DNA from: Chrysophaeum taylorii
Lineage: Eukaryota; Sar; Pelagophyceae; Pelagomonadales; Pelagomonadaceae
Length of the DNA stretch: 64,000 nt
NCBI GenBank assembly: GCA_029834535.1
Contig: JAQMWT010000240.1
Coordinates: 36,287 to 100,286, forward strand
Reading direction: 5' to 3'
The notes under the pieces were generated by a model, which worked only from the letters and a program-made list of their open reading frames with translations, ran no database searches and was not told where the DNA came from. Position 1 is the first letter of the stretch, and the number at the start of each line of letters is the position of its first letter. This document shows, piece after piece, positions 1 through 64,000 of this stretch. A program made the translations under genes and the position numbers.

Positions 1-2
1 GC

Positions 3-1745
3 AAAGGCGAGCTCTCGACGGCGAAATTTTCGTATCGCGGCGAATTCTCCGATGGAAAGTTCGAGGGCGCGGGGTGCTTGGAGCGCGCGGGAGGCCAAGG
101 CAAGCACGTCGGAGAGTGGCGGGCCGGCCTGCGCCGCGGGGTCGGCCACGCCGAACTCGAGGACGGGACGGTGCGCGCCGGCCGCTGGGAAGACGATTTG
201 TTGGTCGACGGCACCGTTTCCCTTCCCTCTGGCGAAACGCGTGCGGGCCGCTTTGATATTAACGGCTGTCTCGACGGCGAAGGCACCCTCACCACGGTCG
301 ACGGCGACGTCTACGAGGGCTTATTTCGCCGCGGCGAGATGCTCGACGACGACGCGGTCGTCTGGGCGGTTCGTTACGCCGACGGCCGCAAGTACGCGGG
401 CAAGTTGAAGGACGGCCTGCCCTCGGGCGAGGGTGTCCTCCGCTACGAGGACGCCTCGGTCTACCAGGGGTCATTTTTGGACGGCTTGCGTTCGGGAAAG
501 GGGACGTTCGTCGAGGGGGAAATCACTTTGGAGGGCGAGTGGCGCTGCGACGGTTTCGTCGGCGGCGGTGGTGGTCACCCCCAAGAAGATGACGACGACG
601 ACGAAGCGACTGTCGTCGTAGATCTCACCGCCGACCTTGTGGTCTCACGACCTCCTGAGGAGGATGATATCGCAGCCAGAATCGGCGGCGAAAACAACGA
701 CGACGACGCGGAATCCGTAGTAGTCGTCGTCCCCGAGAGCAGCCCCCTCGTCTCCGAGGAAACCCCGCGGGAAGACGAGGTGGCGAGACCTCCGAGAAAA
801 GGCTGCGCGCGCGTCCGCTACCCAAACGGCGATGTCTACGAGGGCTCCTTCGAATCAGGCCTCCGCCACGGCCGCGGTCTGTTCACGGAGGCGCTCTCCG
901 GCCACGCGTACGACGGCGAGTGGCGGCGGGGCAAGCGCCACGGCCGCGGCACCTTTGCCACGGGCGACGGGACTTTCGTGTACGACGGCGAATTCGTGAA
1001 AGGAAAACGCTGCGGCGAGGGCGTCGCCAAGCTCAGGGACTCGTGCTCCTACGCCGGGTCGTGGCGCGACAACGTGTTCGACGGCCGCGGCATTCTGGTC
1101 GACGCGGCCAAAAATTCTTACGAGGGCGAGTTCTTCGACGGCCGAAAGCACGGCGTCGGAGCCCAAACCTACGCCGACGGCGCGAGGTACTCGGGCGAGT
1201 GGCGCCGGGGCTATCGCGACGGCCAAGGCCACTGCGACTACCCCGACGGCACCACCTACGCCGGCCGCTGGGAAAGAGACAAGTACCGAGGACACGGCAC
1301 CATCCTTAAGGATGGACGCGCAGCCTTCGACGGCAGCTTTGATGCGGGCAAACGCCACGGCTGGGGCCTCGAGTCTATCCGGACTCCCGACGGAAAAATA
1401 TTTCGGAGGGAGGGCCGCTGGAGTCGCGGATTTCCGGATCTCTCCGCCGACGACTGGACCCTCACCTACCCGGATAACTCTACCTACGTCGGACCCGTCT
1501 CCCGCGACGAGGATTCCCCCCTCAAACTAAAGCCCCACGGCAAGCACGGCGTCATGAAATGGGCCAACGGCGACACCTACGCCGGCGGCTTCGTCCACGG
1601 CAAGCGCGCCGGCCTCGGATTTGCCGTTTTCCACAACGGCGATCAGTACCGCGGCGAGTGGCACGACGACCACATCTCCCTAACCGGCGCCGGCGATCTC
1701 ACCCTGGCCGACGGCATCAAACATAAATTCAACACCAAAATCTAG
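3..1745 (+). CDS. MORN-repeat protein, 5' end outside the window
   Basis: The reading frame is open from the first bases of the window to a TAG stop, giving at least 580 residues, so the true start lies upstream. The protein is built of MORN repeats of the form Y-x-G-x-[WF]-x2-G-x2-H-G-x-G; the frame already shows a repeat (YRGEF, then DGKFEGAG) in its first 25 codons. Repeats run in two blocks separated by an acidic, low-complexity spacer of about 75 residues (roughly 555-800 bp) rich in Asp, Glu and Val. MORN proteins usually scaffold membranes or cytoskeleton, and in protists many are ciliary or basal-body proteins. No kinase, SET or other catalytic domain is visible in the part present. 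The family call is firm; the specific role is unknown. Confidence 0.88.
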   Translation, partial: KGELSTAKFSYRGEFSDGKFEGAGCLERAGGQGKHVGEWRAGLRRGVGHAELEDGTVRAGRWEDDLLVDGTVSLPSGETRAGRFDINGCLDGEGTLTTVDGDVYEGLFRRGEMLDDDAVVWAVRYADGRKYAGKLKDGLPSGEGVLRYEDASVYQGSFLDGLRSGKGTFVEGEITLEGEWRCDGFVGGGGGHPQEDDDDDEATVVVDLTADLVVSRPPEEDDIAARIGGENNDDDAESVVVVVPESSPLVSEETPREDEVARPPRKGCARVRYPNGDVYEGSFESGLRHGRGLFTEALSGHAYDGEWRRGKRHGRGTFATGDGTFVYDGEFVKGKRCGEGVAKLRDSCSYAGSWRDNVFDGRGILVDAAKNSYEGEFFDGRKHGVGAQTYADGARYSGEWRRGYRDGQGHCDYPDGTTYAGRWERDKYRGHGTILKDGRAAFDGSFDAGKRHGWGLESIRTPDGKIFRREGRWSRGFPDLSADDWTLTYPDNSTYVGPVSRDEDSPLKLKPHGKHGVMKWANGDTYAGGFVHGKRAGLGFAVFHNGDQYRGEWHDDHISLTGAGDLTLADGIKHKFNTKI

Positions 1746-2778
1746 ACCTACCCGACGAAGAAAGACGACCGCCGACGGGATTGCGGGGGTCCCTATTTTT
1801 GTTGCATCGTGCCATAGTTGTCGTCGACCTCGCAGCAGAGGGGAAGGCTGGCTCTTTTCATGGATGATGATGATGATGATGCGCGCGACTGGTCTGTCTA
1901 CGCACCCCGCGACACTCTCTCGCGAACAATCTCCGAATAATTTTTGATCAATGAGCCAGCTCGACCAGATGCCGGCTCCTAGAAATGCAAGCGCCGCGCG
2001 TCTTCTCCGGCTACTAATAAAAAAGAAAAACAACGGCTGGGCTCACGCGGGCAAGGAGTAGACGTTGGCGGTGAGCGTAGAAGAAGGGCAGTCCAAGCGG
2101 CGCCCGGGATGTTTGAACATCGACTTCTTCTTTCTAAAGTACCAAAAACGACACACACACTCTCTCTCTCTCCGACGCTCGGCAACAGCACTTCTGCCGT
2201 CGTCGCGAAAGCGCGCAAAGCACGATCAAGCTGTTCAATAAAACAAACACCCGTACTTGGATGAGGCCCGTGTACACCTACTGATCACAAGCTCGCTTCC
2301 AACGATAGTCTCTTGAGGTGCCGCTGCAAGAAACACTCGGATCGCGTCCTGCGTTGTCGTTTTCAACTGACGACGCGCAGTGCCACCACGGCCTTTCTCT
2401 CTTTCCTTCCTGCAGACCGGCAACCTCCTTGTCATTGATACAGTAGAATAAGCAAACCACGCGCGCCCTCGAAATTCGTTCGATCTTGGATTTGTCGCCG
2501 CCGCCGCCTCGAGAGTGGGACGGACGCGCGCGGTGAGGCCGCGCAAGCTTCTGAAGAACAGAACAGAACAGAACAGAACGTTCGGAGAAGGTGCTGCTTG
2601 TTCGGGAAGGTGTGCGGCAGTTCGGATTCGGTTAACATTTGCCCTCGAGTTCAAAGTTGCAAAGGTGTTTCCTGCCATTCCCGTAAGGTCGTACAGGAGA
2701 AGTAAAGGGCGTGTTCAATGAGCGTTCAAACGCATATTTTGGCTAGGAGGTATCGTCAACATTCAGCTTCGCACTGTA
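1746..2778. other. Intergenic, simple repeats, no supported gene
   Basis: About 1 kb between the MORN gene and the glycosyltransferase. It holds short simple repeats: an ATG run near 1861, CA/TC runs near 2150-2173 and four GAACA units near 2559-2580. The longest minus-strand frame (2235-2678, 147 codons from an ATG) has no recognisable domain and is not called as a gene. Confidence 0.5.
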
Positions 2779-2969
2779 ATGATTCCACCAACGATGCCAT
2801 TCTTGTATTCCCAGGTGGTTGCAGCCGTGATGGCCTCTTCGGCCGCCGTGTGTCCCGCGGGCGTTCTGCGAAGGCCGTGGACGGAGGGTCGGGCCGCCTC
2901 GCGTCGCCTCTCACCCAATCCGAAATGCCCGCAGCTGTTGGGTGGTCAGCGCAATACCACCGGCTCAAG

Positions 2970-3002
<33 letters not shown>

Positions 3003-3795
3003 GTTGACGCTGGCGTTGACGTACTTTGAGAACGAAGTATACCTCGCACAGCAGCTCGCCAAGTTTGCCGCCGTAGCCGTTGAAAAGCGGATTTTCCTCG
3101 TGATCGTCGACGACGGGAGTCGCGAGGGCCGTCGCGCTTACGAGCACGCTTCCTCCTTAGCGAACGAGGCATCGTTGTTCGAACGAATTGCCATATACGA
3201 AATCGACCGGAACCTTGGATTCAACGTCGCGGGCGCTCGGAACCTAGCTTTCGCCATGGCGCCGACGGAGTACGTGTTATTGATGGACATGGACACGCAG
3301 CCGACGATGGCGTTTCTCGACCAAGCGCTCGGGCTCGCGGCGTTCGCGGCAAAACGATTGGCATCTTCTGCCCACGGCACGCACGTCGTGTTCCACCGGT
3401 TCGTCCGCGAATCGCGCTGCAAGAGGGACCTCGGCCCGCACCCCGCCGTGATGTTGCTGTCGAAGGCGGCGTATTGGCGGGCCGGCGGCTGCGACGAAGA
3501 CTTCGCTGGACTCTACGGATCCACCCATTTTCGGTGGCGCGCCCAACGCACGCCCACGGTCGAGTACCGGGAAGTCGACCGCAACGCGACCAAATTTCTC
3601 CAGCACATTGGAGCGCCGTGCGCGATGGACGCCGACGCGTCGTGTTGCGGTCGGCGGCGAGGAAAAAACCGCCACCTCGGAGAGGCGCACAGCAACCGGA
3701 CCCGGGAAAACAGAGCCGTCTTCAAGGCGAAGAAAAACCGGCGAATTGACTGGGCCTCGACCTACCTCCGCTTCTCCTGGACGCGGCGCGTTTAA
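2779..3795 (+). CDS. Family 2-like (GT-A fold) glycosyltransferase
   Basis: Predicted 338-residue protein starting at ATG 2779. It shows GT-A hallmarks: a VIVDDGS nucleotide-binding strand near residue 110 and a DMDTQ (DxD-type) metal/nucleotide-sugar motif near residue 170. The segment GGCDEDFAGLYGSTHF near residue 235 resembles the acceptor-side region of family 2 enzymes. The N terminus carries a poly-Ala run encoded by a GCT/CTG repeat (about 2969-3002), which may vary in length between strains. A hydrophobic stretch near the N terminus could be a signal or anchor, consistent with Golgi glycosylation, but it is weak. The C terminus is basic. The acceptor and donor sugars cannot be read from the sequence. 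It converges on the next gene, with only 65 bp between stops. Confidence 0.7.
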
Positions 3796-3827
3796 GGAAG
3801 GAAGGAAGGAAGGAAGGAAGGAAGGAA
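3794..3827 (+). repeat. (GGAA)n tetranucleotide repeat
   Basis: An AAGG/GGAA run of about eight units fills most of the 65-bp gap between two convergent genes and overlaps the stop codon of the glycosyltransferase. Confidence 0.9.
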
Positions 3828-3860
3828 TGGATTTTTTTGTGGATAACTACTAAGTGCGAG

Positions 3861-4502
3861 CTAGGGTTCGGCGGTCGGCACGAGAGCGAGCGAAGGCGGC
3901 GGAGGCGTCGGGGCCGCGCCAGCGTTGTCGATGCTGATAGCAACCAGGAGCTTGCGGGAGAACTCGGCCGTGGTGATCTGGAGTATGGTGGTGATGAGCT
4001 TGAAAATGAATCCCCAAACAAAAGGGGCTCTCGGCCCGACGTCGGCGAGCAACGCCACGTACAGCAGCAACGCCAACGAGGAGAGAATTGAGAAGATGAT
4101 GTAGAGCACGTAGAATGTCATCAACCACCCGCAGCAGTCGCCGCAACAGTCGCAGCACTTTCGGTTCCGCGTCTTAACGCCGACGACGCCGCAGAGCAAT
4201 ATGAGCGAAGAGAGCATTACGCTGAACAAGAAGCCCACGGCCCACGCCGCGATGAAGCGTTTCGCGTTTTCGCCCGACACCGCGATGTTGAGGATGAGGC
4301 CCATGATGTTGAAGACTATTTCGAGTACGAAGTTCGCGATGGCGAGGCGCAGCACCATTTCGGACAAGTTCAGAATGGCGGGCGGGTCTAGACGCGTATA
4401 CCCGCTCTCCATCGTAATCCCCGGCGCGATCAGCATGCGGACGCGCGGGGCGGCGAGGGGGTTCTCCACTTCCCCAATCTCCACGTCGGACGTCGTCTCC
4501 AT
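3861..4502 (-). CDS. Four-helix integral membrane protein (hypothetical)
   Basis: A 213-residue protein beginning with ATG at 4502. Four hydrophobic segments are visible at about residues 48-72, 83-107, 125-150 and 160-180. A Cys-rich loop between the second and third segments (CCDCCGDCC) is followed by aromatic membrane residues. The cytosolic-looking N terminus is acidic and the C terminus ends in a Pro-rich tail. The topology resembles tetraspanin-like or LITAF-like small membrane proteins, but the tetraspanin CCG signature is not in a large extracellular loop, so no family is assigned. It is the last of three tandem minus-strand genes (Nudix, MetAP2, this one). Confidence 0.7.
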   Translation of the reverse strand: METTSDVEIGEVENPLAAPRVRMLIAPGITMESGYTRLDPPAILNLSEMVLRLAIANFVLEIVFNIMGLILNIAVSGENAKRFIAAWAVGFLFSVMLSSLILLCGVVGVKTRNRKCCDCCGDCCGWLMTFYVLYIIFSILSSLALLLYVALLADVGPRAPFVWGFIFKLITTILQITTAEFSRKLLVAISIDNAGAAPTPPPPSLALVPTAEP

Positions 4503-6297
<1,795 letters not shown>

Positions 6298-6338
6298 TTA
6301 CTTTCAGTATTATGTAAACCAAACCCTACTACTACTCG

Positions 6339-7208
6339 TCACCGACACTCCCCCGAGCACCGAAGGGCCTTGACGAGGTCGAGGTAGCCCGGCTCGGCAG
6401 GGGTGAGGATGCCGTGGCGCACCAAAAAGTCGGCGATGACGAGCACGACGTTGGGCTTGAAGTGCTCAATATTCGCGAGGACCGTGTCGATGTCCCACAA
6501 ACTAAAACTATCCACCTCGCCGTCGACCGGAGTCGGTACGAAGTTTCCCGGAAGCTCCAGATCATAAACAAAGAGCGTGTCGTCCTTGAGTCTGCCCTCT
6601 TCGTCGGCGCCGCGGTAACTGACGGCCCCGGCGGGCCGCGCCGTTCTAGCGAGCGATGGCTCGACTCCAGCCTCTTCCCCCGCTTCCTTAACGACCGTTT
6701 CCCCCGGACTCAGTCCGTGGCTCACGTGCCCCGCCACGAGATGATCCAGCATTCCAGGCCACGTCTGTTTGGTAGGCGACCGGCGCCCAACCCAGAGTCG
6801 CAACGGATCCCTCACAAAGCCGTTGACGTGGACCCCGTACCCTTTGGCGCCCAGTAAGGGATATGCCGCGCGCTCCACCAGAAACGCCGGCTCCGCCCCG
6901 AACGCCGGAGCCACGGGCACCAGCTCGTCGCGCCACCCGCGCACGATCCCCGCGTCGCGGAGCGCCGCCGTCGCCTCGGCGACGCCCGCCGTGCGCCCGG
7001 TGCTATCAAGTGCTTGGAGCTCTTCGGCGAGCCGAACGGCGCCGCCAACACGCCGGAACGCCGGGGTCCCGCACACGGCCTCGGCGTCCCGCTCCGCGAT
7101 GGCCCCAACGACCCCGTCCACGACCAGCGGCACAAACGAACTCGAACCCACGTCGTTCACGGCGCCGACGCGCTCGAGCAGTCTTAGGCACACATTACTC
7201 ACTCTCAT
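6339..7208 (-). CDS. Nudix hydrolase, DUF4743/TPK-related type (NUDT20/24-like)
   Basis: A 289-residue protein with ATG at 7208. The Nudix box lies near residues 160-185: GxVSHGLSPGE followed by KEAGEEAGV, matching Gx5Ex7REUXEEXGU except that the usual Arg is Lys; the metal-binding Glu residues are present. An N-terminal domain of about 110 residues precedes it, containing RGWRDELVPV and GYGVHVNGFV. This arrangement is seen in the thiamin-pyrophosphokinase-related Nudix group (fungal and plant NUDT20/24), some of which hydrolyse damaged thiamin diphosphates. The SPTKQTWPGMLDHLVAGH segment before the box is characteristic. The substrate is inferred from the family only. Confidence 0.85.
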   Translation of the reverse strand: MRVSNVCLRLLERVGAVNDVGSSSFVPLVVDGVVGAIAERDAEAVCGTPAFRRVGGAVRLAEELQALDSTGRTAGVAEATAALRDAGIVRGWRDELVPVAPAFGAEPAFLVERAAYPLLGAKGYGVHVNGFVRDPLRLWVGRRSPTKQTWPGMLDHLVAGHVSHGLSPGETVVKEAGEEAGVEPSLARTARPAGAVSYRGADEEGRLKDDTLFVYDLELPGNFVPTPVDGEVDSFSLWDIDTVLANIEHFKPNVVLVIADFLVRHGILTPAEPGYLDLVKALRCSGECR

Positions 7209-7282
7209 CCTTCACCCTCTTCTACTTTTTGGGTGAATCTTTATTACCCTAACACAAACGGAAGTTTTTTTTTGACAACCCA

Positions 7283-7360
7283 TGTGAGGAAGCTATGACA
7301 CTTACCCCTGCACCACCGTCGCCATTATAGTTCTCACATCCCCACATTTCAGTTCTCACA
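7283..7360 (+). repeat. Left LTR of the copia-type element (78 bp)
   Basis: Direct copy of 10481-10555 with a few indels and substitutions. It starts TGTGAGGAAGCTATGACACT and ends TCTCACA; the ends form a 6-bp inverted repeat. Its length is far below the several hundred bases usual for LTRs. Confidence 0.75.
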
Positions 7361-8669
7361 TGGGGTTGCAGGTGTTCGTTCTCCTTCGCGCACTCTCGCC
7401 TTTTTCGCCGCTTCACCTTTAAAATTTTTCGGTTTTGCTCTCGCAGTGAATTCCGTGCTCAGCACCCGCGACGCTATCTGTTCTTACGTCTGCGACGCTA
7501 TCTGCAACGTTCTTACGTGCCACAACTGGTTTGCCACTATCGCCAACTTCTACCGCAGTCTATTCGAGTATGACGAACGAAGCTCGCCGCTTGCTCCTCC
7601 AACGTTGGCCCGTATGGCAACTTCGTTCTTGCGAATGCGAAAACGGGCCACTTTCTTATCTGCCACAGCAGGCTGGCATACAGCAGCCTGGTCTACCCGT
7701 GTTCGTTCCTTACACCGCTGGCGCGTCCGAAGTTTTCCATTTTCGCGTACAGGACGCGGTCGTGCCCATGGCAACTTGCTCGCGCCACAACAACCAAACA
7801 CCCAACGTTCGCATCAACCCTGTTTACGCCTGTTTTTGCTTCTGTCGACTCCGACCGATGGTCACCATGCACCATGCAACCTATCTGCCCAAAGGCAACG
7901 TTCTCATCAGACGTCTGGTACACCGCCATCATATGTACCAGCCTGTATTCCCGCTATCTTTGCCCCGCTGCGATCCTCAGTGGCAACAATCGTCTAACGC
8001 ACGTCATTCCAGGCACTTTTGTCGCTATTGTTCTTCAGACCTCGATTTTGCTGACAGTTTCGATTATCAGATTTCCTGCAATGTCAACCACCGAAGGAAC
8101 TTCAACGTTGTTCTGACTCGAATCACGCTTCCCAGTTCTCGTCTACTGTTGCCCCATTGTCACCTGTTCCTGGTGTTGCCCGATTGTCACCTGTTCTTCC
8201 GCTGTTGCCCCCCTGCCCCCTGTGTTTGATGAGAATGCGCCGGTTTCACTGGGACTGATCACCCCATCGCGTGAACCGACCATTCTACGAGCTCATAAAC
8301 TCCGACGCACCAAAGAGAGAAAACAACAGAAAGTGCAAAAGAGAGAAAACAACAGAAAGTGCAAAACAAAGTCGAGCAAACCAGAGCCGACAAAACCAAA
8401 GAGCCCAAAACCTCCTGAGGAAAGTGCAAAACAAAGTCGAGCCAAACGGAGCCGACCGCGCAAAGTCGACCAAAGCGCATTACAACAACCAACAAACTTT
8501 CATACTGGCGTTTGTCAACAACGCAATGTCGACTCTGTTTCATCCTGTCACAATGTCGATTCTGTTTCCTCTGTCGCTTCTGTTTCCTCCTGTAACTCTT
8601 TGTATGTCTCTTATGTTAGCTTTCGTTTGTTAGTTCATTATGTCTTCCTTCCCCTTTGTTTAGCTAACA

Positions 8670-10302
8670 CCCTTGTTGATCCCCATGCACATGTTTATTA
8701 CTCTGCTTCCGAAGAAACCTCTCAGTATTCATACATTGACGAAACTACCGTTACTTCCACCCATTTACTTGAAGCTTTTGCTCAGACCAATCCTGAGCGT
8801 CCTGGCTGGTTGCAAGCCATCGCCAAAGAGTATCGCTCCCTTGGTCAGCTTGGTTGCTGGGATGTTGTTCGCCTTCCTTCGATGATGATGATGTTTCTGG
8901 CAACATTTGTACCCTCAAGTGGATCCTCCGCAAGAAGTATGACTCTGGCCGCTTCAAATCGTACAAGGCTCGCCTCGTTGTCCGCGGTTACACCCAGGTT
9001 CACGGCATTGATTATCATGACACCTACTCACCGGTTGCTAACATCGTCACGATCCGTTTCTTTCTAACCTTTGTCGCTGTTCATGACTGGGATTTGCATA
9101 AGTTGGATGTCAACTCCGCTTTTATCCAAGCTCCCATTGACGAAGACATCTATGTCTGGCCACCCGAAGGTTATGCTCCTCGCCAACCCACCGATGGTTT
9201 CAAAATCATTTACACGCTCCGTCGCTCTTGGTATGGTTGCAAACAAGCTTGTCGTAATTGGTGGCTTTATTTGGCACGCTTTCTCGTCAATGACTGTTGC
9301 TTCGTCCACGGATCTGGTGACACTTGCAGCTACACACTCATGCTTAAGTCTACTGTCGTTCAGCGCCTTGTTCTCGTCGTTGATGATCTTCTTGTGGCGC
9401 ACCCCCGTTCTTGCATTGGCCATTACCAAGCTCCCTTTTTGCGTTTTTCAAAGCCTTCCCACTTCCGTTGGTCTCCGCCTTACGCGTGCTCGCGCACGTC
9501 GCAAGCTCGCTATCTACCAATCCCATGCTATCCGTGAAATCCTCACCGAACATCGCTTCATCAACAGTAAACCAGAATTTACTCCCGCTCCCTATGGTTC
9601 TTCCTCTTTCTGCGGCTGCTTCTCCTGCACCTGGCTCCCCTGCTCACGTCTTCATGGCACGCATCCCTTTTCGTCGTATTCTCCGTTGTGTCTTGTTTCT
9701 TCCTGTTATGCCACGCCCTGATATCACTTGGTCCGTCAATCGGTGTGCGCGTTTTCCACACAATCCTGGTAAACCCCACTGGCACGCTTTATCCCACACT
9801 CTTCGTTACCTCAATGGTGTTCTCACGATCTTGCCCTTGTTCTTGGTCGCGATTCTACCCTTCGTCTCTGTGGTTATTCCGACTCCAGCTGGGCCGACGA
9901 CCCTGATGACCGCCACTCCACTACTGGTTTTTGTTTTCTCCTTGGTGGCTCTATGATCTCCTACTGCTCCCGCTCGCAGTACCTCCTCACCCGCTCCTCT
10001 TTTGAAGCTGAATTGCTCGCTCTTTACGCCGCTACTGCTAAGCTCTCTTGGCTTCTCAAACTTTTTGATGACTTTGCTCTCCCTCGTCACACGGTACCAA
10101 TGTATGTCGATAACAGAACCACCGTCACCCAAGTCCGTCTCCAATGTCTCACGCGGTGCACCCGCCATATTGATATTCGTTTTTACAGCACCGCCGAATA
10201 TCATCGCAACCACATCATTGACCTCCAACATAGCGATATCTTCACCCGCAGTACGGAAGCTCCTTCCTTCCTCCGGCTTCGTGCTCGTTACCTCACCTCG
10301 TG
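8670..10302 (+). pseudogene. Copia-type pol: reverse transcriptase and RNase H, frameshifted
   Basis: Three recognisable blocks lie in different frames. The start of the RVT_2 domain (WLQAIAKEYRSLGQLGCWDVV) is at about 8805-8873. A frame change falls in an ATG run near 8880. The RT core follows, with RYKARLV-like FKSYKARLVVRGYTQ, IDYHDTYSPVA, KLDVNSAFIQAPID and LVVDDLL, where the first residue of the usual YVDD box is replaced. After another frame change, the connection and RNase H region shows RPDITWSVNRCARF, DSSWADDPDDR, SFEAELLALYAATAK and TRHIDIRFY (about 9710-10190). Multiple frame breaks make this copy non-functional. Integrase zinc-finger and GKGK-type motifs were not found. Confidence 0.85.
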
Positions 10303-10378
10303 ACTTCGTTCGCCCTGATATCTCCTGTCTCTTTCTGCCACAATGCCTTTCCTGACGTCTTCCTTCAAGCTTCTCCTC

Positions 10379-10490
10379 TGTGAGCGTCTCACTTACCCCT
10401 TTTTCCTTTTTTTTCTTTTCCAACACCTGTGTGAGGACCTCACTTACCCCTTTTTCCTTTTCTTTCTTTTCCAGCACCTGTGTGAGGAAG
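10379..10490 (+). repeat. 51-bp subterminal tandem repeats abutting the right LTR
   Basis: TGTGAG heads recur at 10379, 10430 and 10481, exactly 51 bp apart, each followed by a CACTTACCCC block and a polypyrimidine stretch. The third head is the start of the right LTR, so the array looks derived from the LTR edge. Confidence 0.8.
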
Positions 10491-10555
10491 CTATGACACT
10501 TACCCCTACACCACGTCGCCATTATAGTTCTCACATCCCCATTTAAGTTCTCACA
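10481..10555 (+). repeat. Right LTR of the copia-type element (75 bp)
   Basis: Matches 7283-7360 along its length, with TG...CA ends. A polypyrimidine, not polypurine, tract lies just upstream on the coding strand, which is unusual for a plus-strand primer site. Confidence 0.75.
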
Positions 10556-11456
10556 ACCGAGGTGTCGTTCGGTGACTGGAGGTCTTATTACCTAGACTGT
10601 GTGTGAATCAATGGCTGTACCGGGATGCTCGACAAACACGTCCTCCCCCAAGTAAGTAAGTAAGTAAGTAAGCAACACGACAAGTAGTCAGTCGCCTTGT
10701 GCTACAAGAGTTATTAGCTTGTCGCTGCGATGAGCGACCCAACCTACCAGGAGTCGAGGAGCCCAGAGTTGTTGTTGGCACACACCGAGTGCGAAGTAAA
10801 AACAAAAAAAAAAACATTCGTGCTACACCAAAGCTGCGCGAACACCGAGAGTTAGCTAGTTGTACGGCCTGGTGTTGCGCACGGAACTTAGAAGAAGACC
10901 AGTCTGTGTCCAGCCGCCGGAAGTGTACGCGGAGGATGACCAGCCGAGCAGTTCGCTGCCTGGGCTCGGACAAAGTGGATGGAAGGGCCGTGATGATGCA
11001 AGGCCCGGCGTGTCTAAAAACAGGGACCTCCCTCGAGGTGGTGGAGGCCCGAATACGAATAGTAGTCCTCGGCGGGATACACATTACGAGGCGTCCGTCC
11101 TAGTACGGGACGGCGTCGCACGCCTCTTCGGAGGTTCGCGGGCCAGTCTATTTACCTAAGCCTGTATAAACCTGTCTTTCTATTTGGCTGCCCGCGCGTG
11201 CGTCGTAAAGTAGTAGTGTGAGAAGCTCGCAGCGCACCCACGCGAGGGCAAGAGGTGAGGAGGAAATCGCTTTATGAAGCGCGCTGGATACACGAGGAGA
11301 TCGCATCGCATCAGGCATCGCATCGCATCAGGCATCGCATCGCATCAGGCATCGCATCGCACCAGGCATCGCATCGCATCAGGCGCGGTGGTTGGTTCGC
11401 GTTCTTTGCTTAAGAGACGGCGATCCGATTTAGGTCGGTCGATGTCGGCAGAGCAT
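10556..11456. other. Intergenic region with simple repeats
   Basis: Between the retroelement and the 3' end of the tepsin-like gene. It has an (AAGT)n run near 10651-10672 and a minisatellite at 11300-11384. A plus-strand frame (10860-11159) shows Pro/Gly/Arg-rich sequence without any domain, and is left uncalled. Confidence 0.5.
11300..11384 (+). repeat. 17-bp minisatellite, five units
   Basis: Five tandem copies of ATCGCATCGCATCAGGC; the fourth differs by a T-to-C change. It lies about 75 bp downstream of the tepsin-like stop codon, in its likely 3' UTR. Confidence 0.92.
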
Positions 11457-13853
11457 TTACTTCATCATGTCGTTGACGAAGGAGAAGGAGTCGGCTTGCT
11501 TGGCCTTGGAGTCCTGTGCCATGAAGGAAAAGGACGAGCCGGAGACGTCGGGAACGGGCGTCGCGTAGGACTGCATCGCGTACGGTCCTTGCTGGGGAAA
11601 GGTTTTGGTCGCCGCGAGCTGGCGCTGCTGCTGCGCGAGTCGCTGCTGCTGTTGCATGAGAGCGTACATCTGCGCGTTCATCTGCATTTGCTGCTGCTGA
11701 AGAATCTGGTGCTGCTGGTAGGCGGGCGAGAGGGTGGTCGCGACGAAGGCGGGCCCGGTTGCCGGCGCGGGGGCTCGGCTCGAAACGTCGCCGAGCTCGC
11801 CGAGGCTCGCAAACGGATCGTTCTTGGGCGTCGTCGTCGTCGTCTTGGAGAATGGGTCGCCGCCGTTGACCGGGGGTGCGCCGTTGGTGGTCAGGGGCAC
11901 GGACGTGTTGTTCGGGGGCACGGCGTCGGCGGTCGCGAACGGGTCGAGCCGAGACTCGGAAGGTCTCGCGGGCGTCGGATACAGGAGCGAGACGTCGCCG
12001 TTCGACGGTTCGTTTATCTCGGGCGTTTTCTTATACAGGAGAGAGACGTCGCCGTTCGACGGTTCTATCTCGGGCGCTTTCTTGGGTTGATCGTCGGGCG
12101 TCTTGAGCGACAGATCGTCGAAGAGACCCGAAGTCTGAGGCGAAGCCGTCGTCGATCCTGGCGGCGACGTCGTCGACGTTGGCGGCGACGTCGGCTCGTC
12201 GTAGCCCCCGAGGAGGTCCGGAGTTTCCTGGGGAGGAGGGGGTTCCTCGCTGGGTTGGTCGGTCGGCTCAGTTATCTCGGCGACGCTCTCCTCCGAGGCG
12301 AAGAGGGCGTCCTGCTGGCGAGGGGCGCGTCTGGCCGCGCGACGAGAATCGACGCACGAAGCCGAGGTCTCGACGCCGAGTGCCGCGAGCATTTTGCGCG
12401 CGTTCTTCTGGACCGCCACCGGCGGATTGTTGGCGAGGTAGGCCAGGTCTTCTGCGACCTCGGCAAAGTACGCCTTGTGGTGCTCGCAGCCGTCGGCCGT
12501 CGCGAGCGCCTCGACGACCGCGAGAGCCTTGCACTTGACCTGCCACGGTCGCTCGTCGTCGAGGAGATCGAGGAGATTCGGTCCGACGACGTCGCTCTCG
12601 AGGGTCGCCGCCGCGCGCACGAAGCTCTCCAACTTTTCCTGGGGTGGCGCGGCGCGCGTCCCGCCGGCGGAGCACAGCTCGGTCACCAGCGTCCTCTCGT
12701 ACTCGCCGTCGCGGTCCGCGCCGCCCGCGCCACCATTCCTCCGCACTTCCTGTTCGGGCTGGTATTGTTGTTGTTGTTGCTGCTGCTGCTGCGATGGACC
12801 ACCACCACCACCACCCATGTTACCCCAGACGCCCCCGACCGCGCCGCGCGCGCGCGGCGAAGACGAGCGCGCCGCGGACGTCTCCTCGGGACGAGCGGCC
12901 GCCCAGCTTTGGTGGTTTTGTTGCGTTTCCGCGTACCGGGACAGCTCGCGCGGAACGTCGTAGGAGCCTTCCGCCGAGCCCGCGCCACCCCAGGAGTTTG
13001 CCCCGCGATTCGTCGCGTAGACCGAACTCAAGTCCTCCTTGATGTCGTTCTTGAAACCAACGTTCCGCACGGCGAGACCCGCGCGTCTCCCCAACGACTG
13101 CGCCTTTTCGCTCCAAGTTTGAGTCCGCTCGACCGGCACGTGCGGGTTTCCAAAACCGGTCATTCGCGAGGTCGACGGCAACTCCCCCGACCGATCGCTC
13201 CCCCCGACGTAGCCCGCGCTCCCCGCCCCCGAGGCGAAGCTCGCCGCCGCGTCGAGCGCCTTGTCCTTCCAGCCCGTCGCCAGCGCGGCCGCCTTCTCCA
13301 TATAAGTTTCGGGCTGCTTGGGCATCGGCGAGTTTCCGTAGCCCTCGTACCGCGACGAGGACTCGTAACTCTGGCTCGCGTAGCTCGACTGCTGCTGCTG
13401 CGCCGGCTGCTGTACCGGGTCGCTCGTCACGCTTTCCATCGCCTCCTTGGCCGCCTCGCGCACTCTCGAATACATTTCGTCGCCCCGCAACGGATCCGGC
13501 GGCCCCGTGAAGGACAAGCACTCCTTGATCGGACCCAGATGCCGACACAGGTCCCGCCGGAACTCGGGCCGACCGCTCCTCGCGACGTGCTTGATCAGCA
13601 ATAACGTCTTCCGCTTCACGTTCGCATTCTTCTTCTCCAGCCGCTTCAAAAGGTACTCCTCGATCCACTTGCACGCCTCGAACGACGCGAGCGTCATCTT
13701 CGCGATCTCGCCGTACATGTACCCGGGCGTCGGCGAGTCGTCGCTCGACGTCGCTCGCGCCAGCATGTTGCGGTCCATTTCTCTATATATAGGCCGGGCG
13801 AGAAAGGTGGCGAATGAACAAACCCATTCGTTTAACGGACTATTTTCCGACAT
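11457..13853 (-). CDS. Tepsin-like ENTH/VHS protein, AP-4 accessory candidate
   Basis: A 798-residue protein with ATG at 13853; an in-frame ATG at 13778 (773 residues) begins closer to the domain and is an alternative. The ENTH-like domain (about residues 25-140) contains TSSDDSPTPGYMYGEIAKMT, IEEYLLKRL and FTGPPDPLRGDEMY, matching tepsin, whose conserved pieces are CPGYLFEEIAK and FAGPPDPLHG. A second helical VHS-like domain follows at about residues 380-490 (VTELCSAGG to KMLAALGVE). Between them lies a Ser/Tyr/Gln-rich linker with poly-Gln runs, and after them a long disordered tail. The last 30 residues contain two SFSF motifs, including DSFSFVND, similar to the S[AV]F[SA]FLN motif by which animal tepsin binds AP-4. 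The likely role is as coat accessory at the trans-Golgi. It diverges from the NDUFA3-like gene with 86 bp between starts. Confidence 0.82.
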   Translation of the reverse strand: MSENSPLNEWVCSFATFLARPIYREMDRNMLARATSSDDSPTPGYMYGEIAKMTLASFEACKWIEEYLLKRLEKKNANVKRKTLLLIKHVARSGRPEFRRDLCRHLGPIKECLSFTGPPDPLRGDEMYSRVREAAKEAMESVTSDPVQQPAQQQQSSYASQSYESSSRYEGYGNSPMPKQPETYMEKAAALATGWKDKALDAAASFASGAGSAGYVGGSDRSGELPSTSRMTGFGNPHVPVERTQTWSEKAQSLGRRAGLAVRNVGFKNDIKEDLSSVYATNRGANSWGGAGSAEGSYDVPRELSRYAETQQNHQSWAAARPEETSAARSSSPRARGAVGGVWGNMGGGGGGPSQQQQQQQQQYQPEQEVRRNGGAGGADRDGEYERTLVTELCSAGGTRAAPPQEKLESFVRAAATLESDVVGPNLLDLLDDERPWQVKCKALAVVEALATADGCEHHKAYFAEVAEDLAYLANNPPVAVQKNARKMLAALGVETSASCVDSRRAARRAPRQQDALFASEESVAEITEPTDQPSEEPPPPQETPDLLGGYDEPTSPPTSTTSPPGSTTASPQTSGLFDDLSLKTPDDQPKKAPEIEPSNGDVSLLYKKTPEINEPSNGDVSLLYPTPARPSESRLDPFATADAVPPNNTSVPLTTNGAPPVNGGDPFSKTTTTTPKNDPFASLGELGDVSSRAPAPATGPAFVATTLSPAYQQHQILQQQQMQMNAQMYALMQQQQRLAQQQRQLAATKTFPQQGPYAMQSYATPVPDVSGSSFSFMAQDSKAKQADSFSFVNDMMK

Positions 13854-13939
13854 TTCGATTATTATGACTAACTAATAAGACGTCATCACCTCACTGACTA
13901 GGGTATAATAAGTAACATTATTCTCCAGACAACAAAACT

Positions 13940-14260
13940 ATGGGATCGATAGGAGGTCACGCTCTTGTGGCGCTCACCTCGACCTTGACGATGGTCCAGT
14001 GGCTCTTCACGACGCAACCCAAGGGGTGGGTCATGAAATTTGCGGACCGCGAGCCAATCGTCTTCTTCTCCTGCCTCCTCGGCGCTGTTGGCATGGGGTG
14101 AGTGAGTGAGTCCCGACACACACCTTTTGTTGCTTTTGAAGAAAGAGGACTTTATATTTTGTGACGTCGCTTACCTCCTAGGATGCCCCTCGTCGTGCCC
14201 CCGATCCGCCGGCGCCTTGGCTATTCCACTTCGCAAATCGACGGCTACCAGGACGACTAA
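13940..14260 (+). CDS. Complex I NDUFA3/B9-like small subunit, two exons
   Basis: Exon 1 is 13940-14097 and exon 2 is 14182-14260. The 84-bp intron begins GTGAGTGAGT and ends CCTCCTAG, and joining restores frame and gives a 78-residue protein. Without splicing the frame stops at once. A single membrane segment (IVFFSCLLGAVGMGMPLVVPPI) follows WVMKFADREP, much like KNAWDKEPVLVVSFVVGG in animal NDUFA3, with a short polar C terminus (YSTSQIDGYQDD). NDUFA3 is a one-helix accessory subunit in the membrane arm of mitochondrial NADH dehydrogenase. The family assignment rests on size, one helix and the xxEP motif, so it is moderately supported. Confidence 0.6.
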
Positions 14261-14551
14261 AAACCCAACGGACGGTCCCTCCCTCCCTCCCTCCCTCCCT
14301 TCCTTCCTCGCGCGGATTATTTTGATTACTCGCGGAGAATTGATGACAATCACGGCGGGCGGGCGGGCGTTTGGACGTCTGAGCTCGGAGTGTGGACTGC
14401 GAACACGGACCACCACCTCCTCGCCTGGCCTCGTCGTCGCCGTGTCGTCCTTGGTGTCGTCGTCGAGAGGGGTTTGAGACTAGAAGAAGAAGAAGAAGAA
14501 GGGTAAAGATAAGGTCAAATACGACGATACGTATCTAGCGAAACTTCTAAA
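14261..14551. other. Intergenic spacer with (CCCT)n repeat
   Basis: About 290 bp between two plus-strand genes. It contains CCCT units at about 14276-14302 and GAAGAA units near 14483-14501; no gene or RNA is recognisable. Confidence 0.55.
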
Positions 14552-15340
14552 ATGCGGCGGCGGCGAGACGCCCTCTCTTGGCGCGAGGTCGAGGCCCGCG
14601 CCGTCATCCTCTACTCAAACAAGACGCCCGAACGGCCCTCCACGGCGAGACCGCGCAGCGCGAAGCTGCCGCGACGACCGTGGTCGGCCGCGCCAGTTGA
14701 GGAGGGGGAGAAAGCCGCAGATTTGAACCGTCAGATTTCGGCGGAACCCCCGCGCAGCGAGCCACGACGACCGTTGTCGGCGGCGCCGGTTGCGGAGGGC
14801 GTGCCACCAATGGATTTTTTTCGCACGCTTTCGGCGAGACCCCCGCGCATGCCCCCCCTCATCACAGGTGGCTTCTCGTCTTCGGTGGCGTTTACGACTG
14901 CCACTCGGTCCGTGGCGTCGACGGCGCGGAGTGCCGCGCCCGCGCCAGTCCCCGAGGGAGTGGCGTGTCCTCCCCCGCGGCGAAAGGCGTACCACCCCGG
15001 GCGCCGAGGCCCCGATCCGGTCTCCGCCGAGGCGCGGCTGCGCAGCGCGCGCCGGCGGCTCCTCGCTGATCGCGAATCCCTCGACGCCGCTGCCCAGCTC
15101 AAGAGGCTCGAGGCGCAGCAGGTGCGGCGCACGTCCAGGGCCTTCGCCGCCAACGAGCGCGAGAATGTCGCGAGGAGCCTCCCGAGCGCGAAGCCCCGCT
15201 TCCGGTACTACCTCCTCGAGACGTGCCGCCTCCCCGCGCCCTCCGTCCGAGACTGGGAGCGCCAGGTCGCAGGACCCCGACGTGCAAAAATTAGACAACA
15301 AACAATAGTAAATACCCCCCCCCCCCAACTAACTAACTAA
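14552..15340 (+). CDS. Arg/Pro/Ala-rich protein with RPxSA repeats
   Basis: A 262-residue, strongly basic protein from ATG 14552. It contains repeated short motifs of the type RP-x-SA/SAxP: RPSTARPRSA, RRPWSAAPVEEG, RRPLSAAPVAEG and LSARPPRMPP. The second half has Arg-rich helices (RSARRRLLADRESLDAAAQLKRLEAQQ). Such RPxSA motifs are common in algal and protist ciliary or microtubule-associated proteins, but no domain is recognised and the role is unknown. The stop codon lies inside an (AACT)n repeat, so the C-terminal end could vary between strains. Confidence 0.6.
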   Translation: MRRRRDALSWREVEARAVILYSNKTPERPSTARPRSAKLPRRPWSAAPVEEGEKAADLNRQISAEPPRSEPRRPLSAAPVAEGVPPMDFFRTLSARPPRMPPLITGGFSSSVAFTTATRSVASTARSAAPAPVPEGVACPPPRRKAYHPGRRGPDPVSAEARLRSARRRLLADRESLDAAAQLKRLEAQQVRRTSRAFAANERENVARSLPSAKPRFRYYLLETCRLPAPSVRDWERQVAGPRRAKIRQQTIVNTPPPQLTN

Positions 15341-15369
15341 CTAACTAACTAAATAAATAAATAAATAAA
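15327..15369 (+). repeat. (AACT)n then (AAAT)n microsatellite
   Basis: About six AACT units followed by about five AAAT units, overlapping the stop of the RPxSA protein and lying 58 bp upstream of the aminotransferase start codon. Confidence 0.9.
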
Positions 15370-15426
15370 AAGCAGCAGCTGTCCCTGCTGCTTGATGAAC
15401 AAGTGATTTTCGCAAATCGACGAAAG

Positions 15427-16869
15427 ATGATGGCCAGCCGTGCCGTTCTTGCGCGGAGGTTTTCGTCGGCCATGGCGGAGGAGGTGATGGAGCTCCAGAA
15501 CAAACAGGCCGCGAGCCTTTGGCACCCCATGACGCAGCAACGGGCCTGGAACGCCAAGGAGGCGAGACCACCGGCGCCGGTGGTGTCCTCGGCGGGGTCG
15601 CGGCTCCAACGCATGGACGGGTCGACGATGCTGGACATGATCGCGGGGCTCTGGTGCGTGAACGTCGGGTACGGGCGGCGCGAGATCGCGGACGTCGCGC
15701 ACGCAGCGATGGTAGAGTTACCGTACCACGCGCCGACGATGGGCTCGCCGCAGCAGATCGAACTGGCCGCAAAAATTGGGGAATTGCTGGGCATGGAGGC
15801 CCAGGTGTACTTCTCCGCGAGCGGCTCGGAGGCCAACGAGGCCGCCTTCAAGATCGCACGCATGTACCACGCCCTGAACCGCGACGACCCCGCCGGGGCG
15901 CTCAGGTACAAGATCGTATCTCGACAGCGGGCGTACCACGGCAACACGGCGGGCGCGATGGCCGCCACGGGGCAGGCCGAGCGCAAGATCGGGTTCGGAC
16001 CGCAGCCCCCGGGCTACGTCAAGGTACCCCCGCCCTACCCCTACCGTCGCAACCCAAAGCTCACGCCCGAAGAACACGTCGACGACGTCGTGAGACAGCT
16101 CGAGGATACGATCGTCTACGAGGGTGCAGAGACGGTGGCCGCCTTCGTGATGGAGCCCATCATCTCCGGGGGTGGCGTCCTGGTGCCCACCTCATCCTAC
16201 CTCCCTAAGGTCCGCGCCGTCTGCGACAAGTACGGCGTTCTGCTCGTCTTGGACGAAGTCGTCTCTGGCTTTGGTCGCACTGGCGCCATGTTTGGCCACC
16301 AGCACTACGGGGTCAAGCCCGACATCATCACGATGGCCAAGGGTCTCACGAGCGGGTACATGCCGCTGGGCGCGACGGCGGTCGACGCTAAAATTTTCCG
16401 CAAGTTTGACGGCTGCGACGGCGTCGCCGTGCCTCCCCACCTCGCACACCTGCGCCAGATAAACACCTACGGTGGCCACCCCGTCGCGTGCGCCGTCGCC
16501 CTCAAAAACATCGAGATCATCGAAAACGAACGCCTCGTCGACCGCGCGGCCGACGTCGGCGACTACTTCGTCAAACAACTCGAGGAACACCTCCTCCCGC
16601 TCCCCTACGTCGGCGAGATCCGCCACAAGGGCCTCCTCGTCGGCGTCGAGCTCGTCGCCAACAAGGACACCAAAGAACCCCTCCCGGAAACCCTCTCGGC
16701 CAAGGTTCCCGCCTCGTGCGCGACAGACGGCATCATCGTCGGTCGCAACGGCACTACCGTTCCCGGCCTCGCCAACGTTCTTATCTTCGCCCCTCCCTTT
16801 GTTGTCGAAAAGCCCGACTGTGACCTCGTCGTCGCCTCCCTCAAGAACGCCATCCTCGCGCTCCCCTGA
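15427..16869 (+). CDS. Class III PLP aminotransferase (omega-amino acid/taurine:pyruvate type), mitochondrial
   Basis: A 480-residue enzyme; the first ATG is 15427. The N terminus (MMASRAVLARRFSSAM) is basic, Ser/Ala-rich and lacks acids, as in a mitochondrial targeting peptide. Class III hallmarks are present: GLWCVNVGYGRREIAD, FSASGSEANEAAFKIAR, YHGNTAGAMAATGQ, VMEPIISGGGV, the PLP-binding Asp in LDEVVSGFGRTG (Asp276) and the Schiff-base Lys in TMAKGLTSGY (about Lys305). The motif set resembles taurine:pyruvate and beta-alanine:pyruvate aminotransferases more than ornithine or GABA enzymes. It would transfer an amino group from an omega-amino donor to pyruvate or a similar acceptor. The exact donor is not determinable here. 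Confidence 0.88.
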   Translation: MMASRAVLARRFSSAMAEEVMELQNKQAASLWHPMTQQRAWNAKEARPPAPVVSSAGSRLQRMDGSTMLDMIAGLWCVNVGYGRREIADVAHAAMVELPYHAPTMGSPQQIELAAKIGELLGMEAQVYFSASGSEANEAAFKIARMYHALNRDDPAGALRYKIVSRQRAYHGNTAGAMAATGQAERKIGFGPQPPGYVKVPPPYPYRRNPKLTPEEHVDDVVRQLEDTIVYEGAETVAAFVMEPIISGGGVLVPTSSYLPKVRAVCDKYGVLLVLDEVVSGFGRTGAMFGHQHYGVKPDIITMAKGLTSGYMPLGATAVDAKIFRKFDGCDGVAVPPHLAHLRQINTYGGHPVACAVALKNIEIIENERLVDRAADVGDYFVKQLEEHLLPLPYVGEIRHKGLLVGVELVANKDTKEPLPETLSAKVPASCATDGIIVGRNGTTVPGLANVLIFAPPFVVEKPDCDLVVASLKNAILALP

Positions 16870-19210
16870 CCGTGCGTGCCAGCATTATCCTGGTGTCGTC
16901 TCTCGTCCCCTAGAGTTCGTCGTTTGTCGCCTTGTCGTCTGAGGAGCTAAGTATATCTATCAACCGAATTTTTTTTATTTTTTTTCTGGGCATACTTTCT
17001 TTTAGTGTGGTGGTGGCGTGGCGGACCACCCACCCTATGGTGACCGCGGCGCTCTGGAGTTAAGTAGTGGGTGCTTGTATCGGTGCCATTCAGCGGAGCG
17101 GCGGGCGCCCGCCGCCGTTCGTGAATATACACCAAAAATATGAGCCGCGGAAAGTCATGCTGCTTGCTACTCGAGGTTGCTGCTTCGCGGCTCCGTTGCC
17201 GAGAGAGCATAAAAAAACGAGAGTACATCACTGATGCACCATCAAGCCTGGCGGGTTGCTTACTTTGATCGAGACAACACAGCCAGTGGGATGATGAGCG
17301 GTTTTGGTATTTTGTCGACAATGCACTGCGGTGTACAATACCTCCTGCCTTGGCGTTGCGTCTCGAAGCCGGCAGTTTGCTCGGTGTATTTGGAGTTTTT
17401 CGCAGTATAGCGCGTCCAAGGCGCTCGCTTCTCGCGCGGCAGGACCTCCAAAAGAAAGCCTTCCAATCGAGATTATGCGACGGTAGTCGTTTTTGGTGTC
17501 GGGTCGATGTCGATCAGATAGAGGTTTGGTTCAAGGCGGACTGTTCGTAGCTTGGCGCATAAAAGCGATAACGGAAAAATTCGCAACGAACGAAAGATGC
17601 TTCGAAAAAATAAATATGGTTCGTTCGTTGCCACGAACAAATCCTTAAACACGATCCTCCTCCTCTGATGCGCGCGTCAATGGCGTGTTCTTGCGCGAGC
17701 CACAATGACGAGTCGAGAACTTTTTTTCTGAAGAAAGCGGGCCAAGATCGGCGGTGCCGGGACGCGTCGTCTCGAAAAGCGTTTAGGGAATATGCCGAAT
17801 TCGTAGGACAAACTATATAAGAATATGTCGAGAGCTTGCTTCAGCAGAGGTAAAAAAATCGGCTCAAGTTAGCGCCAATTCAGGCGTCGGCTTGTCAGAT
17901 TGTCAGAAGCGATTTTCATACCGTCGCAGCTGACTGCAACGGTTGGATCTTGCCGAGACTCGCTCTCATCATTTGGTGTTCGAAAAAAAAACCGCTGCGA
18001 GGCGTAGAGCGTCTCTAGCGCACGCAATTTTTTTGCGTGGGCGATCGTCAAGTAAGTTAATCTCGACCATTCCTCGGCTGGTGATTATGCTCAGTCTGCG
18101 ACGAGACTTTTCGGAGAATGTTTATTTCGCGAGAAAGAATCTGTGGTGGTGGGCGAACCTTTACTCCTTTATCATGTGGGGCCAATGGACTTTCTATGAT
18201 GCCATGTTGACAAGGGCAGTACTGCACAGGTAATAATAGTTCATGGTCGGCCTGATTCCTGCAACGTGATAGGCTCGGGATACCAGTATTGAAGCGACCG
18301 TCATCGACAAAAAAAACGAGTCAAAAATATACTACGCTTCACGATGGCCCAGACCCAGAACATGGATTGCGGGGTGCCTATCGTTTGTTTGTTCATGTGG
18401 ACAGCGTCGTAAACTCCGCCGAGAAGTTCAACGAACAGAAAGTAGTAGTTTGCTGGCGTCTGACGCGAGGGAATCGTTCATTTCTCAACAACGCGAGGCA
18501 GGCGCTGGGAAGAGCGCGCGCATCGTGACTTTCTTTCCTGAGAAAATGGCGGCGATGATTGCGCTGTCTATCCGGGAATAAAATAATTCGCCACGTCTCT
18601 CTCTCTACGCGCGTGTTTGCTTGATGGATTAAGAGGGAAGTATTCGACAAAAAAAAAGGCGGCCGTATCTGTCACGAACGTTGATGCATGACACCGTGAT
18701 ACATCCTCTTGGATAATAATAATCGCAAAGAGTCCGGATCCAACCCAAGCATGCGGGCGTAGCGGTCGAGTTTTTGCGATCGTAACGTTGGTACCGTCGT
18801 CACTCCCGCACGCCATATGAAAGACGTAGATCTGATGGTGGTTGTCGGGGAGTAATGCATGGATGCAACGCTTCGGCTGGTACCTTTACAAGACGGATAA
18901 GCGTTGTCCAGCCAGAGTTGGTGACTTTCGATCTCGATGCGGGCTTGCGTTCGGCCGGATCGTGGAGGTGATGGCTGGGAGCCTCGGAGTTGTTGGCGCC
19001 GGTGTCTCCATAAGCCGACGCAATCGATATGTCACCTCGCCGCGCGGATCTTTCGTCACAGGCGTGCTTCTTGGCCTAGCCTAGCTGAGTTGTTGTGTCC
19101 GCGCCGAGGTCATCATCTCCTGCTGCAGGAAAAGTTTTCCGTTCAACGGTTTTTTTTTTCGACGAAACCGTTTATGTATGATGCGCAGGTAGTGCGTGTT
19201 GTTTTTGCAA
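16870..19210. other. Gene-poor region, no supported gene
   Basis: About 2.3 kb of lower GC with no long ORF. A short plus-strand frame near 18079-18233 (LWWWANLYSFIMWGQW) is followed by a GT and could be an exon, but there is no partner exon or family match. Several poly-T runs are present (for example 19150-19159). Confidence 0.45.
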
Positions 19211-19987
19211 ATGCATTTTTACGGCGACCCGGAAGCGGATGTTAAGGACCCGAATCGCATCTTGCACAACCTGAGCGCCATCGGAGCGCCACCCGCGGGA
19301 ATGCAGAGAGTCAGTGCGTCGGTGACGTGGACGGCCGATCAAGCAGCCGCGATTGCAACGATTGTTGGGGGGTCTGTGTGTATCCTCGGCGCGGGTCCCG
19401 TCGGCGTCGCCGTCGTGGATGCGCTCCTCGCGCGGCGCTGGCCGCACCGGCTCATCGAGCTCGTGGGCGAGAACCCCGGGGGGGTTCCCGTGCGCGTGAG
19501 CCAGCGGCTCGGCGGCGCGCGGCGCGCTCGCGTCCTCGTCGTCGCGACGAGTCTCGACGACGTTGCCAAAGTCGTCAAGAGGGTAGGCAATAAGCGCCTC
19601 GTGATCTCGTGCGTCGCAGGCGTCCCCAAACCCAAGCAGCTGGCGACGCTGAGAGCAAAGTACTTTTTGAGAACGAGAATATCGTTGGACGGGAGCAGCG
19701 AGCGCTTAAGTACGGACGAGGCTACCGAAATCGCCAACACATGCGCGGCCTTTTACAGGGATGTCCTGGGCGAGGAGTTAACTTGCCACCCCGACGAGGA
19801 CGTTCTCGCGAACGCCACGTTTGGCGAGGATAACCCCGAGATGAGGGTCGCCCCGTGCCCCGCTCCCAACCTCAACCTCATGAACGACGACGATGAAGAG
19901 GAGGAGGACGACGAGGACGAGGACCACGAACACAGTGACGAGAGTGAGCTGCGAGGAGAATTGGCCGACGTTGAAGCCCCAAGATGA
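19211..19987 (+). CDS. P5CR/NOXRED1-like NADP-binding oxidoreductase
   Basis: A 258-residue protein from ATG 19211. The frame stays open a few codons upstream, and an AG acceptor-like site follows a T-rich tract near 19188, so an upstream exon is possible. The Rossmann motif is CILGAGPVGVAVVDALLARRW (first part ILGAGPVG). Strands VLVVATSLDDVAKVV and LVISCVAGVPKPKQL follow, as in the pyrroline-5-carboxylate reductase fold. The canonical P5CR dimerisation helices with their Ser/Thr active-site signature are not seen, which resembles the divergent NOXRED1 group. The last 45 residues are an acidic tail (DDDEEEEDDEDEDHEH). The reaction is unknown. It stands isolated in a decayed region. Confidence 0.55.
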   Translation: MHFYGDPEADVKDPNRILHNLSAIGAPPAGMQRVSASVTWTADQAAAIATIVGGSVCILGAGPVGVAVVDALLARRWPHRLIELVGENPGGVPVRVSQRLGGARRARVLVVATSLDDVAKVVKRVGNKRLVISCVAGVPKPKQLATLRAKYFLRTRISLDGSSERLSTDEATEIANTCAAFYRDVLGEELTCHPDEDVLANATFGEDNPEMRVAPCPAPNLNLMNDDDEEEEDDEDEDHEHSDESELRGELADVEAPR

Positions 19988-21691
19988 ACTTTTTGAAGGT
20001 GTACCGTAGTGGCCCGCCACGTCTGAAAGTCAATTGAAAGTCGAGTTTAGAAAACCCGATCTCAAGTGCCGCCGCGACGCAATCGGGAGCCTCGCGTGCC
20101 GCTCTCTTGCAATGCGAAGTGCACCACCGCGATTCCACCGACGGTCGCAGTCGACAGCTCGACGTCGTCACAATTAAACGAAAAATCCTTTCGCTGCACA
20201 AAGCCGTACGGGTCGATCGTGCTCTGGGAGCGCGAACTCGTGGCGTCTCGCAATTCCTACGAAGACTCGCTCGATACCTCGATATGTGCGCAATGTGTGT
20301 AGGAGAGCACTGCGTCCTGGAAGCTGCGCAAATGTCTTGGTTTCTCGTCCGAATTTGCGAAATAGAGCCGAGTCCTGGATCTCGTATTCAGCATTCAACT
20401 CGATGGTGCGCACAACCAACGCGAGACTTGGTCTGCGTGTCGTAATTTTTTTTTTGGAGAAGCAACGTATTCAGCATTCAACTCGATGGTGCGCACAACC
20501 AACGCGAGACTTGGTCTGCGTGTCGTAATTTTTTTTTTGGAGAAGCCGCCGAGGGTATCGCTAACATACATTCCCGTTGATTGTGGTTGCAACGACCACT
20601 TTCGTGGCTTTAAGAAAAAAGCTACTAGAGTCGAACGAACGAAATTGGGCCCAAGACTTCTCCGAGGAACCTGAGAACGATGCCGCCGGACACATTCCGA
20701 GCAGCCGCCGCGCTTGTCAGGCTCGAGATTTTCCGCTATAGTCAAAAATCTGAATTATTGAGCTTCGCGAAGGTGGCGAATCTGCCGACGTCGTGGTCTG
20801 TCTGCAAAGGGCTCGTTGCACGACAAAAACGAGCCTGTTGAAAAAGATGGGGTACCAGCAGGCACCAAAAAAACCGCACGTCAAACCCTCGGCGTCGTGA
20901 TGTTGGCTCTCCTCGCGAGTCACCGCGCAGTCTTAGGCAATCCCCAACAACTTTGAGTGCGACGCGCTCGATCGCGATATAATTGACTCGCCGGAAGTTA
21001 AACCAACAAAGACTCCTCCTCCTACTTTACGCGCAGAGAGGACAGCACGCTCCTCGCCCACCGTCGATGATCTGCATAGACGCGCTCTCGACAGCGCCGT
21101 GCTCTAGAGACATCCTAGAAAAGGAGCAGCGCCTGGGGGTCAAAAAGCATTATCTTTCATCCGCTTGGGGTGTGTGGCGATCAACCTCTCCGAGTCCACG
21201 CCCGCGCTTTCGCCCATCGCCGATGCATCATCGATGCGACAGCAACGCCACCGATATCATCCATCTCCCCTTGTAGTATTTTCGAATACCCCAGCTCCTC
21301 GAGAATCGTCGACATTTTCGAAGGGCGATAGATGATAATATAACAACTAGCATGATGGATTCGTATTTTGCCAGGTCGCGAGCGATGTGTAGAGAAGCAA
21401 GATCTGAGTCCGCGTATATGCACGTCCGGGACGCGTCCGTTGAGAGAGGAATATCAAGTCAGGGACTGCAGGCAAGGAGTCACCGCAGCCCCATGAGAGC
21501 ACGCACGCAGCTTCGTGGACACCGTACGCGTGACGACGTGTGTGTGTCACACACAGGGGGGAGCATTTAAAAAACTGAGGTGCGTTGTTCGTGAAAAGGT
21601 CTAGATTTGAATTTCGAGAGAATGGTCGATAAGGGATATCGAAGAGGACCAACGCGCGAGCGAGGAAACTACGCCGTGTTTATTTATTTAT
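19988..21691. other. Decayed or non-coding stretch
   Basis: No intact gene is recognisable. Minus-strand frames contain fragments such as VGGIAVVHFALQES (near 20100) that could be more of the beta-helix relic to the right, but stops and frame changes prevent a confident assignment. It includes the 83-bp tandem duplication. Confidence 0.35.
20383..20548 (+). repeat. 83-bp direct tandem duplication
   Basis: Positions 20383-20465 are repeated at 20466-20548 almost without change, including the run of T's. The near identity indicates a recent duplication inside otherwise decayed sequence. Confidence 0.9.
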
Positions 21692-24600
21692 TTATTTATT
21701 TATCAAGGGCACAATGGCGGCGGCGAACCGCGACGGCGGGCGACAGAGATATCCGAGGTATAATCTTCGTGAAAGTGGCTCGAGATGTTCGATCTCGCAT
21801 TCAGAGTCCAGCGTGATGGTACGTGCGTCTCGAGCCTTGCTGTTGTAGTCGATATTATTGGAGAAGCTGCGCACCAGTTGACGGTGGTGGTGGCGATGGT
21901 CGTGACCCAGCCCAGTTTCGTGCCTTCGAGCCGGGCATAGAATGGGGCCAAGATAAGAATGACGCCTCATGTTTCCAGCTGCCGAGCGCGCGTCGGGCTG
22001 GAGACTTTCCCCCGCGTAAAGCACGATAATAATCAAAAAAAAAAAGTTGAGAGCGTTAGCTTCATGAGGAGGATGGCGAATCTGTTGACGTTATGGTCGG
22101 CAGAGGGCGCGTTGTACAAGTAGATGAAAAAGAAGACGACCGCGACGACCATGAAAGTCGTGCAAGCCGAGGTGGTTGTTGGTTGCGTGCACCGCCGGGA
22201 AGACAGCAGATGTTGGAAGGAGCCGCCGTATGCACTCGAAGAACTCGAACCACCAGCATTCGGGCTGTAGTCAGCTAGAAGATGAATGCGAGGAGGCCGA
22301 ACTCGTCGCCGAGATTGCGGCGGTTGCGTTCGGAGACGAGGTCGCCCCCAGCACCGCCGCGGAGGGTGCGCTCGAAGCGTGCTTTGCTTTATGACGGGGC
22401 ACCCCGGAGGAGCACGTAGTAGGAGTGCAGGTAGTCGCGGTTCTTAAGCACAGACGTGTCGTGCCTCGTGGCGTTAGAAAGAACGGAATGATGGGTCGAG
22501 TCGTCGAAATGGACGGTCTCTCGACTCTTCTCCCGTCGCCTCGCCTTCTTCTTCCGTAGTATCGACAGAGCTCTGGATGATATCGAGCGCGAGGTTGTGG
22601 GGGTTTGGGTTGACGTGCTTGCTCTCGTGCCAGAGAAGAAGAAAGAAGAGCGCGGGCGTGCCGATAGGATAAACAAGAATTATGATAGCCGCAAAGGCGC
22701 TGTATCTCGTATCTCCGCAGGTGAGGGAATAGTCAGCCTCGATAAATGCCTTGCCGCTATACGGTGATGCGTAGGGCTCGCCCTCGCTGCCCGTGAATTT
22801 GCTGCGCGCGAAGACATCACGGTGGTGATAGACGCGTTCTACCTACCGGTCGCAACGGAAGGTGCGGAAGATGGCCGTCGACGCCGTCGGGGAGACCACA
22901 TAAAGGAGAAGGAGTGCGGCGAACGAGGCGTGGTTTCGTAGTTGTCGGCGCGTGTTGTCGCTGATACTGCACGCGGCGCCGATCGCGCAAACGATCTCGA
23001 TCGCGGCAAGGATCGCGAGCGGTGTGATCGTCACCGCCACCAGTTCTTCGTGATGGTGCCGGCACATTCGTGCGGCAACCACGAAAGCATTGAGGTTGAG
23101 CGTGAAGCCAAGGGCAGAGGTGACCGCGTCGAACGCACCAGGGGGTACGGTACGAACAGAAACGAATTGTACTCGCTGGTCACGATTTGCACGAAGACGT
23201 GCAGAATCTTGAGCTTGGCGCTGATGATCTTAGCGAGAAACGCCATCGCAATCGCCTCTCTAGCGTCGCTATGCGTCTCGCTAAAAACGGCGGAAGGTAG
23301 TATTCCGATGCGACGACCACCATGGTCCAACTATCGCTACGACGAATACGACCACGACAAGAGTGGCCTCACAACAACAGAACGGGCCATTCCTGTGTGG
23401 CGCGCAGCTCGAATTGACCGCGTCGTTGTACAAGTCGATCCCGCCCTTGTTGCAGGCCCGGGCGAACAGGCACATCCGGGTGTTCGTACTCACGAGTCCG
23501 GACCTTCGTCGACACTGACGACAGCGTCTCGTCGTGAAAAAACGCCGTCTTCTGACGCTACGTAGCTGGCGTGCTTTGGGCCCGCGAACGCGGGGACACG
23601 ATAATTCGACACCCTGGACAGAAGACATCATAGTGCATGAAAATTGATAGCGGTGACTCGGTGAATAAGAATCACGGCAATGAACGAACGAAGAATCTTT
23701 CTTCGGAAAAGCCGAGAACTCGTTCGGTCCGTCGCCACGCGACGCAGAACGTGGATCCTATACGAAGTTGTTACTATTACCTCGCCGATCACGCATTCTT
23801 GCAGTGAGACTTTGGCCGTGTCGCTGAGCTCGTGATCGGTTAAGGTGATGCCCACGGCGACGATAGTCACGACGCTGCCAGAATAGTAGAACACCGCAAG
23901 TCTTTCGTCGCCGGCCGTCGTCGCGGTGCCGTTGGTGTCAACTACTTGAGCACGTTGTTTCCCAAGGGGATGGCATCCGATTGCATGACCTTCAGATCAA
24001 CGACGAACTGCCTACGCTCCGAGCGACGTGCATGCCCTATGACATCATACGCCGTGACAACGACCTCCGAAGAGAAGAGATCGCCGTTCGCTTCGTAAAA
24101 AGTCTCGTCGCGTTCGACGTCGATGCTGGTTGCCAGCATGTCGCCGTAGAGCGCCTGGCCCTCCGGTGGCGTCCGAAATGAACGGTTCCTCGACCGTCCA
24201 ATACTCAAAGAAACATACGCCACACCACCGCGCGGCGCGCTTTTCTTGATGCCGACATCCTTCGTGTTGAACGAGACCGCTGAAGAGTCTGTCTTCTCGA
24301 ACACTCCACCGTCGGCGGTCGATGCGACGTTGTCCTTAAACACGCAACCGCCGACACTCTCGAACGACGAACGACGACGACTCCTTCAATAGAACAGCTC
24401 CCCGCCGCCGCTTCGCGCCATGGGCGAAAGTTTTCGCTCTTCTCGGCGCATCAAGAGTACTTTCACTCAAGCGCGCGGCTCCGCCGCCGCGGCGGGTAAG
24501 TGGCACCGTTGTCGACAAAGCGCGTCGCCTCATATCTTAAGCGCGAAGGATCGAGCTCCGTCATTTATTTCGAGCACCACCTCACCTCCGTCTCCGCCCG

Positions 24601-26264
24601 AATTTTTTTTCCCAGTCACGATCGTGTCGACTATACATCGGACTCGGCTTCGAAGAAGTATATCATGCCGCGCCGGTGGTCGTCCAGCACACGTCTATCA
24701 TCTCAGTGTTCAAGTGTCGCGCGTCGCGGAAGACGCCAATACGCACGCGCTGTTCTTGTGCTCGGCGCTCACGTTTCGCACAACCACCGTTTTTTTTGCC
24801 TGCGAGTCAACATACGCGCCCGCTGAATTGTCTCGCAATCGAAATTCCCCCAATCGCGCGTTGGTTGCGTGGTGCCCGCGAACGGCGATCGCGCTGCTGT
24901 TTCGAGCGCTGTTATTCGCGAAGAGCGTTGTCGCCGCGTTACCCTCAGAAAGCTCCGTGCTCTACACGAACACGAAACAACCCTCGGCCGTCACGACGTT
25001 GTCGCTTGCGTGCAAACCCGCAAAGTTCATTCCGTTACCCTGCTGGTAATAAACGACGCCGCCAATCACTGCCTCGTTCCAAAGGGCCGTGGAATTCGCC
25101 GGTCGCGGCGCCACCTGCTTAAAAAAATACTATTCATCCGCAGCACGTCGACTATTTTTTATATTGACACCGCGGGCCGTGCAATTGGACACGGTTCGCT
25201 TCAAAAACAGCCGCGTTGATGTCCATCGCGTGCTTCGTCCAGATGGCTCCACCCCGAACTGCGCGGAAAAGCGGTTACACCGTCGTCGAGGTGCTTCGCG
25301 GAAAACGCCGTTGTTCAATACGCGAGCGCGCTCGACCTTGAAGATTTCTGTGTGCGCGCGTAACGTATCCCAGTAATAAATCGCGCCGCCATCTAATAAG
25401 TTTTTTGCGCGCCGCGGCAGAATATCACGCTTAAGGCATTCAAAGGAGAAGGGTATCACGTTGAAGTCGCCTTTAGTGATATGGAATTTGCCCGAGTCCC
25501 TCGTCTTGATGGCACCACCACTGCCGTGTTGTTCACAAACGAACAGTTTCCGATAATCCATAGCATGTCGTGGTCGTTGCTAAAATTTTTTTACACCACG
25601 CCCCAAAGTCTGCGCGCGTCTCGTAAATGCGCCGTCACAAACATCGCTCGTATACGGTTGCACCTTTCGTCGATGCGATGTTGTGGTGGAAGACCCAGTG
25701 CTTCATCGTGAAGGCCCTGACGACGTAATACGCGACGCCAGACCTGACCATCTGTCTTGTTTATATGGCAAAACGACACCATTCGAGGCCCGGCTTCGAA
25801 CTTGGACCCTTCGTTTTTTGCGTAGTACCTGCGATGGGACGACACCACCGTATTGTGCCGAGTGAGTTCTTCATGTAGGCCCTGAAACGAAAAAAAAACC
25901 GCGCGAACAACAACGTAACGTCCGTAGGGTAGCAACAATGAGCGAGCGTAGATGGCTTTGTTTCCTCCTACGAAGGAATAAAAGCTCCCACCAGAGCTCT
26001 GCACGCGGACTTCATCGTTGATTGCACGCCGACGACGACGTTCACACCTCGGCCGTGTTGTTTTCGAAATGTCCAGAGTGCACAACCAACCGCCCGTGCG
26101 TGGTTTCGCTCGAAAAAAACACACTCCATTAGAGACGCTCGGTTGTGGATGTACCTGCCTCTATCCAAAACGATGCTATGAGCGGCGGCGGCTGGACGAT
26201 CGTTTATCAAAGTAGCGGGGTCCGGCGCGGGCCCCATTGTGCCGCATAACTTTGGCGACATCAC
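21692..26264 (-). pseudogene. Relic of a large Pmp-like beta-helix / Cys-rich / multi-TM protein gene
   Basis: Recognisable pieces occur in minus-strand order but in different frames with stops. Beta-helix repeats come first: GGAIKT near 25510, GGAIYYW near 25390, LFANNSARNSSAIAV near 24880 and FKDNVASTADGG near 24315. Next is SLQECVIGE near 23800. A Cys-rich stretch follows (ACNKGGIDLYN, then GPFCC near 23400). Membrane-region motifs come last: KLKILHVFVQIVTSEYNSF near 23195, SPTASTAIFRTFRCD near 22860, ADYSLTCGD and IIILVYPIGTPALFF near 22700, and WWFEFFECIRRLLPT near 22230. This order matches a family of large algal proteins with chlamydial-Pmp-type (GGAI / FxxN) repeats and a C-terminal TM block. 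At least five frame changes are needed, so it is called a pseudogene; both borders are uncertain. Confidence 0.55.
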
Positions 26265-28133
26265 CGATAATAATTTGTCGCTGCATCTCGATCTCGGTTG
26301 ATGGCGATGCTGGCAGCGACGATCTTTTTCTTCGATCCCCCATTTTCCGCATAGTGCTCCGACGTCAACGACATCCTTCGCTGTCTCGTGGACGGCCAGT
26401 GAAGGAACGTCACTATCGTCGGAGAGTCGTAGAGGTGGGCGATAGCCTTACGCGAAACCTACCGCCGCTTCTTGAAAGCCCATGACTCGGTACACTCCCC
26501 GCCGATTCGTGGGAGGAAGGCGCACGTTGCAAGCCTCGAGCGTTTGGGGAGTTTCTCTTCTGGCGTCTTCAGGAAGACGAGCGGGAGTATCACGGGGGCG
26601 CTTGCGCGTGGTCACTCTCGCCTCAACATTCGCAGGCTCATCACCCGACGTCGACGATCCGCGATGTTCAAAGACGCTGTTCTCAGGAATCAACTACGCC
26701 GCGAGCCGCATCGTGATGGTGCGCCTTGAACCGCGACTGACCCTTTGCCTCTCATTATGAATCTGGGCGCGTCCAACGCATCCGCTTTCTGTCTCGACGC
26801 GGACAACCACCAAAGCGCCGGCAGACGGCGCGAGTCCTAATTTCAGACCTTCAAGTCAGGAGAGCACAACTTGTTGGCGCGACCCTCGAGGATCCGCCAG
26901 CCGAGACTACCCATACCCTGCGCAAGAGTGATCGCCGGTCTGCTAACACACGCACGGACGAGATGCCGGTCCTCAACTCGCAGTCGCTCGAAAAATGAGC
27001 GATAATCACCACCATCGGCAAGCATGGCAACCAGGAATAGTGGGGTATAACTATAAGCCGCCTGGAAGAGCGAGCACAGGGGCTATATTGTATCAAGCCA
27101 CGATCGAGGTATTTAGGAGATAGCATTTGCGCGCTTGGAACCGGCCGATGCAGATAGCGTGCTGCTTTGCGGCGCTGAAGGCGAAAGCGTTCGTTTATAA
27201 TATTCTTCTGGAGGGAAGGAGGGAGGGAGGGAGGGAGGGATACCTCCCCGGATGGATGTGCTGTCGCGGAGGACAATGTGGAAGAAGCGAGATTGCGAAC
27301 AGACTGTTTCAGACCTTCGTTCGATAGTTTTTAACGCTCGTTTTCGGACTACTACTTTGCCTCACCATCCGCAAAGTAATCACGCTGAGCGCGTGAATCG
27401 CTTCTTATTATTATCAAGGCGTTCCTGCGCGCGCTGCGATCGATGAACAGAAACAAGCCGACTATGGTCTTTTTTTCTTAAGTAGTACGCGTTTTTCGTT
27501 CGTGTACTTGTATCGTCGGGGTATGGCCGGGGGGCGCAGACGGAAGGTTATCGACGAGTTGGTTGTCAGTCACATCGCGGTCTCCTCGTCGCATGGCGAC
27601 AAACTTAATGGTCACTCTCCGCCGACCAACCTTTCGGCGCTCCTCGTCTACAGGCCCGTGATTCCGGACTGGCTCCTGTCGGTCTGGCCTGGCTCCCATG
27701 CTCGGGAGAGGTCTGAAGTTAGTTTAGTTAGTTAGTATTATTATTATTATTAATTGCGGAAAAAAAATCTCGCGCAACAATAATAACGCCGTCTCGTCTT
27801 AGAAAAGTTGGTGAGGACCGATGGTGGGCGGCCGCGGGGTGGCGCTGAAGGACACGAAGACCCCCTTCTCTCTTATTTCCCCTGGATCCCCCCCCCCAAA
27901 AAAAAAAAAAAAAATCAAGATATTTTCGTGCTACAAAAACAGCGCCGAAACTTACAAGTGGACGAGGGTCATGTGAGGCCGAAAGGCGACACATATGAGA
28001 GAGAGAGCATGATGAGGGTAAATTAGGCGCACCAGGCCGTGGTCGCCTGACGGGATCGTCCTTCCTCCGGTAGTGGTGGTGGTTTGGGGAGGTTGGCGGT
28101 GAGGTGGCGGGTCGGGCAGGCGTCGAGGCAGCC
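26265..28133. other. Gene-poor region with simple repeats
   Basis: No intact gene. It may hold the eroded 5' part of the beta-helix relic. It contains a (GGGA)n run near 27213-27240, an ATT run near 27735-27752 and a C/A homopolymer junction near 27889-27914 that overlaps the likely 3' flank of the D27-like gene. Confidence 0.45.
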
Positions 28134-28934
28134 CTAGGGCCAGGTAGGGTCTTGTTCGGGGGGTGGGGGGGACATGCCCCAGGACCACTGGCATTCTTGG
28201 GTGTCGAAATTAGGTTTGACGTAGAGGTCGAGGTTGAAGTCGTCCTTGAAGAGCTGCTCCGCCGGAAGCTTGCACTGGTGTAAACAGAGGCCCTTGCAGC
28301 CGGACTCCTGGAGAAACTTGCATTTGGTGACGACCAAGCCGCCTCTCATGCCGTCGCTGCGTCGGTTGACGGTGCTGGGGCCCACGAGGTAGCTGAAGAC
28401 GAGGGGAGCGACGAGGGAGGTGACGTAGGGTGCCCAAAAAGGAGTGGTGCCGTTGGCCCAGGGGACCCCGGCGACAAAAAAGCGGAAGAAGGGCGGGAGT
28501 GCGGGGGTGGCGAGGTCGCGGAGGACCTGGACGACGACTTCTCGTTGCGTATCTGGGTCGCCTCGATCCGAAAACGCCAGAGCTTTCATTTCTTCGAGGA
28601 GTCCTCTGATCCCTGGCTGCGGCGACCGGTAGGCGATCGGCGAGTGGACCGCGTAGCGCTCGCGCGTGAGCCAGAGCAAAAGGCGCTCGAAGACGTTCTC
28701 GGTGAAGGTGGTGTTGGCCACCTCTTCGCCGATCGGCACGTTTTCGACATTGGGGAGCAAAGACCGCGGCACGGTCGCCGCCGCCGCGACGTAGGCCTCC
28801 GGATCGCGTGCCAGCAAGTCGCTCAGCCTCGTGTAGGCCCACCACCGCTCGATCGCGCTGCCGCGTGCGAGGGTCCCGAGATCGCGGGAAGAAAAGGCCG
28901 CCGCCGTGTGGAGGATGATGAGCTGCAACCACAT
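28134..28934 (-). CDS. D27-like (DUF4033) carotenoid isomerase family protein
   Basis: A 266-residue protein with ATG at 28934. The C-terminal third carries the DUF4033 signature: KCKFLQESGCKGLCLHQCKLPAEQ, PNFDTQECQW and GMSPPPPEQDP, with the conserved Cys residues seen in plant DWARF27. Plant D27 is an iron-containing plastid beta-carotene 9-cis/all-trans isomerase at the start of strigolactone synthesis; algal paralogues are many and mostly uncharacterised. The N terminus (MWLQLIILHTAAAFSS) is hydrophobic with an AF motif, which fits the ASAFAP-type bipartite plastid signal of algae with secondary plastids. The substrate is inferred only. It diverges from the EF-hand gene with 80 bp between starts. 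Confidence 0.85.
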   Translation of the reverse strand: MWLQLIILHTAAAFSSRDLGTLARGSAIERWWAYTRLSDLLARDPEAYVAAAATVPRSLLPNVENVPIGEEVANTTFTENVFERLLLWLTRERYAVHSPIAYRSPQPGIRGLLEEMKALAFSDRGDPDTQREVVVQVLRDLATPALPPFFRFFVAGVPWANGTTPFWAPYVTSLVAPLVFSYLVGPSTVNRRSDGMRGGLVVTKCKFLQESGCKGLCLHQCKLPAEQLFKDDFNLDLYVKPNFDTQECQWSWGMSPPPPEQDPTWP

Positions 28935-29014
28935 CGTGACGTCTCCGTGACATCATCACTTCTCACAACAGAGCAATTAATTAATTAATTAATTATACCA
29001 CGAACAGAGACCAG

Positions 29015-30181
29015 ATGGAATATTTGGCGTGCTTGATTGGCGGCGAAGAAGAAGGAGAAGGTTCCGCCGCCACCACCACCAGGACGACGACGACGACGAC
29101 GAAGAAGAAGGCCCGCAAACGAGAACACCATCTCCGCATAGAGCAGAGCATGGAGGCGTCGTTTCGGGAACAGATGGTCGTCGCGGCCGCATCGAAGAAG
29201 AAGGAGGTGCGGCTCGAGGGGTTGGCCGAGGCCGAGGTAAAACGAGTGTGCCGGGAGGCGTTCGCCGAGGCCGACACCGACGAGGACGGGTGGTTGTGGA
29301 CCGAGGATGCGTTTAGGGCGATGGAAAAGCTCGGGCTCGAGCGCAGTTTGGATCCGTGGTTGAGTCGCGAGGCGTTCCGGAAATACTCGAACGACAGGCT
29401 CAGCGTGCACGACTTTTGCGAGTTTTGTCTGGCGAGACACTACCGCGGCGCCATGATGCGACTCGACGTCGATAAGATGAGTCGGGAGGAGCAAATGCGG
29501 TTGTTCCGGAAGTACGCCGCGGCGGACGGAATGCTTTCGGGGTCCGATTTGTTTGTTGGGTTGAGGCAATTCTACCGGTTCTTCGTGTCGAGCCGGATGA
29601 AGAAGCTCCTCGATGAATACGAAGAATCCGAGTTCAACACCGACAAGATAGTCTTCTCGGAAGCCGAGTTCCTGCGGGTACTACGGGACTGGACGAACAA
29701 CAAGGACCTCAACAAGGTGTGCCGGAGCTTCCACAACCGCCAGCTCATTCGGGGCCGGTTCACGAGGGAGCCAGTTGCGAACCTCGGGCCACCCCCGCCA
29801 TACTTGGGGATCCTTACCGACGTGGCGGAGTACCGCAAGTTGACGCGCCGCAAGTACGACGTCGAGCACCTCACGTCGACGTGGCTCACGCACGCCAAGC
29901 ACAAAGAGGCGGTGGCGCGGGCTAAGGAGCGGCGCGAGCAGCGGCAGAAGCGCCGCGCGGCGGAAGACGATGCCCGCTACGCCTCCTTCCGGGTCGACAA
30001 CCCGGGGATGTTGTTCACGAGCTTCACCTTCGAGGAGCGCGCGGGCTTTTTCGGTGAGAACCCGCATCGCCAATACCCCAGGCAGCAGCACCTGGTGAAA
30101 GAGGAATACCCGGGTCATCGCAATTCCAGAGCCCGCCGGGTCTTCTCGACGCGGCAGCTCCTTGATGCAGCAGCATCCTAG
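29015..30181 (+). CDS. EF-hand-like protein of unknown function
   Basis: A 388-residue protein from ATG 29015. An EF-hand-like loop, DTDEDGWLWTEDAF, lies near residue 89; further helix-loop pieces (SNDRLSVHDFCEFC, ADGMLSGSDLF, NTDKIVFSEAEFLRVL) have incomplete calcium ligands and may be degenerate EF-hands. The N terminus has a Thr/Lys-rich run (TTTTTTKKK) encoded by an ACG repeat. The C-terminal third is a charged helix (KERREQRQKRRAAEDDARY). It may be a calcium-binding or ciliary protein, but no specific family is recognised. Confidence 0.65.
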   Translation: MEYLACLIGGEEEGEGSAATTTRTTTTTTKKKARKREHHLRIEQSMEASFREQMVVAAASKKKEVRLEGLAEAEVKRVCREAFAEADTDEDGWLWTEDAFRAMEKLGLERSLDPWLSREAFRKYSNDRLSVHDFCEFCLARHYRGAMMRLDVDKMSREEQMRLFRKYAAADGMLSGSDLFVGLRQFYRFFVSSRMKKLLDEYEESEFNTDKIVFSEAEFLRVLRDWTNNKDLNKVCRSFHNRQLIRGRFTREPVANLGPPPPYLGILTDVAEYRKLTRRKYDVEHLTSTWLTHAKHKEAVARAKERREQRQKRRAAEDDARYASFRVDNPGMLFTSFTFEERAGFFGENPHRQYPRQQHLVKEEYPGHRNSRARRVFSTRQLLDAAAS

Positions 30182-30214
30182 TAGGGAGGGAGTAGTTTTT
30201 GTCCTTTGCCCCCC

Positions 30215-30290
30215 CCCCTCTCGTCTGTCTTTAAATGTCGACTGCTAAGAGGGGGGGGTGTGTGTGGGGAGCATGAAGGATGTGGGTGGT
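30215..30290 (-). repeat. Solo copy of the array-associated repeat, beside the SLC35A start
   Basis: The block GTCTGTCTTTAAATGTCGAC, then a G-run, GTGTGTGTGGGGAGCATGAA and GGATGTGGGTGG, is the reverse complement of sequence at about 33670-33722 and 34850-34925 and is related to 63880-63980. Here it stands alone in the 5' flank of the nucleotide-sugar transporter and supplies an upstream in-frame ATG (30280). Confidence 0.82.
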
Positions 30291-30381
30291 CCCTCTCGTC
30301 TGTCCTGTTGTTGCAAGAACGTTTCTTTTTTCGTTGCGACCCCTTCTTTCTTTTTTTTTTTTTTCTGATGGGATCGAAATA

Positions 30382-31536
30382 ATGGGTGAACGTGGGAGCG
30401 GGGTGACGGTGACGGTGGCGTTGGTGCTGATGAGCGTGTCGACGCTCCAGGCGATGGCGGCGAGCCTGTCCAAGGTGGACGGCGAGTACCCGTACAAGGT
30501 GATTGGAGCGACGTTGCTGTCGGAAGTGTTCAAGCTTGCGTATTCGTTGGTGATGCTGTGCCTCGAAGTGTCCAGGACGCGGGACCCCCTCCAGCGCGCG
30601 GTCGCGCTGAACTACACGCGGCGGTCCGTGACGATGGCGGCGGTGCCGGGCGTCGCGTACCAGATGTTGAACAACTTGAACTTCGTCACTTTGTACTACG
30701 TCGACGCGCCTACTTTTCAGATCCTCGGGAATCTAAAAATCGTGGCCACCGGGATCGCGGGAGTGATTTTGCTCAACCGCCACATGAGCCGCGGCAAATG
30801 GCTCGCGCTGGTGCTGTTGACCCTTGGAGCTGCTACCTCGCAGGTGGACACGGCGTCCGCGTGCCGGGTCGAGCACCGGTTCGAAGGGCGCCTCGCGGGC
30901 TACTTGTCGGCCATAACCTGCGTCTTTTTGTCGGCGACCATGGGGGTCTTCACGGAGATGTACATGAAGGGTAACAGGGCCTCGATTCACTTCCAAAATC
31001 TTCAGTTGTACGCGTTTGGTATTGCGGCAAATTTGGCCGCGTTGCTCCTCCGCGACGAGATTGGCCCGCGCGCGAGCTCGCCCTTGCTCCACGGCTTCAA
31101 CGGCTGGGCTGTCGTCACGGTCCTCACGAACGGGGGATGTGGCCTCGCGGTGAGTTTCTTGCTGCGATACGCCGACTCGATCGCTAAGACGTACGCGACG
31201 GCGCTCACCATACCTTGCACGGCGATTGTTGCCCGCCTCTTTCTCTCGACACCCATTTCTATCCCGAATATTTTGGGCTCGGGGGTCATGCTTATTTCGC
31301 TCTCGTACTTTTACAAGGGCGACCAGCTCTTCCTCTCGAAGCAAAAAAAAGCGGACCCCGCGGCACCGGGCGCCGACGACAGGGCGTCCGCGGTGGTGGT
31401 CAAGAACGGACACCACCTCCTCCCGACGTCGTCGGCTTCCCAGAACATCAACAACAATCCCAGCAGCAGCAGCAGCAGCAGCAGCGACACTCACGTCGTC
31501 GAGCCGCTGGCGAAGGATGAAGCAGGTCATCAGTAG
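30382..31536 (+). CDS. SLC35A-type nucleotide-sugar transporter
   Basis: A 384-residue protein from ATG 30382; the frame is open upstream to an ATG at 30280 that lies in repeat DNA, so the internal ATG is preferred. About ten hydrophobic segments are visible. Family hallmarks are YYVDAPTFQILGNLKIVATGI (first part YYVDAPTFQILGNLK), FLSATMGVFTEMYMK, FQNLQLYAFG and the late segment RYADSIAKTYATALTI. SLC35A proteins exchange CMP-sialic acid, UDP-galactose or UDP-GlcNAc for the nucleoside monophosphate across the Golgi membrane. The donor sugar cannot be read from the sequence. The C-terminal tail is polar with a poly-Ser run encoded by AGC repeats. It converges on the next gene with 37 bp between stops. 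Confidence 0.88.
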   Translation: MGERGSGVTVTVALVLMSVSTLQAMAASLSKVDGEYPYKVIGATLLSEVFKLAYSLVMLCLEVSRTRDPLQRAVALNYTRRSVTMAAVPGVAYQMLNNLNFVTLYYVDAPTFQILGNLKIVATGIAGVILLNRHMSRGKWLALVLLTLGAATSQVDTASACRVEHRFEGRLAGYLSAITCVFLSATMGVFTEMYMKGNRASIHFQNLQLYAFGIAANLAALLLRDEIGPRASSPLLHGFNGWAVVTVLTNGGCGLAVSFLLRYADSIAKTYATALTIPCTAIVARLFLSTPISIPNILGSGVMLISLSYFYKGDQLFLSKQKKADPAAPGADDRASAVVVKNGHHLLPTSSASQNINNNPSSSSSSSSDTHVVEPLAKDEAGHQ

Positions 31537-31573
31537 CAAGGAATATATTTTTCGCACGCACCCATTCATTCAT

Positions 31574-32344
31574 TCACTCACCAGGGTGGTGGAGGAGGAG
31601 GCACGTGGTGTAGGGGCGGCCTCTGGAGTCGTTTTTTAAGACGAGGTGCTGGAGGCTCTCGGTGCAGCAGCGGCGGCAGGGCTCGACCTCGTCGGAACCG
31701 GCGGCCTTGTAGCAGTAGGGCCCAACGCCCGGCTTGAAGCGACAGTCGCCGCGGTTGACGGTGGAGCACATGGCGCAGGAGGTCGCGCCGAAGGAGACGA
31801 GGCGATCGAGTTCGCAGGGCGTGCACGGTTCGCGTCGAGTGCACTCGGACGGTTTCCCGCGGTCGCAGTCGCGGTCGTGCGTCTGGAGGCTCGTGGACAA
31901 CTCGAGAGGCACGACGGTTCCGTCGAGCTCCCGGCAGGTCGCCGAGCCGTCAGTCGGGCAGTCGACCGAGGTCGATCCGTCGGCGAGAGCGCAAAGAGCC
32001 CCGGCGTGACAGAAGCACGGGTTGAGCTTGGCGCCGGGGGGATTGTTTGTTCTCGAAATCTTGCCCCCCTTTGTGCTCTCGAGGCAGTCGGTTCGCGTCA
32101 GGTCGAGACCAGCGACAATGTTGGCGGCCTCGGAGAGGTAGTAGGCTTGGACGCTGCAGAGGATTGCGCAGATTATGCCTGACCAATACAAAGCCCACCG
32201 CCGTGCCGAGCGCCGGGAAACGTAGGCCGTCACGACCGACACGGCCCAGGCGACGACAAGCGCGGCAAATACGTTTTGTGCCGCGTCGAGGACAGAAGGA
32301 TTGTGGTCATCGTAGCGCACAATTCCAATTGTTGTGCGCCACAT
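31574..32344 (-). CDS. Cys-rich two-helix membrane protein (hypothetical)
   Basis: A 256-residue protein; the first ATG is at 32344. Two hydrophobic helices lie near residues 23-43 and 52-72, followed by about 180 residues with many Cys, for example CFCHAGALCALADG, CTRREPCTPCELD and CRRCCTES, suggesting a disulphide-rich luminal or extracellular domain. No named family is recognised. The first helicase-repeat array begins only a few bases upstream of its start codon, so its promoter is probably inside or displaced by repeat DNA. Confidence 0.65.
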   Translation of the reverse strand: MWRTTIGIVRYDDHNPSVLDAAQNVFAALVVAWAVSVVTAYVSRRSARRWALYWSGIICAILCSVQAYYLSEAANIVAGLDLTRTDCLESTKGGKISRTNNPPGAKLNPCFCHAGALCALADGSTSVDCPTDGSATCRELDGTVVPLELSTSLQTHDRDCDRGKPSECTRREPCTPCELDRLVSFGATSCAMCSTVNRGDCRFKPGVGPYCYKAAGSDEVEPCRRCCTESLQHLVLKNDSRGRPYTTCLLLHHPGE

Positions 32345-32509
32345 TGAATTAGGCAATTACAAGTTCAGGCCAGTAAGTTCACCTACTCCCAATCTCTAAC
32401 CCCAGTAAGTTCACCTAATCCCAGTAAGTTTCTTGAATTTTAAAGTAAGTTCACCTAGTCAAAATCTCTAACCCCAGTAAGTTCGGCGTAAACCCACTCG
32501 TGCTCACAC

Positions 32510-32821
32510 TAGGGTCCGAGGATGGATGACGTCATTCACAGTATCCCCTAACACTCCCCCCAAACCGTGTCGGATAAGAAAACGAGACTAGCCCGCGCCG
32601 CAACGACGGGTCCTACAACGCGTGGGCTTTTTCCTTTTTTTGCGTGAGGGGACGAAAGGATGCCGACTTCACTATGGGGACTAGCTCCATCGCGACGATC
32701 TCGCGGCGTGGCGGCACATACTGCTTGAGTACAAATGAACATAGCTCAGCGATCCGTTGAGTATGTCTTAGTACAAACTGAAACATAGTTAACGGCTCGT
32801 ACGAACTTTCTTATCCGACCC
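32510..32821. mobile_element. 312-bp MITE-like insertion with 9-bp target duplication
   Basis: TGCTCACAC flanks the insert on both sides (32501-32509 and 32822-32830). The other units (near 59360, 60420 and 61476) carry the same flank uninterrupted, with TGCTCACAC or TGCTCACAT occurring once, and so act as empty sites. The insert starts TAGGGTCCG and ends CGGATAAGA in reverse complement with GGGTC at the tip. A 13-bp inverted pair GTCGGATAAGAAA lies at 32569-32581 and 32807-32819. Nine-bp duplications are typical of Mutator-like elements. There is no ORF. Confidence 0.8.
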
Positions 32822-33030
32822 TGCTCACACCCCACTCCTTCGAGCTCGTCGCTCTCGCCTCCGCCAATCCAAGCTGCCTTGATCCGCACACGCCGCTAAC
32901 CTTTGAGTTTACTCTAAAACCCCCAGTAAGTTCACCTGGTCCCAGTAAGTTCACCTGGTCACTATATTCACCTATCCCAATCTCAAACCCCAGTAAGTTC
33001 ACCTGGTCCCAGTAAGTTCACCTACAGTGC

Positions 33031-33612
33031 GCGTGTAGACGCCGGGAGGGGGCTTATCGTTATTGCGGAGCACGTGTGGGGTAGGGTGGAGTCGTCGACC
33101 CAAATGATTATATCCTCGGGGTTGCCAATCGACAGGGAGCCACGTAGAGCTGGACGTGGCAGAAGACGGGTTTGGGCAAGAGGACACCGACCTCGCGGGG
33201 CGTCTGGCCCTGGCTCTTGTTGATCGTTTGGCGTCGGCGGGCCTTAAGGGATACAGGTTGGAGGAGCCTCGGTGACACGCCACGATCGATCACGTATCTG
33301 GTACCGTTGCAGTGGCCGTGCGACGGGTCGAAGTTGCGAAGACTTTAAGCTCGCGATCAACGTCAGCATGCCGTTGGTTGTCAGGGAGTTGAAAACTCTA
33401 CTGTAAAGAGCGAGGCGTCGTCTTCCGACCCAACCTAGTCGGCCGAAAAGAACTCCGACGCCTCGTCTCCGGGAAAAAAAGGCCGCGGTCATGCGCGCGT
33501 TGTCAGCATCGACAACATCGTTTCGACGGGGCGTGAGAATGGCGCGCTGAAAGAGCCGCCGCGGGTCGTGGAAACAGTCTGCGAGGTCGCCGTAGACGGC
33601 TTGGAGGATCAC
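33031..33612 (-). pseudogene. Helitron-type Pif1 helicase fragment, copy 1
   Basis: The minus strand encodes the C-terminal helicase part in two frames. YGDLADCFHDPRRLFQRAIL and DVVDADNARM come from one frame; [20 protein letters not shown] and QLYVAPCR (motif VI) come from the other. Frame changes and deletions separate them. No Rep HUH motif is present nearby. Confidence 0.8.
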
Positions 33613-34050
33613 TGTCTGGCTCTCGCGCCTACCTGATCCTTACCCTAAATCGAGGGACAAACAAACAAACCCTTCATGCTCCCCACACACACCCCCCTCT
33701 TAACAGTCGACATTTAAAGACAAACAAGTGCAGGCAAGTAAGTTCACCTAGTCCCAATCTCTAACCCCAGTAAGTTCACCTGGTCCCAGTAAGTTTCATA
33801 TAAGTTCACCTGGTCAGTAAGTTCACCTAGCTCACACCAACTCCTTTGAGCTCGTCGCTCTCGCCTCCGCCAATCTAAGCTGCTTTGATCCGCACGCGCC
33901 GCCAACCTTTGAGTTTACTCTAAAAACCCTTTACTCTAAAAGCCCAAGTATGTTCACCTGGTCCCAGTTTCACCTGGTCACTCAGCTCACCTAGTCCCAA
34001 TCTCCAACCCCAGTAAGTTCACATGGTCCCAGTAAGTTCACCTACAGTGC

Positions 34051-34633
34051 ACGTGCAGACGCCGGGAGGGGGCTTATCGGTATTGCGCAGCACGTGTGGG
34101 GTAGGGTGGAGTCGTCGACCCAGATGAGTATATCCTCGGGGATGCCGATCGACAGAGAGCCACGTAGAGCTGGACGTGGCAGAAGACGGGCTTGGGAAAG
34201 AGGACGCCGACCTCGCGGGGCGTCTGGCCCTGGCTCTTGTTGATCGTTTGGCGTCGGCGGGCCTTAAGGGATACAGGTTGGAGGAGCCTCGGTGACAACG
34301 ACACGATCGATCATGTATCTGGTACCGTTGCAGTGGCCGTGCGACGGGTCGAGGTTGCGAAGACTTTAAGCTCGCGATCAAAGTCAGCATGCCGTTGGTT
34401 GTCAGGGAGTTGAAAACTCTACTGTAAAGAGCGAGGCGTCGTCTTCCGACCCAACCTAGTCGGCCGAAAAGAACTCCGACGCCTCGTCTCCGGGAAAAAA
34501 AGGCCGCGGTCATGCGCGCGTTGTCAGCATCGACAACATCGTTTCGACGGGGCGTGAGAATGGCGCGCTGAAAGAGCCGCCGCGGGTCGTGGAAATAGTC
34601 TGCGAGGTCGCCGTAGACGGCTTGGAGGATCAC
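34051..34633 (-). pseudogene. Helitron-type Pif1 helicase fragment, copy 2
   Basis: Same region as copy 1, with one frame open for 204 codons (34633 to 34019) through a mixture of correct-frame and shifted segments. ILQAVYGDLADYFHDPRRLF and the out-of-frame TINKSQGQT and QLYVALCR motifs are visible. The open frame is a by-product of indels, not an intact helicase. Confidence 0.82.
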
Positions 34634-34968
34634 TGTCTGGCTCTCGCGCCTACCTGATCCTTACCCTAAATCGAGGGACAAACAAACAAACAGACAGACA
34701 GACAGACAGACTTCGTCGCACATACGTCCGGCGGCAGCATGCGTACGACCTACGGGCGGGGCCCGTCCTCTCTTCGCCTGCCCCACGCCTCGGCGATGAC
34801 CCCGACTAGGTCCCGCGTACTTATCTCTGCCCGTCAGGCACATCCCTCATGCCCCACACATCCACCCACATCCTTCATGCTCCCCACACGCACCCCCCTC
34901 TAAGCAGTCGACATTTAAAGACAGACAGACAGACAGACAGACAAACATCTGTCGATTAGTAGTTAGGA

Positions 34969-36033
34969 TTACAGTTCCGTTGGGGGGACGACCGCGTAGG
35001 CGAGGAGGAGAAGGAGGCCGAGGGACAGGGTGTAGGCCGTGGCCTCGCGGCAGAGGTCGTCGAGGCGGGTCTCGAAGACGGGGAGGTCGTCCGAGACCAG
35101 AACGGCCCGCGCGTCCCCCAAGATGGTAAACGAGTTGGCGGGGATTGGCGTGGGGGCGTCGTCGGAGCGACGACGACGACGACCACCACCACCATCGAGG
35201 TCGTTCGTCGAGCCGCCAGCCCGGCGAGACCGGTCCTTGATGCTTGCGAAGGCGTTTCGGGCCCCGGAGACGTCGGTGGGGTCGACGACCGCAAAAAAAG
35301 CGTCCGCCGACTCGGCGAGGTGGCGCGCGCGGTCTTCCACGGACAACGACGACGACGAGGCGTCGTCGTCGTCGTTGGTCGGCGCGAGCGTGGTCGCGAG
35401 CAACGCGAGCGCGGCGTATGGTGCGTCACACTTGGCCCTCAGGAGCCTCTCCGTTGCCGCCGCAAAGGAATCGCCGTCCCCGGCGCGGTAGACGACCACC
35501 ACCGCAGCGCAGGTCCGCGTGAGGCCGACGGCTGCCGCGTCGAATCGCTGGTCGCCGCTCGTGTCCCAGATTCGAAGCTCGTCGCCGCCCAGCGTCGCGT
35601 CCAGTCGCTCGACCCCCAAGGTCGGGGTCGGCCGCAGCCGACTCGCCCCGCGGGCCACCGTCTCGGCCAGAAGAGTCTTGCCGGTACTCTTGGCGCCGAG
35701 GACCACTACGGAAAGCTCGGAAGAAGAGCGCGCGAGCCACGAGAGCCGGCTCTTCGACCGCGGCAAGAACGGCTCCTGCTCGATACCCTTCTTCTTCGAC
35801 AGCGACTCCTTGTCGGCCTCGAGCTCGCCGCGCCGCACCTCGGTCATCTTCCACGCCGGCGTCTCCGAGGAGGAGGAGGAGGACATCGACGTCTTCAAGG
35901 AGGACCGCCGCCGCGGGGTCGCAGGCACCACGACGGCCTCCACCGACGGCACGGCCTCTTTCTTTTCCATCAGCAAATCCCCGAACAGCATTTCCTCGAT
36001 CTCCTTCTTCCTGGCCTCGCGACGCGCAGCCAT
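34969..36033 (-). CDS. Atypical Ras-like GTPase with C-terminal membrane anchor
   Basis: A 354-residue protein; the first ATG is at 36033. A disordered N terminus (about 100 residues, Ser- and Lys-rich) precedes a small-GTPase-like domain: P-loop GAKSTGKT near residue 114, a WDTSGDQRF switch-II motif near 155, and a VVVVYRAGDGDSF strand near 175. The NKxD guanine-specificity motif is not recognisable (LLATTLAPTND at that place), so nucleotide specificity is doubtful. The last 25 residues form one hydrophobic helix (YTLSLGLLLLLAYAVV) ending PPTEL, as in a tail-anchored protein. It resembles no named subfamily; SRP receptor beta is unlikely because its anchor is N-terminal. The stop codon is five bases from repeat array 1. 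Confidence 0.7.
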   Translation of the reverse strand: MAARREARKKEIEEMLFGDLLMEKKEAVPSVEAVVVPATPRRRSSLKTSMSSSSSSETPAWKMTEVRRGELEADKESLSKKKGIEQEPFLPRSKSRLSWLARSSSELSVVVLGAKSTGKTLLAETVARGASRLRPTPTLGVERLDATLGGDELRIWDTSGDQRFDAAAVGLTRTCAAVVVVYRAGDGDSFAAATERLLRAKCDAPYAALALLATTLAPTNDDDDASSSSLSVEDRARHLAESADAFFAVVDPTDVSGARNAFASIKDRSRRAGGSTNDLDGGGGRRRRRSDDAPTPIPANSFTILGDARAVLVSDDLPVFETRLDDLCREATAYTLSLGLLLLLAYAVVPPTEL

Positions 36034-36251
36034 CAATCAACGCTGCTGACGGCGGGCGGCGTCAGATCCCACAATTTTTTTCTTTCAACCTTTCACATCC
36101 AACAACGGAAGTGTTTCAACGGACGGACGGAGGGACCGTTGTTTTTTTTATTAACGGACCGGCTGTTCCGAGACCTCCTGGAAAACGCCCAGCGCGAAGG
36201 AACGAGAACAGGAGAAAGGAGAACGAAGGGTGGTTTAGTAACAACATTATC

Positions 36252-36986
36252 ATGCTCTGGGCAGTCGGTGATGAGATCGAGTGCCAAGTCGAAGGGGAGT
36301 GGTACCCCGTGAAGATCTTGAAGTGCGGCAAGGGGGGGTACCTCGTGCACTTCAAGGGCTGGAACGCGAGGCACGACGCCTGGGTGGAGGCGTCGCGGCT
36401 GAAGAGCGACGAACCGCCCGCGAAACGGATGCGCGAGACGGCGCGAATAAAGCTCCCTCTGCCGCGGGAGCTCAAGGAGCAGCTGGTGAGCGACTGGGAG
36501 CAAATAACCTTGGAGCCGCGGAAGTGGGTGCCCCTGCCGCGGTCCCCGACAGTTCGGGAGATCGTCGAGAGCTTCGTGTTAGCCAAACGCGAGCAAAGAT
36601 GGCACACCTTTGGCGATGCGATTCTCGAGTATTTTAACAAGGCCCTTCCGAAAATTCTGTTGTATCGCTACGAACGGGAGCAGTTCGACCGCGTGAAAAG
36701 CGGCCTAGACGCGAGCGGCGTCTACGGCGCCGAACACCTGGTGCGCTTGTTCGCGAAGCTTCCCGAGCTCCTCGTCATGACAAACCTCGGCCCCCAGGAC
36801 CTCCAGCAGACAAAGGCAAAGCTCGCCGATTTTTGCAAACACCTCGTCAAGAACAAATCCGCCTTCTTCCTCCCCACCTACGAGCTCAGAGAGAAGCTCC
36901 TCGAAGACGACGACGACGAAGACGACGACGACGACCAAGGCCGCCGCCGCCGCCGCCGAGAGGAAGAAGAGGAGGAAGATTCATGA
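36252..36986 (+). CDS. MRG-family chromatin protein (MRG15/Eaf3-like)
   Basis: A 244-residue protein from ATG 36252. An N-terminal chromo-barrel/tudor-like domain (about residues 1-55: VGDEIECQVEGEWYPVKIL, YLVHFKGWNARHDAWVEASRL with the aromatic cage W/Y residues) is followed by an MRG domain (residues 70-215: PLPRELKEQLVSDWEQI, EYFNKALPKILLYRYEREQF, LVRLFAKLPELL). MRG15/Eaf3 reads H3K36 methylation as part of NuA4 acetyltransferase and Sin3/Rpd3S deacetylase complexes. The acidic tail (DDDDEDDDDD) is followed by Arg and Glu runs. It diverges from the GTPase gene by 218 bp, and its stop is 9 bp from that of the YIPF6-like gene. Confidence 0.88.
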   Translation: MLWAVGDEIECQVEGEWYPVKILKCGKGGYLVHFKGWNARHDAWVEASRLKSDEPPAKRMRETARIKLPLPRELKEQLVSDWEQITLEPRKWVPLPRSPTVREIVESFVLAKREQRWHTFGDAILEYFNKALPKILLYRYEREQFDRVKSGLDASGVYGAEHLVRLFAKLPELLVMTNLGPQDLQQTKAKLADFCKHLVKNKSAFFLPTYELREKLLEDDDDEDDDDDQGRRRRRREEEEEEDS

Positions 36987-36995
36987 AAATAAAAA

Positions 36996-37724
36996 TCAGA
37001 CGACGAGGACCATCCAGGCGAGCCAGAGATAGAAAAAGTAGCACGGGTAGACCGCGAGTATTTTTTTGTCGGGTGATATGACCTCGGCGATAAAGACAAC
37101 GGAAACTTTAGTGCACCAGAGGAGGGCCGGGATCACGAAGAAAAGGCGGAGGAGGTGGTGTGGTCTCGAGGAGGACAAGAACAACTCGACGAAATCCGAG
37201 CAGAGTCTCGCGACGCAGAGGGGGAAGACGGAGTAGCCGAGGACGCAGACGCTCTGCCAGAGCGAGATGACTCCACCTAGGAGCACCGCATTGAGCGTGA
37301 CGACGGCGGCCCCGAACCAGATAATGACGAAGACCTGGGAGAAAATCAATCCGGCCTGCGCGTTGTCGGCGAGACTGAGGAGAATCGCGAGGAACAGACC
37401 AATAAGAAGCGGTCCCCAGAGATCCCAGTCACGGAGGTGTTCGAGCGTGTTCGCCTGCGACTCGTACGGCATCATCACGTGGGAGATCTTCCCCGCGATG
37501 TGACGCAGGTCCCGCAGAATCGTCTCGGCGACGGGCTCGTCGAGGGTCCCCGACTTGGGCAGCGTCCCCGAGAGCCGCGGCTTGGACTCGCTTCCGGAAT
37601 CAAACTCGAGAGGCTGCATCCCACCGCCGCCCGCGAAGGCGCTCTGGAGATCCGACACCGCCGACCGCACGCTCGGGTCGTCCCACACATCATTATCACC
37701 CGAAGAGGGGGACTCCTCGTCCAT
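36996..37724 (-). CDS. YIPF6: YIPF6-like Yip1-domain Golgi membrane protein
   Basis: A 242-residue protein from ATG 37724. The N-terminal 80 residues are polar. Then come ILRDLRHIAGKISHVMMP, LRDWDLWGPLLIGLFL, FVIIWFGAAVVTLNAVLLGG and SVCVLGYSVFPL, which align closely with YIPF6 (RDWDLWGPL, VFVIVWFGA, QSLCVLGYC), and five membrane segments fill residues 100-242. Yip1-domain proteins sit in ER/Golgi membranes and interact with Rab GTPases during vesicle traffic. Spacing is very tight: 9 bp to the convergent MRG gene and 16 bp to the stop of the upstream amidohydrolase gene. Confidence 0.92.
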   Translation of the reverse strand: MDEESPSSGDNDVWDDPSVRSAVSDLQSAFAGGGGMQPLEFDSGSESKPRLSGTLPKSGTLDEPVAETILRDLRHIAGKISHVMMPYESQANTLEHLRDWDLWGPLLIGLFLAILLSLADNAQAGLIFSQVFVIIWFGAAVVTLNAVLLGGVISLWQSVCVLGYSVFPLCVARLCSDFVELFLSSSRPHHLLRLFFVIPALLWCTKVSVVFIAEVISPDKKILAVYPCYFFYLWLAWMVLVV

Positions 37725-37740
37725 TTTCTCTCGAGAGGGT

Positions 37741-38658
37741 TTAGGATGATGATGGAAGGCGGTAGAGGGCGCGGGCCGTTAAGCCGAGGATTTTTTCGGC
37801 GGCTTCCGGGGGGCACCAGGAGGCGACGGCGTCGAGGGAGGCGGCGTAGCCATCCTCGCCCTGCTGCTGGACGTAGGGAAAGTCCGAGCCCCAGAGGAGC
37901 CGGTCGGCCCCAAAGGCGCCCAGGACCTCGCGGAACCGCGGCTCGAGGTCGCGATGGGGTGGCGGCTCGCGGGAGACGCGGAACAACGCGGACACCTTGA
38001 CGTATATGTTCGGGTACGCCGGCCCCAGGCCCAAAAGTTGAGCCCAGGCCTGTTCGTCAAACCCCAATTCGGGCCCCGGTGGCTTGGCGGGGTCTTCCCG
38101 CGGAAACCCGAAATGGTCGAGAACGACTATTCCGTCCGGCCTCATGGACGCGAGAGTTCTCACGTGGTCGATCAACGGGCTCAGCCCTCCGAAGGCCATC
38201 ACCCCCACCGGCATCTTGAGGTCGGCGCTCGCCTCCACAATCGCTCGTCCGTCGGCGTCGGCGATCCATTCCCCGTCTCGATTGGCCCAAAGGTAGGGGT
38301 TGAGCCGAACGCCGGTGAACCCCTTCTTGCTCAACGCCTTGATCTCCTCCGCGCCGCCCGGCTTGGCGAGGAGGATCCCGCGGAATTTTGAGGGGTATCT
38401 TTCGATGCACTCGGTCACGTACGTGTGGTCGAACTCGTAGTTTATGGGCTGGACGATAACGGCTTGATCGACGCGATTCGCCCCCATCACCTCCAAAAAC
38501 GCCTCCACCGAGGCGTCCCCAAGCTCGGGGGGTGGTGGCCGCGCGTACGGGCTCGTCGACGCCCATACGTGCAGATGCGAATCGACGATCCCGCTCGCCG
38601 CTCCCACCGCCATACGAGCGACCGCCAACGACCCAAGACCACGTCGACCCACCATCAT
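37741..38658 (-). CDS. Amidohydrolase-2 family metal-dependent hydrolase
   Basis: A 305-residue protein from ATG 38658 (a second ATG follows at once). TIM-barrel amidohydrolase hallmarks are present: DSHLHVW near residue 26 (metal HxH), GFTGVRLNPYLW, VVLDHFGFP (metal His) and LLWGSDFPYV (catalytic Asp) near residue 256. This set is typical of the COG3618 group (L-fuconolactonase / 2-pyrone-4,6-dicarboxylate lactonase relatives). The substrate is unknown. The first 22 residues (VGRRGLGSLAVARMAVGA) could be an organelle-targeting extension. It starts only 11 bp after the stop of the Cwc21 gene. Confidence 0.88.
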   Translation of the reverse strand: MMVGRRGLGSLAVARMAVGAASGIVDSHLHVWASTSPYARPPPPELGDASVEAFLEVMGANRVDQAVIVQPINYEFDHTYVTECIERYPSKFRGILLAKPGGAEEIKALSKKGFTGVRLNPYLWANRDGEWIADADGRAIVEASADLKMPVGVMAFGGLSPLIDHVRTLASMRPDGIVVLDHFGFPREDPAKPPGPELGFDEQAWAQLLGLGPAYPNIYVKVSALFRVSREPPPHRDLEPRFREVLGAFGADRLLWGSDFPYVQQQGEDGYAASLDAVASWCPPEAAEKILGLTARALYRLPSSS

Positions 38659-38669
38659 GAATCCTTACC

Positions 38670-39602
38670 CTACGATCTCGAAGATGATGACGAGCTGCTG
38701 CTGCTGCTTTTCGAGGAGGATGATGAGGACGAGGAGTAATCCGAGGAGGAGGAGGTGGTGGAAGAAGAGGAAGAAGAAGAAGAAGAATCGGAGGAGGAGG
38801 AGGAGGAATCAGAAGAGTCCGTGGACGAGACCGAGGGGGAGCGGCGCTTCGCGAGCTTCTTGGTTGATGATGTGAGGGGCTTGTTGTTGTTGGAAGATGG
38901 GAGGGGAGGTTCGTTGTTGCGGGGGGGTCCATCGTCGTCGTCGTCCTGGTCGTCCTGGTCGTCGTCGGGGCGCGGCTTTTTCTTGGCAGAATGATCGTCG
39001 TCGACACGCTTGCGTCGCCTGTCTTCCCGCTCCTCTTCGATCTCCTCGCCCTCCTCCCTATCGCCCGCCTTGCGATCCTTCTCCCGCTGTTCCTCGCGCT
39101 CGAGAGCCTTCAAACGATCGCGCTCGGCCTTTTTCTCGTTCTCGACCAAGTACCTCTCGTGCTGCGCCTTGCGGGCCTGTCGACGCTGCTCCTGCAACTC
39201 GCGGTCAAAGGCCGCGCCCTCGACAAACTTTTCCGGATCGATTCCAAACGCGGCTCTGATTCTCGCGTCGTCGCGAGCTTTGATCTCTGCCGCGGCGTGC
39301 GTGTCGACCTTCTTCGAGGGCGCCGCGCCCTCCCGCAGCGAGGCTCGCAGGTCCGCGCACCGCTTCTCGATCTCCGATTCGTCTAACCCTTGGTCCTCGA
39401 GGACGTCGCGCAACTCGTAAACCTTCACCTCGATCGCCCGCTTCCGCGCGTGCTCCAGGAGCTGGGGGTTCGCGGGAGCCTGGGTCTTGGCCTTCCACTC
39501 CCGCGACGACACGTTCGCCGGCCTCACGTAGGCCTTGTTCGTCTGGACATACCCGTTCGTCCCCGACCCGCGCACCGTCCTGAGCCCGACGCCATTATAC
39601 AT
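38670..39602 (-). CDS. CWC21: Cwc21/SRRM2-type spliceosome protein (cwf21 domain)
   Basis: A 310-residue protein from ATG 39602. The N terminus MYNGVGLRTVRGSGTNGYVQ is the diagnostic start of Cwc21 and SRRM2 (MYNGIGLxTPRGSGTNGYVQ), which contacts Prp8 and Snu114 near the catalytic centre of the spliceosome. The cwf21 helical domain follows (PQLLEHARKRAIEVKVYELR to EKRCADLRASL, residues 48-90). A charged coiled region (residues 120-205) leads into a long Ser/Asp-rich C terminus made of poly-Ser runs (TCC/GGA repeats on the DNA). SR-rich tails are usual in SRRM2 but here Arg is scarce. The start codon is 26 bp from that of the divergent DHHC gene. Confidence 0.93.
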   Translation of the reverse strand: MYNGVGLRTVRGSGTNGYVQTNKAYVRPANVSSREWKAKTQAPANPQLLEHARKRAIEVKVYELRDVLEDQGLDESEIEKRCADLRASLREGAAPSKKVDTHAAAEIKARDDARIRAAFGIDPEKFVEGAAFDRELQEQRRQARKAQHERYLVENEKKAERDRLKALEREEQREKDRKAGDREEGEEIEEEREDRRRKRVDDDHSAKKKPRPDDDQDDQDDDDDGPPRNNEPPLPSSNNNKPLTSSTKKLAKRRSPSVSSTDSSDSSSSSSDSSSSSSSSSTTSSSSDYSSSSSSSSKSSSSSSSSSSRS

Positions 39603-39628
39603 CTTCTCGTTCTCAACGGAATTAATTA
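39603..39628. promoter_or_regulatory. 26-bp spacer between two divergent start codons
   Basis: The Cwc21-like ATG (39602, minus) and DHHC ATG (39629, plus) are separated by 26 bp, including AATTAATTAAT. A shared bidirectional promoter must lie at least partly inside coding sequence, or transcripts have nearly no 5' UTR. Confidence 0.6.
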
Positions 39629-40897
39629 ATGTCCGTCTTCTGGGTCGCCGCTCTCTCGGCCTACGCCTTGTTCTCGGCGGCGATATTGCTGTTCGCCTGC
39701 GTCGACCCCGACGGAGAGGGGGTGCTCTCGACGCTCTCGCGAGGTCTCTACGAGGTCCCCGATGCCCTCGTTTCCTCGGGCCTGGCGAGGGCGGTCCTCG
39801 GCACCCGCGGCCAGCGAATACTTCGTCGGTGCGGTCACTACGTGTGCGAGGAACCCAACCCCATCCTCCAAACCGTCTACCTCGCGCTCGTCTGCGGGGG
39901 CTACGGCGCCGTCATCCTCGTCGCCTACCCCCGCGTTCCGTGCGCGACGCTCGGCGCGTACCACGAGTGGACCGGTCTCGTCGCTTTCGCGGCGGCTCTA
40001 TTCTCGTTCTGTCTCGCCTCCCGGGCCCCCCCAGGCTACATAGTGGACGCTGCCACCGAAAAACGACACGACAACTACCCCTACGACGACGTTCTTTTCA
40101 CGAGCGGACGCGCGTGCCCGACGACGGGAGTTCGGAAGCTCGCGAGGTCAAAGTTCTGTCGGACGACGGGTCTCACCGTCGCCAGGTTCGACCACTTCTG
40201 TCCCTGGATCAACCAGGCCGTCGGCGAGGAAAATTACCGCTACTTTTTGCTCTTCCTTGGGCTCCACGTCATTCTCTTGACGTACGGGGCCGCGGCTTGC
40301 ACTCTGCTCTTGTGGGACGTCGTGGTGACCGAGAGATTGGCCCAGGCCCTCTTCTTCGACGCCAGGCTCGGCCGCACTGTCCCGGCGACTAAGATTGTTA
40401 TTCTTCGATACCTTCTCGGTAAGGAAAAGGTCCTGACGGCCTTGCTGGCCGTCTGTCTCGTTATGGGCGTCCTCGTCGTCGCCTTCTTGGCCTATCACCT
40501 CTGGCTAATCTCGCGCGGTACCACCACCAACGAATACTACAAGTGGCGCGCGATAAAGAACGCCAAAAACATCACGAACATCTACAACCGCGGCCTTCTC
40601 GCCAACATTGGCGAGGTCCTCTTCCCGCTCTCCACCAGGTCCCCTACCGAACGCCCCCCGCCAGACGCCTGGCTCCGACGACGGCAGACCCCCCAAGAAG
40701 AAGACGACGACGACGGCGGAGCGGACGTGGCTGCAACTACAACCAAAAGACAGCAACGAAGAGGGTCCTTCCCGCGATCCCCCTCAAACAACAACAACAA
40801 CAACCGCCACCACCACAACGGCGGTGGCGCGCCGCATCATCATGAGTCATCCTCTCCTTCGGAAAAGACGACCACCACCAAGCCAAAGCAAAGCTGA
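39629..40897 (+). CDS. DHHC-type protein S-acyltransferase, variant DHFC
   Basis: A 422-residue protein from ATG 39629. Two N-terminal membrane helices, a cysteine-rich domain and two more helices (about 205-230 and 265-290) give the usual four-TM topology. The active-site tetrapeptide is DHFC (residues 188-191) in RFDHFCPWIN, keeping the acylated Cys but with Phe for the second His. Several zinc-ligand positions are altered: CPTT and CRTT where CxxC is expected, KFC for HC and NQA for NxC. The TTxE motif after the last helix is present (TTTNEYY). The tail is Asn/His-rich and disordered. DHHC enzymes palmitoylate membrane proteins at Golgi or plasma membrane. Loss of zinc ligands is also known in yeast Pfa4 and Swf1, so activity is possible. 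Confidence 0.87.
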   Translation: MSVFWVAALSAYALFSAAILLFACVDPDGEGVLSTLSRGLYEVPDALVSSGLARAVLGTRGQRILRRCGHYVCEEPNPILQTVYLALVCGGYGAVILVAYPRVPCATLGAYHEWTGLVAFAAALFSFCLASRAPPGYIVDAATEKRHDNYPYDDVLFTSGRACPTTGVRKLARSKFCRTTGLTVARFDHFCPWINQAVGEENYRYFLLFLGLHVILLTYGAAACTLLLWDVVVTERLAQALFFDARLGRTVPATKIVILRYLLGKEKVLTALLAVCLVMGVLVVAFLAYHLWLISRGTTTNEYYKWRAIKNAKNITNIYNRGLLANIGEVLFPLSTRSPTERPPPDAWLRRRQTPQEEDDDDGGADVAATTTKRQQRRGSFPRSPSNNNNNNRHHHNGGGAPHHHESSSPSEKTTTTKPKQS

Positions 40898-41230
40898 TCG
40901 CCCTTGGTGTTTGTAGGCGCTCATTTAAGTTATCTTTCTTTTCTTTCCTTTTCTTCTTTCAGCGGCCCTGGTGTCGGCGGCGGCGGCGGTTGGTTGTATG
41001 TATTCTTCGTCGAAAAGCCCACCCGCCCGGGACTGCTTACTGAAAAAGGTGCACGGGCATGCCCGCTGCTAGGTTGTCTGTCGCACCTTGGCGGCAAAAA
41101 AAGGCTCCGTCTTGAGCGCGCGCGACTTTTTTTCGCACCCGCGTGTGCAATCGACACTGCCGCGGAGATAGACGGTAACGGACCCCCGTCGACAGAAAAA
41201 TTCTCCGTGACATTCATTCCTTCCTTTTTG
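40898..41230. other. Spacer upstream of the DUF3556-like gene
   Basis: About 330 bp between tandem genes. The frame of the next gene is open through most of it, but its only ATG with sensible context is 41231; the upstream translation is Gly- and basic-rich without features. It has CTTT-rich and GGC-repeat stretches. Confidence 0.5.
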
Positions 41231-42820
41231 ATGGAGGACGAGAAGAAGTTCAGGGCGCTAGATTATTGGGAGCAGTGGGAGGCGGTGGTCGCGGACATCG
41301 CGACGCGGGGGAACAAGGCGTGGCTCCCCGTGATTTGCGGGCATCTCGCGTGGGGCTTTGTCGAGATATTGATGTGGGCGATGCTGACATTCCATCAGGG
41401 GCACGGTCTCGTGTCGCGGGGCGGCGCGAAGAACGCGATCGTAGTGTGCTGGCTGGGCGCTCTGCTGGGGACCAACGGAATGTACCAGGGGCCGTTGCTC
41501 GGAGAATGGCGACTCCGGTTCACGCGGCAACGGCTGCGCGTCGGGTCGCCGAAGGAGGCTCTGTGGGGCGCGGGAAAGCGGTCGTCGTTCGACGTCGGCT
41601 TATTCGTCGCAACCGTTGGGGTTTCTTTCGCGACGTTGTTTTTCGAGTTGACGGTGCCGTACGCGATCGTGGTAGGCCTGCAGTTCATCACCGACTACTC
41701 TGGATTCTGCGGCGCGGACGGCATGTTCCACGGCCCGCTCGCGGCCATTTTGGTCGCGGGCGTCGATCGCCGCGCTCTACGGTGCTGGCTCGCGCTCGTG
41801 TACTCGCTCTGCGGGGTTGCCAAGGCGGCACCGTGGTTCGCCTATATTTTCGCCCAAGAGATGACGACCCCGCCGTGGGCCGCGGGCGTCGGCTCGTTGA
41901 GGCGCGTCTTTTACGACGGCTACGCCCCGAGCCGCCTCGCGCGCCTCTGCGCGCACGCGTCGGCCGCCGTCGAAGGCCTCGCTCCTCTCGCGGGCCTCCT
42001 TGTCGACGGTCGATTTATGTACTTGATCATCGCGATGCACGCGTACATCGTCTTCCACCTACCGTTTGCCGACGTGACGCTCCTCAACGCGCTGCCGGCC
42101 TACCTCTCGTGGTACGGGTTCGTCGCGGTCGACGATCGGGACGACCCCCCGACGCCCGCGTGGCTCTGGGTGTTCTTGGGGGTCGTCGCTGCGGTTGCTG
42201 TGTATGCCCAGCGCGACACGCGGGTTTGCTACTTGTACGCGTACCGGTTCTGGGCTGGGAATTGGCCTCAGGGCTTTTACGTCGTTTCGAGAGAAGGTCT
42301 CGCGCGCCTTCGAGACGTCGGAAGGCGATTTGGGTCCGGGGGGGTCTGGCTCGATCTTTTTGTGGAGGAGGGCAAGATGACCTCGTGGGAGGCAAAGCGA
42401 CAGGCGCTCCGCTTCTTGGGAGCCGCCTGGCACGGCCAGCTCTGCGCGCGCGTTCTCCCGGCCTTGATGTACGACGACGATCGTAACAACAACAACCTCG
42501 CCGACCTCTTCGTGCTGCACTGCATGCACCTCAACCAGTGGCTCGCGGGAACGGTCAGCAACTGCGCGCTCCGATCCAACGCGATCGTGGCCTTTCTCAA
42601 AGACTCCAACATCCTCCGTCCGGGGGACCTCGCCTACGTCTTCATCCAAAGCTTCCCCGCCTTTGGCGCCGAAACGACCTGGTCCGTCACCGACGTCGCG
42701 ACCGGCGACGTCAAGAGCCAAGGCACCACCTCCACGACGCTCTGCGCCTCCTATCGCCGCCCCTCGGATTTATCATCATCATTTCCGCGCCCCCGCCGCC
42801 GCCGCCAAAAGGACGACTAG
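41231..42820 (+). CDS. DUF3556-like multi-pass membrane protein
   Basis: A 529-residue protein from ATG 41231. About eight to ten hydrophobic segments lie in residues 30-330 (for example WGFVEILMWAML, GLFVATVGVSFATLFFEL, WLWVFLGVVAAVAVY). Characteristic pieces are GTNGMYQGPLLGEW, ADGMFHGPLAAIL, HLPFADVTLLNALP and YRFWAGNWPQGFYVV. A soluble C-terminal part contains HCMHLNQWLAGTVS and FIQSFPAF. The overall pattern resembles DUF3556 proteins, known mainly from actinobacteria, whose function is unknown. The assignment is from memory of the motif pattern and is moderate. It converges on IFT74 (192 bp, with a (GGC)n run). Confidence 0.55.
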   Translation: MEDEKKFRALDYWEQWEAVVADIATRGNKAWLPVICGHLAWGFVEILMWAMLTFHQGHGLVSRGGAKNAIVVCWLGALLGTNGMYQGPLLGEWRLRFTRQRLRVGSPKEALWGAGKRSSFDVGLFVATVGVSFATLFFELTVPYAIVVGLQFITDYSGFCGADGMFHGPLAAILVAGVDRRALRCWLALVYSLCGVAKAAPWFAYIFAQEMTTPPWAAGVGSLRRVFYDGYAPSRLARLCAHASAAVEGLAPLAGLLVDGRFMYLIIAMHAYIVFHLPFADVTLLNALPAYLSWYGFVAVDDRDDPPTPAWLWVFLGVVAAVAVYAQRDTRVCYLYAYRFWAGNWPQGFYVVSREGLARLRDVGRRFGSGGVWLDLFVEEGKMTSWEAKRQALRFLGAAWHGQLCARVLPALMYDDDRNNNNLADLFVLHCMHLNQWLAGTVSNCALRSNAIVAFLKDSNILRPGDLAYVFIQSFPAFGAETTWSVTDVATGDVKSQGTTSTTLCASYRRPSDLSSSFPRPRRRRQKDD

Positions 42821-42845
42821 ATTTTGGTTGTGGTGGTGGGAACTA

Positions 42846-42846
42846 G

Positions 42847-42882
<36 letters not shown>

Positions 42883-42883
42883 T
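42846..42883. repeat. (GGC)n trinucleotide run
   Basis: About twelve GGC units between two convergent genes, followed by an ACT run near 42909-42927 and three copies of a CGTGTCCCGCGT-type 15-bp repeat near 42954-43003. Confidence 0.85.
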
Positions 42884-43012
42884 CTGTTATTTATTAATGG
42901 ATCCACGGTACTACTACTACTACTACTATAATAAGTCTCAGGGGAGGTAGCGTCCCGCGTCGTCGTGTCCCGCGTCGTCGTGTCCCGCGTCGTCGTTCTC
43001 GTTCCGCAGTAC

Positions 43013-44740
43013 CTACTCCATGTTGCGTTTTTTCGCGATCGCGTTGAGGTTGTCGACGAGATGGTTGCAGTTTTCCTTGAGCTGCTTGTAGTCGGTCTGG
43101 CGGCTCTTGGTGTCGACGTACTCCTGGAGTTGGAAGATGGTCTGGGCATAGGTTTTGAGCTTGGCCTCGAGATCGGTCAGGGTTTTGTGGGCCTCGGACG
43201 CGTTGATCTTGGCTTTGAGATCCTCGTATTTGGCAGACACCTGGCTCGCCTGCAGCCGAATGGTCTCCTTGCGGCCCTGGTACTCCTTCAGGAGCCTCGA
43301 GAGAGCGCTCATGGTGGCCGCCGCGCGGCGGCGGAGCCCGTCCAAGTCGTCGAACTCGATCATGTCGGCGCGCATGACGCCCATCTTCTTCTCGAGCGAC
43401 GCGAGCTCGATTTGAATCTTCTCGTCGAGATTGTCGATCTTGGCGAGCTCGGCCTCGCGCTGCTTTTTTTCTTGGAGGAGACGCAGCGTGGTTTGCTGCG
43501 AACTCTCGAGCTGCCGCTCTTTGAAGGTGGCCTCGTCCCGCATCTCGCGGAGCTGCTGCTGCGACGGCATGTTATTCTCGTGCTCGAGACCCTGCGATAC
43601 GTGTTCGAGAAGTGCGACGATCGTATCTTGGGTCTGTCGCTGGTCCTCGAGGGTCGACGCTTTGGTCTCGTCGAAACTATGTATGAACTCGGTCATCTCC
43701 TCGTCGCGCTTCCGTAGCTTCTCGTACTTTTCGCCCTCGGTCTTAGCGCGGCCGCCGTCGGCCTCGTTCTCGGCGTCGAGCTCGGCAATCTGTTTCTTCG
43801 TCGTCGCGATCTGCTCCTCGAGATCCTTGGCGACGCCGTCGAGGCTTTTGACCTCCTTCGATTGCGTCTCGATCCGCTGCTTGAGCCGCGCGAGCGCTTC
43901 CTTGGGATCCTCGATTTCCCAAATAGCTAGCTCCTCCGTCGCGTTCGTCTCGTCCTTCTCGAGCCGCGCCAGCTTCCGCGACAGCGCGTCGTACGCCTCG
44001 GCGTGCGAGAGCTGGCGACCTCCGTCCGACGCCTCCTTTGCCTTGGCCGCCTCGAGCTTGGCGAGCACCTCGTCGCGTTGCCGCGTCAGCTCGTGCGACC
44101 GAGCGAGGAGTCCGTCGTAGCGTTCGAGCTCCGTCGGCCCGAGCGCGTTTATTTTGCGCTGCGCCTGCTCCCGCAACGCCTCGATCTGCCGTTCCAGCTG
44201 TTTCGTCTCGTCGTCCTTTTGTTTCTTCAAAACGAACACGCGGTCCACCTCCTCCGCGAGACGGCGGTTTTTTCCCTCGAACTCGACGACGTACGCGTCG
44301 AGCTCGGCCGGGTCCGTCGAAGCGCGCGCCTTGTCCATCGCCAGGTTGTAGTCGGCCAGCGTCCCCTCGAGCCCTCGGACCTCCGCGAGCAGCGTCTCGT
44401 GCCGCCTCCGGAGCCCCCCGAACTCGTTCATCGCCCGGTTGTGCTGGCGCACCTCGTTGTCCAGCTCGGTGATCTCCGCCTCGAGCTCGTTCACCTTGTT
44501 GTGCAGGACGCCCACGTAATACGACGAGTCCTGAACCTGCCGGCTCGGCCCGGCAGCCGTCTTCATGCCGCGCATTCCTTGCTGCGTCACCGGCCGTTCG
44601 CTCACGTTTACGGTCGTCCCCAAGGCCACACCCTGGGCTGCCTGTGTTCCCATCGAACTCGTCAGCTGGCCTCGCGTCCCGATCAGCTGCCGCGACATGG
44701 CCGTGCTGATCGGCCGCGACGCGTGCGACGACGGGTTCAT
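43013..44740 (-). CDS. IFT74: Intraflagellar transport protein 74
   Basis: A 575-residue protein from ATG 44740, close to the roughly 600 residues of animal IFT74. The basic N terminus has the family-type MSRQLIGTRGQL and PVTQQGMRGMKTAA segments (the part that, with IFT81, binds tubulin). Then comes QDSSYYVGVLHNKVNELEAE, which begins an almost continuous coiled coil to the end (DELEAEITELDNEVRQHNR-type heptads, YNLAMDKARASTDP, LERYDGLLARSHELTRQRDE). IFT74 pairs with IFT81 in the IFT-B complex that carries tubulin into cilia. Its presence implies a flagellated stage. It diverges from the RING-Reelin gene with 118 bp between starts. Confidence 0.93.
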   Translation of the reverse strand: MNPSSHASRPISTAMSRQLIGTRGQLTSSMGTQAAQGVALGTTVNVSERPVTQQGMRGMKTAAGPSRQVQDSSYYVGVLHNKVNELEAEITELDNEVRQHNRAMNEFGGLRRRHETLLAEVRGLEGTLADYNLAMDKARASTDPAELDAYVVEFEGKNRRLAEEVDRVFVLKKQKDDETKQLERQIEALREQAQRKINALGPTELERYDGLLARSHELTRQRDEVLAKLEAAKAKEASDGGRQLSHAEAYDALSRKLARLEKDETNATEELAIWEIEDPKEALARLKQRIETQSKEVKSLDGVAKDLEEQIATTKKQIAELDAENEADGGRAKTEGEKYEKLRKRDEEMTEFIHSFDETKASTLEDQRQTQDTIVALLEHVSQGLEHENNMPSQQQLREMRDEATFKERQLESSQQTTLRLLQEKKQREAELAKIDNLDEKIQIELASLEKKMGVMRADMIEFDDLDGLRRRAAATMSALSRLLKEYQGRKETIRLQASQVSAKYEDLKAKINASEAHKTLTDLEAKLKTYAQTIFQLQEYVDTKSRQTDYKQLKENCNHLVDNLNAIAKKRNME

Positions 44741-44858
44741 CCTTTTCTTATCAATTTTTTCCCCCCGCCGCCTCGCGATTTATCCGATGTCCATTTCGAT
44801 CGATCGATCGTCGTCGGAGCCGTTGTTGACGAGGTAGGTAGGTCCCTACTACTTTTGA

Positions 44859-44952
44859 ATGAATGACATCACGAGCGACGTCACGAGCGACGTCACTCGC
44901 ACTTTCAGCAACAGGCCTAATAATAATAAGATCTCCGGGATGGGGCTCTTTT

Positions 44953-44983
<31 letters not shown>

Positions 44984-47900
44984 CAAGACGCCGCCGCCGA
45001 AGAAGAAGAAGAAAAAAACAACAAGGAACAACAAGAAGCGGCGACAACCACTCGTGGTCGTTGGGGACGAGCTCCCAGAACCAAAAAAGAAGCGGCGGAC
45101 CACAAGGTCGTGGTGGTTCTCCCGCCGCACCGAGAACAACAACAACAACAAGACGCCTCCTCCTCCTCCTCCTCCTCCTCCTCCAAGGGAGACACCACTA
45201 AAGGAAGAGACCACGACGAGCGTGCCGGAGTGCGAGGTGTGCTTCGAGGAAGCCAAGGTGCGGACGTGCTGCGGGGCGGCCGTGTGCACTCACTGCTACG
45301 CGAGCCGCGGGCACTGTCCGGCCTGCGGCGTCGGCATCATGCGCGGGATGCCAGTCACAAAAAAAGCCGAGACGGCCAACGCGGCCAAGGAAGAAGAGAC
45401 TACCATCGACGACCGCCTCGAGGCGGGTCGAGAAGACGAGGAGGAAAAGGAGACGCCGACGTACGCGGAGATGGCCCAGAAGCGCGAGGCCGAGGCGCTG
45501 GAGGAACACGTCGAGTGTCGGATTTGCCTCGACCCCGGGGTGAAACGCAAGTGCTGCGGGGGATGCTTTTGTGATGCGTGCTATTACCGGACGCCTAAAT
45601 GCCCGGCGTGTCGGGCGCCGACCGCGCGACGCGGGCTGGGCGCGTATCGTTTCGGGGACCCGGGCGCGTGGCCCGTGCTGCTCGGCGGATGCGTGAGTGC
45701 GACGGCGGTGTGCCTCCTTGTGGGGCTCTCGATTTTGGCTGTCTTTGTGGAACGCGACACGATCCGCACCTTGCACGGGTTCAAGTGCTACGGCTACTTT
45801 CCGCGATGCGACAGATTCGCGTGCGTCGAGATCGCCGACGCGCCTTGGGGGGACGACGAGCTAGAGCTGACGAATATGGCGACGTGGACCAAGTGCGGGG
45901 TCGATACGATGGCGAGCTTGAAAGGGTCTACGTGCGTCTTCGACTGGGACCTGTGGGTCCAGTCGGGCCACTCGATGGGCTACGACTTCTGCGAGGGGTC
46001 GACGGCGCGCGACCAGAAGCCTCGGGTCGACGGCGACGAGGCGCGAGGTTATGGCGCCAAATTCACCGAGGGAGCTTATATTTTTGGGGACGAGTTCGAA
46101 CTCGACGCCGACGGCTGGCAAAACGCGACGTCCCCCAAGTCCAACCGCCAAAAGTTCGCTCTGTGGCAATACGTCGACGGCGCCGAGGTCGACGACGCCT
46201 GCGGCGCGCACAACTCGCGCACCGCCTTGCATTTTTTCGGCCCCGTGTCTCGCGAGGCCGTGACCTTACCTCTCGACGTGCGGCACGGCGGCTTGGTGAA
46301 CTTTCGTCTCAAGCACGCGCCGACGACGCGAGGCGGGTCGGCCGCGCGGTGTCGCGCCAACTACGGCCGGTACGCGAGCCTTTACTACCGGACGGCGTCA
46401 CAGGTGGGCTGGACGCAGTTCGCGAGCATGGAAAGCCACGCACGAACTAACGATTTCGTGTACGTGACCCTCGAAATCCCCGTCAACGCATCCACCACGG
46501 CAACGCAGTTCAAAATATCTCAGCCGTCTTTCGAGCGCGAGGCGGATCACTGGGCGATCGACGACTTCGAAGTGTTCCGGCGGTTCGCGTCGTCGTGGGA
46601 ACAGCAGTTCAAAGGCACGATGCAGGATTCGCAGGAAGATGTGCGGGTCGCGCAGTGCTGCTTCCACACGGACCAGTGCGAAGACGAATCCCGCGACCCA
46701 AAATCGCGCCGGGCGAACGCCGAATTCAAGCGGGGCTGCGACGCCGTGCGATCCAAGGTCGTTCCCGAGGGCGATCTCAAGCGCAACATGAAGGACGCTA
46801 TCTTCCGACTCAACGGTGCCTACCTGTACGTGAGCCTCGCGGGGCTCGCGGCGTTTTATGCGGCGTCTTACTGGGTGCTACGGACGTATTTGACGCGCGG
46901 CGTTTCGGCGGTCGTGCCGCGGTGGATCTTCGACTGGTGGCTCGGCCAGCCGAACCGAATCTACGTGAGCGCCGATGATGATGATGGTCCTACGAAGAGC
47001 GACTATGATGGGTGGGGGGAGCCAAACACGACCGGAGGGGGAAAGAAATACGAAAAAAAATCGGACGTCAATCTCGAGCGCGTCTTCGAGGTCGAGGTCG
47101 ACGAGGTGTGGCAGCGCCGGTTCGCCGCGACGACCGTAACCCCGCTCGCTGCTTTTGGCGTGTGGGCCCTCGCCGCATCCGAGCCCATCATCCTCTACAC
47201 GCCGCTCAAAGCCTACCACGAGAACACGGGCGTCGCGGCCGTGTGGGCAGTCCCGGTGCCGTCGGTCTTCGTATTTGTCCTCGCGGCGGCCCTCGACACG
47301 ACCGTCCTGTTCGCCGTGGCCAAGCACGTCGTCTGCCTCCTCCCAAGATGGGTGCCGATGATTCATCTCAACATGCACCCCGAAAAGAATTGCCTCGACG
47401 TCGGCAACCCGCTCCGGCCGCAGCTCCACGTGCCGTTGGCGTGGATGGAGGAGACGTCGCGATTCACGAAAAGCGACTGCGAGAGAATCGCCGCGCTCTA
47501 TGTGGTCGCATGCCAACCATGGGCGCTCGCGACGCTGTGCGTCGGCAGCCTCCGCCTTCCGTACGACCTCGTCGCTCGCTGGCTCGTTCCGTGTCTGGGC
47601 GTCATGACTATCGCGCGCGCGCTCGTCGGGTCAGACTACCTCGTCAAGGCGGCGCTCGGGTCGACCTACTTGTTTGCGCGCACCCCCCTCATGCGCGACC
47701 AGATTGGCGCCGCGCTCCGCGCCAAGCGCACACCCCCGATTGTTGCCTCCGCGCTTCTCGCGACGTCCGCGCTCGCCCTCGTCCTTCTCCCCTCCGACCG
47801 CAGCGGTCACACGAAGACCCGCAAGATCGAGATCTTCGAGCGGTTCCTGTTGATTGTCGCGTGTTCCGGCGCCTACGCGCTCGTCGTCGCCTGCGTCCAG

Positions 47901-48110
47901 GGCCTCCCAGTCACCCCCGCCTTCAAGCTCACCAAGCTCGACGGCGGCCTCTACATCACCTTTGTCCACCACGCGACCTGTCCCTGCTACGCGCACCTCC
48001 ACGAGTGCTCCGACATGCACACGCGACGCAAGGTTATCGTCATCTTTCTCCAGGACATGATCTCCTTCGTCGCCATCTTGAAGGGCGACGAAGAGGCGAA
48101 CAAATACTAA
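44859..48110 (+). CDS. Dual RING-like, Reelin-repeat, multi-TM protein
   Basis: A 1083-residue protein from ATG 44859. Order: low-complexity N terminus (poly-Ser, Lys, Asn and Pro runs); a RING-like Cys cluster near residue 125 (CEVCFEEAKVRTCCGAAVC, then CPAC); a second one near residue 220 (CRICLDPGVKRKCCGGCFC, then CPAC); a membrane helix near 275-300; a beta-rich luminal or extracellular region of about 350 residues; then several membrane helices (about 650-1000). Within the luminal part, residues 410-575 match a Reelin-type sub-repeat: FGDEFELDADGW, ALHFFGPVSREAV, GGLVNFRLK, YYRTASQVGWTQ, TATQFKISQPSF and HWAIDDFEVF. A cytosolic RING pair would suggest E3 ubiquitin ligase activity coupled to a surface or luminal binding domain. 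The architecture is not one I recognise as named. Confidence 0.8.
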
Positions 48111-48269
48111 AAGTATAAATAAATAAATAAAGGAGGAGAAATAATGTATCTTTCTGTTGTTGTTTCAAGTTGCCCTCAGAGTTGAAGAACAAGCAAGAAG
48201 CAGAAGGTTCGGGGGGTTCTGCATCTTCTTCTTTCAGAGAGATCTAGACAGACAGCGCAAGAAAAAACA

Positions 48270-49319
48270 ATGCATGATGGGAGGCGTGACAACTACAAGT
48301 TGTGGGCAACGATAAAATCTCCGGTCGCGGGGCTGCGTGTCCGCGACGTGGTCCCCCGACAACAGCACGAGACGGTGACGATCGAATCCACGCAATCGAT
48401 CGAGGACGCGCTCCAGCTGCTCGGGCGGCACGGGTTCCTCTCACTACCCGTGGTCGGCGACGGCGTCATCGACACGCTGGACCTCGCGCTCCTCGCCGTG
48501 GCCATATTCTCCTCGGTTGCCAAGCTCTCGGACGAGATTGCCGTCAACAAGTTCTTCGAGACGACGATTGGCGACGCGGTCGACGCGTGCCTCGAATACA
48601 GGCTCGAGTCAAACCCCGTCTTCGACGCGCGGGGCTCGGTCGCCGTCGACGCCCCCCTCGCCGACCTCCTCGACATGATGTGGGGCGGCTGGCACCGCGT
48701 CCAGCTGACGGCCGGCGAGAAGACGGTCCGCCACGTTTCTCAGTCCGACGTCCTCCGCTTCATGGCCAGCAACTTGCACCTCGTCGCGGCAACGCGCGAG
48801 ATATCCACGGCCGTCCGGTTGCTGCCGCGCGGCATCCTCGTCACGGCACGCACGACCGACACGGCCCTCGCGGCCCTCTCCAAGCTTCCGCGACATGCCG
48901 TCTCTGCCGTCCCCGTCGTCGACGACCGCGGCCGGCTTGTTGGTGTCTTCTCGGCGAGCGACCTCCGCCACCTCGACCGCGCCAACATCAGGGACCTCGG
49001 CTTGCCGGTTCTCGACTTCATCGCAACCCACGCCCCCAAGAACCGCCACTTCCGGACACTTCTCCAACGCCAACCTACTGACGACGACAACGACGACGTC
49101 GTCGAGCCCCCGCAGGCTCCGCCCCTCCCCTACGTCTGCAAGCCGACCGACGCCTTCGACTTGGTCCTCTACAAGATCCTCGCCCTCAAGGTCCACCGCC
49201 TCTTCGTCGTGGACGACGCCTTCTCGCCAATCGGCGTCGTTTCCATGGGCGACCTCATGCGCATCTTCCTCCTCGGCAACGCCGCCGAAAATGCGCAACG
49301 CGCCACCATCGAAGAATGA
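48270..49319 (+). CDS. CBS-domain protein (AMPK-gamma/SNF4-like)
   Basis: A 349-residue protein from ATG 48270, filled by four CBS motifs: VRDVVPRQQHETVTIEST with SLPVVGDG; ATIGDAVDA-type second repeat ending HVSQSDVLRFM; ILVTARTTDTALAALSKL with AVPVVDDRGRLVGVFSASDL; and VCKPTDAFDLVLYKIL with FVVDDAFSPIGVVSMGDLMRIF. Two Bateman modules without a catalytic domain are the layout of AMPK gamma subunits and plant SNF4/CBSX proteins, which bind adenine nucleotides. Whether it pairs with a kinase is unknown. It lies 159 bp downstream of the RING-Reelin gene in the same direction. Confidence 0.85.
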   Translation: MHDGRRDNYKLWATIKSPVAGLRVRDVVPRQQHETVTIESTQSIEDALQLLGRHGFLSLPVVGDGVIDTLDLALLAVAIFSSVAKLSDEIAVNKFFETTIGDAVDACLEYRLESNPVFDARGSVAVDAPLADLLDMMWGGWHRVQLTAGEKTVRHVSQSDVLRFMASNLHLVAATREISTAVRLLPRGILVTARTTDTALAALSKLPRHAVSAVPVVDDRGRLVGVFSASDLRHLDRANIRDLGLPVLDFIATHAPKNRHFRTLLQRQPTDDDNDDVVEPPQAPPLPYVCKPTDAFDLVLYKILALKVHRLFVVDDAFSPIGVVSMGDLMRIFLLGNAAENAQRATIEE

Positions 49320-49843
49320 GTGACTCTTCGGAACAACAAGAAGAGGACCAAAAAAAGAGTATGGCCGCGACCTTTTTTCTAGTCCAGCGGGGCCAACAAC
49401 TTTCCTCCTCCTTTCCCAGTCAGTCAGTCAGTCAGTCAGTCAGTCAGTGTTCCCAATCGATCCGATCCGATCCGATCCGATCCATCGTGACACGATGGAC
49501 GTTGTAATTTCTGGTGTTGTGGTGCCATCGGCTCTATCATCTCGGGGGACCAAACGCATATCTAAACGTATATCATAACCCTGCAATTCGGCGCAAAGAA
49601 AGGCACAGTTTGAAAGCAAAGCAAAGCAAAGCAAACCAAACCACCGCTTTGTCGGGAAAAAAATGCGTTGAAGAAGCGGTGAAGAAGAAGGATGTTGGCG
49701 GTTGTTGTTCACAAAAGTAACAAAAAAAGTGGATATATCTTTATTAAACGGTTTCTTAGTGGTTTACGCCAGATGTCCCCAAAATCATACACGTCTCTCG
49801 CTCTTCCGAAACTGTTTAAACTACTTCAAGGACGTGTAAAAGG
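49320..49843. other. Intergenic, repeats
   Basis: About 520 bp with a (CAGT)n run at about 49418-49448, a GATCC/CGATC run (49457-49482) and AAAGC units near 49614-49633. No gene is seen. Confidence 0.5.
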
Positions 49844-50080
49844 ATGAGTGCTTTGGAAAGTCAAGCAAGGTTCAGCAGCCAGACCGACATGCTCGAGCCG
49901 TCGACAGAGACGAGACGATCACTTAGCGGCGCCGACGGTCGGAGTCCATACCCGGTGGTCCTGAGGCCCTTGCGCTCGTTCCTCGGGAAGCCAATCTTAT
50001 CAAACATCGCGGATACGCTCAGCAATCTCACGCTCGAGGAGGATGACTACGACCAGTACATCGTCCTCGAGGATTCGTGA
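49844..50080 (+). CDS. Small acidic hypothetical protein (78 residues)
   Basis: ATG 49844 to TGA 50080. It is polar and Ser/Thr-rich at the N terminus (SQARFSSQTDMLEPSTETRRS), with PVVLRPLRSFLGKPILSNIAD in the middle and an acidic end (LEEDDYDQYIVLEDS). Composition looks coding and the frame ends just before a T-rich tract. No family is recognised; it may be a true small gene. Confidence 0.45.
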   Translation: MSALESQARFSSQTDMLEPSTETRRSLSGADGRSPYPVVLRPLRSFLGKPILSNIADTLSNLTLEEDDYDQYIVLEDS

Positions 50081-50198
50081 GGATGTCACGGCGAGCCCAC
50101 CAACGCGCGGCTCCTTTGTTCAAAGACGCCGCTCCCTTTTTTTTTTCCCCCACGACGACTGCTCGCGAGAGCACGCGACGGCTAGCTAGTCGTCAATG

Positions 50199-51116
50199 CT
50201 AGTCGTCAATTTTGGTGCAATACGACGATGGCGTCTCGAGGAGGAGGAGCTTGGAGAGGGAGTCGGCGAGGCGCGCGCGCGCGACTTCGTAGAGGCGGAG
50301 GTCGTTGCCGTTGAGGTCGAGGAGTATGGCGCGCGCGGCGTCCGAGAGCTCGGCGTCGCAGCCGTCCGGGAGTCTGTTCTGGAGGGCGTCGCGTCTCCGG
50401 TGGTCGTCCGTGAATATGTGGGGATTGAACAGGGGGTCGTCGGGGGCCTCGGTCGTCACGAAAGCCCGAATCAACCGACCACCCCACAATCCGAGCCGCT
50501 TTTCCAAGGCGACAACAGTGGCCGCGAGTTCTTCCGTGACGCCGACGACGTCCAAATCGTCGAGATTGTGTCCAAGTCGACTCGAGAAAAAGTTGACGCA
50601 GTCTCTCCGGAAGCGGCCGACGATGTCGCGGGCTCGCGTCTCGGAGAAGACCCCCGAGGCCGCTACGCGCGTCTCGTCGTCGAGAATCCCTGCCTCGATG
50701 AGCCCCCCAACGCTGGAGAGTGGCACCGACATTTTTCCTGTCTCGTCGGTCAGGTAAACGTTTCGGAGGCTGATCGCGCGGTCCCGGAGCAGGTACCGCA
50801 CGCTCGACACGCAGTGCTCGATTGGGTCCCTCAAAATAACCACCTGCTTTGGCGAGCCCCAGGCTTTGAGCGTCTCTGCGTCGATTCGGCCCTTGTCCCA
50901 CGCCAGGATCAAAGGCCGTTGCGACACGCTTTCGATGAGAAAGCTCACGTTCGCTCTCGGGTGTTCGTAGAGCTCGACCACCTCCACCCCCCCGGCGGCG
51001 CGAATGGCATTTAGCACCGCCGAGCCCCCCGTCTTGCCGAAACGGTGCCACAGGATTGTCTGAGACGGCGAAGCCGCCGTCGCCGCCACGCCGACGACCA
51101 ACACCCCCAACTGCAT
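50199..51116 (-). CDS. Sulfotransferase-like protein, secretory pathway
   Basis: A 305-residue protein if started at ATG 51116, which gives a signal peptide (MQLGVLVVGVAATAASPS); in-frame ATG 51170 is an alternative. WHRFGKTGGSAVLNAI near residue 23 is like the 5'-phosphosulfate loop (HIPKTGGT), and QVVILRDPIEHCVSSVRYLL near residue 100 is like the 3'-phosphate motif (LRDPVERxxS). These identify PAPS-dependent Golgi sulfotransferases, as in heparan-sulfate and uronyl 2-O-sulfotransferases. The region after it (VTEELAATVVALEKRLGL) also fits. The acceptor is unknown but probably a cell-wall or matrix polysaccharide. Confidence 0.75.
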   Translation of the reverse strand: MQLGVLVVGVAATAASPSQTILWHRFGKTGGSAVLNAIRAAGGVEVVELYEHPRANVSFLIESVSQRPLILAWDKGRIDAETLKAWGSPKQVVILRDPIEHCVSSVRYLLRDRAISLRNVYLTDETGKMSVPLSSVGGLIEAGILDDETRVAASGVFSETRARDIVGRFRRDCVNFFSSRLGHNLDDLDVVGVTEELAATVVALEKRLGLWGGRLIRAFVTTEAPDDPLFNPHIFTDDHRRRDALQNRLPDGCDAELSDAARAILLDLNGNDLRLYEVARARLADSLSKLLLLETPSSYCTKIDD

Positions 51117-52927
51117 CACTACTCGAAACTGAACGACGATAAGTCCTTTAGGGTAAGGGTACAGACACATATTGAGTCTTATGTTAGGGGGGGGCACCAG
51201 CAGCCCGGAGCCGCCTTTTTACGACGAGGGTTTCGATACGAGACGCGCCGGGATCAAAATTCCTGCGACCGAGGCGCGCTTTTGGACGGCGTGGTTGTCC
51301 AGATGAACCGGGTGCAAGACGACGACGCAGTCGGCGACAAGGAATTCGGCGTCAAGGTGCGGCGAGCTTCGACTATGCCGCGTAAACGGCCATTCACCCT
51401 CGCATTCACACGTCATCTACACGCTGCACTCGAACACCAAGAAGATCCAGCAGAATATGGTGGCCAAGCGCGCCGCGGTGAGCTAGCACACTTCGAGGGC
51501 AAGCATAGCCTCCGGGTTGAACTCGGCGACGTCGACGTCACGGACGAGAGCACCATCGCCGACCCCTGAACCTCGACAACACCCCCAGGTTGGTCGAATA
51601 CACTAAAACTTTGGGCGGCGTCTAGCGCGAAGTCCGCGCGTCGTCGACGACGTCTGCATCTTGCGGCCGCGAAAACAACGCTGTCGTGATATGCCGGGGC
51701 CTCGACGGCTTCAAGTTCATCACGCCACAGATCGCCACGGAGGCTCGCGCCGTGCTCGCCCACGCGTCAAGAACTTCGAGCACTTCTAGTACAGGTCGCC
51801 CGCCATCATCCGAGCACCGAGACTGGTCGCCGAGTCCTTCTTCGACCGGATGAAGATGCTGGAACTGGCGTCCGGGTCGCGGAGTCCTTCTTCGACCGGA
51901 TGAAGGTGCTGGACAATGCGGGGTCTCCCGGGCCGCCGTCGTTGTCCTGACGCACGAACACGCCATCCGCAAGAACACCAAATGGTGCCCAGCACTTTGT
52001 TTAGCTACACGACTCGTCGGGCTTCCTCCTTTAGGCCCGAGACCAGGACGGCGAGAACTTACTCTGGGCCTACGATAAGGCGAAGCACGATTACGAGACA
52101 GGTGTCGGCCCCTGAAACACTTAGAATCGCGACGATGACTCGTGCGGAAATGTCGTGATCGAGCAGACACGCACCTCGCGCCGAGCAACGTCGAGATTTC
52201 GGTCCAGTAGTTCTTCGCGCGCTTGCCGCCGCCGGTCGGCACGACGGGCGAAGTCGAACTGACCATCACGCTGCCCCCGGGCGTGGAGAAGGGTCTAGTC
52301 CAAGTTCCAGCATGCCCAGAGCATCATCATCATCATCATCATCATCATCAAGCGGCAGTCCGAGCGCGAAGCAAACCCGCGGGGGGCGGGTAACGCGGAG
52401 GTGACCAAAAAGACTGATACATCACGAATTATGAACCCCGCCAGAAGTTGTCGGACCTCCTGGACAAGCGCAAAGCCCAGGAGGCTGCTCGCGGCGTCCT
52501 CGAGAATCTGGGTATGCGCAAAGCCAAGGAGGCTACGCGCGCCGAGATCGCCCAGCCAAGAAAAATAGAACGCCGAGACCCGCGCCCAGGTGCGTGCGGA
52601 CACGAACCACGCGGCGTCTTCTGACCGCCTGGAAGCGATGCAAGGACCGCTGCAAATGCGAAGACCTTCCAATCTTCTTCACGGAAGCAGCCGCCTCATT
52701 CTGTGGTGGTGGCTTGAAGCAGAAGAAGAACCTGCGTAAAGCAGAGCTCGAAGCGGCCACTGGCGTCGACGATAAAAAGGCCCAACAGCGACAAGATCGA
52801 ATGTCTCGACTTTCGCCCTTGTACAGCAGCTGACACTCCGACGCCCATTGGCTCTCCGCGTCGCTGCTCTCCTCGGCCCCGGCAGTGTCGTTGATTCGTT
52901 GGGCGTAATCCAACGGACACATGAGAG
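51117..52927. pseudogene. Decayed coding-like stretch
   Basis: Plus-strand frames show coding-like pieces broken by stops and shifts, for example VKNFEHF, then YRSPAIIRAPRLVAESFFDR (near 51770-51850) and KLSDLLDKRKAQEAARGVLE followed by MRKAKEATRAEIAQ (near 52445-52560). The family is not recognised. A 50-bp tandem duplication (GAGTCCTTCTTCGACCGGAT at 51832 and 51882) and an (ATC)n run at about 52321-52351 are inside. The part nearest 51117-51230 is probably the 5' flank of the sulfotransferase gene. Confidence 0.4.
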
Positions 52928-53083
52928 ATGGGGGCAGCGGCGTCGCGAGAGGCCACGAGCAGTGAGTCGTCGAGCAGTGAGTCGGAAAACTTGAGTTTTT
53001 TTGTTTGCTGCGGGGCGCTCGAGCCAAAAGTGGAACGACTCGATTACACGACGTACCAATCGGACGAAGACGAGGAAGAATGA
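52928..53083 (+). CDS. Small ORF with N-myristoylation-type start
   Basis: ATG 52928 opens a 51-codon frame beginning MGAAASREATSSESS, a good fit to the N-myristoylation pattern (MGxxxS), followed by a CC pair (FFVCCG) that could be palmitoylated and an acidic end (SDEDEEE). Its TGA stop overlaps the ATG of the next ORF as ATGA at 53080-53083. It may be the first exon of the PH-like gene, an upstream ORF or a separate small protein; a donor-like GT at 53053 with an AG near 53111 would join the frames, but this is speculative. Confidence 0.4.
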   Translation: MGAAASREATSSESSSSESENLSFFVCCGALEPKVERLDYTTYQSDEDEEE

Positions 53084-53592
53084 ATTGTGCGTGCACGGTC
53101 GGCTTCGGGAGCTGCGATATTATGGAGACATTCGACGAAGAAGTAGACCTTCACGAGTCGCTGAGGGTCTACGCGAGGCGCGAGCTCGGGGCCCCCGATG
53201 AAGATTTCATGAGGGCCGTTAAAGTGCGTCAGATCGACGAGGCATCGTTCGCGGCGACTTTCCGGTATGTTCTGGAACGGAGCGGCTGGCCCGTCCTCAA
53301 GTGTGGCAACGGAAAGGGCTTGAGGAGGTGCTTGATGGTCGACGCGCAAGACAACTTCACCTGGGGGTCCAAGAAATCCAACTCGGCACAACCAACCAGC
53401 GTTCCTTTAGAACGCATTAAGAACGTATCGAGAATTCAGTTCGACGACGGGCCAGACGGCGCCGACAAGCACAGCATGCTCATCTTTAACATCAACGACA
53501 CCCACGGTCTCAAGATCCTCTGCGAGTCCCAATGCGACGCCATCGTCTTGGCCTACGGCTTCGCGCAGTTGAAAGCACGTTTCAAGAATTAA
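53080..53592 (+). CDS. PH-like domain protein (hypothetical, 170 residues)
   Basis: ATG 53080 (alternative ATG 53122) to TAA 53592. The sequence LRRCLMVDAQDNFTWGSKKS, then PLERIKNVSRIQFDDG, MLIFNINDTHGLKILCES and a final helix (CDAIVLAYGFAQLKARF) has the strand-strand-helix order of PH-like domains (PLC or TBC type), where bulk lipid or protein binding is usual. The acidic first 40 residues (DEEVDLHESLRVYARREL) look helical. If spliced to the upstream myristoylation-type exon it would be a membrane-anchored PH-like protein. Confidence 0.55.
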   Translation: MNCACTVGFGSCDIMETFDEEVDLHESLRVYARRELGAPDEDFMRAVKVRQIDEASFAATFRYVLERSGWPVLKCGNGKGLRRCLMVDAQDNFTWGSKKSNSAQPTSVPLERIKNVSRIQFDDGPDGADKHSMLIFNINDTHGLKILCESQCDAIVLAYGFAQLKARFKN

Positions 53593-54504
53593 GTAGTATC
53601 TGTTGCCACTTCTTCTCTTACATACCTCATCTCCGACGACGAAGCAAGCTATCTCATCTCGATAATCCTCTTTTCTTCCTTCGTGCCCGCCTATTCCTCC
53701 CTCCGTGATGATGATGATAATTATGACTGATAAGGTCGTGCGCCCGTTCGCGGCGATGGTGGGCACGGTGTCGACGATGCTGGAAGAGCGCGCTCGCGCA
53801 TCGTGTGTGCAAGCGAGCCTCCGAGGAGGAGGGTACCTACTTATCCCGCGCGGTTTGGTGAGAATCTTGCGGAGTGCGCGCTGGATGGAACGTGTGCTCT
53901 TTTTAAAGTTTTTGGAATACAAAACATCATCCTTCTTTTTGGTATTCGCGTAAACGGCAGCGGCGAAAAGCCCAGGTTTACGTATTGCGGTCATTAATGT
54001 ATGTTCGACGAACAGGCGAAGAAAACGAAGTGTCGCAGAAAGCTCGTGATGATCACTATTTGTTTTAGTACAGTACCGCCGGTAAAATTATTTTTAAACG
54101 AAACGCTTCTTGTAGGAACCAGAATTATCCTTTTGTTGAAAAACTAGCACGGGCTTGTTGCTACTCGGAAGGGAGGGAGGGCGGAAGGGCGGGAGGGAGG
54201 GAGGGAGGGAGGGCGGAAGGGCGGGAGGGAGGGAGGGAGGGCGGGAGGGCGGCGGCCAACAACAACTGCGAGACCAAGGAATCCATAAAGAATAGCCAAA
54301 GGCGGTAGAAAAACGTCGTGGTGGTATGGAGCGGCATGACGAGAAGGATGCCCCCGAAAGCGCCGAAGAAGCTGCGCTTTGATGAGTCGGATCATCTTGA
54401 AGTTAGAGGAGCCGACAACACGATAAATTTTTTATCCTCGGACGGCGGCGGCGGCAGCTTGTAATAAACAAGACACTGATTCGAAGGAGGAGCAGCGCGG
54501 GCGG
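53593..54504. other. Intergenic, (GGGA)n minisatellite
   Basis: About 900 bp without a supported gene. A GGGA/GGGC-rich tract spans about 54168-54252. Confidence 0.5.
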
Positions 54505-56335
54505 CTAGTAGGCGCACTCCCAGCCGCTAGGGCACGAGGGGCGGCATTGGGCGTACCACGCGTTTTTTTTGTAGCAGGTGAAGCCCGCATCGCAGCAGTC
54601 GTCCGGGTAACCGAGGAAGTAGCCGCACGGTCCCCACTTGTTGACTTTGGTCTTTGCCGGGGCAAGCGCCTTTGTCGGAGGTTTCGGCGTCGGCGCGACC
54701 GTCGGATCTGCCGTCGCGGGCTCGACGGTCGGCAGCGCGGGCAGGCCCGTGGGTTGGGGCACGTCACAAAGATACTCGTTCTTGTAGGCGGCACCGTGAA
54801 GCTGGAGCTGTCCGCTGTCGTTGTCGTTGTAGGCCGCAGCGACAACACAGCCCGTCGACGAAGCCGACGTTCGACGCGACATTTACGGTCGCGAAGGGGG
54901 CGAGGATTGATGGACCGAAATTGCGGCCGTATTTCGTACGCACGATGGTGATGGGATCCGAGGTCGTGAAGACCACAAAGTGCTCGCCGTTGTCGTAGTC
55001 CTGGGCTTCGAGGCCGAGGATGTCGGCCACGTCGAACGTACCCCCGGAATCGACCACGAAGACGTGGGTAGAGGGTAAGAGCGAGAGCGCGAGGTTCTCG
55101 AGATCGGACCATTCCAAGGAGAAGCTGGAGTTGAGACCCGGGTCTTGAAGATGATGTTAGAGACGTCGATCGGGTTGACGATCGACGAGGGTTCCGACGA
55201 TCCCTTGCTCGCGACGACGATCGAATGGTTTCGGCTCGTGCGAGTGAAATCGATGGCCCCGACCGCCTTGTATATGTCCTTGGCGGAGACGTACCCGCTC
55301 TTGGTGATGAGCGAGAACTGCGACAAAATCGACACCCTGGCACGGGCACGGCAGACGGTGCTGGCGTCGGATCTGGGATTGGGACGGGCGACGGCACCAG
55401 GGTGGGCGCAGGCGCGTTGTTGGAAGGCCCCGGCGTCGGCGCGGGAACAGGTACGGGCGTCGGCGCAGGCACGGGCGCGTTGGAAGTCGGCGCAGGCGCA
55501 GGTACCTGAGCAGGCGCCGGGACGCCAGCAGGCCGCGGCGTCGGTGCAGGCACAGGCACAGCCGTCGGCTGCGAGGTTGGGACTTCCGCCGCATTTTGGT
55601 TTATGATGGCGTTTGGGACGGGAGCCGGCAAGGAGATCGGGTCTGGCGAGCCGCACACGTACTCGTTCTTGTAGCCTCGTGCAACCGGATGCCGCTCCGG
55701 TCGTTGCCGTCGTAGGATTTTGGCGACGATGAAGCCATCAACGTAGCCGATGTCTTAAGAGCTCGAAGCGCGCGAAGGGCGCCAGGATCGAGGGACCGAA
55801 ATGGCGGCCTCCGCCGTCGGTGAGCACGACGGGCGCGGTGCCGAGAAAGAAGGCCAGCGTCTTTTCGTTGTTCGATCCCTGCGCGCTCGAATCACCAAAG
55901 TCGAACAAGTCCCAAACATCGCCGTCCTGCTGCGTGACAACGTACACGTTCTCCGAGGGCTCGATCGCGCGTGCAAGCGCTTCGATATCTGACCACTCGA
56001 ATCACGCTGGAAAACCAGTCGACTCGAGGCCGCTCTGAAATGTCACGTCTTCGAGCGGAGGGCCGACCGCGACGTAGCTCGGCCCGTCCCCTCGGTAGTT
56101 CGAGGCGATCTCGATGCTGTGGTCCAGGTACGTCCGCGACAAAGTACCTCCGATCGCTATTGCCCAGTAGATCACCTTCGATGTGATGTCGGCGGCATCG
56201 CGCTCGATAATGAGCGAATACTTCTGGAAACTCCTCCTCGATGAGCTCCGCAAACACTGGGTTCGTGTCGCACGGGAACGTGTCGCTCGCGGTGGCGATG
56301 ATTACACCCAAGCTCGGCTGCACCACGATCCTCAT
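54505..56335 (-). pseudogene. Broken secreted protein gene: two choice-of-anchor-A-like domains, Pro-rich linkers, CBM1-like tail
   Basis: Minus-strand pieces in several frames make up domain, linker, domain, linker, tail. Domain 1 (about 56250-55690) has GGTLSRTYLDHSIEIASNY, FQSGLESTGF, EWSDIEALA and GPSILAPFARFE. The next linker is a long P/A/V/T repeat (PAPTPVPVPAPTPGPS, near 55400-55620). Domain 2 (about 55330-54780) has NHSIVVAS, EWSDLENLALSLLPS, GPSILAPFATV and SGQLQLHGAAYKNEYLCD. The C terminus (WGPCGYFLGYPDDCCDAGF, then YAQCRPSCPSGWECAY) has the Cys and aromatic spacing of fungal-type CBM1. An in-frame TGA precedes FEWSDIE, and at least three single-base shifts occur, so it is inactive. 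The choice-of-anchor A naming is by motif resemblance. It was likely a cell-surface or wall-binding protein. Confidence 0.6.
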
Positions 56336-59252
56336 ACTTGATTTCTGGGTCGAAATCTTTCTTTTAAAACGACTGGCTTCTTTCTTCTGACTCGGGCAAA
56401 TGGCGTTTCTTGCTGACGTCGCCGGGATATAACGGCATTTTCACCAGCCGGCATCCTCACGACCGGGATAACGTTCAACTTCACGTCTTGCAGTTGAACC
56501 ATTTTTGTGAGATAACGGAAAAAATCAAACGTTCCAATTATTTTTAAGTGGAAAGGATTTTTAATAATTGTTCGTCGGGTGCAACAAACACGACGAAAAC
56601 CCCGAGTATCTTCCCAGCATGCATGTATGCTCGGCTTATTTTTTTTTTTTAACCCGCGAGCGGCGAGCTTTTCCACACGCCTACGTGCGTCATCTTGAGG
56701 ACCGCAGAATTTGTTCTAACAAACACATCCCAAGACGACGTCTTAGCCTCAGCTAGTGGTTCGTCACCATTAAAAACGGCGTCGAACGAGACCCGCGGGG
56801 CAGGCGATCTTGAAATTGCGGATGGGACCGCGGCACGCTGGATGCGCCGGAGCGCGAGCTGCTGGAGTGTTAGGCCCAAATCAACATCCCTCAAATACGG
56901 GTGAGCGTCCCGCAAGCGGTTTTGCTCGCTGGAGTCTACTCTCTGATCCTAAACTTTCACCAAGCGACAGACATCATAGCAATGGGCCACCAGCAAATTG
57001 CAAACAACCGATATTGAGAACATCATCAAGCGCGCTGCTTCCCGTCTGCAGGGGGCAACGCTTTTCTTCATTCGTCGGTGTGGCACCATTCGAAGGCGCC
57101 TCATACTGCACGTACAGGGATCTTGTACGACTGCCTTGAGAGTGAGATTGTGGCTAATCGACACCGCAGGTTTGTGTCTTTGCGGTTGTCGCGGAAAGTC
57201 ACGACCTCCAGAGCCCGGGCTGGCGATGGCACCGGCGCGCCAGTACCACGCGCGCGCGCGCGCGCACAAACTGGCCTCGGAGCATGCTTGACCAGCTGGC
57301 CAATAAAATCTGTCCATGGTTGTGTGGTGTTGCTCATATTTCATGCTTGTAGCCTGCCGCGACAATACTGCGCGTTCTTTGATTGTACCCTTAAAAATGG
57401 TGGTCCCCGAAAAAGTCTTAAACACCAGCCACGCCGAAGTCTAACGCGCCGTGAATATCTACGGCAATTCTTCGGCTGCACGTCGAGTTTATTCCCACGT
57501 AGTAAGTGGACTCAGGAGTGTCAAAGAGCATGAGATGCCGTAATCGACGCCCTAGGGGGGTCCAGCATCCTAAATACACAAGACCGCTCTATATTCGCGG
57601 ATGTATCTGTCGATGTCCTAAATGTGGTTCGCAGTAAGGGCCCTTAACCCTCTCCGCTTCGAGATCCACCGCGCGGAACGATCTTCGCCAGCCGCGTAGG
57701 CGGCGATGTGAGCACACAATCCTTGTTGACGCGGCAATTGCACTCACTACCCCGGTACGAACGCCGCATAAGAAGGTTCACGATAATTTTTTGATTGTAT
57801 TCGAAGACATTATCGCGCGGACGTGTCCAACACGAAAACTTCATCCGCGGACTCAATAACTGCGCGATATTCATTTAACCGATTAGCTGCGTAACTATAT
57901 TAGAAACCCAGATGATAATGCTCGAGAGAAATGTCACCTGGGTTGTTCTCGGGAAGACGTCGAAAAGTTCGATGAGCTCAAAACTGATATCAAAGTTGTC
58001 GTCGAAGTCCAAACAAAGGTGGGTCAATGCGCCCCCAGCGGCTGATGATCGCATTTATTCTATGTTTTCCTCTTGGCGAGTTTCTGATTGAACCTACAGC
58101 AGACTTCAGAAAGCCCCGTGGTCAGCGAAGAACCCAAGGTCGATGTCGGCCGAGTATATGTGGCCGCGCACGCGGAGACCTGGCCCCTGGCGTACGAGGA
58201 CCGTGCCCATCCCTCTTTAGCCTACTCTTAGAGTTGAGCTTACTTTTTGGGAGCGAATGGCTCCCCGCCTCTCATTTTCCTTTTTTTTTCAAATTATTAA
58301 CCCTGCGATCACCTGCTGTCTCTCAATTGACGATTCCAGTGACGCCACTTGCGAGTTCGTCCACGGCCGTTACCGACTTTCTCTTGCCACCCTTGTCGCT
58401 TGTGGTGTGGATGAAGACCAATGAGAGTCTGGGTTAAACTGGTATCGTGCTGCGACCGTTTAATAATGACGAACGCAGTGTTCAACTGCTTCTCACGCTA
58501 GACTCTCTACCTAAAGCTTTCAGCGCCTGTTTTAATTTCTTCCAGCCGTCCTCGTCTTCTACTGCACATCTTTCGTGGTCCGCCTTCTGAGTCCCTGCTT
58601 ACCGTCATTGTGGCCTGCCATTTAAACGCCTATCAAGGGAATTTCTACCACCACCAGACAACCTAATGCGGGATTTTCGTTTTACTAAAGGTTAAGGCCT
58701 ACAAATCGAACCACGATTTCTGTGCGGTTCGGGAGGGCAAGTGTCGGGCACCGTACTGTGTGAAGGATTTGGCTCAAAGCGATGACGCCATCGCTAGGTG
58801 GATTGTAGTAAAAACGCGCTTCCATTTTTTTTACCACCTATTCTACGGTACATTTTGTATACGGGCATCGTGATGTCACATCAGTAAAACATACTGGCGA
58901 AAAAGCATGAAGGGCGCACTTTTTGAGCAAGATATGAACACTAACACATACTGCTAGTAAAAGTCCCGCAATAGGGTGGCTGCCGGGTAGTGGTACGTCG
59001 AAGCAAGCAAAAAACAATGAAGGAAGGGACAAAACTGCTCAAAGAAGGACCTAGAGAACAGTAAGCACAACTGTGTTACCCTTCAGCAGAGGCGTGAAAA
59101 CGTGGGAACAGTGGTAGTCTGTCCTCGAATCTGTCTCTTAATCGAGGACAGCCGGTGTGAATAACACAGCGTTTTCTTAAATCGAAGGTGGCAAAGTTAA
59201 GTGAACTAACCCTAGAATAGGGGTTACTAACCCTAATTCAGATTTTCCGTAC
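56336..59252. other. Gene-poor region, no recognisable gene
   Basis: About 2.9 kb. Short frames on both strands have no recognisable domain. It contains a (CG)n run at about 57247-57266 and poly-T/poly-A tracts. Fragments such as VACHLNAYQGNFYHHQTT near 58608-58662 look coding-like and may be the relic of a transposon or gene, but I cannot name it. Confidence 0.45.
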
Positions 59253-59579
59253 TACTAATCGACAGATGTTTGTTTGTCTGTAAATGTCGACAAGTGCAGG
59301 CCAGTAAGTTCACCTACTCCCAATCTCTAACCCCAGTAAGTTCGGCGTAAACCCACTCGTGCTCACACCCACTCACCCCACTCTCCTTTGAGCTCGTCGC
59401 TCTCACCCCCGCCAATCCAAGCTGCTTTGATCCGCACGCGCCGCCAACCCTTGAGTTTACTCTAAACACCCCAGTAAGTTCACCTGCTCCCAGTAAGTTC
59501 ACCTGGTCACTCAGCTCACCTAGTCCCAATCTCTAACCCCAGTAAGTTCACCTGGTCCCAGTAAGTTAACCTATAGTGC

Positions 59580-60190
59580 GCGTGTAGACGCTGGGAGGGG
59601 GCTTATCGGTATTGAGCAGCACGTGTGAGGTAGGGTGGAGTCGTCGACACAGAAGAGGATATCCTCGGGGTTGCCGATCGACAGAGAGCCACGTAGAGCT
59701 GGACGTGGCAGAAGACGGGCTTCGCCAAGAGGATGCCGACCTCGCGGGGCGTCTGGCCCTGGCTCTTGTCGATCGTTTGGCGTCGGCGGGCCTTAAGGGA
59801 TACAGGTTGGAGGAGCCTCGGCGACACCACACGATCAATCATGTATCTGGTACCGTTGCAGTGGCCGTGCGACGGGTCGAGGTTGCGAAGACTTTAAGCT
59901 CGCGATCAAAGTCAGCATGCCGTTGGTTGTCAGGGAGTCGAAAACTCGACTGTAAAGAGCGAGGCGTCGTCTTCCGACCTAACCTAGTCGGCCGAAAAGA
60001 ACTCCGACGCCTCGTCTCCGGAAAAAAGGCCGCGGTCATGCGCGCGTTGTCAGCATCGACAACATCGTTTCGACGGGGCGTGAGAATGGCGCGCCGAAAG
60101 AGCCGCCGCGGGTCGTGGAAATAGTCTGCGAGGTCGCCGTAGACGGGTCGTGGAAATAGTCTGCGAGGTCGCCGTAGACGGCTTGGAGGA
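59580..60190 (-). pseudogene. Helitron-type Pif1 helicase fragment, copy 3
   Basis: Same core as copies 1 and 2: YGDLADYFHDPRRLFRRAIL and NDVVDADNARM, plus [14 protein letters not shown] and QLYVALCR in another frame. A 35-bp internal tandem duplication (GGGTCGTGGAAATAGTCTGC starting at 60110 and 60145) is unique to this copy. Confidence 0.8.
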
Positions 60191-60635
60191 TCACTGTCTG
60201 GCTCGCGGGCCAAACTGATCCTTACCCTAAATCGAGGGACAAACAAACAAACAAACAGACAGACAAACATCTGTCGATTAGTAGTTACAAGTGCAGGCCA
60301 GTAAGTTCGCCAGTAAGTTTACCTGGTCCCAATCTCTAACCCCAGTAAGTTCACCTGGTCCCAGTAAGTTCACCTAGTCCCAATCTCTAACCCCAGTAAG
60401 TTCGGCGTAAGCCCACTCGTGCTCACATCCACTCACCCCACTCTCCTTCGAGCTCGTCGCTCTCACCTCCGCCAATCTAAGCTGCTTTGATCCGTACACG
60501 CCGCTAGCCCTTGCGTTCACTCTAAAAACCCCAGTAAGTTCACTTGGCCCAGTAAGTTCACCTGGTCACAGTTCACCTAGTCCCAATCTCAAACCCAGTA
60601 AGTTCACGTGGTCCCAGTAAGTTCACCTACCGTGC

Positions 60636-61216
60636 GCGTGTAGACGCCGGGAGGGGGCTTATCGGTATTGCGCAGCACGTGTGGGGTAGGGTGGAGTCGT
60701 CGACCCAGATGAGTATATCCTCGGGGTTGCCGATCGACAGAGAGCCACGTAGAGCTGGACGTGGCAGAAGACGGGCTTCGCCAAGAGGACGCCGACCTCG
60801 CGGGGCGTCTGGCCCTGGCTCTTGGTGATCGTTTGGCGTCGGCGGGCCTTAAGGGATACAGGTTGGAGGAGCCTCGGTGACAACGACACGATCGATCATG
60901 TATCTGGTACCGTTGCAGTGGCCGTGCGACGGGTCGAGGTTGCGAAGACATTAAGCTCGCGATCAAAGTCAGCATGCCGTTGGTTGTCAGGGAGTTGAAA
61001 ACTCGACTGTAAAGAGCGAGGCGTCGTCTTCCGACCCAGCCTAGTCAGCCGAAAAGAACTCCGACGCCTCGTCTCCGGAAAAAAGGCCGCGGTCATGCGC
61101 GCGTTGTCAGCATCGACAACATCGTTTCGACGGGGCGTGAGAATGGCGCGCTGAAAGAGCCGCCGCGGGTCGTGGAAATAGTCTGCGAGGTCGCCGTAGA
61201 CGGCTTGGAGGATCAC
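60636..61216 (-). pseudogene. Helitron-type Pif1 helicase fragment, copy 4
   Basis: Minus-strand core with ILQAVYGDLADYFHDPRRLF at the 61216 end and, in another frame, [20 protein letters not shown] and QLYVALCR near 60740-60830. It is frameshifted between them as in the other copies. Confidence 0.82.
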
Positions 61217-61695
61217 TGTCTGGCTCTCGCGCCTACCTGATCCTTACTCTCGCGCCTACATGATCCTTACCCTAAATCGAGGGACAAACAAACAGACAAA
61301 CAGACAAACAGACAGACAAACATCTGTCGATTAGTAGTTAAGACAAGTGCAGGCCAGTAAGTTCGCCAGTAAGTTCACCTGGTCCCAATCTCTAACCCCA
61401 GTAAGTTCACCTGGTCCCAGTAAGTTCACCTAGTCCCAATCTCTAACCCCAGTAAGTTCGGCGTAAACCCACTCGTGCTCACATCCACTCACCCCACTCT
61501 CCTTCGAGCTCGTCCCTCTCACCTCCGCCAATCTAAGCTGCTTCGATCCGCACACGCCGCTAGCCTTTGCTTTCACTCTAAAAACCCCAGTAAGTTCACT
61601 TGGTCCCAGTAAGTTCACCTGGTCACTAAGTTCACCTAGTCCCAATCTCAAACCCCAGTAAGTTCACCTGGTCCCAGTAAGTTCACCTACAGTGC

Positions 61696-62289
61696 GCGTG
61701 TAGACGCCGGGAGGGGGCTTATCGGTATTGCGCAGCACGTGTGGGGTAGGGTGGAGTCGTCGACCCAGAAGAGGATATCCTCGGGGTTGCCGATCGACAG
61801 AGAGCCACGTAGAGCTGGACGTGGCAGAAGACGGGCTTCGCCAAGAGGACGCCGACCTCGCGGGGCGTCTGGCCCTGGCTCTTGGTGATCGTTTGGCGTC
61901 GGCGGGCCTTAAGGGATACAGGTTGGAGGAGCCTCGGTGACAACGACACGATCGATCATGTATCTGGTACCGTTGCAGTGGCCGTGCGACGGGTCGAGGT
62001 TGCGAAGACTTTAAGCTCGCGATCAAAGTCAGCATGCCGTTGGTTGTCAGGGAGTTCAAAACTCGACTCTTGAGAGCGAGGCGTCGTCTTCCGACCCAAC
62101 CTAGTCAAGAACTCCGACGCCTCTAGAACTCCGACCCGCCTCGTCTCCGGGAAAAAAGGCCGCGGTCATGCGCGCGTTGTCAGCATCGACAACATCGTTT
62201 CGACGGGGCGTGAGAATGGCGCGCTGAAAGAGCCGCCGCGGGTCGTGGAAATAGTCTGCGAGGTCGCCGTAGACGGCTTGGAGGATCAC
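61696..62289 (-). pseudogene. Helitron-type Pif1 helicase fragment, copy 5
   Basis: Nearly identical to copy 4 over most of its length. It carries an extra partial repeat of AACTCCGACGCCTC near 62107-62150, so the N-terminal part (ILQAVYGDLADYFHDP) is in yet another frame. Confidence 0.82.
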
Positions 62290-62954
62290 TACTGTCTGGC
62301 TCTCGCGCCTACCTGATCCTTACTCGCGCCTACCTGATCCTTACCCAAATCGAGGGACAACAGACAAACAGACAGAGACAAACATCTGTCGATTAGTAGT
62401 TAGGACAAGTGGTAGGGGGCAGGCATGTTAGACAGGTTCACCAATAATGTATGATCCCAACTCTAGACTACGTGCGCGCGAGCTAGAGTTCAGGCCTGTT
62501 TGTCTGTAAGTTCACTAAAAGGTACCCGTCAAGTCCGCAATCTCTAATCCCCAGTAAATTCGGTGTAAACCTACCCTGGTCTCTATACCCGCACAGAAAG
62601 TTCGGTCGCAAACTCACGCCTCTCTCCTTTGAGGGCTCGTTAGGCTCTCAAGGACCCCTGGCATATCTAGAGCTGCTTTGATCGCGTCACACGCACGCTG
62701 GCCTTTTTGGTAATTTTGTTACTCTAAAAGCATCATTAATCCCCGCCACAAAGCCCTCAGGTAAAAGGCTTGGCAGCACGGTTGGTCTCATTCGTAAGCT
62801 CACCTTGGTCAGTTTTTCAAAACTAAGAGCCAGGCGTAAAGTCTCCTACCCTGCTAATCCGCGCAGTAAGTTCACCTGGTTGCTCGCCGCAGTAATAGCT
62901 ACCTGTGTTCGCAGTAGGAGTTGGACGGAGATTTGAATGGTTAACGCTATAGTG

Positions 62955-63740
62955 GGCGGCGATGGTAGACGCCGGCCGAGGGGGGCTTATTCTGTATTGC
63001 GCGCGAGCACGTGTGGGTTGAGGGTGTAAGGGCGGCTACGCCAGATGAGCGAGTCGTCGACCCTAGAATAGGGCATATCTCTCATGGGTTGCCGATCGCG
63101 AGACCTAGCCAACGTAGCCAGGCTGGACGTGGCAGAGACCGCCGGGCTTCGCGCAGAGAGGGGATAAACGTGGGCCGGTCACCTCGAGCGGGGTGTCGGG
63201 GGCAGGGCGCCTGGCTTTCTTGGTGATGGGCGTTTTGCGTCGGCGGGCCTCAAGGGATTACAGTCGGAGGAGGCGCTCGGTGCACGGTACGCGATCGATT
63301 CATGTATCTGTACTGTGGCTAGTGGCCGTGGCGACGGGTCGAGGTTGCGAAGAGCATTTAGCTCGCGATCAAATTCAGCTATCGCGTTGTGTTTGTCGAG
63401 GGAGTTCTAAACCTCGACTACTTGAGAGCGAGGCGTCGTCTTCGCGCCCACCTAGTTCGGGCCTAAAAAGAACTCCGACGCCTCTACTGTAAAGTATGGC
63501 GAGGCGTCGTCCTCTACCGTGCAGGGTGCTAGTCATGCCGAAAGAACTCCGACCCTCGTCTGCGCGGGAAAAAAAAGGCGCGCGTCAATGGCGCGCGTTG
63601 TCAGCATCGACAACATCGTTCAGACGGGGCTTGAGGTCTGGCGCGCTGTGCTAGAAAGAGGCGCGGCCGCGGGTCGTGGATTAATAGTCTGGCGAGGTCA
63701 GGCCGTAGACTGGCTTGGTGGGATTTTGCACTACTGTCTG
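62955..63740 (-). pseudogene. Helitron-type helicase fragment, copy 6, insertion-rich
   Basis: Recognisable against copies 3-5 (GGCTTATTCTGTATTGCGCG, ATGTATCTGTACTG, CAGCATCGACAACATCGTT) but interrupted every 5-20 bases by extra bases, so no long frame remains. The excess length is nearly all small insertions. Confidence 0.7.
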
Positions 63741-64000
63741 GTTCTGCTCGTTCGCTACCTGATCTTATTCTCGCGCCTACTCTGATCCTTACCCTAAATC
63801 GAGGGACAAAACAAACAAACAACATGAGCAACAATAGCATCTTCGATTAGTAGTTAGGATAGATAATAGCTGGTGAAGTAGGGTTGTGTGTGTGGGGAAG
63901 GGCATGAAGGAATGTGGGTGGTTTGTGGGGTGTTTGTTTGTCTGATCTGTTTGTTTTTAAAGCAGTCGACTGCTTAAGAGGAACGTAACGGAACATCGCT

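Follow-up and report, generated by a model that had tools for sequence, protein, structure and literature searches.

Head-to-tail arrays of a non-autonomous Helitron in Chrysophaeum taylorii point to serial insertion beside resident copies

Tandem Helitrons are already known, and what the present analysis adds is evidence on the mechanism and on a target motif. In bat Helitron1 (Helraiser/Helibat), which according to the parts of PMC4778049 used here has a RepHel protein, a 5' TC, a T after the 3' end and a preference for AT-rich sequence that is strongest on the 3' side, some insertions have the 5' end of one Helitron abutting the 3' end of another, and some ends read CTTG. In the Helitrons of Fusarium (FoHeli) and Metarhizium, the sections of PMC5148889 drawn on describe one element 2 bp upstream of the 5' end of another and one triple tandem, for which the authors propose insertion at the 5' end or rolling-circle replication; whether tandem Helitrons originate as rolling-circle concatemers in one step or by insertion repeated over time is not decided there. 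Helitron arrays in plant centromeres (Xiong et al. 2016, as represented in citing papers) are ascribed to rolling-circle amplification in the title of that work. Pleurotus HELPO2 is a Helitron with a CTTG 3' end (PMC4289320), and tandem arrays are not mentioned in the main text of that paper, from which the word "tandem" is absent. Finally, the Xuan-Feng Helitrons of wheat form circles, their de novo insertions markedly prefer AT dinucleotides, and genomic tandem repeats of the element were excluded by inverse PCR (PMC13286980, in the portions used).

While the cases in Fusarium and Metarhizium are single ones and concern Helitron2-like elements with asymmetric inverted repeats (same sections of PMC5148889), the genome of C. 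taylorii contains hundreds of joints, which are enough to test insertion at the 5' end against rolling-circle replication. Given this number of joints, the diversity of the units and the presence of two families whose ends differ, the predictions of the two models are opposite and checkable.

The window, i.e., the whole stretch of 64,000 nucleotides that was analysed, ends with its contig (C240, at 100,286) and contains six head-to-tail units, at 32.4-35.0 kb and 59.3-63.9 kb, that carry the C-terminal piece of a Helitron-type Pif1 on the minus strand (Table 1). Self-comparison bore out the original observation of six head-to-tail copies in two places with a period of ~1.05 kb, the start-to-start distances being 1,020 bp at the 33-kb site and 1,056-1,060 bp at the 59-kb site. 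Among the five well-read copies, identity is 89-94% in long blastn alignments; the fourth unit of the 59-kb site aligns piecewise, mostly at 77-84%, and relative to unit 3 it carries 120 insertion events, compared with 25 deletions and 54 substitutions. Because of this excess of insertions over unit 3 and the position at the contig end, the decay of this unit is probably unpolished read error in an otherwise normal unit.

Table 1. Positions of the Helitron units and associated features in the window
Feature	Position	Strand	Remarks
Array 1, 3'-most Helitron unit	32360..33724	-	3' end CTTG (CAAGTTC on +) at 32360
Array 1, 5'-most unit	33725..34968	-	extended family-A-type 5' leader (~34712-34968, judged by eye)
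Insertion in array 1	32509..32822		imperfect inverted ends (AGGGTCCGAGGAT... / ...TTATCCGACCCT), by eye; not part of the Helitron
Family-A-type 5' leader fragment, opposite orientation	59246..59290	+	TCCGTACTACTAATCGACAG...ATGTCGA
Array 2 unit 1, 3'-most	59291..60287	-	5' end TAACTAC without TCC
Array 2 unit 2	60288..61343	-	5' end TCTTAAC
Array 2 unit 3	61344..62405	-	5' end TCCTAAC
Array 2 unit 4	62406..63859	-	insertion-rich
Helicase C-terminal piece, array 2 unit 3	61719..61955	-	reading frame
3' region, array 2 unit 3	61344..61690	-	tandem GGTGAACTTACTGG motifs, terminates in CTGGCCTGCACTTG
Lone family-A-type 5' leader piece	30219..30289	+	reverse-complement match to 34862-34929 and 33671-33722

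The 3'-most unit of array 1 is flanked by T at its 3' end (A at 32359), is broken by another element at about 32509-32822 and is truncated at its 5' end within a family-A-type leader (TTTAAATGTCGAC); its joint to the 5'-most unit reads CTTG followed directly by TTTGTCTTTAAATG, and the latter unit has its own 5' end, TCC, at 34968 with A before it on the minus strand. Part of the interrupting element reappears in the flank of another locus (L011). In array 2, unit 1 is inserted in the oppositely oriented leader fragment, where CTTG is followed by TCGACATTTA, and it diverges from the unit consensus by 4.9%, compared with 1.8% for unit 2 and 1.6% for unit 3. Besides the frame in Table 1, further helicase sequence of unit 3 is present at 61956-62165 and 62101-62319, in different frames.

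The minus-strand helicase piece had been claimed for all six copies and was found in five, where the frames ARRRQTI(N/T/D)KSQGQTP...QLYVA(L/P)CR and AILTPRRNDVVDADNAR are present; in unit 4 neither motif occurs in any frame of at least 60 aa. When three of the fragments were scanned against Pfam, one matched Pif1_2B (E 9e-5; 22.6 bits, cut-off 23.9) and two gave no match, and in tblastn the fragments hit the RepHel of family A (E 2e-30 and 1e-14) more strongly than that of family B in the same genome (E 2e-7 and 2e-9). Helitron-type Rep and Pif1 have 40 and 45 matches, respectively, in the genome. Open frames of family A match Helitron_like_N (E 8e-59, copy on contig C105, whose frame breaks inside the helicase) and PIF1 (E 2e-63, copy on C268), and the best solved-structure match of the family A helicase frame is Helraiser (7LCC; E 1e-117, the next chain being at 1e-12). 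The reading of the core as a C-terminal fragment of a Helitron helicase without Rep therefore holds, and the observations that had been named as speaking against it (no Rep-Hel homologue, a best match to a cellular PIF1, no periodicity) were all looked for and none was made. The unit is a ~1.06-kb non-autonomous Helitron whose termini are common with the family A RepHel element, and mobilisation by the RepHel of autonomous family A is the best explanation for it. Of the two options originally offered, a satellite or a tandemly amplified non-autonomous Helitron, the involvement of a non-autonomous Helitron stands in a genome with both Rep and Pif1 domains; the satellite and the tandem amplification are discussed below.

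The unit begins with TCCTAACTACTAATCG and finishes with CTGCACTTG. Most outer ends and joints start with TCC or TCT and hence with the 5' TC of Helitrons, and 10 of the 98 joints listed have TAAC without TCC (CTTG/TAACTAC, the slash marking the joint). Where a CTRR end with a hairpin had been expected, both the unit and family A terminate in CTTG, and no structure beyond that of shuffles was predicted for the last 59 nt of the unit (z +1.1) or 47 nt of family A (z +1.6); family B, in contrast, ends in CTAG, in agreement with CTRR, with a predicted GC stem (z -0.87), the folding being of one sequence each. A normal 3' end of CTTG without a clear hairpin distinguishes the unit and family A from Helraiser/Helibat. 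The CTTG end departs from the consensus and is still compatible with membership, given accepted Helitrons with CTTG in the parts of PMC4289320 and PMC4778049 used. We file the unit and family A as Helitron-like on the strength of the protein and the 5' end, even though the 3' end deviates in two respects. Helentron, Helitron2 and HINE elements are known by a TT target, asymmetric terminal inverted repeats and often central tandem repeats (partly from the sections of PMC5148889 used). Here, the base before the 5' end is A in 14, G in 12, T in 6 and C in 6 of 38 contexts, and the two ends of the unit differ in sequence, which argues against this assignment. A tandem motif does occur in the 3' region of the unit. 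The 5' end of family B was deduced from repeated starts after CTAG and from three A-preceded starts at one locus (L055), two of which fall inside B-leader sequence.

An exact pattern search over 70.8 Mb returned 2,470 3' ends, 2,164 5' ends and 372 exact joints, whereas chance alone would give 0.04 exact abutments at these copy numbers, and reversed-pattern controls gave 0 matches. Pairs of ends within 30 nt amounted to 668 head-to-tail rows, 14 tail-to-tail sites and 6 head-to-head sites. Abutment is a main mode here, which differs from Helraiser/Helibat: 38 of the first 100 3' ends in contig order (C1-C11) have a 5' end on the same strand in the next 60 nt (29 at 0-3 nt and 9 at 4-60 nt), and 0 of these 100 have one there on the opposite strand. 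Among 100 head-to-tail rows listed, 2 were double counts; in all of the remaining 98 joints, those with spacers included, the base right after CTTG is T. The exact TCCTAAC joint is the commonest (57/98 listed).

An exact CTTG/TCC joint is also the junction expected of a circle, and the arrays might accordingly be rolling-circle concatemers, in which RepHel overshoots the 3' end, the circle is copied several times and a ready-made array is inserted at once. Spacers of 2-13 nt with an initial T at 20 of the 98 listed joints do not fit with this origin, however, and chimeric joints are impossible from one circle. Indeed, on C105 a family A element is joined between two units at the same nucleotide, and at 10 of 10 autonomous B loci with a visible CTAG a Helitron 5' end follows at 0 nt (6 B-type and 4 A-type ends; two of the ten are possibly one duplicated locus). 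One degenerate B-like 3' end (CTTACTAT, L014) has no Helitron 5' end after it. Furthermore, within most arrays the units are about as different as between arrays, and these unit distances largely refute concatemers for the sampled arrays, so that we consider this origin unlikely. The same diversity argues against rolling-circle amplification in this genome, in contrast to what the title of Xiong et al. (2016) states for plant centromeres.

The distances between neighbours also bear on a classic satellite, in which an ancestral unit is multiplied by unequal crossing-over and undergoes concerted evolution, and with which the head-to-tail order and the near-constant period would agree. In an earlier sample of 53 units chosen by similarity to one query, only 3 had the nearest neighbour in the same array, and the comparison was redone as a paired permutation. 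Over 23 arrays, the mean adjacent distance was 3.74% compared with 3.86% when permuted, and the own neighbour ranked 10.3 of 23 on average; adjacent pairs were marginally closer than permuted ones (fraction 0.08 for 23 arrays and 0.05 for 30 pairs). Five arrays were retrieved over a longer stretch, of which C366 and C673 had been chosen by similarity, C11 was on both lists, and C20 (41.2-46.4 kb) and C57 were on the end-pattern lists only. In these, the nearest relative was within the own array for 3 of 24 units (1 of 8 in C11). Some local duplication has occurred in C366, where 0.9% separates units 3 and 4 and neighbours differ by 1.8% on average, compared with 3.4% from other arrays, and weakly in C20 (2.7% against 3.6%); both are as a satellite would have it. 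Nonetheless, local homogenisation is little, arrays are found on many contigs with unrelated flanks, and a T after 2,420 of the 2,470 3' ends points to insertion events, and a satellite origin is accordingly very improbable. Apart from C366 and weakly C20, the arrays are not satellite DNA in the sense of locally homogenised repeats made by unequal exchange or amplification. Local tandem amplification, proposed originally, cannot be kept as the main process, as neighbours are mostly not closest relatives and other Helitrons are joined at the same nucleotide.

Beyond this T, a further element of the target was seen in host flanks, of which 35 of 41 remained once joints, flanks lying in Helitron leaders and rows of less than 30 nt had been removed: TAA lies at 0-based index 5-10 (6-11 nt downstream of the 3' end) in 25 of the 35, two of which (L014) are near-identical, compared with a mean of 6.5 and a maximum of 16 in 10,000 shuffles and a window background of 5%. 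For recurrent joints within the A leader, 5 forward rows and 3 of 4 reverse rows carry TAA at index 8; the remaining reverse row, which belongs to the window, reads TAC. On the other side, where insertion between A and T without duplication would place an A, A precedes the 5' end in 14 of the 38 contexts, a mixed set that still includes missed joints and other element ends. A search with six joined flank pairs as one query gave no empty site, the matches reaching across a joint by at most 17 nt. A positioned TAA sets the target apart from that of Helraiser/Helibat as described in the parts of PMC4778049 other than its sequence logo, and TAA is possible in Xuan-Feng, for which the comparison covers PMC13286980 apart from its two insertion logos. 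In the commonest joint, TCCTAAC, TAA is at index 3 and 10, whereas the mode in host flanks is 8, and the target motif alone therefore does not predict this joint.

Taken together, the head-to-tail bias, the T after the 3' end, the TAA in most of the host flanks sampled, the common termini, the diverse neighbours and the joining of other families at the same nucleotide favour growth of the arrays by serial same-orientation insertion of independent copies beside resident Helitrons, on either side, to which we assign a probability of roughly 70%. RepHel would pick a target of A/T N~7 TAA, with the polarity of the nicked strand setting the orientation. Helitron 5' ends (TCCTAACTACTAA..., TAACTACTAA... 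and, in B, TCCACAATAATTAA...) would offer T..TAA beside the A/TC cleavage site, and because of this adjacency the 5' end of a resident may be a favoured target, the 3' CTTG of the incoming copy becoming joined to the resident 5' T. A tentative extension, to which we give somewhat less than even odds, is self-docking, in which the 5' terminus copies the integration target of the transposase and residents serve as landing pads both for their own family and for other families of Helitrons.

The data separate the two sides of the resident only weakly. Alternatively to the 5' side, the next copy could re-enter the half-site of the host, T N~7 TAA, left intact just downstream of the resident CTTG or CTAG; this variant falls within the probability given above, of which it takes the smaller part. 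It predicts spacer-free exact joints, such as the TCCTAAC majority, at least as well as 5'-side insertion; it also predicts that the outer 3' flank bears the motif of host sites, and it requires no leftover TCC. Such a TCC is expected from 5'-side insertion at CTTG/TAACTAC, and none was seen directly upstream in 5 arrays with this joint readable, in all of which another unit follows upstream. Contrary to 3'-side insertion, however, the 3'-most unit is more diverged in 17 of 25 arrays, a weak gradient (sign test p 0.11, Wilcoxon 0.048), and in 17 of 20 gapped joints the TAAC of the resident is at index 5-10, as if the 5' end were the target.

If self-docking is true, serial insertion would channel transposition into existing Helitron clusters and build satellite-like arrays copy by copy. 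The target motif, if right, would also explain how a transposon makes its own copies a harbour and seeds satellite-like DNA.

When the window (C240:36287-100286) and the assembly (70.8 Mb, 697 contigs) were searched, the original prediction of a head-to-tail, minus-strand repeat of ~1.05 kb in two clusters was borne out (see the table), while the predicted C-terminal motifs of a Helitron/Pif1 helicase were found, in broken frames, within five of the six units. The helicase-like part covers unit positions 124-713 (helicase orientation) and matches the RepHel of family A, an autonomous Helitron family of this genome; individual pieces are 76-90% identical at the DNA level, most of them 79-85%. 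Relative to unit 3 of the second cluster, unit 4 shows 120 insertion events versus 25 deletions; the insertion-rich end of C240 looks like unpolished long-read error rather than biological decay.

By comparing the window with 30 genome loci, we defined the ends of the unit: arrays begin and end at identical nucleotides amid differing flanks, and the unit is therefore a whole element, beginning TCCTAACTACTAATCGACAGATG and ending CTGGCCTGCACTTG in helicase orientation. A CTRR end with a hairpin had been anticipated; unlike the consensus Helitron, however, the unit ends in CTTG and has no detectable 3' hairpin. Family A proteins carry Helitron_like_N and PIF1 domains, and among solved structures Helraiser matches best, well ahead of other Pif1 chains; judged by its protein, family A is a Helitron. 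Its 3' end GCAAACTTACTGGCCTGCACTTG, seen against several different flanks, is that of the unit, as is its 5' end in contig C105 (TCCTAACTACTAATCG...CCCTCGATTTAGGGTAAGGATCA), and from these common termini we infer that the unit arose from an A-like Helitron by internal deletion and has since diverged. The family A copies compared share ~97-99% identity and were thus mobile recently; in C105, the frame is broken inside the helicase.

Features in the window and in other contigs (C) or fetched loci (L)
Feature	Location	Strand	Remark
Cluster 1, two head-to-tail units	window 32.36-34.97 kb	-	~1.05-kb repeat
Cluster 2, four head-to-tail units	window 59.29-63.86 kb	-	~1.05-kb repeat
Insertion-rich sequence	window 62406-64000		very end of C240
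83-bp tandem repeat	window 20383-20546		two perfect copies
69-bp-period tandem repeat, family A	first ~450 bases of L001-L006		variable, upstream of Rep; within long open frame of C105 copy
~290-bp insertion in family A copy	L072 ~930-1220 (C331)		flanked by GGATCAAAAA and ATCAAAAA, which points to a further transposon with ~8-bp target duplication; CTCCCGGCGTAGGTTGGCACC end found again in L056, L068 and C61 flank
12 joints	C20, 32.1-46.3 kb
Two head-to-head 5'-end pairs	C351:126917-127023		63 bp apart; belong to the six head-to-head sites
Right flank of C61 array	L033 from ~3008 (C61:55145)
Miniature family B form, ~292 bp	L044 3230-3522 (C403)		directly behind autonomous copy
Three B-type 5' ends in 270 bp	L055 2499-2767 (C568)		A before each

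Exact patterns, the reversed-pattern controls of which gave 0, counted 2,470 3' ends (family A included) and 2,164 5' ends genome-wide, together with 372 exact joints of one Helitron's 3' end to the next one's 5' end, where 0.04 are expected by chance from the end numbers. At ~1 kb per copy, the family would amount to ~2.5 Mb, or 3-4% of the assembly. Taken in contig order, the first 100 3' ends on the list include 38 with a 5' end of the same strand at most 60 nt away (29 of these at 0-3 nt); not one lies that close to a 5' end of the opposite strand, and no gap measures 30 to 954 nt. Ends within 30 nt of each other are head-to-tail in 668 rows genome-wide, tail-to-tail at 14 sites and head-to-head at six. 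Helitrons in tandem, insertions that abut one another and elements ending in CTTG have been published before (PMC5148889, PMC4778049, PMC5876387, PMC4289320). On the right of the C61 array, the flanking sequence has more than 20 other genomic matches, which begin at the unit's 5' end or a few bases off, so that a Helitron end here adjoins the end of another high-copy repeat.

Rolling-circle concatemers and satellite-type amplification, the latter being the origin first proposed, both predict similar neighbours. Divergence among 59 units (30 loci, chosen by similarity to one query, and the window) is, nonetheless, 3.5% within arrays versus 3.8% between them; adjacent units in 23 arrays are 3.74% apart versus 3.86% with permuted partners, and the true neighbour's mean rank is 10.3 of 23. 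In five arrays fetched at length, the nearest neighbour lies in the same array for 3/24 units, and adjacent versus between-array mean divergence is 1.8/3.4% (C366), 4.6/4.5% (C673), 4.5/4.8% (C11), 2.7/3.6% (C20) and 3.9/3.8% (C57). Neighbours are thus mostly no closer than units of other arrays, which argues against both processes as the main source of the arrays sampled; local duplication does happen, units 3 and 4 of C366 being 0.9% apart, but as an exception. We found no report of such a unit-diversity test in the largely open-access literature searched.

Joints between families, furthermore, cannot stem from one circle. Arrays incorporate other Helitrons at the same joint: in C105, an end-to-end A element comes after the CTTG of one unit, and its own CTTG leads into the TCC of the next. 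Of the eight A loci whose 3' end is visible (C6 and C268 counted once), two, C105 and C650, have a Helitron 5' end at 0 nt. C6 and C268 have the same A element and array at nearly equal offset, with 99% identity over 3.5 kb, and hence may be haplotype copies. In family B (ends TC...CTAG), all ten autonomous loci with a visible CTAG, including the near-alike L039 and L040 that may be one duplicated locus, have a Helitron 5' end at 0 nt, six B-type and four A-type; in L014, no Helitron 5' end comes after the B-like end, which is degenerate. The multiple B-type 5' ends in L055 resemble those reported in Fusarium (PMC5148889).

A T directly follows the exact 3' end in 2,420 of 2,470 cases (another base in 50), in 98/98 joints listed, and in 34 of the 35 host flanks that were retained for units and A copies once joints, flanks in Helitron leaders and short rows had been dropped. 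TAA starts at index 5-10 (0-based, after the 3' end) in 25/35 of these flanks, compared with a mean of 6.5 and a maximum of 16 in 10,000 runs of shuffled flanks and a window background of 5%; the modal index is 8, i.e., T N7 TAA. The same index recurs in joints within the A leader, namely in five rows of T(T/C)TGTCTTTAAA and, on the other strand, in three of four rows of TCGACATTTAAA, the fourth, in the window, having TTTACA instead. Helitron 5' ends themselves contain TAA at index 3 and 10 (TCCTAACTACTAA), 0 and 7 (TAACTACTAA) or, in family B, 7 and 11 (TCCACAATAATTAA), and the resident's TAAC falls at index 5-10 in 17/20 spacer-bearing joints (scanned up to 28). The Helraiser study describes an AT-rich preference strongest toward the transposon 3' end and also AT-richness close to where the left end is cleaved (PMC4778049); no positioned TAA motif was reported in the text of the papers searched.

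The proposed serial insertion next to residents could use either side of the resident. Insertion on the 3' side, re-using the host half-site, may also occur. The commonest joint has no spacer and bears TAA at index 3/10, not 8, some joints lack TCC, the leftover TCC expected from 5'-side insertion was not seen in the five arrays read, and the age gradient is weak (17/25 arrays), all of which count against the 5' side. No empty insertion site was found with six joined flank pairs. We propose that the motif is recognized by the enzyme and that serial insertion uses the 5' side. RepHel would nick A|T sites having TAA shortly into the 3' side, and the resident's 5' border, A|TC..TAA, would be both the cleavage site starting transposition and a match to the integration target. 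With its CTTG now abutting the resident's T, the incoming copy would take over the A, and insertion at the resident's 5' border would hence yield an exact, orientation-locked tandem.
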